This document shows positions 1-37,294 of a stretch of 37,294 nucleotides of DNA, piece after piece. The translations under genes were made by a program, and so were the position numbers. The notes under the pieces are model-generated. The model was not told the DNA's origin. It did no database searches and saw only the letters and a list, made by a program, of their open reading frames with translations. Position 1 is the first letter of the stretch. Each line of letters begins with the position of its first letter. Origin of the DNA: a virus; IMG/VR virus record IMGVR_UViG_3300048840_000030, positions 1 to 37,294 of that record, one strand, 5' to 3'.

Positions 1-142
1 TGGTTTAGTAGCTGGCGTTCATTTGAAGGGACCGGGTGGATTACAGGAGTTCCTAGATGGTGAAGATAACGCAGACGGATTAGGGACAAAGATAAGCGAG
101 TATGTAGAAATGTTCGCTGGCTACGATTTATCAGATTTATAA
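1..142 (+). CDS. 3' part of a gene that continues from the window end
   Basis: The frame beginning at base 2 is open and stops at TAA 140-142, giving 46 residues that end in AGYDLSDL. Base 1 completes the last codon (AT+T) of the ORF starting at 37194, so the two pieces join into one protein of about 80 residues. It is acidic at the C-terminus, with no membrane segment and no family I recognise. It is the last gene of the late transcription unit, following exported and fibre-like proteins. Function unknown. Confidence 0.8.
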   Translation, partial: GLVAGVHLKGPGGLQEFLDGEDNADGLGTKISEYVEMFAGYDLSDL

Positions 143-144
143 TC

Positions 145-181
145 TTGTTCATTTTTTCTTGTGTTCACAAAACATGAACAA
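145..181. promoter_or_regulatory. Nested inverted repeats, operator-like
   Basis: TTGTTCAT (145-152) is matched by ATGAACAA (174-181). Between them lies a second inverted repeat, TTGTG-TT-CACAA (159-170). A further TGAACAA follows at 192-198. The sites lie between the end of the late genes and the first early promoter, so a repressor or activator site is likely. A T-run at 152-157 could also help terminate late transcription. No regulator gene was recognised here. Confidence 0.5.
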
Positions 182-219
182 ACGGGTTTACTGAACAAAG
201 AAACCAAGTTTAAGTCAGA

Positions 220-240
220 TATGGTCACTTTCTGACCATA
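220..240. promoter_or_regulatory. Perfect inverted repeat TATGGTCA/TGACCATA
   Basis: Eight-base arms (220-227 and 233-240) are separated by CTTTC. No T-run follows, so an operator is more likely than a terminator. It lies about 70 bases upstream of the -35 box of the first early promoter. The rest of 143-308 holds no gene that I can support. Confidence 0.5.
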
Positions 241-308
241 AACGCAAACGATTACTCATATCCACCAAACCACAAATAAGAGTATTATCCAGATATGAAA
301 GATTTTAC

Positions 309-337
309 TTGACATTCTTATTTCTTTATTGTAAGTT
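309..337 (+). promoter_or_regulatory. sigma70-type promoter
   Basis: TTGACA (309-314), a 17-base spacer, then TAAGTT (332-337). The same TTGACA/T-N17-TARGTT arrangement occurs at 2425 and 6042. It reads into the DUF551 gene. Confidence 0.7.
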
Positions 338-365
338 GATTCTAAGATTAACAACAACAAGGGAG

Positions 366-701
366 GTGATTGACATTATTAAGTGGATAAGCATTAAAGA
401 TTCTTTGCCCGATACAGACAGAATAGTTTTAATTTGGGATGGTAATAGAATCTTAGAGGGGAATTATGGTTTAATGTTTGGGTACTTGCCTTATCATTGG
501 TCACAGACACCGGGGAAGCCTATTTATTGGGCTGAATATCCCAATTTACCCGACGGTGAAGAAAAAATAGTAAGACCAATATTTGAATATTTAGGAACAA
601 CAAGCGATCAGTGCAATTACGCAACAGACCAATACCCCAAAGACGTTGGGATTGATGAAGTTTATGAAACCCGTTGGGATTGCCAAATTTGCCCTGTGTA
701 A
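366..701 (+). CDS. DUF551-like phage protein
   Basis: The open frame is longer upstream, but bases 309-337 are a promoter, so the start must be downstream. A strong AAGGGAGG (359-366) precedes KWISIKDSLPD, the typical opening of the DUF551 family (small phage/prophage proteins of unknown role), and the later YWAEYPNLP also fits. The only standard codon nearby is GTG 366, which overlaps the Shine-Dalgarno. ATT 375 has ideal spacing, so a rare ATT start is possible. The C-terminus has three Cys residues and ends in CQICPV. The stop is inside a terminator. Function unknown. Confidence 0.75.
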   Translation: MIDIIKWISIKDSLPDTDRIVLIWDGNRILEGNYGLMFGYLPYHWSQTPGKPIYWAEYPNLPDGEEKIVRPIFEYLGTTSDQCNYATDQYPKDVGIDEVYETRWDCQICPV

Positions 702-717
702 AAAGCAGGGCATTTTT
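691..717 (+). terminator. Rho-independent terminator
   Basis: GCCCTG (691-696) pairs with CAGGGC (706-711), followed by A and five T (713-717). It overlaps the stop codon of the DUF551 gene and ends four bases before the next -35 box, which separates two transcription units. Confidence 0.75.
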
Positions 718-720
718 GAC

Positions 721-749
721 TTGACATTACCAAATACTTTCCTTATACT
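721..749 (+). promoter_or_regulatory. Near-consensus sigma70 promoter
   Basis: TTGACA (721-726), 17-base spacer, TATACT (744-749). It differs from the sigma70 consensus by one base. It drives the phosphoesterase gene at 779. Confidence 0.8.
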
Positions 750-778
750 ATTCCACTCATTCACAAAATTGAGGTGTC

Positions 779-1750
779 ATGAGCCAGCATTGGACAGATA
801 ACAAACTGAAACAGATGCTCGTTTCACTTAGCAACTTAGGTGAAAAACAAACGTTAGAAATATTTAACATTTCACAAGAAACATTGAACCGCTATAAAAG
901 AGAAATCAAAACAAGGAATATAAAGGTAGATAATAAAAGCGGAGTCCTGAGCAAGATCGCAGATTTATACAGCGATAAAGAATTAGAAACAATCGCAAAG
1001 GGCGGCAGGTTAGTTCCTGGTATGAAGAAAGTCCCGGTAGTTGATTTTGACGGGGAACGAATAAGAATTGGTGCAATGTCCGACACTCACTTGGGAAGCA
1101 AATACACTCATCCCGAATTTATACACCAGGCATTTGAAGAGTTTAGGAAGGAAGGGGTTGATATGGTCGTCCATGTCGGAGACGTTACCGAAGGCATGTC
1201 CAAAAGAGACGGGCACGTTTACGAACTTTCACATATTGGTTATCATCAACAGAAAGCACACGCCATTGAGGTTCTGGGCGAGTGGACAGAAACTCCAGCT
1301 TACGCAATAGACGGCAATCACGATAGATGGTATATGCAAAATTCAGATACCGGAGCTATAATCGTTTCCGATATTTGTGACGCTTTGCCTAACTGGACAT
1401 TCTTGGGCCATGACGAGGGCGACATTTCATTAGGCGGGGTCGCTACATTAAAATTATGGCACGGATTAGACGGCAGTTCCTATGCTTTATCTTACAGACT
1501 TCAAAAGATTATCGAGAGCTTATCAGGTGGAGAAAAGCCTTCTGTTTTATTATGCGGGCACGTTCACAAATATGTCCATATATTTGAACGAATGGTTCAC
1601 GCTGTTTCAGTTGGTTGTATGCAAAGACAGTCTCAATGGATGCGAGGCAAAAGATTAGCCGCTCACGTAGGATTTTGCATTATGGATGTTTACATAAATA
1701 AAAGCGGAGTATGTAAATTCGCTAATACTTTTTACCCGTTTTACACTTAG
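779..1750 (+). CDS. Calcineurin-like metallophosphoesterase with N-terminal HTH-like region
   Basis: The 323-residue protein carries the full metallophosphoesterase motif set: D102/H104 in SDTHLG, G134-D135 in VGDVTEG, N180-H181-D182 in GNHDRW, H228 in LWHG, and H261/H263 in CGHVHKY. These residues bind two metal ions and cleave phosphoesters. Relatives include SbcD/Mre11 nucleases and phage phosphodiesterases. Residues 1-45 look like a helix-turn-helix (SQETLNRYKREI), so DNA binding is possible. The gene has its own promoter. Its place ahead of recombination genes suggests a DNA-processing role, but the substrate cannot be read from sequence. Confidence 0.88.
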   Translation: MSQHWTDNKLKQMLVSLSNLGEKQTLEIFNISQETLNRYKREIKTRNIKVDNKSGVLSKIADLYSDKELETIAKGGRLVPGMKKVPVVDFDGERIRIGAMSDTHLGSKYTHPEFIHQAFEEFRKEGVDMVVHVGDVTEGMSKRDGHVYELSHIGYHQQKAHAIEVLGEWTETPAYAIDGNHDRWYMQNSDTGAIIVSDICDALPNWTFLGHDEGDISLGGVATLKLWHGLDGSSYALSYRLQKIIESLSGGEKPSVLLCGHVHKYVHIFERMVHAVSVGCMQRQSQWMRGKRLAAHVGFCIMDVYINKSGVCKFANTFYPFYT

Positions 1751-1758
1751 GGGCAAAC

Positions 1759-1947
1759 ATGCAAAAATGGTTAGTAACAACCAGAGATAAATACGGCAGA
1801 GATTCCGAATACACAATCAGAACTAACATGAACTTAACTGAAGCAGTGCATTACTTAAATCTTCGCAACGAATTTAATCGCAAAGAAAAACTAATCCACG
1901 CTAAAAATTTAATTCCATACGAGGAAAGAAATGTCCCTAAGATATGA
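1759..1947 (+). CDS. Small hypothetical protein
   Basis: 62 residues, charged and soluble, starting 8 bases after the phosphoesterase stop. Its end overlaps the next gene by 17 bases in another frame, which suggests translational coupling. No domain recognised. Confidence 0.6.
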   Translation: MQKWLVTTRDKYGRDSEYTIRTNMNLTEAVHYLNLRNEFNRKEKLIHAKNLIPYEERNVPKI

Positions 1948-2131
1948 ACAGCACAACAGTTTGCTTATCACTAGAGAATTTCTCCAAGATTTACTTGACT
2001 CAAAATCCAGACCGAAAAAAGTGGGCGAATTAAAAGAACGAGCTTACAGATGTCTGCGTCACTTCCCCCGATTGGGAAAGTCCGGCAAGCCCATATTCTC
2101 GCAGGATGATTTTGGTGATAACATTCCTTAA
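1931..2131 (+). CDS. Conserved phage protein of unknown function
   Basis: 66 residues, ATG preceded by GAGGAAAG. The pattern YEQHNSLLITREFLQDLL, then RAYRCLRHFPRL and GKPIFSQDDF, resembles a small family often seen in phage early regions. It has an amphipathic helical middle and an acidic end. It is the last gene before a 350-base non-coding stretch. Confidence 0.7.
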   Translation: MSLRYEQHNSLLITREFLQDLLDSKSRPKKVGELKERAYRCLRHFPRLGKSGKPIFSQDDFGDNIP

Positions 2132-2424
2132 ATGTGCAGAATATAACGCATTAACCCCGAACCTGACACTTAGTGCTAGTATTTTCATGCAAAGTGTACC
2201 GTTTTGCACAATAACATTACTCATGATACTATGCAATTTTACCGTTTTAGTGTTAATTTCCTATGTAGGAAATTTAACTATATAGGAAAAAGAGAGCAAT
2301 CCAATCAGCCCCCAAATTTCCATTTGTAGCCCCGCCACAGCACTTTACCCCCGAACTTGATACAAACTACACACTGGCATTTGACATCACAATTTGTGAC
2401 ACCAAAAATAATTTACGATTTTAC
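2132..2424. other. Non-coding, AT-rich region with repeats
   Basis: No gene can be supported here on either strand. The stretch holds a direct repeat TACCGTTTT (2197-2205 and 2240-2248), the palindrome at 2255-2274 and an inverted repeat TCACAA-T-TTGTGA (2387-2399). Together with the promoter at 2425, this looks like a regulatory region. A replication origin is possible, but no clear iterons or AT-melting block were found. Confidence 0.4.
2255..2274. promoter_or_regulatory. Palindrome AATTTCCTA-TG-TAGGAAATT
   Basis: Perfect 9-base arms around TG. A further half-site, TATAGGAAA, follows at 2281-2289. This arrangement is typical of a dimeric DNA-binding protein with a secondary site. It lies 150 bases upstream of the promoter at 2425. 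Confidence 0.5.
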
Positions 2425-2453
2425 TTGACTTTTAATTTTAAGCGTTGTAAGTT
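2425..2453 (+). promoter_or_regulatory. sigma70-type promoter
   Basis: TTGACT (2425-2430), 17-base spacer, TAAGTT (2448-2453). It is the same design as the promoter at 309 and reads into the gene at 2481. Confidence 0.65.
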
Positions 2454-2480
2454 GTAATCAACAATCAGGGAGATAAGATA

Positions 2481-2702
2481 ATGAACAGAATAGAACACAA
2501 AGAATGGAATCAGAAAGCGTATGACGGACTTATTGAAGATGCCTTAAATCCAGTTTTTATTCTATCGGGTTGTCGTCTTGCCATACTAAGCCAAATTGCA
2601 AAGGGCGAAATTGACTGTAAAGAATTAGCAAAAAGAGAATTGGAATCTACGGGTCATGACATTAGCGGAATGTGGGTCGGATTCGACAACGAAATCAAGT
2701 AG
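2481..2702 (+). CDS. Small hypothetical early protein
   Basis: 73 residues with a good Shine-Dalgarno (GGGAGATAAGATA). Charged ends flank a more hydrophobic segment (NPVFILSGCRLAILSQIAKG) that is probably a buried helix. The stop codon is the first part of repeat copy 1 (2697-2785). No family recognised. Confidence 0.6.
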   Translation: MNRIEHKEWNQKAYDGLIEDALNPVFILSGCRLAILSQIAKGEIDCKELAKRELESTGHDISGMWVGFDNEIK

Positions 2703-2785
2703 CTCCTCCTGATAGTTACCCGCCTTGTGCTGAAGAAGATTATGATAATCTAGTAGGTGCTTGGCGGGGTTTATTAAGGAGATAA
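2697..2785 (+). ncRNA. Structured intercistronic RNA element, copy 1
   Basis: AAGTAGC-CTCCTGATAGTTACCCGCC is followed by TTGTGC, a loop region, then GGTGCTTGGCGGGGTTTATTAAGG, and the pattern repeats at 3084-3144. CCCGCC (2719-2724) pairs with GGCGGG (2763-2768). The upper part has a 7-base inverted repeat AGATTAT/ATAATCT where copy 2 has a short UUCG loop. A stem kept in both copies with a changed apex suggests a real RNA structure. It sits just downstream of a stop and upstream of a ribosome site. It could be an attenuator, terminator or mRNA-stabilising hairpin. Confidence 0.55.
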
Positions 2786-2804
2786 AATTAAGGAGATAAA
2801 GAAA

Positions 2805-2984
2805 ATGACAGAATTAGACAGGCTTAGAGAGTACAGATACGACCTTGAAATAAAAGTAGAAGAATTAGAATATGAATATAATTGCACACCCCCCGATTCG
2901 TTTAGCGTGAGGGCTGGGATAAAAAGAGAGATTGAAGAGCTTGACGAAACAATAAAAGCCCTGCAAGAACAAATCGACAATTAA
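2805..2984 (+). CDS. Small coiled-coil protein
   Basis: 59 residues starting at ATG 2805 after AAGGAGATAAAGAAA. Two highly charged helical stretches (RLREYRYDLEIKVEELEYEY, then IKREIEELDETIKALQEQI) flank CTPPDSFS, so a helical hairpin or dimeric coiled coil is likely. Function unknown. It lies between the two repeated RNA elements. Confidence 0.65.
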   Translation: MTELDRLREYRYDLEIKVEELEYEYNCTPPDSFSVRAGIKREIEELDETIKALQEQIDN

Positions 2985-2996
2985 GGAGACAAGGCA

Positions 2997-3089
2997 ATGA
3001 GAAAGTTTATGTTTTACTTTGTAGTGACTGGAATAACATTATATTTTTCTTTTCAAATGCTGGTAACACTGGCAAGCGGAATTAAGTAG
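2997..3089 (+). CDS. Single-span membrane peptide
   Basis: 30 residues: basic start MRK, then a hydrophobic segment of about 20 residues (FMFYFVVTGITLYFSFQMLV). Shine-Dalgarno AAGGAGACAAGGCA. It resembles phage membrane-acting peptides, but no family is recognised. Its last codons form the start of repeat copy 2. Confidence 0.5.
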   Translation: MRKFMFYFVVTGITLYFSFQMLVTLASGIK

Positions 3090-3144
3090 CACCTCCTGAT
3101 AGTTACCCGCCTTGTGCTTCGGTGCTTGGCGGGGTTTATTAAGG
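3084..3144 (+). ncRNA. Structured intercistronic RNA element, copy 2
   Basis: Same element as at 2697. CCCGCC (3106-3111) and GGCGGG (3128-3133) close a hairpin whose apex is GUGC-UUCG-GUGC, a stable UUCG tetraloop with two internal G-U pairs. GTTTATT follows, so it could act as a weak terminator. The 40-base leader that follows ends in the AAGGAGATAAA of the next ORF. Confidence 0.55.
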
Positions 3145-3181
3145 GGGGTACAATTTATACCCTAGTAAAAAAGGAGATAAA

Positions 3182-3217
3182 ATGAGACACGGATTTTCAA
3201 ACAGGAGGGCAACATGA
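3182..3217 (+). CDS. 11-codon leader ORF
   Basis: ATG 3182 follows a strong AAAGGAGATAAA and encodes MRHGFSNRRAT. Its stop TGA (3215-3217) overlaps the ATG (3214) of the next gene, and its coding region contains that gene's AGGAGG. It looks like a translational-coupling minigene; a similar one lies at 5454. Confidence 0.45.
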   Translation: MRHGFSNRRAT

Positions 3218-3510
3218 TATATCTATACTTGGCAGTTTCACTATTCATCGGCATAATTATTGGCTGGGCTGTTTGCGCCATTCTCGGCAGTGGCAAGATT
3301 GCTGATTTAGATGCAGAAATAACAGAATTACTTAGTACTAATCAGAGGCTCCATACGGCTATCAAAAAGCATATAATCGACTATGACACTTTATCGGCTA
3401 TTGCTTTTGGTTATAAAAACGACTTAGAATCTACACGCTCGGAATCATATCGGCAATCCAAAGAGATAGATTCATTAACTAAACAATTAAGAAAAGAGGT
3501 GGCTGAATGA
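3214..3510 (+). CDS. Membrane-anchored coiled-coil protein
   Basis: 98 residues: one N-terminal membrane span (about residues 2-26, glycine-rich) followed by a long helical coiled-coil region. This is the architecture of inner-membrane spanins such as lambda Rz, but also of many unrelated membrane proteins. Its early-region position, far from late genes, argues against a spanin. The stop overlaps the next start. Confidence 0.6.
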   Translation: MIYLYLAVSLFIGIIIGWAVCAILGSGKIADLDAEITELLSTNQRLHTAIKKHIIDYDTLSAIAFGYKNDLESTRSESYRQSKEIDSLTKQLRKEVAE

Positions 3511-3770
3511 AACTCCCGACAGAAGCTTATCCAGAAGCGAGAGAAAATGCAGTACATGATATGGAAGATGAGTTAAATGTATATCTGAGCAAGCGGAATT
3601 TCAGGGAAAAGTTAGACGTTGTAATCGAATATCAGGAATCAGCACTCAAAGATGAACTTCTCAAAATCTTTGAAACATCAACACCTGAAAGTCTGCTTAA
3701 TGATACTTGGGTAACTGAAAAGACCGTAGAAGGAATATTAAACGATATAATAATAGACAATAGTTTATAG
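3507..3770 (+). CDS. Hypothetical acidic protein
   Basis: 87 residues, acidic and predicted helical, with Shine-Dalgarno GAGGTGGC. The ATG overlaps the previous TGA (ATGA). No domain recognised. Confidence 0.65.
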   Translation: MKLPTEAYPEARENAVHDMEDELNVYLSKRNFREKLDVVIEYQESALKDELLKIFETSTPESLLNDTWVTEKTVEGILNDIIIDNSL

Positions 3771-3781
3771 GAGGTGGCAAA

Positions 3782-4063
3782 ATGACAATAATCGAATATG
3801 CTGATATGATAAGGACTGATTTAGTTATCCGCAAACATCACAACCAATGCCAGAGGTGGACTGCAAGTTTTGAACACGCAGAGACAAAGCGGGGCGATGT
3901 TGATATAATGCTAACAAGCACTTGCGGGGAGGGCGACACCGCAAACCAAGCTATAAACAACTACATAGACGAAATAAAGGGCAAAGTAATTGTATTAAAC
4001 TCCACAAGCAAAACTAACAGAAAAGAATTTGGCGTTCCATCAACAATAGAATACGAGGGATAG
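3782..4063 (+). CDS. Conserved hypothetical phage protein
   Basis: 93 residues, with GGAGGTGGC before the ATG. Its plan (RTDLVIRKHHNQCQRWTASF, then GDTANQAINNYIDEIKGKVI and KEFGVP) is one I associate with small conserved proteins of phage recombination regions. It lies directly upstream of the ERF gene. No catalytic motif is visible. Confidence 0.65.
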   Translation: MTIIEYADMIRTDLVIRKHHNQCQRWTASFEHAETKRGDVDIMLTSTCGEGDTANQAINNYIDEIKGKVIVLNSTSKTNRKEFGVPSTIEYEG

Positions 4064-4065
4064 AA

Positions 4066-4665
4066 ATGAACAACATCAAAATACTAACAAAACTTCATGC
4101 GATAATGTCTGAAGTTGGTTACATCCAGAAGGACAAGAAGAACGCTTTCCATAATTACAATTATGCTTCTGAGAAAGCAATTAAAGAGACATTGCAGCCG
4201 AAGTTAATTGAACACAAAGTATTATTCCAATTAGGCGTAGTTGGTCAAAGAATTGAAGGTGGTTTAACTTTGGCAGACTTCACTTATGTTTTTTGGGATG
4301 TTGAATCAGGCGAATCAATCTCAGGGACTTTCGCAGGGCAAGGCGAAGACAAACTTGATAAGGGTATTTGGAAAGCTACTACCGGAGCTATCAAGTATAT
4401 CCTTACATCTACTTTCTTAATTCCCACCGGAGACGATCCCGAAGAAAACAATCCGAGAGAAAAAGAGCCTGTTGGATCTGACGCAAAGGCTTTGGCAGAA
4501 TACAAAATAATCCTGTCCGAATTTACCAACCTAGCTGAATATAAAAAGGTTGGCAGAGACTTAATAAAAGACGCAATCAAAAGCGGTGTGACTAAAGATG
4601 ACGCTGAAGGTTTCGCAAGTGTGAGAGTCAGAGAGTTGACTAATGGGACGAAGGAGTTGAAATGA
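4066..4665 (+). CDS. erf: ERF-type single-strand annealing protein
   Basis: 199 residues. The N-terminal 130 residues match the ERF superfamily: KLHAIMSEVGYIQKDKK, the F-NYNYASEKAIKETLQPKL block, and the GxWKATTGAIKYILTSTFLI core followed by PTGDDPE. ERF proteins form rings that anneal complementary single strands during phage recombination and circularisation. The C-terminal part is a variable charged helical tail. It is paired with the exonuclease at 4862, the usual two-component recombinase arrangement. Confidence 0.9.
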   Translation: MNNIKILTKLHAIMSEVGYIQKDKKNAFHNYNYASEKAIKETLQPKLIEHKVLFQLGVVGQRIEGGLTLADFTYVFWDVESGESISGTFAGQGEDKLDKGIWKATTGAIKYILTSTFLIPTGDDPEENNPREKEPVGSDAKALAEYKIILSEFTNLAEYKKVGRDLIKDAIKSGVTKDDAEGFASVRVRELTNGTKELK

Positions 4666-4865
4666 TAATAACAGACATGGACATTGCAACGGTTGAGGCA
4701 TTACACGACTTATTGTTGGACAAACACGGTTACCCACTTAGCCACGTAACATTAACAAGGGCAAGGGCTTTGGCAGCGAAGATGTATGATTTAGCTAAGA
4801 TTGAGAGAAAGCCAGAGTGGTCTGAGTTGTTTAAGTTGGTCGAGAAAATGAGGGAGCCAAAATGA
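4662..4865 (+). CDS. Small hypothetical protein of the recombination operon
   Basis: 67 residues, mostly helical, with ATGA overlaps at both ends (erf upstream, exonuclease downstream). Tight coupling suggests it is made together with the recombinases. No recognised domain. Confidence 0.65.
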   Translation: MIITDMDIATVEALHDLLLDKHGYPLSHVTLTRARALAAKMYDLAKIERKPEWSELFKLVEKMREPK

Positions 4866-5464
4866 TAATTCACGATGTGGAACAAGGAAGTGCGGAATGG
4901 CTAAAGTTGAAAGCTGATAAATTCACAGGCGCTAAGTTTGGCAAGTTATTTATGGGCAAAACTACTGCCGGATATGATGAGGCTATAAATGAAGTCGTTT
5001 ACGGCGTGCTTACCGGCAAGACTCCTGAAGTTTATGTAAACCAATACATGAGAGACGGGACGGAACGAGAACCTTTGGCACGCAGACAATACGAAGCATA
5101 CTACGGCGAATCAGTTGAGCAAGTCGGCTTTGTCGAGCTTAATAAATATGTCGGCTGTTCTCCTGATGGGCTTGTAGGTAAACACGGGATGATTGAAATC
5201 AAATGCCCGAAGTATTCAACACTTATTAACATGCACTTGAAACCTAAAATTGACAAAGGATATTACTGGCAGATGCAAGGCGGTATGTGGGTTTGTGATC
5301 GTGAATGGTGTGACTATTTCGTTTACCATCCAGACTTAGAACCTTATCTGGAACGTGTTGAGCGCAGGCAGACAGACATCGCCAAGTTAGAAATTGAGGT
5401 GGATTTAGCAATCGAAGAAGTAAACAAACGAATTAAACAATTAGGAGGTAATCATGTGGCTTAG
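4862..5464 (+). CDS. YqaJ/lambda-type recombination exonuclease
   Basis: 200 residues with the signature of the PD-(D/E)xK phage exonucleases: GSAEWLKLKADKFTGA at 9-24, E70 in GTEREPLA, D102 in GCSPDGLV, E112 and K114 in IEIKCP, and the QMQ motif at 137-139. These enzymes resect double-stranded ends 5' to 3', giving single strands for the annealing protein. The start overlaps the preceding stop. Length is normal for the family. It should act with the ERF protein at 4066. Confidence 0.92.
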   Translation: MIIHDVEQGSAEWLKLKADKFTGAKFGKLFMGKTTAGYDEAINEVVYGVLTGKTPEVYVNQYMRDGTEREPLARRQYEAYYGESVEQVGFVELNKYVGCSPDGLVGKHGMIEIKCPKYSTLINMHLKPKIDKGYYWQMQGGMWVCDREWCDYFVYHPDLEPYLERVERRQTDIAKLEIEVDLAIEEVNKRIKQLGGNHVA

Positions 5465-5492
5465 AAAAGGCGGATATTGGTGGTTCAGGTGA
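5454..5492 (+). CDS. 12-codon leader ORF
   Basis: ATG 5454 follows TTAGGAGGTAATC, the best ribosome site of the area, and encodes MWLRKGGYWWFR. It overlaps the end of the exonuclease gene. Its TGA (5490-5492) overlaps the GTG (5489) of the next gene. Like the minigene at 3182 it probably serves translational coupling. Confidence 0.45.
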   Translation: MWLRKGGYWWFR

Positions 5493-5893
5493 AAACCAAA
5501 CACAAATACACAGTCGAAAACGACATAATAATTTACCATGACCGGGAGCGACTTTCAGCCGACATGAAGAAATTCAAAGAAGCGTGGATCACCGTGTCAG
5601 ACGAGAAACCAACTCGCAGCAATCAGCAATTAAGGTATTATCGTGGCGTTATTGTTAAAATGATTTCAGATGAAACGGGATACACTGCCGATGAAGTTCA
5701 CATAATGCTTTTAATCAATGCCTTCGGCTCTCACGAAGCTGAAATGTTGGGGAATAAATACCAGATACCTAACAAAACAACATCGGAATTAAACACGGCA
5801 GAAGAAGAAGAATATCATACAGTATGCCGAGAGTTTGCAAGTATCAAAATAAATTTATACATTCCATTACCAAACGAAGTGGAGGTGGAATAA
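5489..5893 (+). CDS. NinB-like recombination protein
   Basis: About 134 residues from GTG 5489. TTG 5477 is also in frame, but GTG overlaps the minigene stop and follows GGTGG. The pattern RSNQQLRYYRGVIVKMISDE, then GYTADEVHIMLL, TTSELNTAE and a C-terminal IPLPNEVE fits NinB-like phage proteins (lambda Orf type), which help recombinases load on single strands coated with SSB. Position directly after the exonuclease supports that. Confidence 0.65.
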   Translation: MKTKHKYTVENDIIIYHDRERLSADMKKFKEAWITVSDEKPTRSNQQLRYYRGVIVKMISDETGYTADEVHIMLLINAFGSHEAEMLGNKYQIPNKTTSELNTAEEEEYHTVCREFASIKINLYIPLPNEVEVE

Positions 5894-6045
5894 TGACTAA
5901 TTATCAAAAGTTTTTTTATGACAAGATGCTAAACCTGTTAAAGAAAACCACATTAAACACGGCACAGAAACACGAAATACTTAATCAGTTACACATGAAA
6001 GTGGCAGTTGATTCACTGCCAGCAATTAAAATAAATTTAACTTGA
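5893..6045 (+). CDS. Small hypothetical protein
   Basis: 50 residues from ATG 5893, chosen because GGAGGTGGAATA precedes it; the open frame extends further upstream without a ribosome site. Basic helical N-terminus (YQKFFYDKMLNLLKKTTLN). The -35 box of the next promoter overlaps its stop codon. Function unknown. Confidence 0.6.
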   Translation: MTNYQKFFYDKMLNLLKKTTLNTAQKHEILNQLHMKVAVDSLPAIKINLT

Positions 6046-6070
6046 CATTAAACAATAATTTTTGTAGGTT
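6042..6070 (+). promoter_or_regulatory. sigma70-type promoter for the tRNA-like RNA
   Basis: TTGACA (6042-6047), 17-base spacer, TAGGTT (6065-6070). The expected +1 is near 6077, about 15 bases before the acceptor-like stem at 6092. Confidence 0.65.
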
Positions 6071-6091
6071 GGTTTAGTTCTTTGAATCAGT

Positions 6092-6262
6092 GAGAGAGTG
6101 GCGGAATAGGTAGACGCTAATACCGTGAGAGCACTCATACGGATAATCGGTGTTCATGCAGGGTGGCTATACGAGTATAGGTGATAACAGAGCAGAAGTG
6201 CGTGATTCGCTCCGTAACAACCTGTCGGAAACACTTTCCTTGTCAAATCCCTGCCTCTCTCA
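6092..6262 (+). ncRNA. tRNA-Leu-like RNA with expanded loops
   Basis: GAGAGAG (6092-6098) pairs with CTCTCTC (6255-6261), then UG and a perfect leucine-type D arm, GGCGGAATAGGTAGACGC (6100-6117). GCAGGG (6158-6163) pairs with CCCTGC (6249-6254) around T...TCAAAT, as in a T arm, but the T loop holds a 78-nt insertion (6165-6242). UACCG/CGGUG (6121-6125/6148-6152) could be an anticodon stem, but its loop is 22 nt. The insertion has hairpins CTATAC/GTATAG, GAGC(A)GAA/TTCGCTC and GGAAA-CAC-TTTCC. No CCA is encoded. It is clearly tRNA-derived or tRNA-mimicking and cannot decode as it stands. An unusual intron or a regulatory RNA is possible. Confidence 0.6.
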
Positions 6263-6285
6263 CTTAATTTAACATAGGAGTAGTT

Positions 6286-6522
6286 ATGACAGCAATAAAA
6301 TCAATTATGAAGGGGTGGGGCGAGGGGTCTGAGTTTTATGCGACATCTGAGCAGTATAAGGGTAATCATTGCCACGTAGATAGGATAAGGTGCGAAGAAG
6401 AGTTTATCGGCAAAGGTGTAGATGATGATTTAACCATTATGATGTATTCTGGGTATATAGAGGATAGACTAATATTCAAAATCGAAGCTAATTCAAGTTT
6501 AACGATTACATATAAGGAGTAG
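6286..6522 (+). CDS. Hypothetical protein
   Basis: 78 residues with leader AGGAGTAGTT; the same leader precedes the next gene. Mixed alpha/beta composition with an acidic GVDDDLT segment. No recognised family. Confidence 0.6.
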   Translation: MTAIKSIMKGWGEGSEFYATSEQYKGNHCHVDRIRCEEEFIGKGVDDDLTIMMYSGYIEDRLIFKIEANSSLTITYKE

Positions 6523-6524
6523 TT

Positions 6525-6851
6525 ATGGACGACAGCAAATTCGCAAAATTCATTTGGTTCAACTATCCACACCCCAAAGCCCCGGATTTCGTTAAGGGGA
6601 AAATATCGATTAAACGGGATGAATTTATGGATTGGTTGACCTTGCAGGACGTGAACGAAAAAGGATATGTTTATCTTAACGTTAAACAACCTAAAGACTC
6701 AAGTAAAAACCCGTACATGGAAATAAATGATTACGTGAAAGTAGACTCACAGTCAACTTCCAGCGGTCAAAACAAACCAACTACCGAGCAATTATCGGAT
6801 GTTGCTCAGGCGGACAACAGCGAAGAACCAGACAGCGATCTGCCATTTTGA
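6525..6851 (+). CDS. SSB-like protein with acidic DLPF tail
   Basis: 108 residues. The C-terminus ends EEPDSDLPF after a Ser/Gln/Asn-rich linker. This acidic DLPF tip is the protein-interaction tail of bacterial single-strand DNA-binding proteins, used to recruit partner enzymes. The N-terminal 75 residues (FKGKISIKRDEF, GYVYLNVKQP, PYMEIND) read as a small beta barrel resembling divergent phage SSBs, but without a textbook OB signature. Its place between recombination and replication genes fits. Confidence 0.7.
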   Translation: MDDSKFAKFIWFNYPHPKAPDFVKGKISIKRDEFMDWLTLQDVNEKGYVYLNVKQPKDSSKNPYMEINDYVKVDSQSTSSGQNKPTTEQLSDVAQADNSEEPDSDLPF

Positions 6852-8419
6852 ACAAATACCTAAATACCGTAACGTGTGGAAATTGTCTGGAGGTTCTTAA
6901 AGAGCTTCCAGATAATTCAGTTGATTCAATCGTAACCGATCCTCCTTATGGACTTTCTTTCATGGGCAAAAAGTGGGATTATGACGTTCCTTCAGTTGAG
7001 ATTTGGCAAGCGTGTTTAAGAGTGTTAAAGCCGGGCGGTTTCCTTTTATCATTCGCAGGGACCCGCACTCAACACAGAATGGCGGTCAACATTGAAGATG
7101 CAGGGTTTGAGATTCGTGATATGATTTTTTGGACTTATGCGAGCGGTTTCCCGAAATCACTAAACATTGAAAAACAATTACAGAAACTTTATGAGAAAAC
7201 AATATCCAGCGAACAGAAGACCGAACACGATTTGCGACCTTTGCGAAACTCCGATATATCGCAGACCATCAACATTAGCGAGGAACAAGGGGAAGTTTTG
7301 CAGTCGGAGTTGTCGGAACAAAGTATATCGGAATCAGGGGACGCCCCCAGTAATGCGAGGGAAGGACAACCCAGCATGGAAGGGCGGGGTAACACTAAAG
7401 AGAACTCACGGGAATTATCAAGGGACAACCTATCAGAGGTGCCCGAAGGAATACCTACCAATGGCAAGGAAGGACGGTTACATAATGCAACACCGATTGG
7501 TAATGGCTCAGAGTTTGAATCGACTATTAACAAGAACGGAGGTGGTACATCACATAGACCACAATCCGAGAAACAACAAGATAGAAAACCTGATGCTTTT
7601 TCCGAACAACAGATTACACAAGCTATACGAACATACAAAGGATTTGGCACAGCCCTTAAACCAAGTTGTGAACCCATCACCGTAGCCCGCAAGCCATTAT
7701 CTGAAAAGACCGTAGCTCAGAACGTGCTTAAATATGGAACTGGCGGGATCAATATAGACCAATGCCGAGTTGAGACAGAAGATAAAATTACTATTCACAA
7801 TAATCCAAAGCCATATTCTTTTAGCGGGAATAACTCTGATTTAGATTATAGGGCAAATACTCAAGGTCGTTTCCCTGCCAATCTCATTTTGGACGGCTCT
7901 GATGAAGTCGTGGCGGGGTTTCCTGAGACGAAGAGTGGGGGCTACCCGAAATTAGACGAGTCCTTTTCCGGCGAATCAAACATTACTTTCAGGACAAATG
8001 AAGTTAGGAGTGAAAGAATAAATTTAGACTCCGGTTCAGCCTCACGATTTTTTTATTGCGCTAAAGCATCAAAGCAAGATAGAGATGAGGGGCTGGAGGG
8101 GTTTGAGGGGGGTTACACAACAGAACAAAATAAGTGGACTGAAAATGATTATAGGAAAGGTGACGGAGAAAAAACAAAGCAACCAGTGAAAAACAACCAC
8201 CCGACAGTCAAACCAACCAAACTAATGCAATACCTTGTAAGATTAGTAACACCGAAAAACGGGATAGTATTAGACCCGTTCACAGGTTCAGGGAGTACGG
8301 GCAAGGCGTGTAAATTAGAAGGATTTAATTTCATAGGAATTGAGATGGAAAAAGAGTATGTTGAGATTGCTAAAGCGAGAATTGAAAACGTGAAACTACC
8401 AGACGGGGAGTTGTTTTAA
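6848..8419 (+). CDS. DNA methyltransferase (beta-type, DPPY) interrupted by a nested gene
   Basis: 523 residues from TTG 6848 (TTGA overlap with the SSB stop). Motif IV DPPY is at 31-34, followed by the SFMGKKWDYDVP, LSFAGTRTQHRMA and TYASGFPKSLN blocks. GFGTALKPSCEPI and ARKPLSEKTVA follow near 264-290, then NNHPTVKP and motif I LDPFTGSGST near 475-484. This order (IV before I) marks the N4-cytosine/N6-adenine permuted class. Residues about 115-262 are hydrophilic and Ser/Glu/Asn-rich with no family match. They coincide with an HNH gene read one base later. No restriction enzyme is nearby, so self-protection or epigenetic use is likely. Confidence 0.88.
   Translation: MNKYLNTVTCGNCLEVLKELPDNSVDSIVTDPPYGLSFMGKKWDYDVPSVEIWQACLRVLKPGGFLLSFAGTRTQHRMAVNIEDAGFEIRDMIFWTYASGFPKSLNIEKQLQKLYEKTISSEQKTEHDLRPLRNSDISQTINISEEQGEVLQSELSEQSISESGDAPSNAREGQPSMEGRGNTKENSRELSRDNLSEVPEGIPTNGKEGRLHNATPIGNGSEFESTINKNGGGTSHRPQSEKQQDRKPDAFSEQQITQAIRTYKGFGTALKPSCEPITVARKPLSEKTVAQNVLKYGTGGINIDQCRVETEDKITIHNNPKPYSFSGNNSDLDYRANTQGRFPANLILDGSDEVVAGFPETKSGGYPKLDESFSGESNITFRTNEVRSERINLDSGSASRFFYCAKASKQDRDEGLEGFEGGYTTEQNKWTENDYRKGDGEKTKQPVKNNHPTVKPTKLMQYLVRLVTPKNGIVLDPFTGSGSTGKACKLEGFNFIGIEMEKEYVEIAKARIENVKLPDGELF
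7191..7685 (+). CDS. HNH endonuclease nested in the methyltransferase gene (+1 frame)
   Basis: 164 residues from ATG 7191; TTG 7167 is also in frame. C15-x2-C18 and C37-x3-C41 form a zinc finger, followed by the WKGG motif (63-66). The catalytic block is GYIMQHRLVM, then VVHHIDHNPRNNKIENL (H120, H121, N133). This is the full layout of free-standing phage HNH nucleases that cut DNA to spread themselves. It lies wholly inside the methyltransferase gene, and its last 16 codons use bases that encode the conserved GFGTALKP segment of that enzyme. No clear Shine-Dalgarno is present, so expression may be low. Confidence 0.85.
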   Translation: MRKQYPANRRPNTICDLCETPIYRRPSTLARNKGKFCSRSCRNKVYRNQGTPPVMRGKDNPAWKGGVTLKRTHGNYQGTTYQRCPKEYLPMARKDGYIMQHRLVMAQSLNRLLTRTEVVHHIDHNPRNNKIENLMLFPNNRLHKLYEHTKDLAQPLNQVVNPSP

Positions 8420-9111
8420 TGGCAGAGAATAAGAAATCATTTGTTGCGTATTGTGATTGGGGTGCTATATTTGATGAACTTTCAGATGCAGAAGCAGGTA
8501 AATTAGCCAAGCATTTATTCGATTATGTCCGGGATAAAAACCCCAAGCCTGACAAAATTACCAAATTGACGTTCATCCAAATTCAGCAAACTCTTAAACG
8601 GGATTTAAAGAAATATGAGGAATATGTTGAAAGACAGCGCATAAACGGACAAAAAGGTGGCAGACCAGAGAAACCCAAAAAACCCAAGCCTTATTTGGCT
8701 AACCCACTCGAACCCAAAAAAGGCGATAGTGTTAATGATACTGTTAATGTAAATGATAAAGATATAAACATAGATAGTAATGAATATGAATTAAGCAAAC
8801 TATTATTCGACCTTATCAAAAAACGCAACCCAAACCATAAACAACCCGACCTTAAAAGCTGGGCGAAACACATCGACTTAATGATACGAATAGACAAAAG
8901 GACTATTGATGAAATCAGAGGTTGTATAAATTGGTGTCAACAGGATCCGTTCTGGCAGAACAATATTTTAAGCACGGCAAAGTTAAGAAAACAATTTGAT
9001 ACATTATATCTCAAAGCAAAAGGGAGCAAAGATGGAATTTCAGCAAGCATTACAGAAGATAAGCTCAGACGGATTGCCGAATCAATCGCTAATGACGACA
9101 GACTCAAATAG
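8419..9111 (+). CDS. Replication protein, DUF6291/replisome-organiser type
   Basis: 230 residues. The N-terminal part (KKSFVAYCDWGAIFDELSDA, then EAGKLAKHLFDYVRDKNPKP) matches DUF6291 phage proteins. A charged linker (GQKGGRPEKPKKPKP) and an Asn/Asp-rich stretch follow. The C-terminal block DLMIRIDKRTIDEIRGCINW, then CQQDPFWQNNILSTAKLR, is typical of phage replication initiation proteins of the DnaD-like group. It probably loads the host helicase at the phage origin. The ATG overlaps the methyltransferase stop. Confidence 0.75.
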   Translation: MAENKKSFVAYCDWGAIFDELSDAEAGKLAKHLFDYVRDKNPKPDKITKLTFIQIQQTLKRDLKKYEEYVERQRINGQKGGRPEKPKKPKPYLANPLEPKKGDSVNDTVNVNDKDINIDSNEYELSKLLFDLIKKRNPNHKQPDLKSWAKHIDLMIRIDKRTIDEIRGCINWCQQDPFWQNNILSTAKLRKQFDTLYLKAKGSKDGISASITEDKLRRIAESIANDDRLK

Positions 9112-9508
9112 TCTATCAATTTATTCCGGCGAACTCACTAAGGGAAACTTGGCAAAACAGACAGCAAAACTATTACAGGCGTTTCCAAAATTGCCACCTG
9201 AGACTATTGATATACTTAAAGACCGCTTTATTGAGAACGGATTCAATGACGAGAGAATGATCGCAGCGGTTGGGAATGTAATCGACAATTACGAGGGCTG
9301 GGACAAACTTCCGAACATTGCAAATTTCATCCAGTTTGATAAGAAGGTTAAACTTTTCACTTACACCGAATTTCTACATGCGACCAAAGAATTAAGCCCG
9401 GACCTAACAAGGCAATGGCAGAACGAACATATTTACGTTAAGGTTAATAATAATCAAGTATTCGTGTCTAAGTCTGACTACAAAAAATACAAACACTTAT
9501 TTGAATAA
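9032..9508 (+). CDS. Possible helicase-loading or replication protein
   Basis: 158 residues from ATG 9032 (AGGGAGCAAAG before it), overlapping the replication gene by 80 bases in another frame. The central part (AKLLQAFPKLPPETIDILKD, RFIENGFNDERMIAAVGNVI, then LPNIANFIQFDKKVKLFTYT) resembles conserved proteins next to phage replication genes. The pairing with the DnaD-like protein resembles an initiator plus loader, but that is inference. No ATPase motif. Confidence 0.6.
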   Translation: MEFQQALQKISSDGLPNQSLMTTDSNSLSIYSGELTKGNLAKQTAKLLQAFPKLPPETIDILKDRFIENGFNDERMIAAVGNVIDNYEGWDKLPNIANFIQFDKKVKLFTYTEFLHATKELSPDLTRQWQNEHIYVKVNNNQVFVSKSDYKKYKHLFE

Positions 9509-9519
9509 CGGAGGGAGAA

Positions 9520-9777
9520 ATGATTGAACAAAATCTATTTGGCGAAACACAGAAATATCCTCCATCTGAAGACGAGCTAAGAATAATCAACTTAAAAGCC
9601 AAGATTAAAAAACTAATCAAACAAAACGGAGATTATGAGTTTTATTCTGATTTGTGGGATGACAAACCACCGCAAACCTTTGATGAGTTCTTTAGTAAAC
9701 AAATAGACCACCTTATGAAAACGCACGATCAAAGCAAAGATTGGGATGATTTTTTAATGAGATATAATTTTATATAA
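9520..9777 (+). CDS. Hypothetical acidic protein
   Basis: 85 residues with a strong CGGAGGGAGAA leader. Acidic, with aromatic motifs (YEFYSDLWDDKPPQTFDEFF). It is the last gene before the promoter at 9786. No family recognised. Confidence 0.65.
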   Translation: MIEQNLFGETQKYPPSEDELRIINLKAKIKKLIKQNGDYEFYSDLWDDKPPQTFDEFFSKQIDHLMKTHDQSKDWDDFLMRYNFI

Positions 9778-9785
9778 GAAATGCC

Positions 9786-9814
9786 TTGACATTACCAACA
9801 AATAACCTTATATT
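9786..9814 (+). promoter_or_regulatory. Near-consensus sigma70 promoter
   Basis: TTGACA (9786-9791), 17-base spacer, TATATT (9809-9814). It reads into the accessory gene block at 9829. Confidence 0.75.
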
Positions 9815-9828
9815 CAAATGGAGGCTGA

Positions 9829-10017
9829 ATGATCTGTCTAAAATGCAAAGTAGAAATGATCGAAGGCAAAGCATTGTTGAATACTATGGTCGGCACTCCT
9901 GATTTTGTGGGAGACAGGGAGGTTGTTACATTAAACTACGGCGGGGCGGGCAAACTAATTAAAGTTTTGAAATGTCCTAAATGTGGGTATTCAGTAAGTA
10001 AGGGAGGTAGTAAATGA
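9829..10017 (+). CDS. Small zinc-ribbon protein
   Basis: 62 residues with two CxxC knuckles: CLKC near the start and CPKC near the end. The middle is beta-rich and glycine-rich. This layout suggests a single zinc ribbon. Its partner and role are unknown. It is the first gene after the promoter. Confidence 0.65.
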   Translation: MICLKCKVEMIEGKALLNTMVGTPDFVGDREVVTLNYGGAGKLIKVLKCPKCGYSVSKGGSK

Positions 10018-10274
10018 AAGCACTTGAAGTAATTAAAATATTAGAAGTTGATTATGGTTGGAACTCTAAACAAAGTGGCGGGTTTTCAGATACGCAAAAA
10101 ATGATTATTAAAGATACAATAAAGGCGGTCAACGAAGAAACTTGCAGGTGGAATAAGATAAAAGGGTTCAAATATTATGCACCAAGCTGTAATGACTCCA
10201 CAATGCAAAGGCTTGACTACACGCACTGCCCTTATTGCGGGAGGTTAATCAAAGAAGGCAAATATTACTATTGA
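10014..10274 (+). CDS. Small Cys-rich (zinc-binding) protein
   Basis: 86 residues. The C-terminus has HCPYCGRLI, a typical knuckle, and further Cys/His lie upstream. The ATG overlaps the preceding stop (ATGA). Related phage proteins often end in the same CPYCG knuckle. Function unknown. Confidence 0.65.
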   Translation: MKALEVIKILEVDYGWNSKQSGGFSDTQKMIIKDTIKAVNEETCRWNKIKGFKYYAPSCNDSTMQRLDYTHCPYCGRLIKEGKYYY

Positions 10275-10286
10275 TTGGAGGCGTAA

Positions 10287-10532
10287 ATGAAACGAGATAA
10301 GTTTATAGGGAAATGGGGATTGCGAAACGCAGTAGCAACTGGACAGGCATTGTTTGATTGTAGTGAGTCATTAGAAATAGACCTCAACTCTGTAATCTCA
10401 CAAGCCTGCAAAGAGCAGAGAGAGATTTGTGCAAACGCATACCGCACTTATGAAGGGCTTAACGGATATCACAAAGAAACCTACGAAGAAATTCTTACAG
10501 CAATCAAATCAGAGGGAGCATCAGATGAATAA
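10287..10532 (+). CDS. Hypothetical protein, paralogue of the next gene
   Basis: 81 residues. The core SLEIDLNSVISQACKEQREI matches the DSDLNAVIESACKEQ core of the next gene, so they look like a diverged tandem duplication. Shine-Dalgarno GGAGG. No known domain. Confidence 0.6.
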   Translation: MKRDKFIGKWGLRNAVATGQALFDCSESLEIDLNSVISQACKEQREICANAYRTYEGLNGYHKETYEEILTAIKSEGASDE

Positions 10533-10767
10533 AAAAGAATTTATAAAAAAACACTGGCAAGTAACGTGGGGGTTTGAACATTTCGATTCCGACCTCAACG
10601 CTGTAATCGAATCTGCCTGTAAAGAGCAGAGTTGCACTGAATGTAACAACAATAAACTTTGTGAAATGTGGCGATTGTGGAAAGATAATGAACATTTATA
10701 TTTTGCTAAAGACATTGACAATTTTTCATGCAGACATTTTGAAGCAATCAAAGGAGCAGAAGAATGA
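10525..10767 (+). CDS. Cys-rich hypothetical protein, paralogue of the previous gene
   Basis: 80 residues from ATG 10525, overlapping the previous gene by 8 bases and preceded by GAGGGAGC. It shares the DLN-VI--ACKEQ core and adds Cys residues (SCTEC, LCEMW), possibly a metal site absent from its paralogue. Function unknown. Confidence 0.6.
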   Translation: MNKKEFIKKHWQVTWGFEHFDSDLNAVIESACKEQSCTECNNNKLCEMWRLWKDNEHLYFAKDIDNFSCRHFEAIKGAEE

Positions 10768-11276
10768 AAACAACATTAAAAAAGATTAAAAAACATTCAG
10801 CTTGCGAGGACAGATACAAAGTATTGTTGAAGTACTTAGGTAAAACAAAAGCTGACGACGAGCCATTGCCAATGTCGGTGATACTTAAAAGCAACGGTTT
10901 AGACGATGCTATTTGGGCTTTAAGAACGCTAAGGGGTTGTGATAAAGAAATAAGATTATTTGCTGCTGATTGTGCAGGGCATGTATTAAAATATTATGAG
11001 AAAGAACACCCAAATGATAAACGCCCTAGAGAAGCTATAAAAGCAGCTCGGAAATTTGCCAAAGGTGAAATAACGAGTGCAGAACTAAATGCGGCTTATT
11101 CTACGGCTTATTCTACGGCTTATTCTGCGGCTTATTCTGCGGCTGATTATGCGGCTTATTCTGCGGCTTATTCTGCGGCTTATTTTGCGGCTTATTCTGC
11201 GGCTTATTATGCGGCTGAAAAAGCATATCAAAAAAGAATATTCAAAAAATATTTTTGTAAGAAGGGAAAGAAATGA
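10764..11276 (+). CDS. Imm-5-like protein with AAYS repeat tail
   Basis: 170 residues. The first 110 residues contain DDAIWALRTLRG, then DKEIRLFAADCAGHVLKYYE and PREAIKAARKFAKGEITSAE. This pattern resembles the Imm-5-like family of putative immunity proteins, which often carry alanine-rich helical repeats. Residues about 110-152 are ten tandem AAYS-like tetrapeptides, followed by a very basic tail (KKYFCKKGKK). The repeat would form a continuous helix with an Ala face. A role in blocking a toxin or host defence is a family-based guess. Confidence 0.6.
   Translation: MKTTLKKIKKHSACEDRYKVLLKYLGKTKADDEPLPMSVILKSNGLDDAIWALRTLRGCDKEIRLFAADCAGHVLKYYEKEHPNDKRPREAIKAARKFAKGEITSAELNAAYSTAYSTAYSAAYSAADYAAYSAAYSAAYFAAYSAAYYAAEKAYQKRIFKKYFCKKGKK
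11091..11216 (+). repeat. 12-base tandem repeat (about 10.5 units)
   Basis: Units of GCGGCTTATTCT and close variants (A for the first G, GATTAT, TTTT, TTAT) run without a break. The unit is a multiple of three, so gain or loss changes protein length without a frameshift. It encodes the AAYS repeat. Confidence 0.9.
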
Positions 11277-11731
11277 AAACACTAATTAACATTTTGATTA
11301 TTCTTATACTCACAATGATATTTTACACAACCGCATTCGGGCAAGTGGATTGGGATAAGATAGCGAAAGAAGCAGCAGAGGAAATGAATAACGATTCGGT
11401 ATGTGCAGAAAATGAATACACAATTCCTGTCGGTGTTGTAGACTTGAGCGAATCACCCTTTGAAACTACATTCGGATTTGTGTTAACAGAAACCAACTTC
11501 AAACAAATGTTATCTCACATAGTAGATGAATACGCAGAAGAATGTTATAAGGATTCGAGTAAAGTATATAGGCACGTCAGAGGTAACGAAGAAGATTATA
11601 AAAGAATTTGGGATTATCATTGTTTGATGGGTAATCAAGGGCAGTGTGTAAATCTTCATCATTGGGATGAACCGTATTGGCAACACCGAGAACCAACATT
11701 CAAGGAATTTATTAAATGGCTGAGAAAATGA
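11273..11731 (+). CDS. Exported protein with Sec signal peptide
   Basis: 152 residues. Basic start MKT, a hydrophobic stretch of about 18 residues, then YTTAFGQ, a likely signal peptidase I site. The mature part is acidic with several Cys (possible disulfides) and aromatic residues near the end. No enzyme motif recognised. It would reach the periplasm or cell surface, so lysis or exclusion roles are possible. The ATG overlaps the previous stop. Confidence 0.65.
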   Translation: MKTLINILIILILTMIFYTTAFGQVDWDKIAKEAAEEMNNDSVCAENEYTIPVGVVDLSESPFETTFGFVLTETNFKQMLSHIVDEYAEECYKDSSKVYRHVRGNEEDYKRIWDYHCLMGNQGQCVNLHHWDEPYWQHREPTFKEFIKWLRK

Positions 11732-11847
11732 AAACACTAATCCTTTTAATTCTGTCTAGTATTGTCTGTTTAATCATCTTCGCAGTTGCTGGAACAATGA
11801 AGTTTATAAAGATCATCAAACAACTTAGGGACATTTATAGTGATTAA
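11728..11847 (+). CDS. Small membrane peptide
   Basis: 39 residues: MKT start, one strongly hydrophobic span (LILLILSSIVCLIIFAVAG), then a basic tail (MKFIKIIKQLRD). The start overlaps the stop of the exported protein (ATGA) and the end overlaps the NinG start. It could be a holin-like or antiholin-like peptide, but no family match is visible. Confidence 0.5.
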   Translation: MKTLILLILSSIVCLIIFAVAGTMKFIKIIKQLRDIYSD

Positions 11848-12271
11848 GAAATTAGACGAAATGGATCACAAAGAACTAGAGAAGAAAGCAGACAAAGCAT
11901 TCTCAGAGTTTATCCGGCTAAGCTATTCAAACGAGTCTGGAATTTGTAATTGTTCAACCTGTGACTTTAGGGACTTGTGGAAATATTTAGACAACGGACA
12001 TTATAGGTCAAGAGATTCACGATCAACCAGATGGGAAGAAAAGAACTGTTCACCTCAATGCAAATCCTGTAATTCTTTTGGCAAGGGTGGCGGGAAAGGC
12101 GAGAAAGTTAAACATGCTGAATTTATAGATAATACTCACGGCAAAGGAACAGCGGATCAACTTATCATCCAGAGTAATGAGGTTAGAATATTTAACAAGG
12201 TAGATTTAATCGCTATGATTTTACATTACAGATTGAAAGTTAAAGAGTTATTAAAAACCATACAAGCATAA
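11840..12271 (+). CDS. ninG: NinG-type recombination protein
   Basis: 143 residues from GTG 11840. Cys 36, 38 and 41 (CNCSTC), then NGHYRSRDSRSTRWEEKN and PQCKSCN (Cys 74 and 77) match the zinc-binding core of NinG/Rap, a phage enzyme that binds and cuts branched recombination intermediates. A charged helix before the core and a helical C-terminus are also typical. It complements the annealing protein and exonuclease of the early region. Confidence 0.85.
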   Translation: MIKKLDEMDHKELEKKADKAFSEFIRLSYSNESGICNCSTCDFRDLWKYLDNGHYRSRDSRSTRWEEKNCSPQCKSCNSFGKGGGKGEKVKHAEFIDNTHGKGTADQLIIQSNEVRIFNKVDLIAMILHYRLKVKELLKTIQA

Positions 12272-12275
12272 CATA

Positions 12276-12293
12276 TGTTACGCTAACGTAACA
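12276..12293. promoter_or_regulatory. Perfect palindrome TGTTACG-CTAA-CGTAACA
   Basis: Seven-base arms around CTAA, directly after the NinG stop. A TTGACA follows at 12295 but has no -10 box at the right distance. It is probably an operator or a short intergenic hairpin. Confidence 0.45.
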
Positions 12294-12312
12294 CTTGACA
12301 ACTGGAGGTGAA

Positions 12313-12567
12313 ATGAACGAACACGATGAAACTCAAGAATGGATGAACGCACCAATGGGGAAGCCTAAAGAAGCAAAGCCTGACCTGAACACACTCACAA
12401 ACTGGTGTAATTCAGTAGAGCTGAAAAACGTGGCAGAGGGCGAACATAACGATCTTGATATATTCTGGATCTGCAAAATCGGGAACATAGAAGTTAAAGA
12501 CCGAGACATTTACGAGGCAGTTAGACAGTGTGACGAATTAGCAAAAGAACAAATGGAGAAGAAATGA
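12313..12567 (+). CDS. Hypothetical acidic protein
   Basis: 84 residues from ATG 12313, chosen because GGAGGTGA precedes it. Acidic, with NEHDETQEWMN at the start. The C-terminal half (KIGNIEVKDRDIYEAVRQCD) may be a small alpha/beta fold. No family recognised. Confidence 0.6.
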   Translation: MNEHDETQEWMNAPMGKPKEAKPDLNTLTNWCNSVELKNVAEGEHNDLDIFWICKIGNIEVKDRDIYEAVRQCDELAKEQMEKK

Positions 12568-13154
12568 GACTATGTACTAAATGTAAAGAAAAAAAGCCAA
12601 ACAGTGATTTTTATGGCATGCAATCAGAATGCAAAAAATGTATTGGCGTCAGACACAAAAAATACGATAGGACAAAGATGGGGCTGGCTACACGGATTTA
12701 CAGTTTCCAAAGACGAAACTCAAAGAGACGCGAACACCCAATGCCGAATTACACCCTAGATGAATTACGTGAGTGGTTGTCCCAGCAAAGAAAATTCCAT
12801 GTTTTATTCGACAAATGGGAGAAAAGCGGGTATAAGAAAAATCTTATTCCTGGCTGTGATAGGTTAAACGACTACAAGCCCTACACGTTTTATAATATGC
12901 AGATAATGGCGTGGGGTGAAAATAATAAGAAAGCCTACGAAGACAGAAAAAGGGGGTTAAACAACAAAACCAACAAAGCGGTCTATCAATATAATTCTAA
13001 TTGGGAGTTTGTTAAAGATTATTTCTCCGTATCACAAGCCAAGCGAGAGACAGGGATTCACAGGAGTGCTATTTCTAAGTCTTGTGGGGATCTGCGATAT
13101 ACCGCAAGTGGATTTCACTGGAGATATGCCGAAAGTGTGGCGAGGCTAGCATGA
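12564..13154 (+). CDS. Homing-endonuclease-like protein with zinc finger and NUMOD1-like tail
   Basis: 196 residues. N-terminal zinc finger LCTKCKEKKP...CKKC (residues 3-27). The middle segment, with IPGCDRLNDYKPYTFYNMQI then MAWGENNKKAYEDRKRG, resembles a family of phage HNH-related nucleases. The C-terminal 45 residues (AVYQYNSNWEFVKDYFSVSQ, then AKRETGIHRSAISKSC) fit NUMOD1, a DNA-binding helix module of homing endonucleases. It is probably a selfish nuclease gene. The end carries a variant of the 15-base junction repeat. Confidence 0.7.
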   Translation: MRLCTKCKEKKPNSDFYGMQSECKKCIGVRHKKYDRTKMGLATRIYSFQRRNSKRREHPMPNYTLDELREWLSQQRKFHVLFDKWEKSGYKKNLIPGCDRLNDYKPYTFYNMQIMAWGENNKKAYEDRKRGLNNKTNKAVYQYNSNWEFVKDYFSVSQAKRETGIHRSAISKSCGDLRYTASGFHWRYAESVARLA

Positions 13155-13645
13155 ATTCTTGTCCACGTTGCAACTATCCGGTAATATACACCGAGGGCGA
13201 GAAGCGAAGTTATGAATGTTATTGTGGTAATTGCATTTGTAATCTGGACGCACAAGAACGAACTCAATACTTTAAGCACCTAAAAGATAACGGACTGCAC
13301 ATAACCAGACCGTCGAACTATTGGCTACATCCAAGTAATTTCATAATTGCCGAGAATGGCTCTGATTATATGCCGGAATCTGAATTAGAGTTAATCAGAA
13401 TTGAAAATAGAAAAATGTATCACCGGAAGTATAAAAAGGCACACCCCGACCCCAAAACCGCTGTTAAGTGGGCTAAGGAAAATCCAGAAAAGGTTAAGGC
13501 ATATCAAAAGGAATATTACCAGAAAAACAAAGAGAAAATAAAGGCTAGACGAAATAAACAATACAAAATCGATCCTGAGCCACATAAAAAGGCAGTTAGA
13601 AAATGGAAAGAGAAGAATAGGGGTCTATTATTGAATAACTTTTAG
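13151..13645 (+). CDS. Zinc-ribbon protein with basic helical repeats
   Basis: 164 residues from ATG 13151, overlapping the previous stop (ATGA). Zinc ribbon CPRCNYPV...CYCGNC at 3-28. The second half is lysine-rich with repeats of the YYQKNKEKIKARR kind, which in phages usually flank HNH domains. No HNH motif is left, so this may be a remnant or a DNA-binding protein derived from one. Confidence 0.6.
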   Translation: MNSCPRCNYPVIYTEGEKRSYECYCGNCICNLDAQERTQYFKHLKDNGLHITRPSNYWLHPSNFIIAENGSDYMPESELELIRIENRKMYHRKYKKAHPDPKTAVKWAKENPEKVKAYQKEYYQKNKEKIKARRNKQYKIDPEPHKKAVRKWKEKNRGLLLNNF

Positions 13646-13657
13646 TTATATTTGTTT

Positions 13658-13864
13658 ATGTCTTTTAATAATGTTCGTAACATGGATTATTTAGATTACA
13701 CTATTGAACAAATACACCGAATCGACACATACAACTTTTCTCAAACTCACGGAATGGAATGTATAGACTGTCAACAACTACTCACTCCAGAAGAATTAAG
13801 ATACTGCAAGGATTTACACTTGGATTACTCTTGCTCGGAATGCTTGGAGTTGGAATTAAATTGA
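13658..13864 (+). CDS. Small Cys4 protein
   Basis: 68 residues if started at ATG 13658; ATG 13682 is an alternative and neither has a clear Shine-Dalgarno. CIDCQQLL and CSECLEL form a probable four-Cys zinc site. The fold resembles small DksA/TraR-like zinc proteins only loosely. Function unknown. Confidence 0.5.
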   Translation: MSFNNVRNMDYLDYTIEQIHRIDTYNFSQTHGMECIDCQQLLTPEELRYCKDLHLDYSCSECLELELN

Positions 13865-13930
13865 ATCAATTTGTAGGTAAAAGGTTGGAATCTACCTACG
13901 AATCAGATCATTTGTTCATATAAATATTGG
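13865..13930 (+). other. Non-coding leader with hairpin GTAGGTA/TACCTAC
   Basis: A perfect 7-base stem (13873-13879 and 13893-13899) has a 13-base loop. GAATCA occurs just before it, just after it (13900-13905), and again at 13943 inside the next structured element. No T-run follows, so it is not a standard terminator. Confidence 0.5.
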
Positions 13931-14018
13931 TACCCAGTGAGTGAATCAGAGTACACTCTTGTGTTAATGATTTACAGGTCTTTTGTGTCCTGCGGGTCAT
14001 TAACCTAGCTCACTGGTA
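13931..14018 (+). ncRNA. Three-way-junction RNA, candidate translational regulator
   Basis: Closing stem: TACC-(C)-AGTGAG (13931-13941) with CTCACT-GGTA (14009-14018). Arm 1: AGAG-TACA-CTCT (13948-13959). Arm 2: GTTAATGA (13963-13970) with TCATTAAC (13997-14004), plus inner CAGG/CCTG (13975-13978/13989-13992). The 3' strand of the closing stem, GGTA, runs into AGGG, the only Shine-Dalgarno-like sequence of the gene at 14027, so folding would hide that ribosome site. It has no tRNA signature and no hammerhead core. Confidence 0.55.
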
Positions 14019-14026
14019 GGGATAAA

Positions 14027-14392
14027 TTGAAAAAAGCATATAAAAAAGAATTTAATGAAGATGTATTTAAGGTTAAATACTTTTTCTTTGTGGGGAACAA
14101 AAAGGCGGTAAATAAGTATCTCAAAAAGAAATTCAAAGATCGGGATGGGTTGGGCAAGTCTGCGGCTGAAGCATTCCACTACACTTATGAAAATGGAGGG
14201 GTGGTTCAATGTCTATGGTTGCCTTCAGATAAAGAAGTTGGCTATTTAGTGCATGAGATCACCCATTGTGTTATCAATGTTCTTGAGCGTAAAGGACAAA
14301 GCATTAGCCGTGATACTGGGGAAACTGCCGCATATTTAGCCGAATATCTTTACAACCAATTTGTAAGCAAGAAAAAATGGAAACGGATTTAA
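14027..14392 (+). CDS. Zincin-like metallopeptidase
   Basis: 121 residues from TTG 14027 (GGTAGGGATAAA before it). HEITH at 76-80 is a zinc-binding HExxH motif, and E99 in TGETAAYLAEYLY is a suitable third ligand. The surroundings (GYLVHEITHCVINVLERKG, then SRDTGETAAYLAEYL) match a small family of phage proteins with the same motif. The substrate is unknown; cell-wall or host-protein cleavage are both possible. A lysis role cannot be excluded since no classical endolysin was seen. Confidence 0.75.
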   Translation: MKKAYKKEFNEDVFKVKYFFFVGNKKAVNKYLKKKFKDRDGLGKSAAEAFHYTYENGGVVQCLWLPSDKEVGYLVHEITHCVINVLERKGQSISRDTGETAAYLAEYLYNQFVSKKKWKRI

Positions 14393-14393
14393 C

Positions 14394-14603
14394 ATGCCAA
14401 TATACGACCTAAAATGTAACGACTGCGAGTATCAATTTGAAGACTTTCTTTTCTCATATAAAAACGTTAATCCAGCTTGTCCGAATTGTGGCGGAGAAGT
14501 TAAAAGACTTTTTTCATCTACCTTAATCGACATGGAAGGATTATTCACATCAAATCCAAGTCAGAAAGCGGACAAAGAGTCAAGGGGAGCGAGGTTAGTA
14601 TGA
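14394..14603 (+). CDS. FmdB-type zinc-ribbon protein
   Basis: 69 residues. MPIYDLKCNDCEYQFEDF and CPNCGGEVKRLFSS are the two halves of an FmdB/CxxC_CxxC regulatory zinc ribbon. The C-terminus ends ARLV, encoded by the 15-base junction repeat that overlaps the next ATG. Its role in phages is unknown. Confidence 0.8.
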   Translation: MPIYDLKCNDCEYQFEDFLFSYKNVNPACPNCGGEVKRLFSSTLIDMEGLFTSNPSQKADKESRGARLV

Positions 14604-14809
14604 AGACAACAACATTAATATGCTTAAACAATCCGTTTTACAAAGGCGACATTGTGTTAGTTGAGAACCAAAAGGGAAATCGGAAGAGTTATGCAAAAGT
14701 TACCGGATCGGGGGCTACGTTTAACGTGGTGGTCGAGCTTGGTTTCTTTTTACAGATTTATTATAGAATTAGATATTTTTTTGTAAATGCCTGGGCGAGG
14801 TTAGTATGA
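14600..14809 (+). CDS. Hypothetical protein with C-terminal hydrophobic segment
   Basis: 69 residues. The N-terminal half is beta-like (GDIVLVENQKGNRKSYAKVT), similar to a small SH3-type barrel. The C-terminal half is hydrophobic and aromatic (VVVELGFFLQIYYRIRYFFV), possibly membrane-bound. It ends in ARLV from the junction repeat. Confidence 0.5.
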   Translation: MKTTTLICLNNPFYKGDIVLVENQKGNRKSYAKVTGSGATFNVVVELGFFLQIYYRIRYFFVNAWARLV

Positions 14810-15009
14810 GCGAACTAACAATAGAAGAACTTAGAGAGAAATACGACATTACACCCGAAAGCCGTGAGCGAGAAAAAGAAGAGGAAATGAAGCGGTATAT
14901 TGCTGATTCTATTTGGGCACATAAGGAAGGGCTTGCTATTCATCCAGACGTTTTGGGGGATGCTAATATAATGAGCAAGATAAAGAATCAAAGAGCGAGG
15001 TTAGTTTGA
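14806..15009 (+). CDS. Hypothetical charged protein
   Basis: 67 residues, highly acidic/basic helix (ESREREKEEEMKRYIADSIW). Starts and ends in copies of the junction repeat, so the C-terminus is again ARLV. No family recognised. Confidence 0.55.
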   Translation: MSELTIEELREKYDITPESREREKEEEMKRYIADSIWAHKEGLAIHPDVLGDANIMSKIKNQRARLV

Positions 15010-15278
15010 TGTTATCAAGAATTGAACCGATAAAAAGGGACATAGCCAAATACGAGAAACGTCTTGAGACCGAATCCCTTACTATTAAGCAACAGAAAAG
15101 GATATTGCAAGAATTGAAAGCAAGGCCATATAGTTGGAGTTATGCAGAGACTTGCGACCCGATAGATTTTATGGACGCAACAGCAGCAAAGCTTTATCAT
15201 CGCGGTGTTTCAGTGGAATTAGATGACGGTAGAATATTGTTGTTCAAAGTGAATGATATAAGAGTGGAGCGAGGTTAG
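15006..15278 (+). CDS. Hypothetical protein
   Basis: 90 residues. TTG 15006 or ATG 15009 (adjacent codons) can start it. The N-terminal 45 residues are a coiled coil; the rest is a small beta-rich part (SVELDDGRILLFKVNDIRVE). The stop precedes the fourth junction repeat, which runs straight into the late promoter. Confidence 0.6.
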   Translation: MMLSRIEPIKRDIAKYEKRLETESLTIKQQKRILQELKARPYSWSYAETCDPIDFMDATAAKLYHRGVSVELDDGRILLFKVNDIRVERG

Positions 15279-15279
15279 T

Positions 15280-15308
15280 TTGACATTAACCATTATTTTT
15301 CATATATT
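15280..15308 (+). promoter_or_regulatory. Near-consensus sigma70 promoter ahead of the late genes
   Basis: TTGACA (15280-15285), 17-base spacer, TATATT (15303-15308). It lies upstream of the lipoprotein, terminase and head genes. The -35 box overlaps the last junction repeat. Confidence 0.75.
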
Positions 15309-15332
15309 CCAGCATAACAAATTGAGGCTGAT

Positions 15333-15488
15333 ATGAAAAAGATAGTAATATTCTTGTTATTAACTCTGGTATTCGCTTGTACTAGCAGTATCACAAATCC
15401 AGAACACAAACCACTGAACCCAAACGCAGGATATTGGGCTTTGCAGGATTCGACAGAGAGCGATAATTTAACGAAGGATAAGGACTAA
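15333..15488 (+). CDS. Small lipoprotein
   Basis: 51 residues from ATG 15333 (TTGAGGCTGAT before it). MKKIVIFLLLTLVFAC is a lipoprotein signal peptide with lipobox LVFAC; the mature part starts CTSSITNPEH and is short and polar. Small phage lipoproteins serve as outer-membrane spanins or superinfection-exclusion proteins. It is the first gene after the promoter ahead of the terminase. Confidence 0.65.
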   Translation: MKKIVIFLLLTLVFACTSSITNPEHKPLNPNAGYWALQDSTESDNLTKDKD

Positions 15489-15511
15489 TAGATTTATTAC
15501 TATCAATTACT

Positions 15512-15814
15512 ATGACATTTATCAAAGGACATAAATTATCACCAGGCAGACAGAAAGGAACGCCCAACAAAGCGACACAGGAAGCCCGTGAGCTATTGGA
15601 AACTAACAGAATGCCACTTATCCAGAGGGCTTTAGACTTGGCATTAGTCGATAATTTAGAAAAAACAAACGTGCATATATTGAGCAAATTATTAGACAAA
15701 CTTATTCCGACTTTACAGGCAATAGAACACGCCGGAAACGTTGTAATTGACAGACCAGATTTCAGCAAGATAACAAAAGAGCAACTTATCAAGATAGCGG
15801 AGATGGAGAATTGA
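15512..15814 (+). CDS. terS: Putative small terminase subunit
   Basis: 100 residues. GHKLSPGRQKGTPNKATQEA is the basic N-terminal signature of DUF5681-like and small-terminase proteins, followed by helices. It sits 250 bases before the large terminase. Small terminases recognise the packaging site, so the packaging start may lie near here. It is short for the role, which limits confidence. Confidence 0.65.
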   Translation: MTFIKGHKLSPGRQKGTPNKATQEARELLETNRMPLIQRALDLALVDNLEKTNVHILSKLLDKLIPTLQAIEHAGNVVIDRPDFSKITKEQLIKIAEMEN

Positions 15815-15915
15815 AAACGCCGTGTGAGCAGGTGAATGTAATTCAACTTAATAGGGGACATCCTGAAAAGGTGTTGTTTTTTGCCAAGCGCACGGCATAT
15901 TTATTGCGAAAATGA
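15811..15915 (+). CDS. Small basic ORF
   Basis: 34 residues from TTG 15811, overlapping the stop of the preceding gene (TTGA). Basic, with FFAKRTAYLLRK at the end. No ribosome site beyond the upstream GGAGA. Weak support. Confidence 0.35.
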   Translation: MKTPCEQVNVIQLNRGHPEKVLFFAKRTAYLLRK

Positions 15916-15936
15916 AGAGTTTTCACGGGTAGATAC

Positions 15937-16080
15937 ATGAAGACAAGAAAAAAGAAATTAAGGAAAGTAAGACCCAACTACGAACGTGTTGATATAACAG
16001 ATTCAAACTCCAACGCCAAAGAGTATCTATGTCGCTCGGTACTGTCTGGCGAAGAATATAAGATATATGGACGCAAATGA
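15937..16080 (+). CDS. Small basic ORF overlapping terL start
   Basis: 47 residues, starting MKTRKKKLRKVRPNY. It overlaps the large terminase start by 14 bases in another frame. There is no good Shine-Dalgarno. It fills an otherwise empty gap and may couple translation to terL. Confidence 0.45.
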   Translation: MKTRKKKLRKVRPNYERVDITDSNSNAKEYLCRSVLSGEEYKIYGRK

Positions 16081-17503
16081 GATACAACACTTAGCAAGGC
16101 AAGCGAAACAATACCTTGCATCAATAGATTTCTGGTATTACTGTAAATACATGGATCGTTCTTTTTTTAGTGAAAACAAGCTACACCTAAAGACCATAGC
16201 TCATAAACTTCAATTAGTATATGAGGGCAAGATCAAAAAGTTAATGATCTCAATGCCTCCGAGAAGTGGAAAGAGTTATACGGTGTCTTTGTGGTGTTCT
16301 TGGATATTAGGCAAGGATAACGAATCGGCTGTAATGCGAAACAGTTACGCAGCAACCTTAGCAGAAAAGTTCAGCTATGACATTAGGGATATTATCAAGA
16401 AAGACATATATTTAGAGGTCTTCCCGGGTGTCAAGTTAAAGGCTGATAAACGTAGGGTGGATGATTGGGCTATTGAAGGTGCGAAACAGTCTAGTTACTT
16501 TTGTGCCGGTGTCGGAGGTGCGATAACGGGTAAGGGTTGTAACAAAGCAGGCATATTAGATGATCCAATTAAGAACCTTGAGGATGCTTTATCTGAAACG
16601 ATATTAGACAAGACCTGGAACTGGTATATTTCAACTCATCGATCAAGATTAGAGTCAGGATGTCCAGAGGTTCACATAGGTACACGTTGGTCTAAGAAAG
16701 ATCCAATGGGAATGTTATTAGATAGCAGCGAAGCCGATGAATGGGAGATCATAATAATTCCCGCTTTAATCGATGGTAAGTCTTTTTGTGAAGAGGTTAG
16801 AACGACTGAAGAGTTCCTGACAGAAAAGGATTTATTGGACGAGTTCATATGGGAGGCCGTGTATATGCAGAATCCTATCGAAGCGAAAGGGCTTTTATTC
16901 CCTATATCTGAATTGAAAAGATTCTCACTATCAGAACTTCATTCTAAAGACGGTGTAATTGCATACACAGACACCGCAGACGAAGGAACGGACAACTTAT
17001 GTAGCTTGGCAGCAGCCGTAAGAGGTGATAACGTTTACATAATTGATGTTATATTCACACAAGACCCAGTAGAGGTCACAGAATCAGCCGTAGCGTTGCA
17101 GTACATTGACAATAAAGTAGATAGGGCAGAAGTTGAAAGTAATTCCGGCGGTAAGTCGTTTGCAAAGAATGTAGAAAGATTAGTCAAGGAACACAATACT
17201 GAGGTAAGAGATTACAACTCTGAAAGCAAGAATGAGATTAAGAAAAACACTTGCAGAACCTCAATACGCTGGAAGCCTAATACCGTGAACAAAGAGACAC
17301 GAATTTTAATGAAGTCAGGCAAGATAAAAAAATATTTCTGGTTTAGGAACGATTACAAACCAGGCTCAAATTATGACAGGTATATGAGAGAACTTACAAG
17401 TTATATTAAAATGGCAAAAAATAAGAAAGATGACGCACCGGACGCAACTACCGGACTATGTGCGATGGTTGAACATAAGATTACAGCGATAGCGAGTTTA
17501 TGA
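16067..17503 (+). CDS. terL: Large terminase subunit
   Basis: 478 residues. ATPase domain: Walker A MPPRSGKSY (63-71), Walker B AGILDDP with acidic D165/D166, and motif HIGTRW near 203-208. Nuclease domain: AYTDTADEGTDN near 299-310 (D302, D305), VESNSGGKSF near 364, and DDAPDATTG near the C-terminus. This enzyme powers DNA packaging through the portal and cuts the concatemer. Length is typical. The circular closure of the sequence would fit headful packaging, but the termini cannot be read here. Confidence 0.93.
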   Translation: MDANEIQHLARQAKQYLASIDFWYYCKYMDRSFFSENKLHLKTIAHKLQLVYEGKIKKLMISMPPRSGKSYTVSLWCSWILGKDNESAVMRNSYAATLAEKFSYDIRDIIKKDIYLEVFPGVKLKADKRRVDDWAIEGAKQSSYFCAGVGGAITGKGCNKAGILDDPIKNLEDALSETILDKTWNWYISTHRSRLESGCPEVHIGTRWSKKDPMGMLLDSSEADEWEIIIIPALIDGKSFCEEVRTTEEFLTEKDLLDEFIWEAVYMQNPIEAKGLLFPISELKRFSLSELHSKDGVIAYTDTADEGTDNLCSLAAAVRGDNVYIIDVIFTQDPVEVTESAVALQYIDNKVDRAEVESNSGGKSFAKNVERLVKEHNTEVRDYNSESKNEIKKNTCRTSIRWKPNTVNKETRILMKSGKIKKYFWFRNDYKPGSNYDRYMRELTSYIKMAKNKKDDAPDATTGLCAMVEHKITAIASL

Positions 17504-17504
17504 T

Positions 17505-17678
17505 ATGACGACAAGAGAAAGATTTTATGAGTCTAAGAAGTCAGGACACCAAATAGAAATGGGTGACCATCTGGACTATCTAGAACTTAAAGAGAAGTGG
17601 GAAAGGCAAGTCGAATACATCAAAAGAACGGCAATGCCGAAAAGCGATGACCGCATAAAAACAGAAGCTAAACTATGA
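17505..17678 (+). CDS. Small hypothetical protein
   Basis: 57 residues, charged helical (LDYLELKEKWERQVEYIKRT). It starts right after terL and overlaps the start of the second methyltransferase (ATGA). Function unknown. Confidence 0.55.
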   Translation: MTTRERFYESKKSGHQIEMGDHLDYLELKEKWERQVEYIKRTAMPKSDDRIKTEAKL

Positions 17679-18319
17679 TAGAACTCTTAAACATAGATTG
17701 CATGGAATACATGAAGACGCTTGAAGATAATGCGTTTGAGCTGGCGATAGTTGACCCGCCTTATGGCGTGAATATCTTGTCACAATTCAAGTCTGCGGGT
17801 TATTTAGAGACAAAATCAATGTTTAAGCAGACGAAGGGGATAGTGAATAACGATTGGGATTCTGCAATACCAGACAAGAGTTATTTTGACGAATTATTCA
17901 GGGTGAGTAAGAATCAAATTATTTGGGGAGGAAACTATTTTATTGACCACTTACATTCTACCAAGTGCATGATTTCGTGGGACAAGATGAACGGCACGAA
18001 TAACATGGCAGACTTTGAGTTGGCGTGGGCAAGTTTTGATAAGGGCTGTAGGCGCTTTTCAATGCACCACTTCTCAGGTGGGTATGGTAAGAAAATACAC
18101 ATTTGCCAAAAGCCCGTAAAACTCTACAAATGGCTCTTAAAGAACTACGCAAAAGAGGGTGACAGAATACTCGACACTCATTTAGGAAGCGGTTCAATAG
18201 CAATAGCATGCGATGAAATGGGCTTCGATTTAGTAGGAATGGAAATAGATAAAGATTATTATGACGGTGCAGTAAAGAGATTAACAGAGCATCAAGATCA
18301 GTATAAAATGGTGATATAA
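17675..18319 (+). CDS. Second DNA methyltransferase (DPPY type)
   Basis: 214 residues. DPPY at 27-30, then KNQIIWGGNYFIDHL, MISWDKMNG and a C-terminal ILDTHLGSGSIAIACDEMGF (motif I) with VGMEID. Small phage enzymes of this plan usually make N6-methyladenine. It is inserted between terminase and portal, which is not a usual place, so it may be a recent gain or tied to packaging. No partner nuclease. Confidence 0.88.
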   Translation: MIELLNIDCMEYMKTLEDNAFELAIVDPPYGVNILSQFKSAGYLETKSMFKQTKGIVNNDWDSAIPDKSYFDELFRVSKNQIIWGGNYFIDHLHSTKCMISWDKMNGTNNMADFELAWASFDKGCRRFSMHHFSGGYGKKIHICQKPVKLYKWLLKNYAKEGDRILDTHLGSGSIAIACDEMGFDLVGMEIDKDYYDGAVKRLTEHQDQYKMVI

Positions 18320-18321
18320 CT

Positions 18322-19686
18322 ATGACAACACAAGACTGGATTGATTTAATTGAGACATACAAGGTAAAGAACGAATCGGAAGTAATAGCTTCGATAATTG
18401 AGAGTAATAAATCGACACAAGACGCTATTCATACTAATTGGTTACACTACAAAGGAGATGTACCGATAAAAGACAGGACTTTAGCTGTTGGGAATGAACA
18501 CAAACTCAACAATAAAATATCCAACGACTTCAGAGGACATAACGTAGATCAATGTAACGGTTATATGTTCGCCACTCCGATAGTGTATCAATTCGATGAC
18601 CAAGCGCAAACGGACACCTTAACAAAATGGCACGATAGGAATAACATTGAAGATTTAGACTCTATTACTGGAACTTATCAAGGTGCATGTGGTTATGCAG
18701 TTAGGTTGTTATATATCGATTCTGAAGGTACTGAAAAGGTGAAAAACTCTAACCCCTGGGAGTATATCTTCATCGAAAACGGATCTATTGAAGAGGTTGA
18801 ATACGTTCTAAGATATTATGATGTCGATTACTGGATAGATAACGCATGGCAGAAAAGGCGCAAAGTCGAATGGTACGATAATACAACGATAACTTATTAT
18901 ATCTCAGCGGATGATAAATTAAATGAAAACGTTGAGTACGTTAAAGACGACACCGAAAAGCAGAACCCACAATTTCACATGTTCGATCTACCTCCGGTGG
19001 TTAAGTTTAAGAACAACGAATTAGAGCAATCCGACTTCCACAAATCAGCCGACAAAATAGACGCTTTCGATCGGGTTGTTTCAGACTGTCAGAACGAGAT
19101 TGAAGAGTTTAGGTTAGCCTATATGTTGTTTTTTGGTATTAACCCAGACATAGATGATATAGAAAGAGCCCGAGCTGCTGGTGCTTTTGGCTTGGGTGCG
19201 GAAGATCGTGTAGAATTCTTAACCAAAACAATAAACGATGTATTTGTCCAGAACACCAAAGCAACACTTGAAGAGGGAATTTACAGAGACGGGCGAGCTG
19301 TTAATATGTCAGATGAAAAGTTTTCAGGATCAGCACAATCCGGTGAATCAAGGCGTTGGAAGTTAATTGATCTGGAAAACAAGGCAAAGAAAAAAGAGCG
19401 TAAATTCAAACGGGGAACACAAGATGAGTTGAGGATATTATCGACAGCATGGGCAAAGAAGAAAATTATCATAGATCCTGAAACCTTAACGATGACATTC
19501 ACAAGGACTTTACCAGTCGATTTACTTTATGAGGCAGAAGTACAACAGAAATTAAACGGAATAGTTCCGGATGAGTTGAGACTTGCTCAAGCGTCATTTG
19601 TAGACGACCCAGCGGAAACAGCAAACCAATTAAAGGCAGAAATGCCGGAAATAGATTTAGACACAATCGTGGATGAAGATGTATAA
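18322..19686 (+). CDS. Portal protein, SPP1 gp6 type
   Basis: 454 residues. The N-terminal NKLNNKISNDFRGHNVDQCN, the stem KFKNNELEQSDFHKSADKID with AFDRVVSDCQNEI, and the clip/crown helices near the C-terminus match the SPP1-like portal family. Twelve copies form the DNA channel at the capsid vertex. Acidic C-terminal tail. Upstream terL and downstream Mu F-like gene confirm the module. Confidence 0.9.
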   Translation: MTTQDWIDLIETYKVKNESEVIASIIESNKSTQDAIHTNWLHYKGDVPIKDRTLAVGNEHKLNNKISNDFRGHNVDQCNGYMFATPIVYQFDDQAQTDTLTKWHDRNNIEDLDSITGTYQGACGYAVRLLYIDSEGTEKVKNSNPWEYIFIENGSIEEVEYVLRYYDVDYWIDNAWQKRRKVEWYDNTTITYYISADDKLNENVEYVKDDTEKQNPQFHMFDLPPVVKFKNNELEQSDFHKSADKIDAFDRVVSDCQNEIEEFRLAYMLFFGINPDIDDIERARAAGAFGLGAEDRVEFLTKTINDVFVQNTKATLEEGIYRDGRAVNMSDEKFSGSAQSGESRRWKLIDLENKAKKKERKFKRGTQDELRILSTAWAKKKIIIDPETLTMTFTRTLPVDLLYEAEVQQKLNGIVPDELRLAQASFVDDPAETANQLKAEMPEIDLDTIVDEDV

Positions 19687-19837
19687 AATCCTAAATGGAG
19701 ACAGTTTGCCAGAATTAGAAACTCTAGTAAACAAATACTTAAAAAAGGGCTGGGAAGCACAAGGCGGAGTAATTAAATTTGACAAGAGCTGGTATTCACA
19801 AGCGATAGTAAAAAACCAACCAATAAAACGGAGTTGA
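19679..19837 (+). CDS. DUF1737-like small protein
   Basis: 52 residues, overlapping the portal stop by 8 bases. YKILNGDSLPELETLVNKYL, KKGWEAQGGV and YSQAIVK match DUF1737, a small alpha/beta protein common in phages and bacteria with no known role. Confidence 0.75.
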   Translation: MYKILNGDSLPELETLVNKYLKKGWEAQGGVIKFDKSWYSQAIVKNQPIKRS

Positions 19838-19838
19838 G

Positions 19839-20138
19839 ATGTGGATTAAAAAGCAAGATTATGACGGGTTAATTAGGCAGACATCAGAACTAATTGAAGA
19901 ACTTGCAGAAATCGAAAGAAAGAAAGTACTAAAGGTTCAAGATTATGAAATACATTTTAAGGACAGCACAAACACAGCAAAGATTGGCGAGGTTCTTAAA
20001 TTGAGAGCAGACGCTTTCCATAATGATAGCTACATGCGTGCAGAAGACGAGTGCGAATATACATTTGTACTAAAAGATGAATTTGTTGCTCGGGCGAGAA
20101 TAAAAGACATTAAATACATTGTTGTGAAAAATAAATGA
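19839..20138 (+). CDS. Hypothetical protein
   Basis: 99 residues. N-terminal coiled coil (ELIEELAEIERKKV) and a C-terminal beta-rich half with charged strands. Shine-Dalgarno CGGAG. Family unknown; it sits between portal and head morphogenesis genes. Confidence 0.6.
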   Translation: MWIKKQDYDGLIRQTSELIEELAEIERKKVLKVQDYEIHFKDSTNTAKIGEVLKLRADAFHNDSYMRAEDECEYTFVLKDEFVARARIKDIKYIVVKNK

Positions 20139-20293
20139 ATCTACCTCAATTTATAGACATATTACAAAAGCTACTCAATCACCGGAAGCCATTTGGAATA
20201 ACATTAAATTCCAAAGGTGACGGGACTATCAAGGTAGGCGAATTAAAGGGCGAAGAAATATTAACAAAAACACTAACCGATAAAAAGGAATAA
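20135..20293 (+). CDS. Small hypothetical protein
   Basis: 52 residues, ATGA overlap with the preceding gene. MNLPQFIDILQKLLNHRKPF then a glycine-containing beta part. No recognised family. Confidence 0.55.
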   Translation: MNLPQFIDILQKLLNHRKPFGITLNSKGDGTIKVGELKGEEILTKTLTDKKE

Positions 20294-20295
20294 TT

Positions 20296-20571
20296 ATGGC
20301 AGATATGCCAACGATAGACGAAGTAAAAGACATTTTTCAGAAGGACGAAATATATGTTGCCGGTACTCCGATAATAGTTTATTCAATAACTGGCATGGTG
20401 ACAACAGAGAAAGATTTAGAGGAAATAATAAAGTGGATCCAAGGGAAATCAACCGATAAAAAAGACGTGGAACTGCCATGTGGATGCAAGGTTACAGACT
20501 GGAAAATCACAGGGCTGAGTTCGGGCGGGATTTCCTCGGGTAATAGCGGGACAATATCCGTAACAAGTTAA
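20296..20571 (+). CDS. Hypothetical protein with possible Cys pair
   Basis: 91 residues with good leader AAAGGAATAATT. Helical acidic N-terminal half, then LPCGCKVTDWKI and a Gly/Ser-rich tail (SSGGISSGNSG). The CGC could hold a metal. Directly followed by a terminator. Function unknown. Confidence 0.6.
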   Translation: MADMPTIDEVKDIFQKDEIYVAGTPIIVYSITGMVTTEKDLEEIIKWIQGKSTDKKDVELPCGCKVTDWKITGLSSGGISSGNSGTISVTS

Positions 20572-20611
20572 AAAAGTAATTACATAATTTAATCGGTAAC
20601 CAATAAAAAGG

Positions 20612-20652
20612 AACCGTACTTCACTGATAATATCAGAGGGGTGCGGTTTTTT
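20612..20652 (+). terminator. Rho-independent terminator within the head operon
   Basis: AACCGTAC (20612-20619) pairs with GTGCGGTT (20641-20648, one G-U), with an inner CTGAT/ATCAG hairpin, followed by a T-run to 20652. It ends only six bases before the Mu F-like gene. The AGAGGGG that could serve that gene lies inside the hairpin, so folding may also limit its translation. Confidence 0.75.
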
Positions 20653-20657
20653 ACGTT

Positions 20658-21689
20658 ATGCCAATAAAAGAAATAGAAATAGACAGCAAAATGCAAGCAG
20701 GGGCGCAAGCGATTGACAAGTTAGTATTAAACAAGTCAAAGCAAGCGTTAAGGCTATATAAACAAAGTTTAGGGAACATCCAGAAACAGATAGCGGGTTT
20801 ATTCGCAACGATGGGCAGCAATCCATCTTTGAATGAAGCGAATAAATACAACAGACTTAACAATTTAGAACGAGCGATTAAAATAGAGATCCAGAAGTTG
20901 ACACAACAGACCGCAAACATAACAGGTTCAGCCATTAAGGAATCCTTCAGGGAGTCTTATAATGTAACTGGTTACGCAGTCGAGAGTTCTTTGTTAGTTA
21001 AAGGCGGGTTTGGATTTTCTTTGCCAACAGCAGCGGTTAATGCACATTTGTTTAATGACTTAGGTTTAATTAAGTGGACTGAAGCGTTAAGGGCAAATCA
21101 AGCGATATACTTGAAAGACATTAAAAACGCAATCGGTCAGGGTTTAATTCAAGGCGAAGGTTACGGGACCATTGCCAGGAATGTAAAGTCAAGGGCTGAT
21201 ATTGGAGCTTCCAAGTTAATTAGAATCATAAACACCGAGACTCACAGAGCGCAATCAGAAGGAACTTTAGAAGGATATGATAGACTTATTTCAAGGTCTA
21301 AAGAAATAGGAATCCAACCAACTAAAAAATGGTTATCAACTTTAGACGACAAGACGAGAAGCACACATCAAAGTTTAGACCAGAATTTAGCTGAAGAAAT
21401 AGACGGCGAACAATTATTCACTTCAAACGGATATACGGCTCCCGGGCCCGGTCTGTTTGGTGTTGCTTCAGAAGATATAAACTGCCGTTGTACCACTACA
21501 TTAAGCATAGAAGGGGTTGACGAAGGCAAATATAGACGAGCAAGGGAAAACGGGAAATCTGTATTGACTGAAAACATGTCTTATACAGAATGGGCGAAAG
21601 CAAGGAACATAAAAACGAACCCGATAATTAAGCCGAAGATAAGCAAAAAGATATTAGACAATCCACGATTCAGTAAGGTGGAATTTTGA
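20658..21689 (+). CDS. Mu F-like head morphogenesis protein (SPP1 gp7 type)
   Basis: 343 residues. The C-terminal half contains NTETHRAQSEGTLEGYDRL, KKWLSTLDDKTRSTHQSLD, DGEQLF and DINCRCTTTL, the core of the Mu gpF/SPP1 gp7 family. It is a minor capsid protein that binds the portal and is packaged in the head. Long helical N-terminal part. There is no free Shine-Dalgarno, since a terminator hairpin precedes the ATG. Confidence 0.88.
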   Translation: MPIKEIEIDSKMQAGAQAIDKLVLNKSKQALRLYKQSLGNIQKQIAGLFATMGSNPSLNEANKYNRLNNLERAIKIEIQKLTQQTANITGSAIKESFRESYNVTGYAVESSLLVKGGFGFSLPTAAVNAHLFNDLGLIKWTEALRANQAIYLKDIKNAIGQGLIQGEGYGTIARNVKSRADIGASKLIRIINTETHRAQSEGTLEGYDRLISRSKEIGIQPTKKWLSTLDDKTRSTHQSLDQNLAEEIDGEQLFTSNGYTAPGPGLFGVASEDINCRCTTTLSIEGVDEGKYRRARENGKSVLTENMSYTEWAKARNIKTNPIIKPKISKKILDNPRFSKVEF

Positions 21690-21713
21690 TCTACGTATCA
21701 ATGGACATATACA
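21686..21713 (+). promoter_or_regulatory. Possible promoter for scaffold and capsid genes
   Basis: TTGATC (21686-21691), 16-base spacer, TATACA (21708-21713). It overlaps the stop of the Mu F-like gene; the 107-base gap 21690-21796 has no other content. A capsid-specific promoter would suit high expression. Weaker match than the other promoters. Confidence 0.4.
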
Positions 21714-21796
21714 TTTATTTACAAATAGTAAATTTCAACGTAATGATTAACAAACAAAAATACTTATTAAACTAAACATTATAGGATGAGACTAAA

Positions 21797-22423
21797 ATGG
21801 ATGACCTAACATTAAAAGACGTAAAAAAATTCTTGAAAGATAGCAAGGATGAGGAAGTAATTGAATTTCTTGATGGACTTAAAGGGAAGGTAACACTCGA
21901 CACCGTTAAGGACGCAGTAGAAAACAACAACGAAGTTAAAAAATGGTTTCTGTCTGAGAAGGATTCAGCAGTATCTAAAGGGATTGACGGGTGGAAGGAA
22001 AAGACTTTACCAAGCGAGATAAAAGCCGCTCAAGAAGCATTGAGACTTCAACTAAGCCCAAAAGAAACCGAAGACCAAAAGAAAGTGAGAGAGTTAATGG
22101 AAGCTCACAAGACGCTAACATCCGAACTTAAAAAAGAGAAGATGTATGCAGTAGCTAAAGACAAATTAAGTGAATTGGGATTAAACACTTCATTAGCAAA
22201 ATTTGTAGTTGGCGAGGATGAAGAATCAACAATAGCGAATATCAACTTGTTTGGTACTGAACACAACGAGGGGGTTAAAAAGGCAGTTGAGAAAACATTC
22301 AAAGAAAGTGGACGGGTAGTTCGTGAAGGTGATCAGACTCCACCGGCATTTACAGAAGAACAAAAAGCTAATATGTCATATGAGGATGTCTTAAAGAACT
22401 ACGATAAATTAATAGAACATTAA
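21797..22423 (+). CDS. Scaffolding protein
   Basis: 208 residues, highly charged and helical (SPKETEDQKKVRELMEAHKT), with a C-terminal basic/acidic end. It fits the DUF4355/gp20-type scaffold family and sits directly before the major capsid gene. It would line the procapsid and leave on maturation. Confidence 0.8.
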   Translation: MDDLTLKDVKKFLKDSKDEEVIEFLDGLKGKVTLDTVKDAVENNNEVKKWFLSEKDSAVSKGIDGWKEKTLPSEIKAAQEALRLQLSPKETEDQKKVRELMEAHKTLTSELKKEKMYAVAKDKLSELGLNTSLAKFVVGEDEESTIANINLFGTEHNEGVKKAVEKTFKESGRVVREGDQTPPAFTEEQKANMSYEDVLKNYDKLIEH

Positions 22424-22437
22424 AACAGGACATAACG

Positions 22438-23283
22438 ATGCATAATTTTAATCAAAAATTACTACAAGCGGGATTCACCAAAGCATTAGAAGACAAAGCG
22501 GTCTTTACAGGCTTGGCAAACAGTTCTTTCTCAGGTCAGATCAACCAGAAGAATGACATTGTTAAGATAATGCAGGTTGGTAACGTAGACATTACCGCTT
22601 ATTCAAGCTCTGACATTACAGTTCAGTCAATCGCTGACGCTGCAAGAGAAATCATCGCAGATCAGGATTACTACTGGTCATTCTCACTTGATACATTAGA
22701 ATTTAATAATGTAAAGGGTGCGTTAATGCAAGAGTACATGAGGAAAGCCGGTTATGCAGCTAACAACTCGATTGATGAGTTCTTGGCAGGCAAATACGCT
22801 CAGGCTGGAATCGTTCAGAACACAAACGCCGCTCCGGTTGATATGACTTCCCTCAATGTAGGGGATCAGTTCTTAGAAATGGGCGAACGATTCGCAGTTG
22901 CAGGCGTGCCAAGAAACACAGCGAAAGCCGCTTTAATTCTTCCCTGGGTTACTACTAAATTAGCCCTTGACGCTGCTGCAATCAAAACAGAGAATGCAGC
23001 CGTTTACGGTTCAGGTTATATAGGAACAGCACACGGATGGAATTTTGTAGAATCAAACAACGTTTCCGTAGGAACAGCATCAACAGGCGCAAAAACACGA
23101 ATCATGTGTATCGTACCTGGTGAATCATTGGGTTACGCTTCAGCAGTTTCATTAGTTGAAAGCATGCCGATGCAGGAACGAATCGGACAGACTCAGGTAT
23201 CCGGTCGATTCATTTACGGTGGCAAAGTAGTTCGACCAGATATGACAGGCGTTCTATACGCAGACAAAACAGCAGAAGCATAA
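22438..23283 (+). CDS. Major capsid protein
   Basis: 281 residues. ITVQSIADAAREIIADQDYY and the C-terminal VESMPMQERIGQTQVSGRFI with GGKVVRPDMTGVLYA fit HK97-fold major capsid proteins of the SPP1/P22-like branch. Position after the scaffold and good leader AGGACATAACG support it. It has no long N-terminal delta domain, consistent with a separate scaffold. Confidence 0.88.
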   Translation: MHNFNQKLLQAGFTKALEDKAVFTGLANSSFSGQINQKNDIVKIMQVGNVDITAYSSSDITVQSIADAAREIIADQDYYWSFSLDTLEFNNVKGALMQEYMRKAGYAANNSIDEFLAGKYAQAGIVQNTNAAPVDMTSLNVGDQFLEMGERFAVAGVPRNTAKAALILPWVTTKLALDAAAIKTENAAVYGSGYIGTAHGWNFVESNNVSVGTASTGAKTRIMCIVPGESLGYASAVSLVESMPMQERIGQTQVSGRFIYGGKVVRPDMTGVLYADKTAEA

Positions 23284-23309
23284 ATTATAATTAAACAAGG
23301 AATAAGAAA

Positions 23310-23675
23310 ATGGCAGTATTAACACCAACAGTATTGACAGCCAACACCGCGCAAGTAATCACAGCGGCTAGTGGGACTCCAATAGTGGCAGGCGCAACAG
23401 ACACAATCGTATATCCAAAGGACGGGATTCTTGTAATTAAAATTGAGTCCTCAAATGATGCGACTTCCGCAAGCGTTGCAGCTTCAGATTTTGGGGTAGC
23501 AGCGGGGCAGGGGGCAGTAACTTACGCCGCAACAAATGGCGTATCGAGCCTCTTTGTGGTTGGTTCATCTTCTCGACTAAGTCAATCAGCCGGAACAGGT
23601 ATCTCATTAACATGGGCGACAAGTTCGGCTGGGTATATTACCGCATTAAATGTCCCTACATCAATGGACGCATAA
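23310..23675 (+). CDS. Candidate capsid decoration protein
   Basis: 121 residues, Ala/Thr/Ser-rich beta protein with no charged clusters, directly after the major capsid gene. This composition and place match head decoration proteins, which bind and stabilise the shell. No specific family recognised. Confidence 0.6.
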   Translation: MAVLTPTVLTANTAQVITAASGTPIVAGATDTIVYPKDGILVIKIESSNDATSASVAASDFGVAAGQGAVTYAATNGVSSLFVVGSSSRLSQSAGTGISLTWATSSAGYITALNVPTSMDA

Positions 23676-23687
23676 GGGAGGTTTAAG

Positions 23688-24620
23688 ATGGGTGGATTAG
23701 GAAGGAAATTAAGAAATAAAATAGAAAGAACATACGACTCAGCAGTACAACCATTCGTTCAGAGTTATTATGTAGATGGTTTTAACGGAGTCGCAGGACG
23801 AGCCGGTACGTCATGGTCAACAGCATTAGATACAGTTGAAGAAGCATTATCATTGGCTTCAAGTGGAGCGACTATTTATTTAACTGGTAAGGTTGCCGAA
23901 TCAATAACAGCACCTTTGGGATTGTTTGATATTACAATTCAAGGGGTTTGTGCAGGCGCACCAAGACAGTCAACCGACGGCGGAGTACAGGCGGGTCAAA
24001 GTGCTTACTGGTATTTTGCATCTGATAGTACGGTAGCAAACTTAACATTAAGACAGCAAGGATGGAAGTTCAAAGATGTATTATTCCAGCCTCCGGCATC
24101 AACAGCAGCAACGGCCGCAGGTGTAAGACTATACAGGGACGAAAGCACTTATCCAGATGCTTCGCATGTTATTTTTGAGGACTGTGTATTCGCTTCAGGT
24201 GGCAATGGTATCATAGACACCGGCGGCACAAGTAACGTTCAGGTTAAAAACTGTCTCTTCAAAAACCAGACAGGATATGCAATATACGGAGCAAGTACAG
24301 CAATAGCATTACCTTTGAATTGGCATATAAAAGACAATAGATTCTTAAACTTTACAAACGGCGTTTCTCTGGCTTTAAGTTACTCAGTAGTTGAGGGCAA
24401 CAAATTCAGTGATGGCGGGACACCGACATCGACTTGTGTATTAAGCACAGCAGGTCAAAGCGCAGGAGCTAATAACTTTGTTGTTAATAACTTCTTCCAG
24501 ACTACAACTGCAAACTTCAATACACCTGATGTTATTGGTAATGCGACAGACGTATGGTTTAATAATTCTATTGACGGACAAACAAGCATGATAGGACGTG
24601 AATTAGGAACACCAGCATAA
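23688..24620 (+). CDS. Parallel beta-helix protein in the head module
   Basis: 310 residues with a charged N-terminal 25 residues, then YYVDGFNGVAGRAGTSWSTA, and repeated NxFxNxxxG-type turns (VKNCLFKNQTGYAI, IKDNRFLNFTNG, VEGNKFSDGG, VVNNFFQTT) typical of right-handed beta-helix (pectin-lyase-like) proteins. In phages this fold usually makes tailspikes or head fibres that bind sugars. Being among capsid genes, it may be a head fibre. No catalytic acid pair can be placed. Confidence 0.75.
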   Translation: MGGLGRKLRNKIERTYDSAVQPFVQSYYVDGFNGVAGRAGTSWSTALDTVEEALSLASSGATIYLTGKVAESITAPLGLFDITIQGVCAGAPRQSTDGGVQAGQSAYWYFASDSTVANLTLRQQGWKFKDVLFQPPASTAATAAGVRLYRDESTYPDASHVIFEDCVFASGGNGIIDTGGTSNVQVKNCLFKNQTGYAIYGASTAIALPLNWHIKDNRFLNFTNGVSLALSYSVVEGNKFSDGGTPTSTCVLSTAGQSAGANNFVVNNFFQTTTANFNTPDVIGNATDVWFNNSIDGQTSMIGRELGTPA

Positions 24621-24626
24621 ACATTT

Positions 24627-24661
24627 GAGATGCTTGGGGCTCACAAGGTCTCAAGCGTTTC
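24627..24661 (+). terminator. Hairpin after the beta-helix gene
   Basis: GAGATGCTTG (24627-24636) pairs with CAAGCGTTTC (24652-24661) over 10 pairs, two of them G-U. The 3' side is only weakly T-rich (CTTAATAAGG), so it may be a partial terminator or an RNA-stability element rather than a full stop. Confidence 0.45.
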
Positions 24662-24676
24662 TTAATAAGGAATGAA

Positions 24677-25249
24677 ATGGCAATTATAACAACGGCTGAA
24701 GTTAAAACGATATTACAGATTTCGGGATCTGATTATGATACTTACATAGCTCAGATGATTCCGATCATGCAGGAGTATATTACTGATTATTGTAATGATG
24801 TATTCTTGAATAAGAATCTATATATCGATGGACCTACATTCTCTTTTACAAGTAGAACGGTTAGCGATTCTGATAGTGGATTCGTTACGGCTGGATTCGT
24901 GAGTGGGATGGATATATATATCGAAGGAAGTGATTCTAATGATGGACTATATTCATTAAACACAGCGGCAGCGGCTTCAATGACAACCACGTCAACAGCT
25001 CCGGTATCTAAATTATTTGTCACTGAAGATGCGGGGGCATATCTTACGATCTATCATGTCCAATATCCACAGGCTCTAAAGATGGCATGTGCAAATATGA
25101 TAGGTTATCAAATGTCGAAACAGAACTTAGAAAATGTAAGCTCTGAAAAGATAGGTGATTATTCAGTCAGTTACGCAGACGTTACCGGAGAATATCCGAA
25201 CAACATTTTACAAACTTTGAAACATTATAAAAGGCCGAGCTTTGTATGA
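24677..25249 (+). CDS. Head-tail connector (gp15-like adaptor) with inserted beta module
   Basis: 190 residues. The N-terminal ITTAEVKTILQISGSDYDTY and the C-terminal ALKMACANMIGYQMSKQN with NNILQTLKHYKRP match head-tail adaptor proteins of the SPP1 gp15/HK97 gp6 type. About residues 50-125 are a beta-rich insertion (FVSGMDIYIEGSDSNDGLYS) resembling the module seen in several tail genes of this phage. Rings of this protein dock under the portal. Confidence 0.8.
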   Translation: MAIITTAEVKTILQISGSDYDTYIAQMIPIMQEYITDYCNDVFLNKNLYIDGPTFSFTSRTVSDSDSGFVTAGFVSGMDIYIEGSDSNDGLYSLNTAAAASMTTTSTAPVSKLFVTEDAGAYLTIYHVQYPQALKMACANMIGYQMSKQNLENVSSEKIGDYSVSYADVTGEYPNNILQTLKHYKRPSFV

Positions 25250-25569
25250 TTAGCGATTATTACATATTGACTATCACACCTTCTACGTTGGCAGAGACAA
25301 CGGACTCAATGGGCGGAGTTACTACGGCGTGGACTGACGGTTCAACTTTCAGCGGTAGGATTAGGACTTTACGAGGCGGAGAACAGATTATCAATGAGTC
25401 TAAAAAGACCGTAACAACACACCGTCTTTATTGTCCGGCTTCGAGTTTAACTTCGACAACTCAAAGGGTTAACGATGGGACGAATACTTATGAAGTTATC
25501 CTATTGAATTCACCTCAAGACAGGACGGCTAATCATCACATGGAAGTGGAGTTAAGACTTGTCGGCTAA
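25246..25569 (+). CDS. Head closure protein (SPP1 gp16 type)
   Basis: 107 residues, small beta-barrel pattern with DSMGGVTTAWTDGSTFSGRI then RTLRGGEQI, and THRLYCPAS. This fits the head-tail joining family. ATGA overlap with the adaptor gene. It plugs the portal channel after packaging. Confidence 0.8.
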   Translation: MISDYYILTITPSTLAETTDSMGGVTTAWTDGSTFSGRIRTLRGGEQIINESKKTVTTHRLYCPASSLTSTTQRVNDGTNTYEVILLNSPQDRTANHHMEVELRLVG

Positions 25570-26059
25570 AGAAGTAAATAGCGCATTGGAATTGCTGGAT
25601 ATAAAAGTCCAAACAGTATTAGATTTGACTGCTCAGGGGATTGCGGATGAAGCTAAACGGCTATGTCCAGTCGGGACTTATACAACAGGTCAAGTAGGTG
25701 GACGTTTAAGAGGTTCGATTTCTTGGTCAGACGAAAGCAAAGCACATGATTATGAGAAAGGCGGTCAGGGAACAGGATCAACATCAAGCGATAAAGTAGA
25801 TAATTCACCAAACCGAGATACAAGATACATAGGTACTAATGTTGATTACGCGCCTCATGTAGAATTTGGAACGGGCGGAAGAGGCGAGGGGACAACTAAA
25901 ACGGGATTCGCAGCAATACTGGAACGAAGTGAGAAAATCAAATCAGGCAAAGGCGGACAAGTTGCTCAACCATATTTAAGACCGGCGGCAAAGCAAGGAA
26001 ACAGAATACTTAAACAAGTCTTGTCGCAAGTTAAAGGAATAACGGGAAGTATTAAATGA
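25559..26059 (+). CDS. HK97 gp10-like tail completion protein
   Basis: 166 residues from TTG 25559, overlapping the previous gene. ELLDIKVQTVLDLTAQGIAD, AKRLCPVGTYTTGQVGGRLR, YAPHVEFGTG and PYLRPAAKQ are standard for HK97 gp10-like proteins that finish the head-tail interface. A Gly/Ser-rich charged loop (70-85) is typical. Confidence 0.87.
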   Translation: MSAKEVNSALELLDIKVQTVLDLTAQGIADEAKRLCPVGTYTTGQVGGRLRGSISWSDESKAHDYEKGGQGTGSTSSDKVDNSPNRDTRYIGTNVDYAPHVEFGTGGRGEGTTKTGFAAILERSEKIKSGKGGQVAQPYLRPAAKQGNRILKQVLSQVKGITGSIK

Positions 26060-26460
26060 CTTTTCACAATGAAATAAAAACGGCACTATACGCAAAATTA
26101 ACAGCAGCCGGAACATGGGCTACTAATATCGGCGGGCGGGTGTATTATATATCAGCACCTCAAAACCCGACTTATCCATATTGTGTATTTTCTATTTTTT
26201 CAGACTTAAATACTTTTGATTCTGGTAATCAATGGGAGGACACATCTTGGCAGTTTTCCATATTCGATAAAGACTCATCAAGTGGAGACATTGGGACTTT
26301 AGAAAGTAACCTAATTGATTTACTATATGGTTTTGAATTAACGCCAACAAATTATACACAGATAGATTTTAGACGGGAACACAAGCGGTATTTCTTCGAT
26401 GCAATAGACGGGATTTACCATACAGTATTAGAATACAGGACAGAATTTCAACACGATTAA
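26056..26460 (+). CDS. Tail completion protein, DUF3168-like
   Basis: 134 residues. VYYISAPQNPTYPYCVFSIF, then FSIFDKDSSSGDIGTLES and REHKRYFFDAIDGIYHTV fit DUF3168/SPP1 gp17-like tail completion proteins. Position before the tail-tube genes agrees. Confidence 0.82.
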   Translation: MTFHNEIKTALYAKLTAAGTWATNIGGRVYYISAPQNPTYPYCVFSIFSDLNTFDSGNQWEDTSWQFSIFDKDSSSGDIGTLESNLIDLLYGFELTPTNYTQIDFRREHKRYFFDAIDGIYHTVLEYRTEFQHD

Positions 26461-26472
26461 AGGGATATTACG

Positions 26473-26862
26473 ATGGGAGTAAAAATTAACGGATCAACAG
26501 GAACAGCGGCATTATCGGGAGGGGCTACTACTTATATAACTGCATGGTCAATCGATATAACTGGTGATGTTATAAAGACTAGTGATAGTTCGGTATCTAC
26601 ACCTTTCTGGGACACCTACATTTCAGCGGGGTTCAAAGGATGGTCTGGCACTTTTGAAGGATTTCAAGAAACCAACACCGCTGATTTAGTGGTAGGTGCG
26701 GCTGCGGCTTCATTAGTTCTTGAACTAGACGCATCAAGAAATTATACGGGTGATGTAATTATAACAGGTTGCTCAACAACTCTTGACGTACCTGGGGCTG
26801 AAGCGGCAAAGAAAAGCTATACATTCGTTGGAACGGGTGCAGTAGCATTAACTAACGGATAG
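26473..26862 (+). CDS. Tail tube protein, paralogue 1
   Basis: 129 residues. TYITAWSIDITGDVIKTSDS, STPFWDTYISAGFKGWSGTF and LDVPGAEAAKKSYTF fit a phage major tail tube protein. The next gene shares the block STPFWDTYISAGFKG almost unchanged. The shorter, insertion-free copy is the more likely main tube subunit. Confidence 0.8.
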   Translation: MGVKINGSTGTAALSGGATTYITAWSIDITGDVIKTSDSSVSTPFWDTYISAGFKGWSGTFEGFQETNTADLVVGAAAASLVLELDASRNYTGDVIITGCSTTLDVPGAEAAKKSYTFVGTGAVALTNG

Positions 26863-26870
26863 GGGGTTAC

Positions 26871-27473
26871 ATGGGAAGTAAATTAAGCGGAACATCAGGT
26901 AAAGTTGTAACCTCTACGAACACTACTATAACTGGAGCAAGTGGAACGACTACAATCACAGTAACATTCTCATCACATTCCTTTGTAGTCGGAGATAGGA
27001 TTTTAATTGAATCAGTCGGAGGGATGACCGACCTGAACGGCGAACACACAGTTGCGACTATTGCGGCGGGTACTGATCTTACGGTTGTAATACCAGAAAC
27101 AGCACAAAGCTATACGTCTGGCGGCACTGCGAAAACATGTGCAAGTATTACATCATGGACTTTAGACGAAGCAGGTGAAGTTATAAAAACAAGTGACAGC
27201 TCAGTGGCTACTCCATTTTGGGATACTTATATATCAGCAGGGTTCAAAGGTGCAACCGGAACATTTGACACATACTTTATAACGGGCACAAGTGATATTG
27301 TTGTAATTGGTAGCTCAATGGTTTTAATATTAAGACTAAACTCAACCAATTATTATACGTGCACGGCTTTTATAACTGGTAACTCTTCAACAGTAGACGT
27401 ACCTGGAACTGAAGCAATTAAAAAGACATACACATTCACAACAACAACGACAATAACTCCAACGGTGGCTTAA
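26871..27473 (+). CDS. Tail tube protein, paralogue 2 with inserted beta module
   Basis: 200 residues. Residues 95-200 align with the preceding protein (EVIKTSDSSVATPFWDTYIS, VDVPGTEAIKKTYTF). Residues about 15-88 are an extra module (TITGASGTTTITVTF, GDRILIESVGGMTDLNGEHT). It may be a minor tube subunit that projects a surface domain, like the double tube genes of SPP1 (gp17.1 and its extended form). Confidence 0.8.
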   Translation: MGSKLSGTSGKVVTSTNTTITGASGTTTITVTFSSHSFVVGDRILIESVGGMTDLNGEHTVATIAAGTDLTVVIPETAQSYTSGGTAKTCASITSWTLDEAGEVIKTSDSSVATPFWDTYISAGFKGATGTFDTYFITGTSDIVVIGSSMVLILRLNSTNYYTCTAFITGNSSTVDVPGTEAIKKTYTFTTTTTITPTVA

Positions 27474-27790
27474 TGCGAAACACTAAAGACGTTGAGATCT
27501 TCGGGCGTTCTGTAACGATAAGTGAACGGAACGCTCAAGAGGTTTTAGAGTTGGCAGAATTTGCAAATAAGCAGGAAATGACAGCGGTAATGAGTATTTA
27601 CATCTCAGCAATCGCATTACAGGATTCTTTGAAACACCATAAAAAATGGTATCAAAGATTCACAGCTAAAAAGTTACTCAAAGGATTAACGCAAAAAGAA
27701 ATCTTTGAGTATATGGCTTTGATTCTTGAATTAGAGGGCGTTGATAATAAAAAAAAAGTAGTGGAAGCGGGATCGGCAGAGGTGTTGTAA
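27473..27790 (+). CDS. Tail assembly chaperone, short form
   Basis: 105 residues, helical, starting MRNTKDVEIFGRSVTISERN, directly before the tape measure, like lambda gpG. A nine-A run (27749-27757) near its end allows -1 slippage into the next frame. The TAA/ATG overlap with the tube gene gives coupling. Confidence 0.82.
   Translation: MRNTKDVEIFGRSVTISERNAQEVLELAEFANKQEMTAVMSIYISAIALQDSLKHHKKWYQRFTAKKLLKGLTQKEIFEYMALILELEGVDNKKKVVEAGSAEVL
27734..27759 (+). other. Probable programmed -1 frameshift site
   Basis: GAGGG (27734-27738) is an internal Shine-Dalgarno 10 bases before the A-run (27749-27757), read in frame as AAA AAA AAA GTA. The -1 frame is open from the slip to the next ORF (27817) and on to TAA 28024-28026, giving about 184 residues (95 + 89). 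No hairpin is needed to see the signal. Confidence 0.8.
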
Positions 27791-27816
27791 GAGCTTTAAT
27801 TACTCATTTTTTTCAT

Positions 27817-28026
27817 ATGTCTTTAACGAAAGAATGGTGGATGTTTTGGAGAACAACAGCGGAAGAATTACCGATTACTGAATATAGATGGGCTTTAGGT
27901 GAAGCAATGAACATAGCAAACTTATACAGACAGGGCGAATTTCAGATGCAAACCGAAAAAGAAAAGGAAGATGATTTAATAGCTGATTATATGAAAGCGA
28001 AACGAGAAGGGAAAGTGAATGGCTAA
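27817..28026 (+). CDS. Tail assembly chaperone, frameshifted extension (gpGT-like)
   Basis: The segment EWWMFWRTTAEELPITEYRW is in the -1 frame after the A-run, with no stop between, so it is most likely made as the C-terminal part of a fusion whose extension begins at 27757. An ATG at 27817 is possible, but has no Shine-Dalgarno. The fusion would bind the tape measure during tail assembly. It overlaps the tape measure start by 8 bases. Confidence 0.8.
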   Translation: MSLTKEWWMFWRTTAEELPITEYRWALGEAMNIANLYRQGEFQMQTEKEKEDDLIADYMKAKREGKVNG

Positions 28027-30121
28027 GTTAGAAACTTTAATTATTGAATTAAGAGCTGACAACAAAAAGTTAAAGCAAGACCTCAACAAGGTGAGAGGTG
28101 CTACCAACAAACAAGCCAAGAAAATGGGCAGTGAGTTCGGCAAGATGTTCAATACTGGACTTGGAAGTTTTGCGATAGGCGCGGGTGCTATATTCGCACT
28201 AACATCAGCTGTCCGCAAAGGCATACGTGCACTCAAAGACCTTGACACTGGAATGCGAAATGTAAATACTATCATTAAGGTTGGCGAGAAGCAGTTAAAG
28301 AGCTATACTAAGGAAGTCCGTAAACTTTCAACACAGACCGGAGCAACAACAAAAGAATTAACGGATGGTTTTTATCAGTTAGTATCTGCGGGTGTTGCGG
28401 CAGGTGATTCTATTAAGTTTTTGGGCGTTGCATCAAAAGCGGCTATTGCTGGTTTGTCAGATACAAAAACCGCCATTGATGGCATGACGACTATTATGAA
28501 CTCTTGGCAGATGTCAGCTGAAGACGCAAATGATATTTTTGATACGTTATTCAAGACGGTTGAATTAGGTAAAACTACATTTGGAGAAATAGCCGCATCA
28601 ATTAGCATGGTCGCTCCTTTGGCGGCGGCAGTTGGCGTTTCATTCAAAGAGGTTTCTGCTTCAGTTGCACACTTAACAGCACAAGGAACTCCGACAACCG
28701 TTGCAATGACTCAAATTGCTTCCGCTATAAATGGCATGAACACAGAACTTGGAGATGGTTGGACTAAAACCAGAACACTGCAAGAAGCAATGGAGGAAAT
28801 GTTTAAGCGAGCAGGTGGTTCAGCTGAAAAACTTCTTACAATGATGGGTAGAAAAGAGGGCATGTTAGCCGTCTTGGCTTCGGCTGGCAAAAATGCAGAT
28901 GCGGCTGGTGTTAAATTCAAAGCAATGGGTGAGTCTGCGGGTGCTGGTATGGCTGCGTTTAACGAACAAACTAAATCAATGGAGTTCAAGATTAAAAAAC
29001 TTGACACTGCCTTGACTGATTTAAGTGTTTCCATTATAGATAATTTCACTGGGACTTTGACGTGGTTGGTCGAAAACTTCACGGGTGGGCTTGACATAAT
29101 AACAGGACGAGCATTAGAGGCGAGAGATAGGTTAATAAAAGATAGTATATTAAATCAAGACATTGCGGCTGCATGGGAGCAAGCACTTGAGGGAATGACT
29201 ACTGAAGCACTACAAGCTGAAATGGATCTTATAAATGATAAGTGGGATGAATTAGACGAAAAGATTACAATGGTTGAGTCAGTCGCTGGCGGAGAAATCC
29301 CAAGAACGAAAAAATATAGAGAGGATTTATTAAGACTTGAAACGCAAGCTCTGGCAGTTTCAAATGCAATTAACGGGATTAGCGTAATACCAACGGGCGG
29401 GGTAACGCCATCCCCAAAACCAATAATTAGCGGTGGAACAACACCGGCATTATCAATCACACCAGCGGCTAGAATTGGTCAATCTTTTGGAGATAGATTT
29501 GACCAAGCACAAGACGTAGAGACTACAAGAATAGCGGCACAATTTCAAGCAGGTATGTTTGATGATACGACAGATGAATTAGAAACTGGTTTGATAGAGG
29601 CGTCTGACGGATTTAACGCTAACATTTTAGGCGGTGTACAATCATTTGGGAACTTATTAACCTCAACTTTAGGGCTTGCGGCAGATTCGTTTGTTGGTGT
29701 TCTAATGGATGGAATTTCAATCGTAGGGCAATTATTAGGCATAGTGTCAAGCTTTACTCCTGCTGGGTTTATTAAGGGTTTCTTGGGAGGAGCTAAAGGT
29801 GGAACGTTTGAAGGTGGTCAAAAAGTAGCTTCATTTGCTGGCGGTGGAGATTTTACGGTTCCACAAGGATTTAGTAATGATTCATTTCCAATGATGGTTC
29901 AATCGGGTGAACGGGTTCAAGTAACTCCGTCGAATAAAGTGGGTGATGAAAGCAAAATATTAGCTAAAGTATTAAGTGCTATTTATGCTCAGACAGCAGA
30001 GATGGGAAAATTAGATAATAAAATTACCGTAATAAACAATGCCAATATAGAAACAACAGTAAAAAATAACAAAGCAGTAGAAACTAGATTATCAAATACA
30101 GGGAATGATTTTGGCGTATAG
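28019..30121 (+). CDS. Tail tape measure protein
   Basis: 700 residues. KLETLIIELRADNKKLKQDL at the N-terminus, then the TP901-type core: LSTQTGATTKELTDGFYQLV, LFKTVELGKTTFGEIAASIS, ASVAHLTAQGTPTTVAMTQI. Hydrophobic stretches near 555-580 and GGTFEGGQKVASFAGGGDFT near the C-terminus are common in this family. It sets tail length; using about 0.15 nm per residue, 700 residues would give a tail of about 100 nm. Confidence 0.93.
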   Translation: MAKLETLIIELRADNKKLKQDLNKVRGATNKQAKKMGSEFGKMFNTGLGSFAIGAGAIFALTSAVRKGIRALKDLDTGMRNVNTIIKVGEKQLKSYTKEVRKLSTQTGATTKELTDGFYQLVSAGVAAGDSIKFLGVASKAAIAGLSDTKTAIDGMTTIMNSWQMSAEDANDIFDTLFKTVELGKTTFGEIAASISMVAPLAAAVGVSFKEVSASVAHLTAQGTPTTVAMTQIASAINGMNTELGDGWTKTRTLQEAMEEMFKRAGGSAEKLLTMMGRKEGMLAVLASAGKNADAAGVKFKAMGESAGAGMAAFNEQTKSMEFKIKKLDTALTDLSVSIIDNFTGTLTWLVENFTGGLDIITGRALEARDRLIKDSILNQDIAAAWEQALEGMTTEALQAEMDLINDKWDELDEKITMVESVAGGEIPRTKKYREDLLRLETQALAVSNAINGISVIPTGGVTPSPKPIISGGTTPALSITPAARIGQSFGDRFDQAQDVETTRIAAQFQAGMFDDTTDELETGLIEASDGFNANILGGVQSFGNLLTSTLGLAADSFVGVLMDGISIVGQLLGIVSSFTPAGFIKGFLGGAKGGTFEGGQKVASFAGGGDFTVPQGFSNDSFPMMVQSGERVQVTPSNKVGDESKILAKVLSAIYAQTAEMGKLDNKITVINNANIETTVKNNKAVETRLSNTGNDFGV

Positions 30122-31664
30122 TGTTGAAATATATAGAAGTGCGGCGTGGAAGGACATAAGCGATGCAGTGATAGCGATTTCTCCAATACCGTGGATTTAC
30201 AGGAATAGAGATTACACACCTATTGTTAATCCCATAAAGATTTCACTATCAAGTTCAAGTGCTTATTCGCCTTTTGTATATGATGATTTAATTCAAGTCA
30301 AAAGCGGTGCAACGGTTATTTGGAGTGGCTATATAGACGAGGCTATATACAGCGGGACATCACGCAGTTACGAATGTATAGTTGATAATGATTTACTGCT
30401 TTTGAATAGGTATATAATTGAAAATGGCACTATTACTTTGGCAGCGGGTGCGTTTCAATATACAGCACCTAGAATAAATTTGATGTATTTAATGAAGCAA
30501 ATGTTTACAGCGGCTGGATTGACTCTTTCTACTGCCGCAATAGACGCAGAAACTTTTTACACTCATTATTATACTGCTAATGTCGCAGTTCCTTATAATA
30601 GATTGATGATTGATGAGAATGAATTATATGTATTAAACCAATCAAGTTCAGCGGTCTATACTACTATGGACGGCGAGACAAGTTTTAACAGTGGCAAAAT
30701 AACTTTCTGGAGATTCATTCAAGCGATATGCGGGCATTTAAGATTAGGAATTTTTATAACAGCTAATAGGACTTATAAATTAGCAGTCAAGACAAGTAAT
30801 TTTACAATCTCAGACGCAACTAAATACCTTTATAATTCTAAAACAGAAAAAGCTAAATATGATGACGTTTCTTTAGATGTCTTAACAACGACTGAAGCGG
30901 TGGCGGCGGGGGCTGTTGTTACTGATATGACCAGGACATCAAACGAGGGTAAATCAACAGAAACAGTTACAATGTTAAACGGATTATCAATCAGGACATA
31001 CGACCATGACGGCTCATGGGTAAGTAATGCTTCGGGGCAAACATTAGACCCTAGATTGTCAAAAGATATGCCTTGCGCTGGTCTTACTATGTATTCTCCA
31101 GTTATTGCTCAATTAGATTCAAAGAATTTAATATATCAAAGGGAGGAAATAGTCACTACGGCGACTTTAACCGAGAACACAGTAATAGAAAATTCACTAG
31201 ACATAGTAAGCGAGACATCCCGCATAATTCAAGAAACTTACGAATTAGGTGATGAACTTTTACAGAACGGTTCAATGGAGAACAATTCTAATTGGACTAA
31301 TTATGATACTCCGGCAACAAACGAAAGAAGCACAACCCAAAAGCATTCAAGTGCTTATTCGAGAAAGATAGTGTCAGACACAGGAGATGAGGGTGCAACA
31401 GGTGCGGAGTTTAGTGTGGTAAGTGGAAGTGTTTACAGAATATCGGCGTGGATGTATGATGACGCTCTAAGGGGTGGGATAATAGAAGACACAAACGGCA
31501 GATTAAACTTCGCTTATACATCTTCTACGAATGGAGAATGGGAACAATTCACATCTGATATTACAGCTGGTTCAACAGGCACGGAACAAATCAGAATTAT
31601 AAATGAAGCAGAAAGCGCAACAACTTATTTTGATGACATAAGTGTTCGGGAGGTTCTACTTTAA
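30105..31664 (+). CDS. Tail hub/distal protein with carbohydrate-binding-like C-terminus
   Basis: 519 residues, overlapping the tape measure end by 17 bases. The N-terminal part (VEIYRSAAWKDISDAVIAIS, VKSGATVIWSGYIDEAI, YECIVDNDLLLLNRYII) reads as a baseplate hub or Dit/Tal-like protein. The last 130 residues (ELLQNGSMENNSNWTNYDTP, then VYRISAWMYDDA and TTYFDDISVRE) look like a CBM4/9-type sugar-binding domain, suited to receptor binding. The family of the N-terminal part is uncertain. Confidence 0.65.
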   Translation: MILAYSVEIYRSAAWKDISDAVIAISPIPWIYRNRDYTPIVNPIKISLSSSSAYSPFVYDDLIQVKSGATVIWSGYIDEAIYSGTSRSYECIVDNDLLLLNRYIIENGTITLAAGAFQYTAPRINLMYLMKQMFTAAGLTLSTAAIDAETFYTHYYTANVAVPYNRLMIDENELYVLNQSSSAVYTTMDGETSFNSGKITFWRFIQAICGHLRLGIFITANRTYKLAVKTSNFTISDATKYLYNSKTEKAKYDDVSLDVLTTTEAVAAGAVVTDMTRTSNEGKSTETVTMLNGLSIRTYDHDGSWVSNASGQTLDPRLSKDMPCAGLTMYSPVIAQLDSKNLIYQREEIVTTATLTENTVIENSLDIVSETSRIIQETYELGDELLQNGSMENNSNWTNYDTPATNERSTTQKHSSAYSRKIVSDTGDEGATGAEFSVVSGSVYRISAWMYDDALRGGIIEDTNGRLNFAYTSSTNGEWEQFTSDITAGSTGTEQIRIINEAESATTYFDDISVREVLL

Positions 31665-32362
31665 TGGCACGAACAAGTTTATTAGATTTTTCAGCAACAA
31701 GATTATATAAAACCACAACCTCAAGCAAGGGCACTTTCACAGTTGATACTGATGATGACTATATAGTCGACGCCACTCACGGAATGGTAGTCGGTGACTT
31801 AGTAACATTTACAACAACAGACACGCTTCCGGCAGGTTTAACTGTTGGGGTTATTTATTCGGTCTGGCAGTTTATAGATAGTGGCAATTTTATGGTTTCA
31901 ATAGACGGTTATCAAGCGGTTAATATAACTAATTCAGGAACTGGAACACACTCTTATGCTTATTATAACACAAATGTAACTATTAGCAATTTTGTAGTAA
32001 ACCAAGATCAAGCCATTGAAGAGGGGTTCTTCCACACTTCGGTTTTAACAGGTCATAAAGAATGGATCACCAAAGGTTATCATTGGTATTTGGAAATTAA
32101 AACTCAACTATTCAGAACCGCATCTTTATCAACCCGAAGAACTAATTTTGACACCTTACATGGGTATTTATATACAGATATTTATGTCGCAAGATGTAAC
32201 GAATCACAGGGAACTTCTTTAATAAGAAACGCTTCAAGCGTCCCTATTAAATTTATAATGCACAAGTTTGAGACTTCATTTTTAACACAGGCTAATTACG
32301 AAGATATTTTAACCATCGGATTAACAAGTAAAGATTACATAGACATGAGTAAAACAGTATAG
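31664..32362 (+). CDS. Tail/baseplate protein with beta module
   Basis: 232 residues. Residues 20-100 are beta-rich (HGMVVGDLVTFTTTDTLPAG, then VIYSVWQFIDSGNFMVSIDG), resembling the module in the tube and connector proteins. The rest is mixed with aromatic residues (YHWYLEIKTQLFRTASL). Position after the hub suggests a baseplate part. No known family. Confidence 0.6.
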   Translation: MARTSLLDFSATRLYKTTTSSKGTFTVDTDDDYIVDATHGMVVGDLVTFTTTDTLPAGLTVGVIYSVWQFIDSGNFMVSIDGYQAVNITNSGTGTHSYAYYNTNVTISNFVVNQDQAIEEGFFHTSVLTGHKEWITKGYHWYLEIKTQLFRTASLSTRRTNFDTLHGYLYTDIYVARCNESQGTSLIRNASSVPIKFIMHKFETSFLTQANYEDILTIGLTSKDYIDMSKTV

Positions 32363-32369
32363 AGGAATT

Positions 32370-32954
32370 ATGGCTAGTTTAGATTTAGACGACATAGGCA
32401 CATTAAATTTAGAGATAAGAAAACAAGACACTGCAAACCTAGATGTTGCGATGGACAAACCTGGTTCTTATATCGCAATCACAGGTGCAACGGGAACTAC
32501 TACGATTACCGTAACATGTACTCAATCGTTTACGGCGGGGGAATATGTTCACATTAAAAACGTTTCAGGGATGACCGACATAAACGGCACACATCAAATT
32601 ACAGCGAGAGATGCCACAACTTTCACGATAGTGTTAAGTGCAGCAACCTCGCAAACGTATATAGCCAATGGAACTGCTGCGGAATATGATACTGCTTATG
32701 ATTTATCTTCAGGATTCACGGCGAAGCTAGACGTTAAAGCAGACAAAACCGGAGCGGCAGATTTATCATTAACTAATGGATCTGGAATTACTTTAGGTAA
32801 CGGAACAGTCGGCATCGAAATGACTTCAGCACAAACAGATACTTTAGCCGCTGGAACTTATTATTACGATTTTGAAATAACTGAAACATCTACGGGGGTA
32901 GTTACGACTTTATTTGAGGGCACGATTACAATGATTCAAGATGTTTCTAATTAG
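32370..32954 (+). CDS. BppU-like baseplate protein with inserted beta module
   Basis: 194 residues. The outer parts (TAKLDVKADKTGAADLSLTN, DTLAAGTYYYDFEITETSTG, TTLFEGTITM) match a common phage beta-sandwich protein of the BppU N-terminal type, which usually anchors receptor-binding proteins. Residues about 33-102 are inserted: ITGATGTTTITVTCTQS, then GMTDINGTHQITARDATTFT. Confidence 0.7.
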   Translation: MASLDLDDIGTLNLEIRKQDTANLDVAMDKPGSYIAITGATGTTTITVTCTQSFTAGEYVHIKNVSGMTDINGTHQITARDATTFTIVLSAATSQTYIANGTAAEYDTAYDLSSGFTAKLDVKADKTGAADLSLTNGSGITLGNGTVGIEMTSAQTDTLAAGTYYYDFEITETSTGVVTTLFEGTITMIQDVSN

Positions 32955-32962
32955 AGGATAAA

Positions 32963-33781
32963 ATGGCAACAACAACGATGATAGTAAGTGCGGCGGGAAC
33001 TAACATTTTAGTGACCGTTGCTTCTGCGGTGCAAGGGGTTTCATCTTTAGCCGCAACAGCAGGGCAGGGAATAAGTGTATCCAGTGCCACCGGAGCAATA
33101 ACAATAGCAGGCATTAACGCAAGCGATGCAGTTAGAGGCGTTGCGATTTTTCCCGCTTCTGATTTTGACAACGCAAACGGAGCAATAGGAATCAAAGGCA
33201 AGCCAACCACAAAGGGTGATTTATGGTCTTACGGAACGACAAAACTTAGGTTTGCGATTGGAGATAACGGGCAAACTTTGAAAGCGGACAGCAGCGAAAC
33301 GGCGGGTTTGAAATGGGAAACAGACAGAATATTTGCTTATAAAGCAACAGACCAAGCCTTGACATCGGAAACAACTTTACAGGATGATAATGATTTGGAT
33401 GTAACGGTTGAAGCTAATACAGAGTATATGCTTTCTTTCCATTTAGTTGGCGGACAAGCGGGTGCGAATGCAAACTTAAAACTTGGGATAAGTGCACCGA
33501 GTCTCGATTCAGATCTTAACTTTTGGGGGATGCACTACTCAAACACAACTGGAGTACATGGAAATCTAAACCAGAAAGTAAACGCAACAACGGAAGTATT
33601 GTTAAATTCTGATACTGTTTGGGATGACATCGGGGCAGATCACTTCGTTGATGGATCAGGTGTACTTTCAATAGGCGGATCAGGTGGAGACTTCAAGCTT
33701 AAATGGGCGCAAAAAACAACCAACGCAGGCGCAACAACTTTATATGCAGGTTCATATATGATTTTAGATAAAATATATTAA
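32963..33781 (+). CDS. Tail fibre-like protein with jelly-roll C-terminus
   Basis: 272 residues. N-terminal low-complexity Ala/Ser repeats, then a shaft-like DNGQTLKADSSETAGLKWET and a C-terminal domain (NTEYMLSFHLVGGQAGANAN, LKLGISAP, LYAGSYMILDKIY) typical of C1q/TNF-like trimerising knobs in phage fibres. No signal peptide, unlike the three genes that follow. Confidence 0.7.
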   Translation: MATTTMIVSAAGTNILVTVASAVQGVSSLAATAGQGISVSSATGAITIAGINASDAVRGVAIFPASDFDNANGAIGIKGKPTTKGDLWSYGTTKLRFAIGDNGQTLKADSSETAGLKWETDRIFAYKATDQALTSETTLQDDNDLDVTVEANTEYMLSFHLVGGQAGANANLKLGISAPSLDSDLNFWGMHYSNTTGVHGNLNQKVNATTEVLLNSDTVWDDIGADHFVDGSGVLSIGGSGGDFKLKWAQKTTNAGATTLYAGSYMILDKIY

Positions 33782-33791
33782 AGAGGATAAG

Positions 33792-34190
33792 ATGAAAAAA
33801 ATACTTTTATTCATGCTGATATTCAGCACACTGGCCTTCGGGCAGTCTATTGTTCATACTGGAACATTAACAAATATTGATACTGCGGACGTTAAATTTT
33901 ATGGTTTGTACGAATACGTTTCAGTTGTTATAGTTGATACTGCGGCGGTAGCTACAGATTCAATAAGTTTCTTTGTTGCAGACAAGGACTCAACATATTG
34001 GTCACAAGTTGGGGTTATAAAGCAAAGTGATAAAGTCTTTTATGACTTCGCTACAACAGCAGACACCACGACTAAATATTTAATTTATGAACCTTCAGTA
34101 TATCATTTGCGGATTGTAAAAACAACCGAAACAGCAACAGCAGATGGTGTACTTAGTTATTTGGCAGAAGGTAAAAGGAGAAACAAATGA
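33792..34190 (+). CDS. Exported beta-rich protein
   Basis: 132 residues. MKKILLFMLIFSTLAFGQ is a standard Sec signal peptide with cleavage near AFGQ. The mature part is beta-rich and polar (VSVVIVDTAAVATDSISFFV). It has no lipobox. Directly coupled to the next gene (ATGA). An exported protein next to fibre genes is unusual. Confidence 0.65.
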   Translation: MKKILLFMLIFSTLAFGQSIVHTGTLTNIDTADVKFYGLYEYVSVVIVDTAAVATDSISFFVADKDSTYWSQVGVIKQSDKVFYDFATTADTTTKYLIYEPSVYHLRIVKTTETATADGVLSYLAEGKRRNK

Positions 34191-36868
34191 AAAAGTTACT
34201 CTTAATTTTATTTATTCCCTTAATGCTTAATGCCCAAGATTGGTTTTCAACTAATCACTGGAAAGAATCTTCAGGAGTATTGCAGCCGGTTAAAACAACA
34301 TGGACTTTAACACTTCCGACCATTACGTTTACGGGAACTTATACAACCAGCGTTCTTGATTTCTCAGGCGTTATAATGAATTACACGGGTTCCAATGGAC
34401 CTGCATTTATACGAGGTGGAACTTATGCTTCGCCCGTAACATCAAGTGATGCAGGACAAAGCGGTATGATAAGATTGTACGGTTCAAACTCATCTACTAC
34501 AGATGATGAATCAACTGGATATTATGATAGAGGGATTTTCGTAAACAATCAAATCACAGGAAATAAGGGAGCGTTCCCGATTGCAGGTCTTGTTGAAATT
34601 CGTGACGTTGGGGCTGAAGCTGGGCCAGTAGCCGCTGTGGCAGGTCAGTTTATCGCTCACATGACTGCAGCGGGTTCTAAATTAGCCGCAGGTGCAGGCG
34701 GAACTGATGGAATGTTCGGTACTTGGAACAAGGTAGCTTCAGCCGTTGGTTCTGTTGCCGCTGCGACTTCAAGGGTTGCTCCGATTTGGATTGACAATCA
34801 GATGTCCGGAACCGTGAGCGGTGAAGAATACGGAATATTCGCAACCGCTGGCGGACTTCCGCCAGATGCTTTTATAGGTTTTGAAACTACCTCTTCCGGT
34901 TGGGATCAATTATTTTATTTCGATGAAACGGCTTACGATCAAGCTCCTGTTTCTGATACCGACTTCTTAAAAGTGTTAATGAATGGCGATCAATATTACA
35001 TGCCTTTATCATCCACATCTGGAACGGTAACTTTTGACGGTGCAGTAGCAGCCGCCTCATACACAGGAGATGGTTCAGCACTTACAGGTGTGGGCGGTGG
35101 CGATTCATCATGGGTAAGCATAACGGTTACCGATAGTGCATCAATAGACAGTCTCTACGCAAACGTGACGTTCAACGGCGACACCGCAACGGGTGATGTT
35201 GATGTGTTTAATTATTTCTCAACTAATAATTCTTACACAAACGAATACCTAAAGTGGGATGATGGGGATTCAGAATTTCAGTTGAGTGATGATTTAGAAG
35301 TTACGGGCATAGTTGATGCTTCGGGAAATGTTAGTGCAGGTGCTTCAACTTTAACTACCAATTCATTAACTCTTAATACTAATCTTTTCGAGATTGACTA
35401 TAGTGCTGGCACTAATCGAATAACCACATATCAACAAATGCTCTTTAATATTGCGACTGGTGGTATGGCTACAGCAAACGCTTATGAATTTTCAAGTGTC
35501 GTACCCTTAACTGCGTCTGCAACAGAGCAGGCATTTGTAAAATACGCTCCCAACATAACGCAAACAGGTACAGGTAACTGGGTCGGTCTTCTAATGGACG
35601 CAACAATAAATTCTGAAGGCTCCGGCACAAACGAACTCATGGCTTTGCGAGTTGGCGGAGTTGATAAGTTTACGGTTGGGAATACAGGCAACACAACCAT
35701 TGCAGGTAACCTCTTCACAGGTGACACAACCACAGCAGACACGGATGTATTCCATTATTTCTCAACCGATAATTCCTACACCACAGAATACCTAAAGTGG
35801 GATGATGGTAACGATAGATTTGAGTTAAGTGACGCCCTAACTGTATCTAATGGGGGTGTTAACCCGATGCTTCTAGACTATTATTTAATCAATTCTACTG
35901 TAAATTTGGATTTGCAAGGTACATATATGCAGTTTTATACAGATGGTTCACGTTTATCAGGGGATATGTTCTCATTTAAGGAGTCTGGTACTGCTGAATT
36001 AACAGATACAGATGGTGAACAAGCATATATGGGTGTTTACCCGCAAATCAACCAATCAGGCACGGCTAGTTATATCGGTCTTTTGCTGGATGCAACCGAA
36101 ACCTCACTAGGCTCCGGCATAAACGAACTCATGGCTTTAAGAGTTGGTGGTGCGGATAAGTTTACGGTTGGGAATACAGGCAACACAGATATAGCAGGTG
36201 ATCTAGACGTTACAGGCGACCAGACAAAGTACGGTGAAATGTATATGTATGAATCTGCGGGAACTGCAACGATACAAATCACCAATCAATATTACGCAGC
36301 TTTTGGAGTTTTCTCTGAAGGAACTGTAAACGGTTTTACGATGGTTGCAGGTGAGGGCGGAGCAATTTCAGCGACTTCAACAGCCGCAGGTTCGTGGGTT
36401 GCTTTGACAAGCGCAGGACATACTTTATCAGCAGGTGATTACGTTTGTATAAACGGAACTGCAACTTACAACGGAAACGAATTAGTTGATTCAGTTGACG
36501 GTAATGATTTCTACATAACAGCAACCAATTCCGAAGCAGACGAGGGCGGTGCGGATTCTGATTTTCAGTCAGGTGATTATCTATTAGCGAGTGCGGGGAC
36601 AGCCGGAAAGTTCGTGATAAACTTCTCTATGACAATTTCCTCTGCGGCAGCTGCAAAAGAATATAAATTTGAATGTGTGCAAAATGCAACTGATTTAGAT
36701 AAGGGTGCTTTCAATATTACTCCGGCAGGAACGAATCATGCTTCCGGTAGTGTATGTTCAATAGTCACCATAACAGCAGGTGATAGAATTTGGATGAAAT
36801 TCAAAAATGAAACAGACGCACAGGACTTGGCATATCAACATGCAAACGTGACATTACATAAATTATAA
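34187..36868 (+). CDS. Large fibre-like protein with Sec signal peptide and internal repeats
   Basis: 893 residues. MKKLLLILFIPLMLNAQ is a clear signal peptide. Shaft-type motifs follow (SYTGDGSALTGVGGG near 295). Two copies of a module begin near residues 336 and 516 (STNNSYTNEYLKWDDG, STDNSYTTEYLKWDDG), each followed by a segment at about 456 and 621 with NELMALRVGG and DKFTVGNTGNT. A beta module (SAGDYVCINGTATYNGNELV) is near 740, and a TNF-like C-terminal knob near 800-893 ends TLHKL. It looks like a tail fibre, yet it is built for export. Confidence 0.75.
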   Translation: MKKLLLILFIPLMLNAQDWFSTNHWKESSGVLQPVKTTWTLTLPTITFTGTYTTSVLDFSGVIMNYTGSNGPAFIRGGTYASPVTSSDAGQSGMIRLYGSNSSTTDDESTGYYDRGIFVNNQITGNKGAFPIAGLVEIRDVGAEAGPVAAVAGQFIAHMTAAGSKLAAGAGGTDGMFGTWNKVASAVGSVAAATSRVAPIWIDNQMSGTVSGEEYGIFATAGGLPPDAFIGFETTSSGWDQLFYFDETAYDQAPVSDTDFLKVLMNGDQYYMPLSSTSGTVTFDGAVAAASYTGDGSALTGVGGGDSSWVSITVTDSASIDSLYANVTFNGDTATGDVDVFNYFSTNNSYTNEYLKWDDGDSEFQLSDDLEVTGIVDASGNVSAGASTLTTNSLTLNTNLFEIDYSAGTNRITTYQQMLFNIATGGMATANAYEFSSVVPLTASATEQAFVKYAPNITQTGTGNWVGLLMDATINSEGSGTNELMALRVGGVDKFTVGNTGNTTIAGNLFTGDTTTADTDVFHYFSTDNSYTTEYLKWDDGNDRFELSDALTVSNGGVNPMLLDYYLINSTVNLDLQGTYMQFYTDGSRLSGDMFSFKESGTAELTDTDGEQAYMGVYPQINQSGTASYIGLLLDATETSLGSGINELMALRVGGADKFTVGNTGNTDIAGDLDVTGDQTKYGEMYMYESAGTATIQITNQYYAAFGVFSEGTVNGFTMVAGEGGAISATSTAAGSWVALTSAGHTLSAGDYVCINGTATYNGNELVDSVDGNDFYITATNSEADEGGADSDFQSGDYLLASAGTAGKFVINFSMTISSAAAAKEYKFECVQNATDLDKGAFNITPAGTNHASGSVCSIVTITAGDRIWMKFKNETDAQDLAYQHANVTLHKL

Positions 36869-36876
36869 GGAATAAA

Positions 36877-37197
36877 ATGAAAAAGATATTAACAATACTT
36901 TTGTTGTCGGCGGTTGCTTTAATTGGCAGTCAGGCAACGTGGCAGATTGAAGGTTTCGATAAGAACTTTCAAAGTGTGATTCAAAAGAATGTAGTTTTTA
37001 ATTACACGGGTCAGCCTATAAACATAGCAAACATGAAAACAGTATCAGCCAATCAGTATAAATTCACATATACGGGTGTCGATTCGGTTCGTGGCAATGC
37101 TATTTTCTATGGTATAAATCCCAAAGAAGTACTATGGGGCGATACTGTTGTATATGTGAGGGTTTACACCGGACTATATATGAACGTAACGGAATGA
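36877..37197 (+). CDS. Small exported protein
   Basis: 106 residues. MKKILTILLLSAVALIGS is a Sec signal peptide. The mature part is beta-rich with aromatic residues (YKFTYTGVDSVRGNAIFYG). Overlaps the next ATG (ATGA). Function unknown; could serve the cell surface or lysis. Confidence 0.6.
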   Translation: MKKILTILLLSAVALIGSQATWQIEGFDKNFQSVIQKNVVFNYTGQPINIANMKTVSANQYKFTYTGVDSVRGNAIFYGINPKEVLWGDTVVYVRVYTGLYMNVTE

Positions 37198-37294
37198 ACA
37201 TCTTATCAGAAATATGGTCAGCTCCGAATACTTTTGTTAGTTGGTTAGTTACAAGATTTTATAATAACGGTTCATATAAGACCTTAGATGGGAT
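37194..37294 (+). CDS. 5' part of a gene that continues at window start
   Basis: ATG 37194 overlaps the preceding TGA. MNILSEIWSAPNTFVSWLVT is followed by RFYNNGSYKTLDG, with an unfinished AT codon at the window end. The ORF is completed by bases 1-142. No recognised family; the N-terminal 20 residues are mildly hydrophobic. Confidence 0.75.
   Translation, partial: MNILSEIWSAPNTFVSWLVTRFYNNGSYKTLDG

Follow-up and report, generated by a model that had tools for sequence, protein, structure and literature searches.

An RNA element with a tRNA-like plan in the phage window

The window is a stretch of viral DNA of 37,294 nt (IMG/VR record IMGVR_UViG_3300048840_000030, positions 1 to 37,294). A recombination module at positions 4066-5893, comprising an ERF annealing protein, a RecE-like exonuclease and a weak NinB-like match, lies directly upstream of an element that reads as a tRNA-like RNA with the following parts.

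6042-6070, plus strand: possible sigma70-type promoter, weak (TTGACA 6042-6047, TAGGTT 6065-6070; spacing 17; 9/12 matches)
6092-6262, plus strand: whole tRNA-scaffold RNA, type B, including the discriminator-position A at 6262
6092-6098, plus strand: acceptor stem 5' strand GAGAGAG, partner 6255-6261; covariation across the family
6099-6117, plus strand: U8, G9 and leucine-type D arm (A14, A15, G18, G19, A20a); near-invariant in the family
6118-6157, plus strand: variable domain V1, taking the position of both the anticodon and the variable arm; 7-bp stem, 22-nt loop, last nt U48 (6157)
6158-6163, plus strand: T stem 5' strand GCAGGG, 6 bp; covariation, base-by-base reading
6164-6165, plus strand: U54 and G55 of the T loop (letters TG); G55 in 195/196 members
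6166-6243, plus strand: 78-nt T-loop insertion, second variable domain V2; type B subfamily, 59 members
6172-6175, plus strand: CGAG, 5' strand of the V2-closing helix; pairing with the distal tetranucleotide possible in 50/59 type B members
6239-6242, plus strand: CTTG, 3' strand of the V2-closing helix; CTCG in most relatives
6244-6248, plus strand: C56 A57 A58 A59 U60 of the T loop (CAAAT); base-by-base reading, family elbow positions
6249-6254, plus strand: T stem 3' strand CCCTGC; covariation, base-by-base reading
6255-6261, plus strand: acceptor stem 3' strand CTCTCTC; covariation, base-by-base reading

We confirmed every base of the 7-bp acceptor stem, leucine-type D arm (TGGCGGAATAGGTAGACGC, 6099-6117, read base by base) and 6-bp T stem that a preliminary description of this DNA had placed at 6092-6262. 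Two further points of that description were borne out: the T loop is interrupted by exactly 78 nt (6166-6243), between TG and CAAAT, and the anticodon position carries a large loop with its own pairing, a 7-bp stem and a 22-nt loop containing TGAG/CTCA. Discriminator position 73 (6262) is an A. The proposal of a dedicated sigma70 promoter did not hold up, as 9/12 matches are reached by ~23% of shuffled upstream regions and no promoter enrichment was found upstream of members of the RNA family described below. Folded alone, the whole RNA lies 2 sd below shuffles and the 78-nt insertion 1.3 sd from them; since the single-sequence fold is only 2 sd past shuffles, one sequence alone is insufficient to settle a tRNA-like structure. 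ARAGORN found zero tRNAs in the window. Covariance models, to which the preliminary description had looked for an identity, supplied none: no Rfam 15 model (intron and tmRNA models included) matched the window RNA even at E=10, and the element itself was matched by neither ARAGORN nor Rfam in the relatives scanned.

A large family of phage RNAs shares the plan

A blastn search of the stretch against phages matched ~24 nt of the D arm; the matches lie in gaps that carry no annotation, in phages of Lacticaseibacillus, Brochothrix, Enterococcus, Weissella and Listeria. Each match, when read out, gave a 7-bp acceptor, the D arm, a variable stretch, a 6-bp T stem, the loop TGCAAAT and a returning acceptor strand. 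Most of the matches listed in a D-arm scan of IMG/VR likewise show this plan and not that of an ordinary tRNA-Leu, and a T-arm scan of species genomes found 63 stretches, mostly from Bacillota. With duplicates removed, the family has at least 196 distinct members, a lower bound, collected from IMG/VR contigs, isolate phages and prophages, with Bacillota predominating; in 137 the T loop is intact (type A), and in 59 it holds an insertion (type B, the window's kind). The member in SPP1 sits between genes 9 and 11, and further carriers are the Listeria phages PSA, B025 and LP-101, Enterococcus phage EFDG1, the Lactobacillus phages phiJL-1 and Lenus, and Leuconostoc phage Ln-9. A conserved noncoding RNA gene has been left unannotated in the records we inspected, including those of well-known phages (SPP1, PSA, B025, EFDG1). 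The Listeria A118 prophage, scanned for a link to transcriptome data, does not have the RNA. Host genomes carry it sporadically (19/350 Lactobacillaceae and 3/295 Paenibacillaceae, with a pattern restricted to short V domains), which fits a prophage origin.

The preliminary description had suspected a tRNA-Leu-like mimic that does not decode, and the comparison agrees, since an anticodon arm is displayed by no member among the ~196. Close relatives of the window, sought in IMG/VR via the neighbouring proteins, were not found. Matches elsewhere to the window-like V1 start GTAGACGCTAATACCG and T-loop variant GGTGGCTATACGAGTA fall mostly outside the family; the only members among them are L306 and L314, each with another V1. 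Taken together, the comparison of sequences makes it nearly certain that a large phage RNA family with a conserved scaffold exists. The family is apparently undescribed: no Rfam 15 model matches it, and a literature search covering openly accessible papers found no description, so that an earlier one published elsewhere is possible.

The scaffold is conserved beyond chance and departs from tRNA-Leu

Relatives with covarying acceptor and T stems were the check that the preliminary description had proposed, and both were found. In a core alignment of 32 members, 99.4% of cells were paired, with 172 double changes versus 44.5 +/- 7 in shuffles, in a set drawn from members found with at least 6/7 acceptor pairs. 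Because that set was preselected for acceptor pairing, the unbiased test is one in which such pairing was not demanded and 120 D-arm matches were examined. The motif GTGCAAATC occurred 40-330 nt downstream in 77 of the 120, where ~1 would be expected from motif density in these loci; 71 of these 77 had a 6/6 T stem, 63 had 7/7 acceptor pairing (versus 4% with shuffled partners) and 76 had T at position 48. The preliminary description had noted that GCAGG could alternatively pair with CCTGT at 6221; the pairing preserved family-wide is that of the T stem, GCAGGG/CCCTGC. Searching from the T-loop motif instead, we found at 71/104 sites an acceptor that pairs and, next to it on the 3' side, a D-arm-like sequence, with the exact consensus in about half, so that the D arm is near-invariant also when members are sought from the other end.

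Elbow positions U8, A14, A15, G18, G19, A20a, U48, U54, C56 and A58 agree with tRNA-Leu; several of these were requirements of the search patterns, and U48 was not. U48 is found in 196/196 members, an invariance predicted by the A15-U48 Levitt pair. G55 replaces U55 in 195/196, at a position where the type A search pattern allowed any base, and the acceptor and T stems stack to 7+6 = 13 bp, compared with 12 in tRNAs. G55 and the 13-bp stack are the two features that set the family apart from tRNAs. CCA is encoded in 2/196 members. A73 is present in 55% of type A and 49% of type B, frequencies that barely exceed those of the A-rich flanks, and in 12/14 of the members with a 5-bp T stem, which are mostly ordinary tRNA-Leu. 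Of the features of a functional tRNA-Leu, the family thus has the D arm and elbow and does not have a 7-nt-loop anticodon arm, A73 family-wide, or a 5-bp T stem with U55.

These positions bear on the idea that the elbow is kept for leucylation by, or occupation of, leucyl-tRNA synthetase (LeuRS), with the V domains secondary. E. coli LeuRS charges tRNA-Leu without its anticodon and variable arms (PMC9976931), which favours such a role, and the elbow preserves A15-U48, G18G19, A20a, G19-C56 and U54-A58 (U48 being the one not imposed by the search, as several others were); the window RNA also has A73. The same enzyme needs A73, however, and since only about half of the members have it, leucylation cannot be a general function of the family. 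The replacement of U55 by G55 and the scarcity of encoded CCA also speak against a LeuRS ligand, which moreover leaves the hypervariable V domains unexplained, and we consider this reading unlikely.

Type B members carry a second domain in the T loop

The T loop of type B follows the pattern TGACTATA-CGAG-TA ... CTCG-[T/G]-CAAAT. In 50 of the 59 members the distal tetranucleotide is one to which CGAG can pair (48 with CTCG and 2, the window included, with CTTG), and in L067 the site of this closing helix is occupied by GCAACA/TGTTGC in place of CGAG/CTCG. That the closing helix can form in 50/59 marks the insertion as a second variable domain (V2), located between T-loop nt 55 and nt 56; its length ranges from ~22 to 112 nt.

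The preliminary description had also suggested a tRNA with a novel small intron in its T loop. Complete T-loop halves do flank the insert, but the spliced-intron reading fails because no anticodon arm remains once the 78 nt are excised. The insert is absent from most members, which have an intact T loop and yet are equally armless and non-decoding; the inserts themselves have only the closing motif in common, with no intron core, and the window RNA had no Rfam intron match at E=10. An intron is therefore extremely improbable. A group I intron-containing tRNA was tried as a separate candidate and rejected, with no group I core match and no intact tRNA after excision. Overall, the preliminary interpretation is partly supported; the main property of these RNAs, hypervariable and exchangeable modules outside the scaffold, requires comparison and is not visible from a single sequence.

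IMG/VR has the 15-mer GTGACTATACGAGTA in 103 stretches, which are family members only in part. A related 30-mer was found in 1 of 50,697 phage records, that of an uncultured phage, and was absent from plasmid and E. coli genome collections; a 16-mer was absent from 350 Lactobacillaceae genomes. As type B is nearly absent from the phage, plasmid, E. coli and Lactobacillaceae collections, its hosts are probably little-cultured bacteria. In L168 there are two identical copies of the type B RNA (4206-4220 and 6955-6969), ~2.75 kb apart, reflecting a duplication or an assembly artefact.

Variable domains are hypervariable, structured and exchanged

V1, located between the D and T arms, is ~27-190 nt long and forms 163 sequence clusters in the 196 members, while the V2 domains analysed are all singletons (58/58), mutually unrelated in sequence. 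Among 42 flank-sharing pairs of members, some of which align over a long stretch on one flank only, V1 is at least 87% identical in 10 and at the level of random pairs in 32 (length-matched pairs, 52.1 +/- 5.0%). In L018/L146/L168 and in L120/L135/L218, V1 and V2 are both replaced between flanks that are 93-98% identical. Conversely, and outside the flank-sharing pairs, L045 and L049 have the same 44-nt V1 on differing acceptor stems, and related V1 types occur on both type A and type B scaffolds (L006, L098, L180; L018, L025). From these sequence comparisons, it is highly probable that close relatives exchange V as a whole block, and the near-invariant D and T arms are likely the crossover sites for the exchange.

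Mean folding z-scores against dinucleotide shuffles were -0.79 for V1 (n=192) and -1.19 for V2 (n=56). Helices covary beyond nearly all shuffles and slid registers both in a three-helix pseudoknotted V type (L106/L263/L276/L283) and in a two-helix V type of six Lactobacillaceae members; as the helices in both models were placed by eye using the few sequences on which they were then counted, these covariation counts are supportive and not independent. The V domains are structured, and covarying pseudoknots occur among them. Extra T-arm-like hairpins, e.g. GGTTCGAAACC, are present in the V1 of L018, L025, L010, L041, L036, L061, L086 and L092; T-loop motifs may be reused there as docking modules.

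Hypervariable regions on a stable scaffold would also suit a base-pairing regulator, a tRNA-stabilised sRNA whose V domain serves as antisense or guide against shifting RNA targets, namely host or competitor transcripts. The complementarity of V to the surrounding phage DNA is not above that of shuffles, though, and V is folded, often pseudoknotted, rather than exposed. We regard such a regulator as quite improbable.

Genomic context

The RNAs lie in intergenic gaps with same-strand genes on either side, at median distances of ~145 nt. The neighbours vary: late transcription activators are upstream in many cases and HNH or terminase genes downstream in some, and other settings include tRNA clusters, the head genes in SPP1 and the recombination module in the window. 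No partner protein is common to all loci, and the absence of a constant neighbour suits a stand-alone cargo RNA.

A further model follows tRNA punctuation or MALAT1/mascRNA. On this model, the tRNA-like fold would be an RNase P/RNase Z site that separates or stabilises parts of a phage transcript, with V as neutral filler. The positions between same-strand genes and the absence of a promoter signal of its own are what such an element would show. Filler, however, predicts neither structured V domains that covary within types nor the same V on different scaffolds, and a near-invariant D arm is unnecessary for a processing site; we consider processing punctuation rather unlikely.

Several other RNA-like sequences adjoin the family RNAs. 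Short elements that resemble tRNAs, having a TTCRANT T arm and a stem of acceptor type but no clear anticodon arm, are found ~60-130 nt downstream in L128 (SPP1), at ~1743-1799 in L002 and downstream in L131; they may represent another class of tRNA-like RNA in phages. A tmRNA missing from the record's shown features is directly upstream of the member in Enterococcus phage EFDG1 (L130:1145-1495). In Listeria phage B025, an rliG/rli62-like sequence just under Rfam thresholds precedes the RNA (L006:1252-1489) and an mcrA RNA follows it (L006:1775-1825); the annotated gene gp64 of this phage (L006:1635-1838) shares sequence with the RNA's 3' part, and its annotation may be spurious.

A proposed scaffold for exchangeable modules

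The scaffold stays fixed while a structured, modular domain is exchanged in blocks between close relatives, a pattern that resembles a specificity determinant under diversifying or frequency-dependent selection. Our preferred reading, to which we assign a probability of about 0.5, is that the tRNA elbow is a scaffold displaying exchangeable target-binding RNA modules. The scaffold would make the RNA compact and stable, with ends that host tRNA-processing enzymes may trim, and would present the V domains as engineered tRNA scaffolds present aptamers. There are about even odds that V binds a variable macromolecular target that differs between hosts or competitors; more tentatively, this target may be a component of host defence or a toxin, which V could block as a decoy. 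Recombination at the near-invariant D and T arms would let phages refresh the specificity of V.

The evidence behind the display reading consists of the number of members, the covariation, the invariance of U48, the V clusters, the folding of V beyond shuffles, the lack of a fixed neighbour, the swaps between flank-sharing members, the occurrence of one V1 on different scaffolds and the recombination genes upstream, and suggests a fast-evolving RNA tool against varied targets. As a counterpoint, hypervariability could also arise from weak constraint on V combined with frequent recombination. Counting against display, V matched no known antitoxin or defence RNAs (Rfam, at the loci scanned), and promoters are not enriched in the family. 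A tested precedent is the pseudo-ToxI of phage PhiTE, a recombination-evolving phage RNA mimic of an antitoxin (PMC3475682). A bolder and somewhat doubtful extension is that tailed phages have a general RNA display system, an elbow with one or two sockets (the anticodon position and the T loop) whose swapped aptamer-like domains would form a natural repertoire of inhibitors against host defences, toxins and rival phages. If V does bind varied targets, every phage supplies an RNA inhibitor shaped by natural selection, and with it a way into the conflict with its host or rivals.

Comparison with known systems

The family resembles the tRNA-Leu of bacteria and phages in its D-arm sequence, elbow tertiary positions and 7-bp acceptor stem, but differs in having no anticodon arm, a 6-bp T stem, G55, A73 in only half of members and a hypervariable domain. 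Like tmRNA, it has ends that resemble a tRNA and, where the anticodon arm would be, a large pseudoknotted domain; unlike tmRNA, it has a leucine-type D arm, T-loop insertions and hypervariability, and the tmRNA covariance model gave no match at family elements (the window and the relatives scanned) while detecting the real tmRNA beside the EFDG1 member. Bacterial Y RNAs (YrlA) and mascRNA are also tRNA-like modules within noncoding RNAs, but their arms are different and the phage element has no above-threshold Rfam match.

GOLLD and ROOL are likewise noncoding phage or prophage RNAs, often near tRNAs and with a function that is not established (PMC12286853). They are 600-800 nt or more and have no tRNA-type core of their own, and their Rfam models gave no match at the loci scanned. 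Also comparable are pseudo-ToxI of PhiTE and the type III antitoxin RNAs, where a noncoding pseudoknot RNA of a phage, changed by recombination, counters a defence toxin (PMC3475682); that RNA, in contrast, is made of tandem 36-nt repeats, lacks a tRNA scaffold and has an established target. A fixed scaffold with cassettes swapped among close relatives resembles, in RNA, the specificity genes of arms races, e.g. restriction S subunits. Engineered tRNA scaffolds and aptamer-tagged tRNAs also place a foreign RNA module on a tRNA body; these are man-made, and the phage family, if the display reading is true, would be their natural counterpart, a use in nature of the tRNA-scaffold idea from RNA biotechnology.

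Follow-up and report, generated by a model that had tools for sequence, protein, structure and literature searches.

A stop-free, in-frame insertion in a phage DNA methyltransferase gene carries a putative homing HNH endonuclease gene in its +1 frame

Results

The methyltransferase locus

The window analysed here comprises positions 1-37,294 of IMG/VR record IMGVR_UViG_3300048840_000030 and is a tailed-phage record, with genes for a terminase, portal, minor head protein, tape measure, Erf-like annealing protein, RecE-like exonuclease and DnaD-like loader; related loci that were compared with it are given L-numbers. Between an upstream gene that ends at 6851 and a helicase-loader gene that begins at 8419, the plus strand carries a 523-aa N4/N6 DNA-methyltransferase (MTase) ORF at 6848-8419 (PF01555, 1.8e-38; phrog_67, 1.3e-77), here termed the host gene. 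Its DPPY motif (near residue 31) and its FxGxG-like motif, DPFTGSGSTG (near residue 476), lie within one ORF on either side of the insert described below and are nearly invariant in the MTase alignment (A3), and the encoded enzyme is presumably active in methylation. Elsewhere in the window, an 893-aa ORF downstream of the tape-measure gene (34187-36868) is without any PHROG match, and antisense ORFs of more than 100 aa at 6366-6689 (-) and 17958-18362 (-) overlap sense ORFs and are probably by-products of composition.

Nested in the +1 frame of the MTase gene is a complete HNH endonuclease ORF (7191-7685, plus strand, from an ATG; a TTG at 7167 is a possible alternative start), which matches PF13392 (HNH_3, 9.6e-8) and 11 PHROG HNH families. 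Both frames are open over this stretch, as a preliminary description of the DNA had proposed, and the motifs which it listed are present and, in the alignment of HNH relatives (A1), invariant or nearly so. These are the zinc-finger module (C15, C18, C37 and C41; 7233-7313), the invariant WKGG motif (7377-7388) and the catalytic core EVVHHIDHNPRNNKIENL (7539-7592), in which the catalytic His/Asn residues are conserved (VVHHIDHN..N..NL) and which falls in the PF13392 match (residues 109-149 of the ORF as read from 7167). Solved structures were also searched by sequence, and neither the HNH profile nor an intein-ends query matched any of them. No Shine-Dalgarno sequence precedes the HNH ORF in the window (duplex energies of 0.2 and 0.1 kcal/mol, compared with about -5 to -6 for typical gene starts in the window), so that translation of this copy is presumed; strong Shine-Dalgarno sequences are present at the HNH of some relatives (-12.6 kcal/mol in L013 and -11.1 in L098).

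When the HNH protein is kept constant and its synonymous codons are sampled from the codon usage of the window, exact computation gives 14.7 expected MTase-frame stops over the HNH ORF, of which none is seen (P=2.2e-9); the earlier estimate of odds below one in a thousand was thus conservative. The antisense frame at 7189-7692 (-) is open too, as had been remarked, but the same phase is stop-free in only 9 of 78 relatives and has no Pfam or PHROG match; we therefore reject it as a third gene and regard it as a by-product.

The insert as read in the host frame

Alignment with insert-free relatives (L198, L273, L260, L265, L303 and L216) places the in-frame insert at approximately 7181-7633 (plus strand), where the MTase frame encodes ~150 hydrophilic residues that are predicted to be disordered. 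L198 aligns on both sides of the gap, with 82% identity before the insert and 59% after it. The insert occupies the loop between GFPKS and GFGTALKP, which is 20-24 aa at its shortest in insert-free relatives; because its length varies among them the loop is a tolerant one, and for the same reason the gap, expected at 7185-7635, is clean in position but has no boundary definable to the base. AF2 predictions for the window MTase give pLDDT values of 83-98 for most of the flanking core and of 30-45 for the insert (residues 122-260), and L046 behaves likewise.

The C-terminal tail of the HNH protein reads through the conserved host segment GFGTALKP (7640-7663, plus strand; L270, K271 and P272 invariant in A3), so that these bases serve both frames, by ~14 codons rather than the 16 claimed previously; the window HNH continues to 7685, with its stop at 7683-7685. 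In 22 of 46 bare inserts (including L003, L004 and L110; example GCTCTAAAAC) the conserved Leu-Lys codons of the host's ALKP, read out of frame, themselves provide the HNH stop, and in other bare inserts it comes from the Leu-Gly of GLGTA.

In 32 of 45 bare inserts (including L046, L067 and L110), the overprinted part is flanked in the host frame by a CxC immediately upstream and a CxxC immediately downstream. The pair occurs in none of ~150 distinct insert-free loops, five that were flagged being copies of nested loci; targeted searches of viral contigs for insert-free relatives with CxC..CxxC found none, and there are none among the annotated-record matches listed. The window has lost these cysteines, although both motifs are present in its nearest relatives, L110 and L001. 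The pattern suggests a possible clasp, in which a zinc knuckle would hold the loop shut at its base; the pLDDT of the cysteine regions in L046 (only ~50-60) is too low to be decisive.

Conservation of the nested pair

Searches for the HNH in IMG/VR and in GTDB (a single genome for each species), together with other loci collected, gave 102 distinct HNH loci after clustering at 90% nucleotide identity. The nested pair that the preliminary description had proposed to seek is common among them: 80 loci are nested in an MTase with the relative frame of the window, in 6 the HNH is nested in the opposite frame, and the other 16 are non-nested. Strong matches (>120 bits) divide into 78 nested and 4 non-nested loci, in a set that was collected by similarity to nested HNHs and is hence enriched for nested copies, and in which nesting is defined by open frames. 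Over the 78 nested loci, 951 host-frame stops are expected and 0 observed, a total over relatives that share ancestry and are not independent. In contrast, homologues that are freestanding or that split genes have many stops in that frame, i.e. 23 in L002, where the HNH sits after another MTase, and 18 and 33, respectively, in L064 (1500-3600) and L070 (900-3000), where it splits a related MTase into two ORFs; the GC-rich, non-nested L117 has 1. Although such controls are few, they imply that the HNH sequence of the family alone does not keep the host frame open. No relative was found to have the same insert without the HNH, which had been named as a finding that would count against nesting. 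Nested pairs also occur in named strains, in Cupriavidus necator UYPR2.512 (chromosome 2; L113) and Antribacter gilvus (L120).

Selection in the two frames

Substitution rates were compared in both frames, as had been suggested, by classing isolated differences between 20 pairs of relatives according to their effect in each frame; totals over loci are not independent trials, owing to the shared ancestry of the relatives and to the enrichment of the set for nested copies. Transitions that are synonymous for the HNH occur at rates of 0.218 when MTase-synonymous and 0.222 when MTase-nonsynonymous, whereas the corresponding rates for HNH-nonsynonymous transitions are 0.033 (MTase-synonymous) and 0.026 (nonsynonymous in both). 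HNH-synonymous changes that create an MTase-frame stop were seen at 0 of 791 sites, with ~150 expected at the neutral rate (both directions being counted, so ~75 events). These rates indicate that purifying selection acts strongly on the protein of the HNH frame, and that the MTase frame over the insert has no amino-acid constraint and is selected only to stay stop-free: host-frame residues appear free to change, but never to stop. The 'overprinted protein' of the preliminary description should be understood as filler free of constraint and not as a second functional protein.

Bare and intein architectures

The nested copies are of two architectures, ~48 being bare like that of the window and ~30 lying within an intein of the same MTase. 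In the latter the host frame reads WxYG|CLSEDTE...SRNHRCLVERxG...FVARRNGKVFVTGN|SGFPKS; the HNH occupies the +1 frame between these intein ends, and the site is ~15 residues from the insertion site in the window. The HNH tree requires ~6 switches between the bare and intein forms (shuffled mean 23.7), of which well-supported branches force only one; one and the same HNH, with its relative frame unchanged, has thus served in both contexts. In the papers searched we found no account of an overprinted HNH within an intein, although such inteins may be mentioned in the preprint 10.1101/2025.01.02.630785 on actinobacteriophage intein architecture.

Two overprinted HNHs were observed in single MTase ORFs of L050 (1864-4590), L082 (1777-4467), L089 (1588-5046) and L104 (1786-5361). 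In L050, L082 and L089, an intein-type HNH is accompanied in the same MTase by a second HNH in the opposite (ShiLan-like, see below) relative frame. In L162 (509-916), the loop that holds the insert in the window carries a weakly related HNH, overprinted in the opposite relative frame and probably an independent event. The double HNHs of L050, L082 and L089, along with L162, suggest that overprinting probably arose more than once.

Distribution and mobility

Inserts are scattered among insert-free genes on the tree of the MTase core (FastTree, long branches flagged), with at least 16 changes forced by well-supported branches alone. L006 and L007 share a 100% identical block of ~600 nt that spans the HNH (614-1099 in L006), with 83-87% identity in nearby windows on both sides, which we read as a homing footprint. 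Both the scatter on the tree and the L006/L007 pair give a patchy distribution of the kind that homing would produce.

Discussion

The combined observations make it very probable that the window carries a homing HNH gene which has been inserted, in the +1 frame, into a tolerant surface loop of the MTase without disturbing the host frame, and which spreads without truncating its host gene. The proposal of a selfish nuclease inserted in frame, with the host frame kept open, is thus borne out by the ratio of nested to non-nested strong matches and by the selection seen, for protein in the HNH frame and only for the absence of stops in the MTase frame. In the mechanism that we propose, the selfish gene would insert in frame into the loop and, being without host-frame stops, would let ribosomes on the MTase pass through it, adding ~150 residues of predicted disorder. 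Internal initiation on the MTase transcript would yield the HNH protein, which would cut insert-free MTase copies near the conserved GFPKS/ALKP codons; repair from an occupied copy would then move the element. As the host enzyme is lengthened and not truncated, the element can dispense with both intron and intein. In some phages the MTase might be non-functional, and the frame kept open only through recent movement of the element.

HNH homing endonucleases are common in phage group I introns. An intron (of group I, group II or a novel type) with an HNH ORF, spliced from the mRNA, would accord with this usual home, and RNA evidence of one was the other finding named in advance as counting against nesting. 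No Rfam match at E<=1 was found over 6500-8700, however, and none at the gathering threshold in 13 related loci, so that there is no sign of ribozyme structure; moreover, the ORF takes up nearly all of the insert, leaving little space for a ribozyme, and the complete avoidance of host-frame stops would be superfluous in an intron. We consider splicing at the RNA level highly improbable. Removal at the protein level, i.e. the segment being a degenerate intein, gains some plausibility from the ~30 relatives in which the same HNH lies out of frame in a recognisable intein at WxYG|C...GN|SGFPKS. The splicing blocks of these relatives (C at the N end, GN|S at the C end) are, however, absent from the window, where the insert starts after GFPKS and not before it, and the host-frame segment is predicted to be disordered and lacks amino-acid constraint (type I pairs); we reject an intein in the window as highly improbable too.

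A functional role for the host-frame segment, for example as a DNA-recognition loop selected in its own right, is somewhat less remote, though still unlikely. The cysteine pairs that flank the overprinted part in most bare inserts and are absent from the ~150 insert-free loops point in its direction, but the window has none of these cysteines, any constraint would be limited to the edges, and over the overprinted part the rate of MTase-nonsynonymous changes matches that of MTase-synonymous ones. Decay may likewise be asked of the window copy, which has no Shine-Dalgarno sequence, and L015, a broken copy of the element, shows that such copies exist. A dead insertion that is still open in both frames by chance is nonetheless very unlikely given its intact HNH motifs, the strong purifying selection that acts across the family on the HNH frame, and the small probability of the open host frame.

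Claims of overlapping genes in prokaryotes are seldom convincing; the present case is unusually clean, in that one frame is constrained as protein and the other only to be stop-free, with freestanding homologues as a natural control. What had been a curiosity of a few mycobacteriophages appears to be a strategy widely used by phages of many environments, and one nested copy lies in a named bacterial strain, C. necator UYPR2.512. Inteins with an endonuclease in another frame would escape gene callers and intein surveys, and the host protein would resemble a methylase with odd filler. A broader proposal, for and against which we see the case as evenly poised, is that overprinting is a third widespread host-sparing way beside introns and inteins, operating under a pure no-stop rule, with the same HNH used in bare loops and in the endonuclease slot of inteins; the bare form would often tie off its loop at the base with a zinc knuckle, encoded in two parts in the host frame, and would borrow conserved host codons for its stop.

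The element shares with intron- and intein-encoded HNH homing endonucleases, such as I-HmuI, the presumed homing of a zinc-finger HNH into a conserved gene, but differs in that host function is spared by overprinting and not by RNA or protein splicing. Rickettsia palindromic elements are in-frame repeats, i.e. mobile DNA that is read through as a tolerated protein loop. The window element would resemble them in being mobile DNA tolerated in this way, and differs in that they are not known to encode an endonuclease in a second frame.

The closest known system is the 'ShiLan domain' (Arsenault, Gosselin and Gogarten 2025, PMC11855218), an out-of-frame HNH in a stop-free insertion in mycobacteriophage methylases, for which homing was proposed; phage Applejack is another case (PMC12613952). 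The selfish-nuclease arrangement of the preliminary description, although supported, had already been published for mycobacteriophages. A segment in the MTase ORF of Mycobacterium phage Mantra (1389-3764 in L026), in-frame and LAGLIDADG-like (WLAGLIDGEGCF) and near the N-terminal catalytic region, probably corresponds to the lone LAGLIDADG insertion to which PMC11855218 refers. The methylase intein of ShiLan (L206) has the same insertion site and intein ends as our intein relatives (C-terminal block 47-86% identical); its endonuclease part is in-frame and LAGLIDADG-like, whereas the intein relatives have an HNH in the +1 frame instead and the window has no intein.

Like the ShiLan domain, the window element is a stop-free in-frame insertion in a phage N4/N6 MTase, open in the methylase frame, with a zinc-finger HNH in another frame, a disordered host-frame product, a patchy distribution, no intron or intein and no clear ribosome-binding site. 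It is not the ShiLan domain proper, which lies after TALKPSYEPVCVAVKP (TALKP..EP..VA.KP) with the MTase in frame HNH+1 (the 'third' frame), whereas the window insert lies between GFPKS and ALKP with the MTase in frame HNH-1; its HNH belongs to another subfamily (~31% identity to that of ShiLan), and elements of its type, unlike the ShiLan domain, occur in many phages outside the actinobacteriophages. New, as far as we have checked, are the lineage of the window, the overprinted intein form, the possible zinc clasp and the supply of HNH stops by host codons. Judged from these sequence comparisons, the window element is of the same kind as the ShiLan domain described in 2025, and differs from it in site, relative frame and HNH subfamily.
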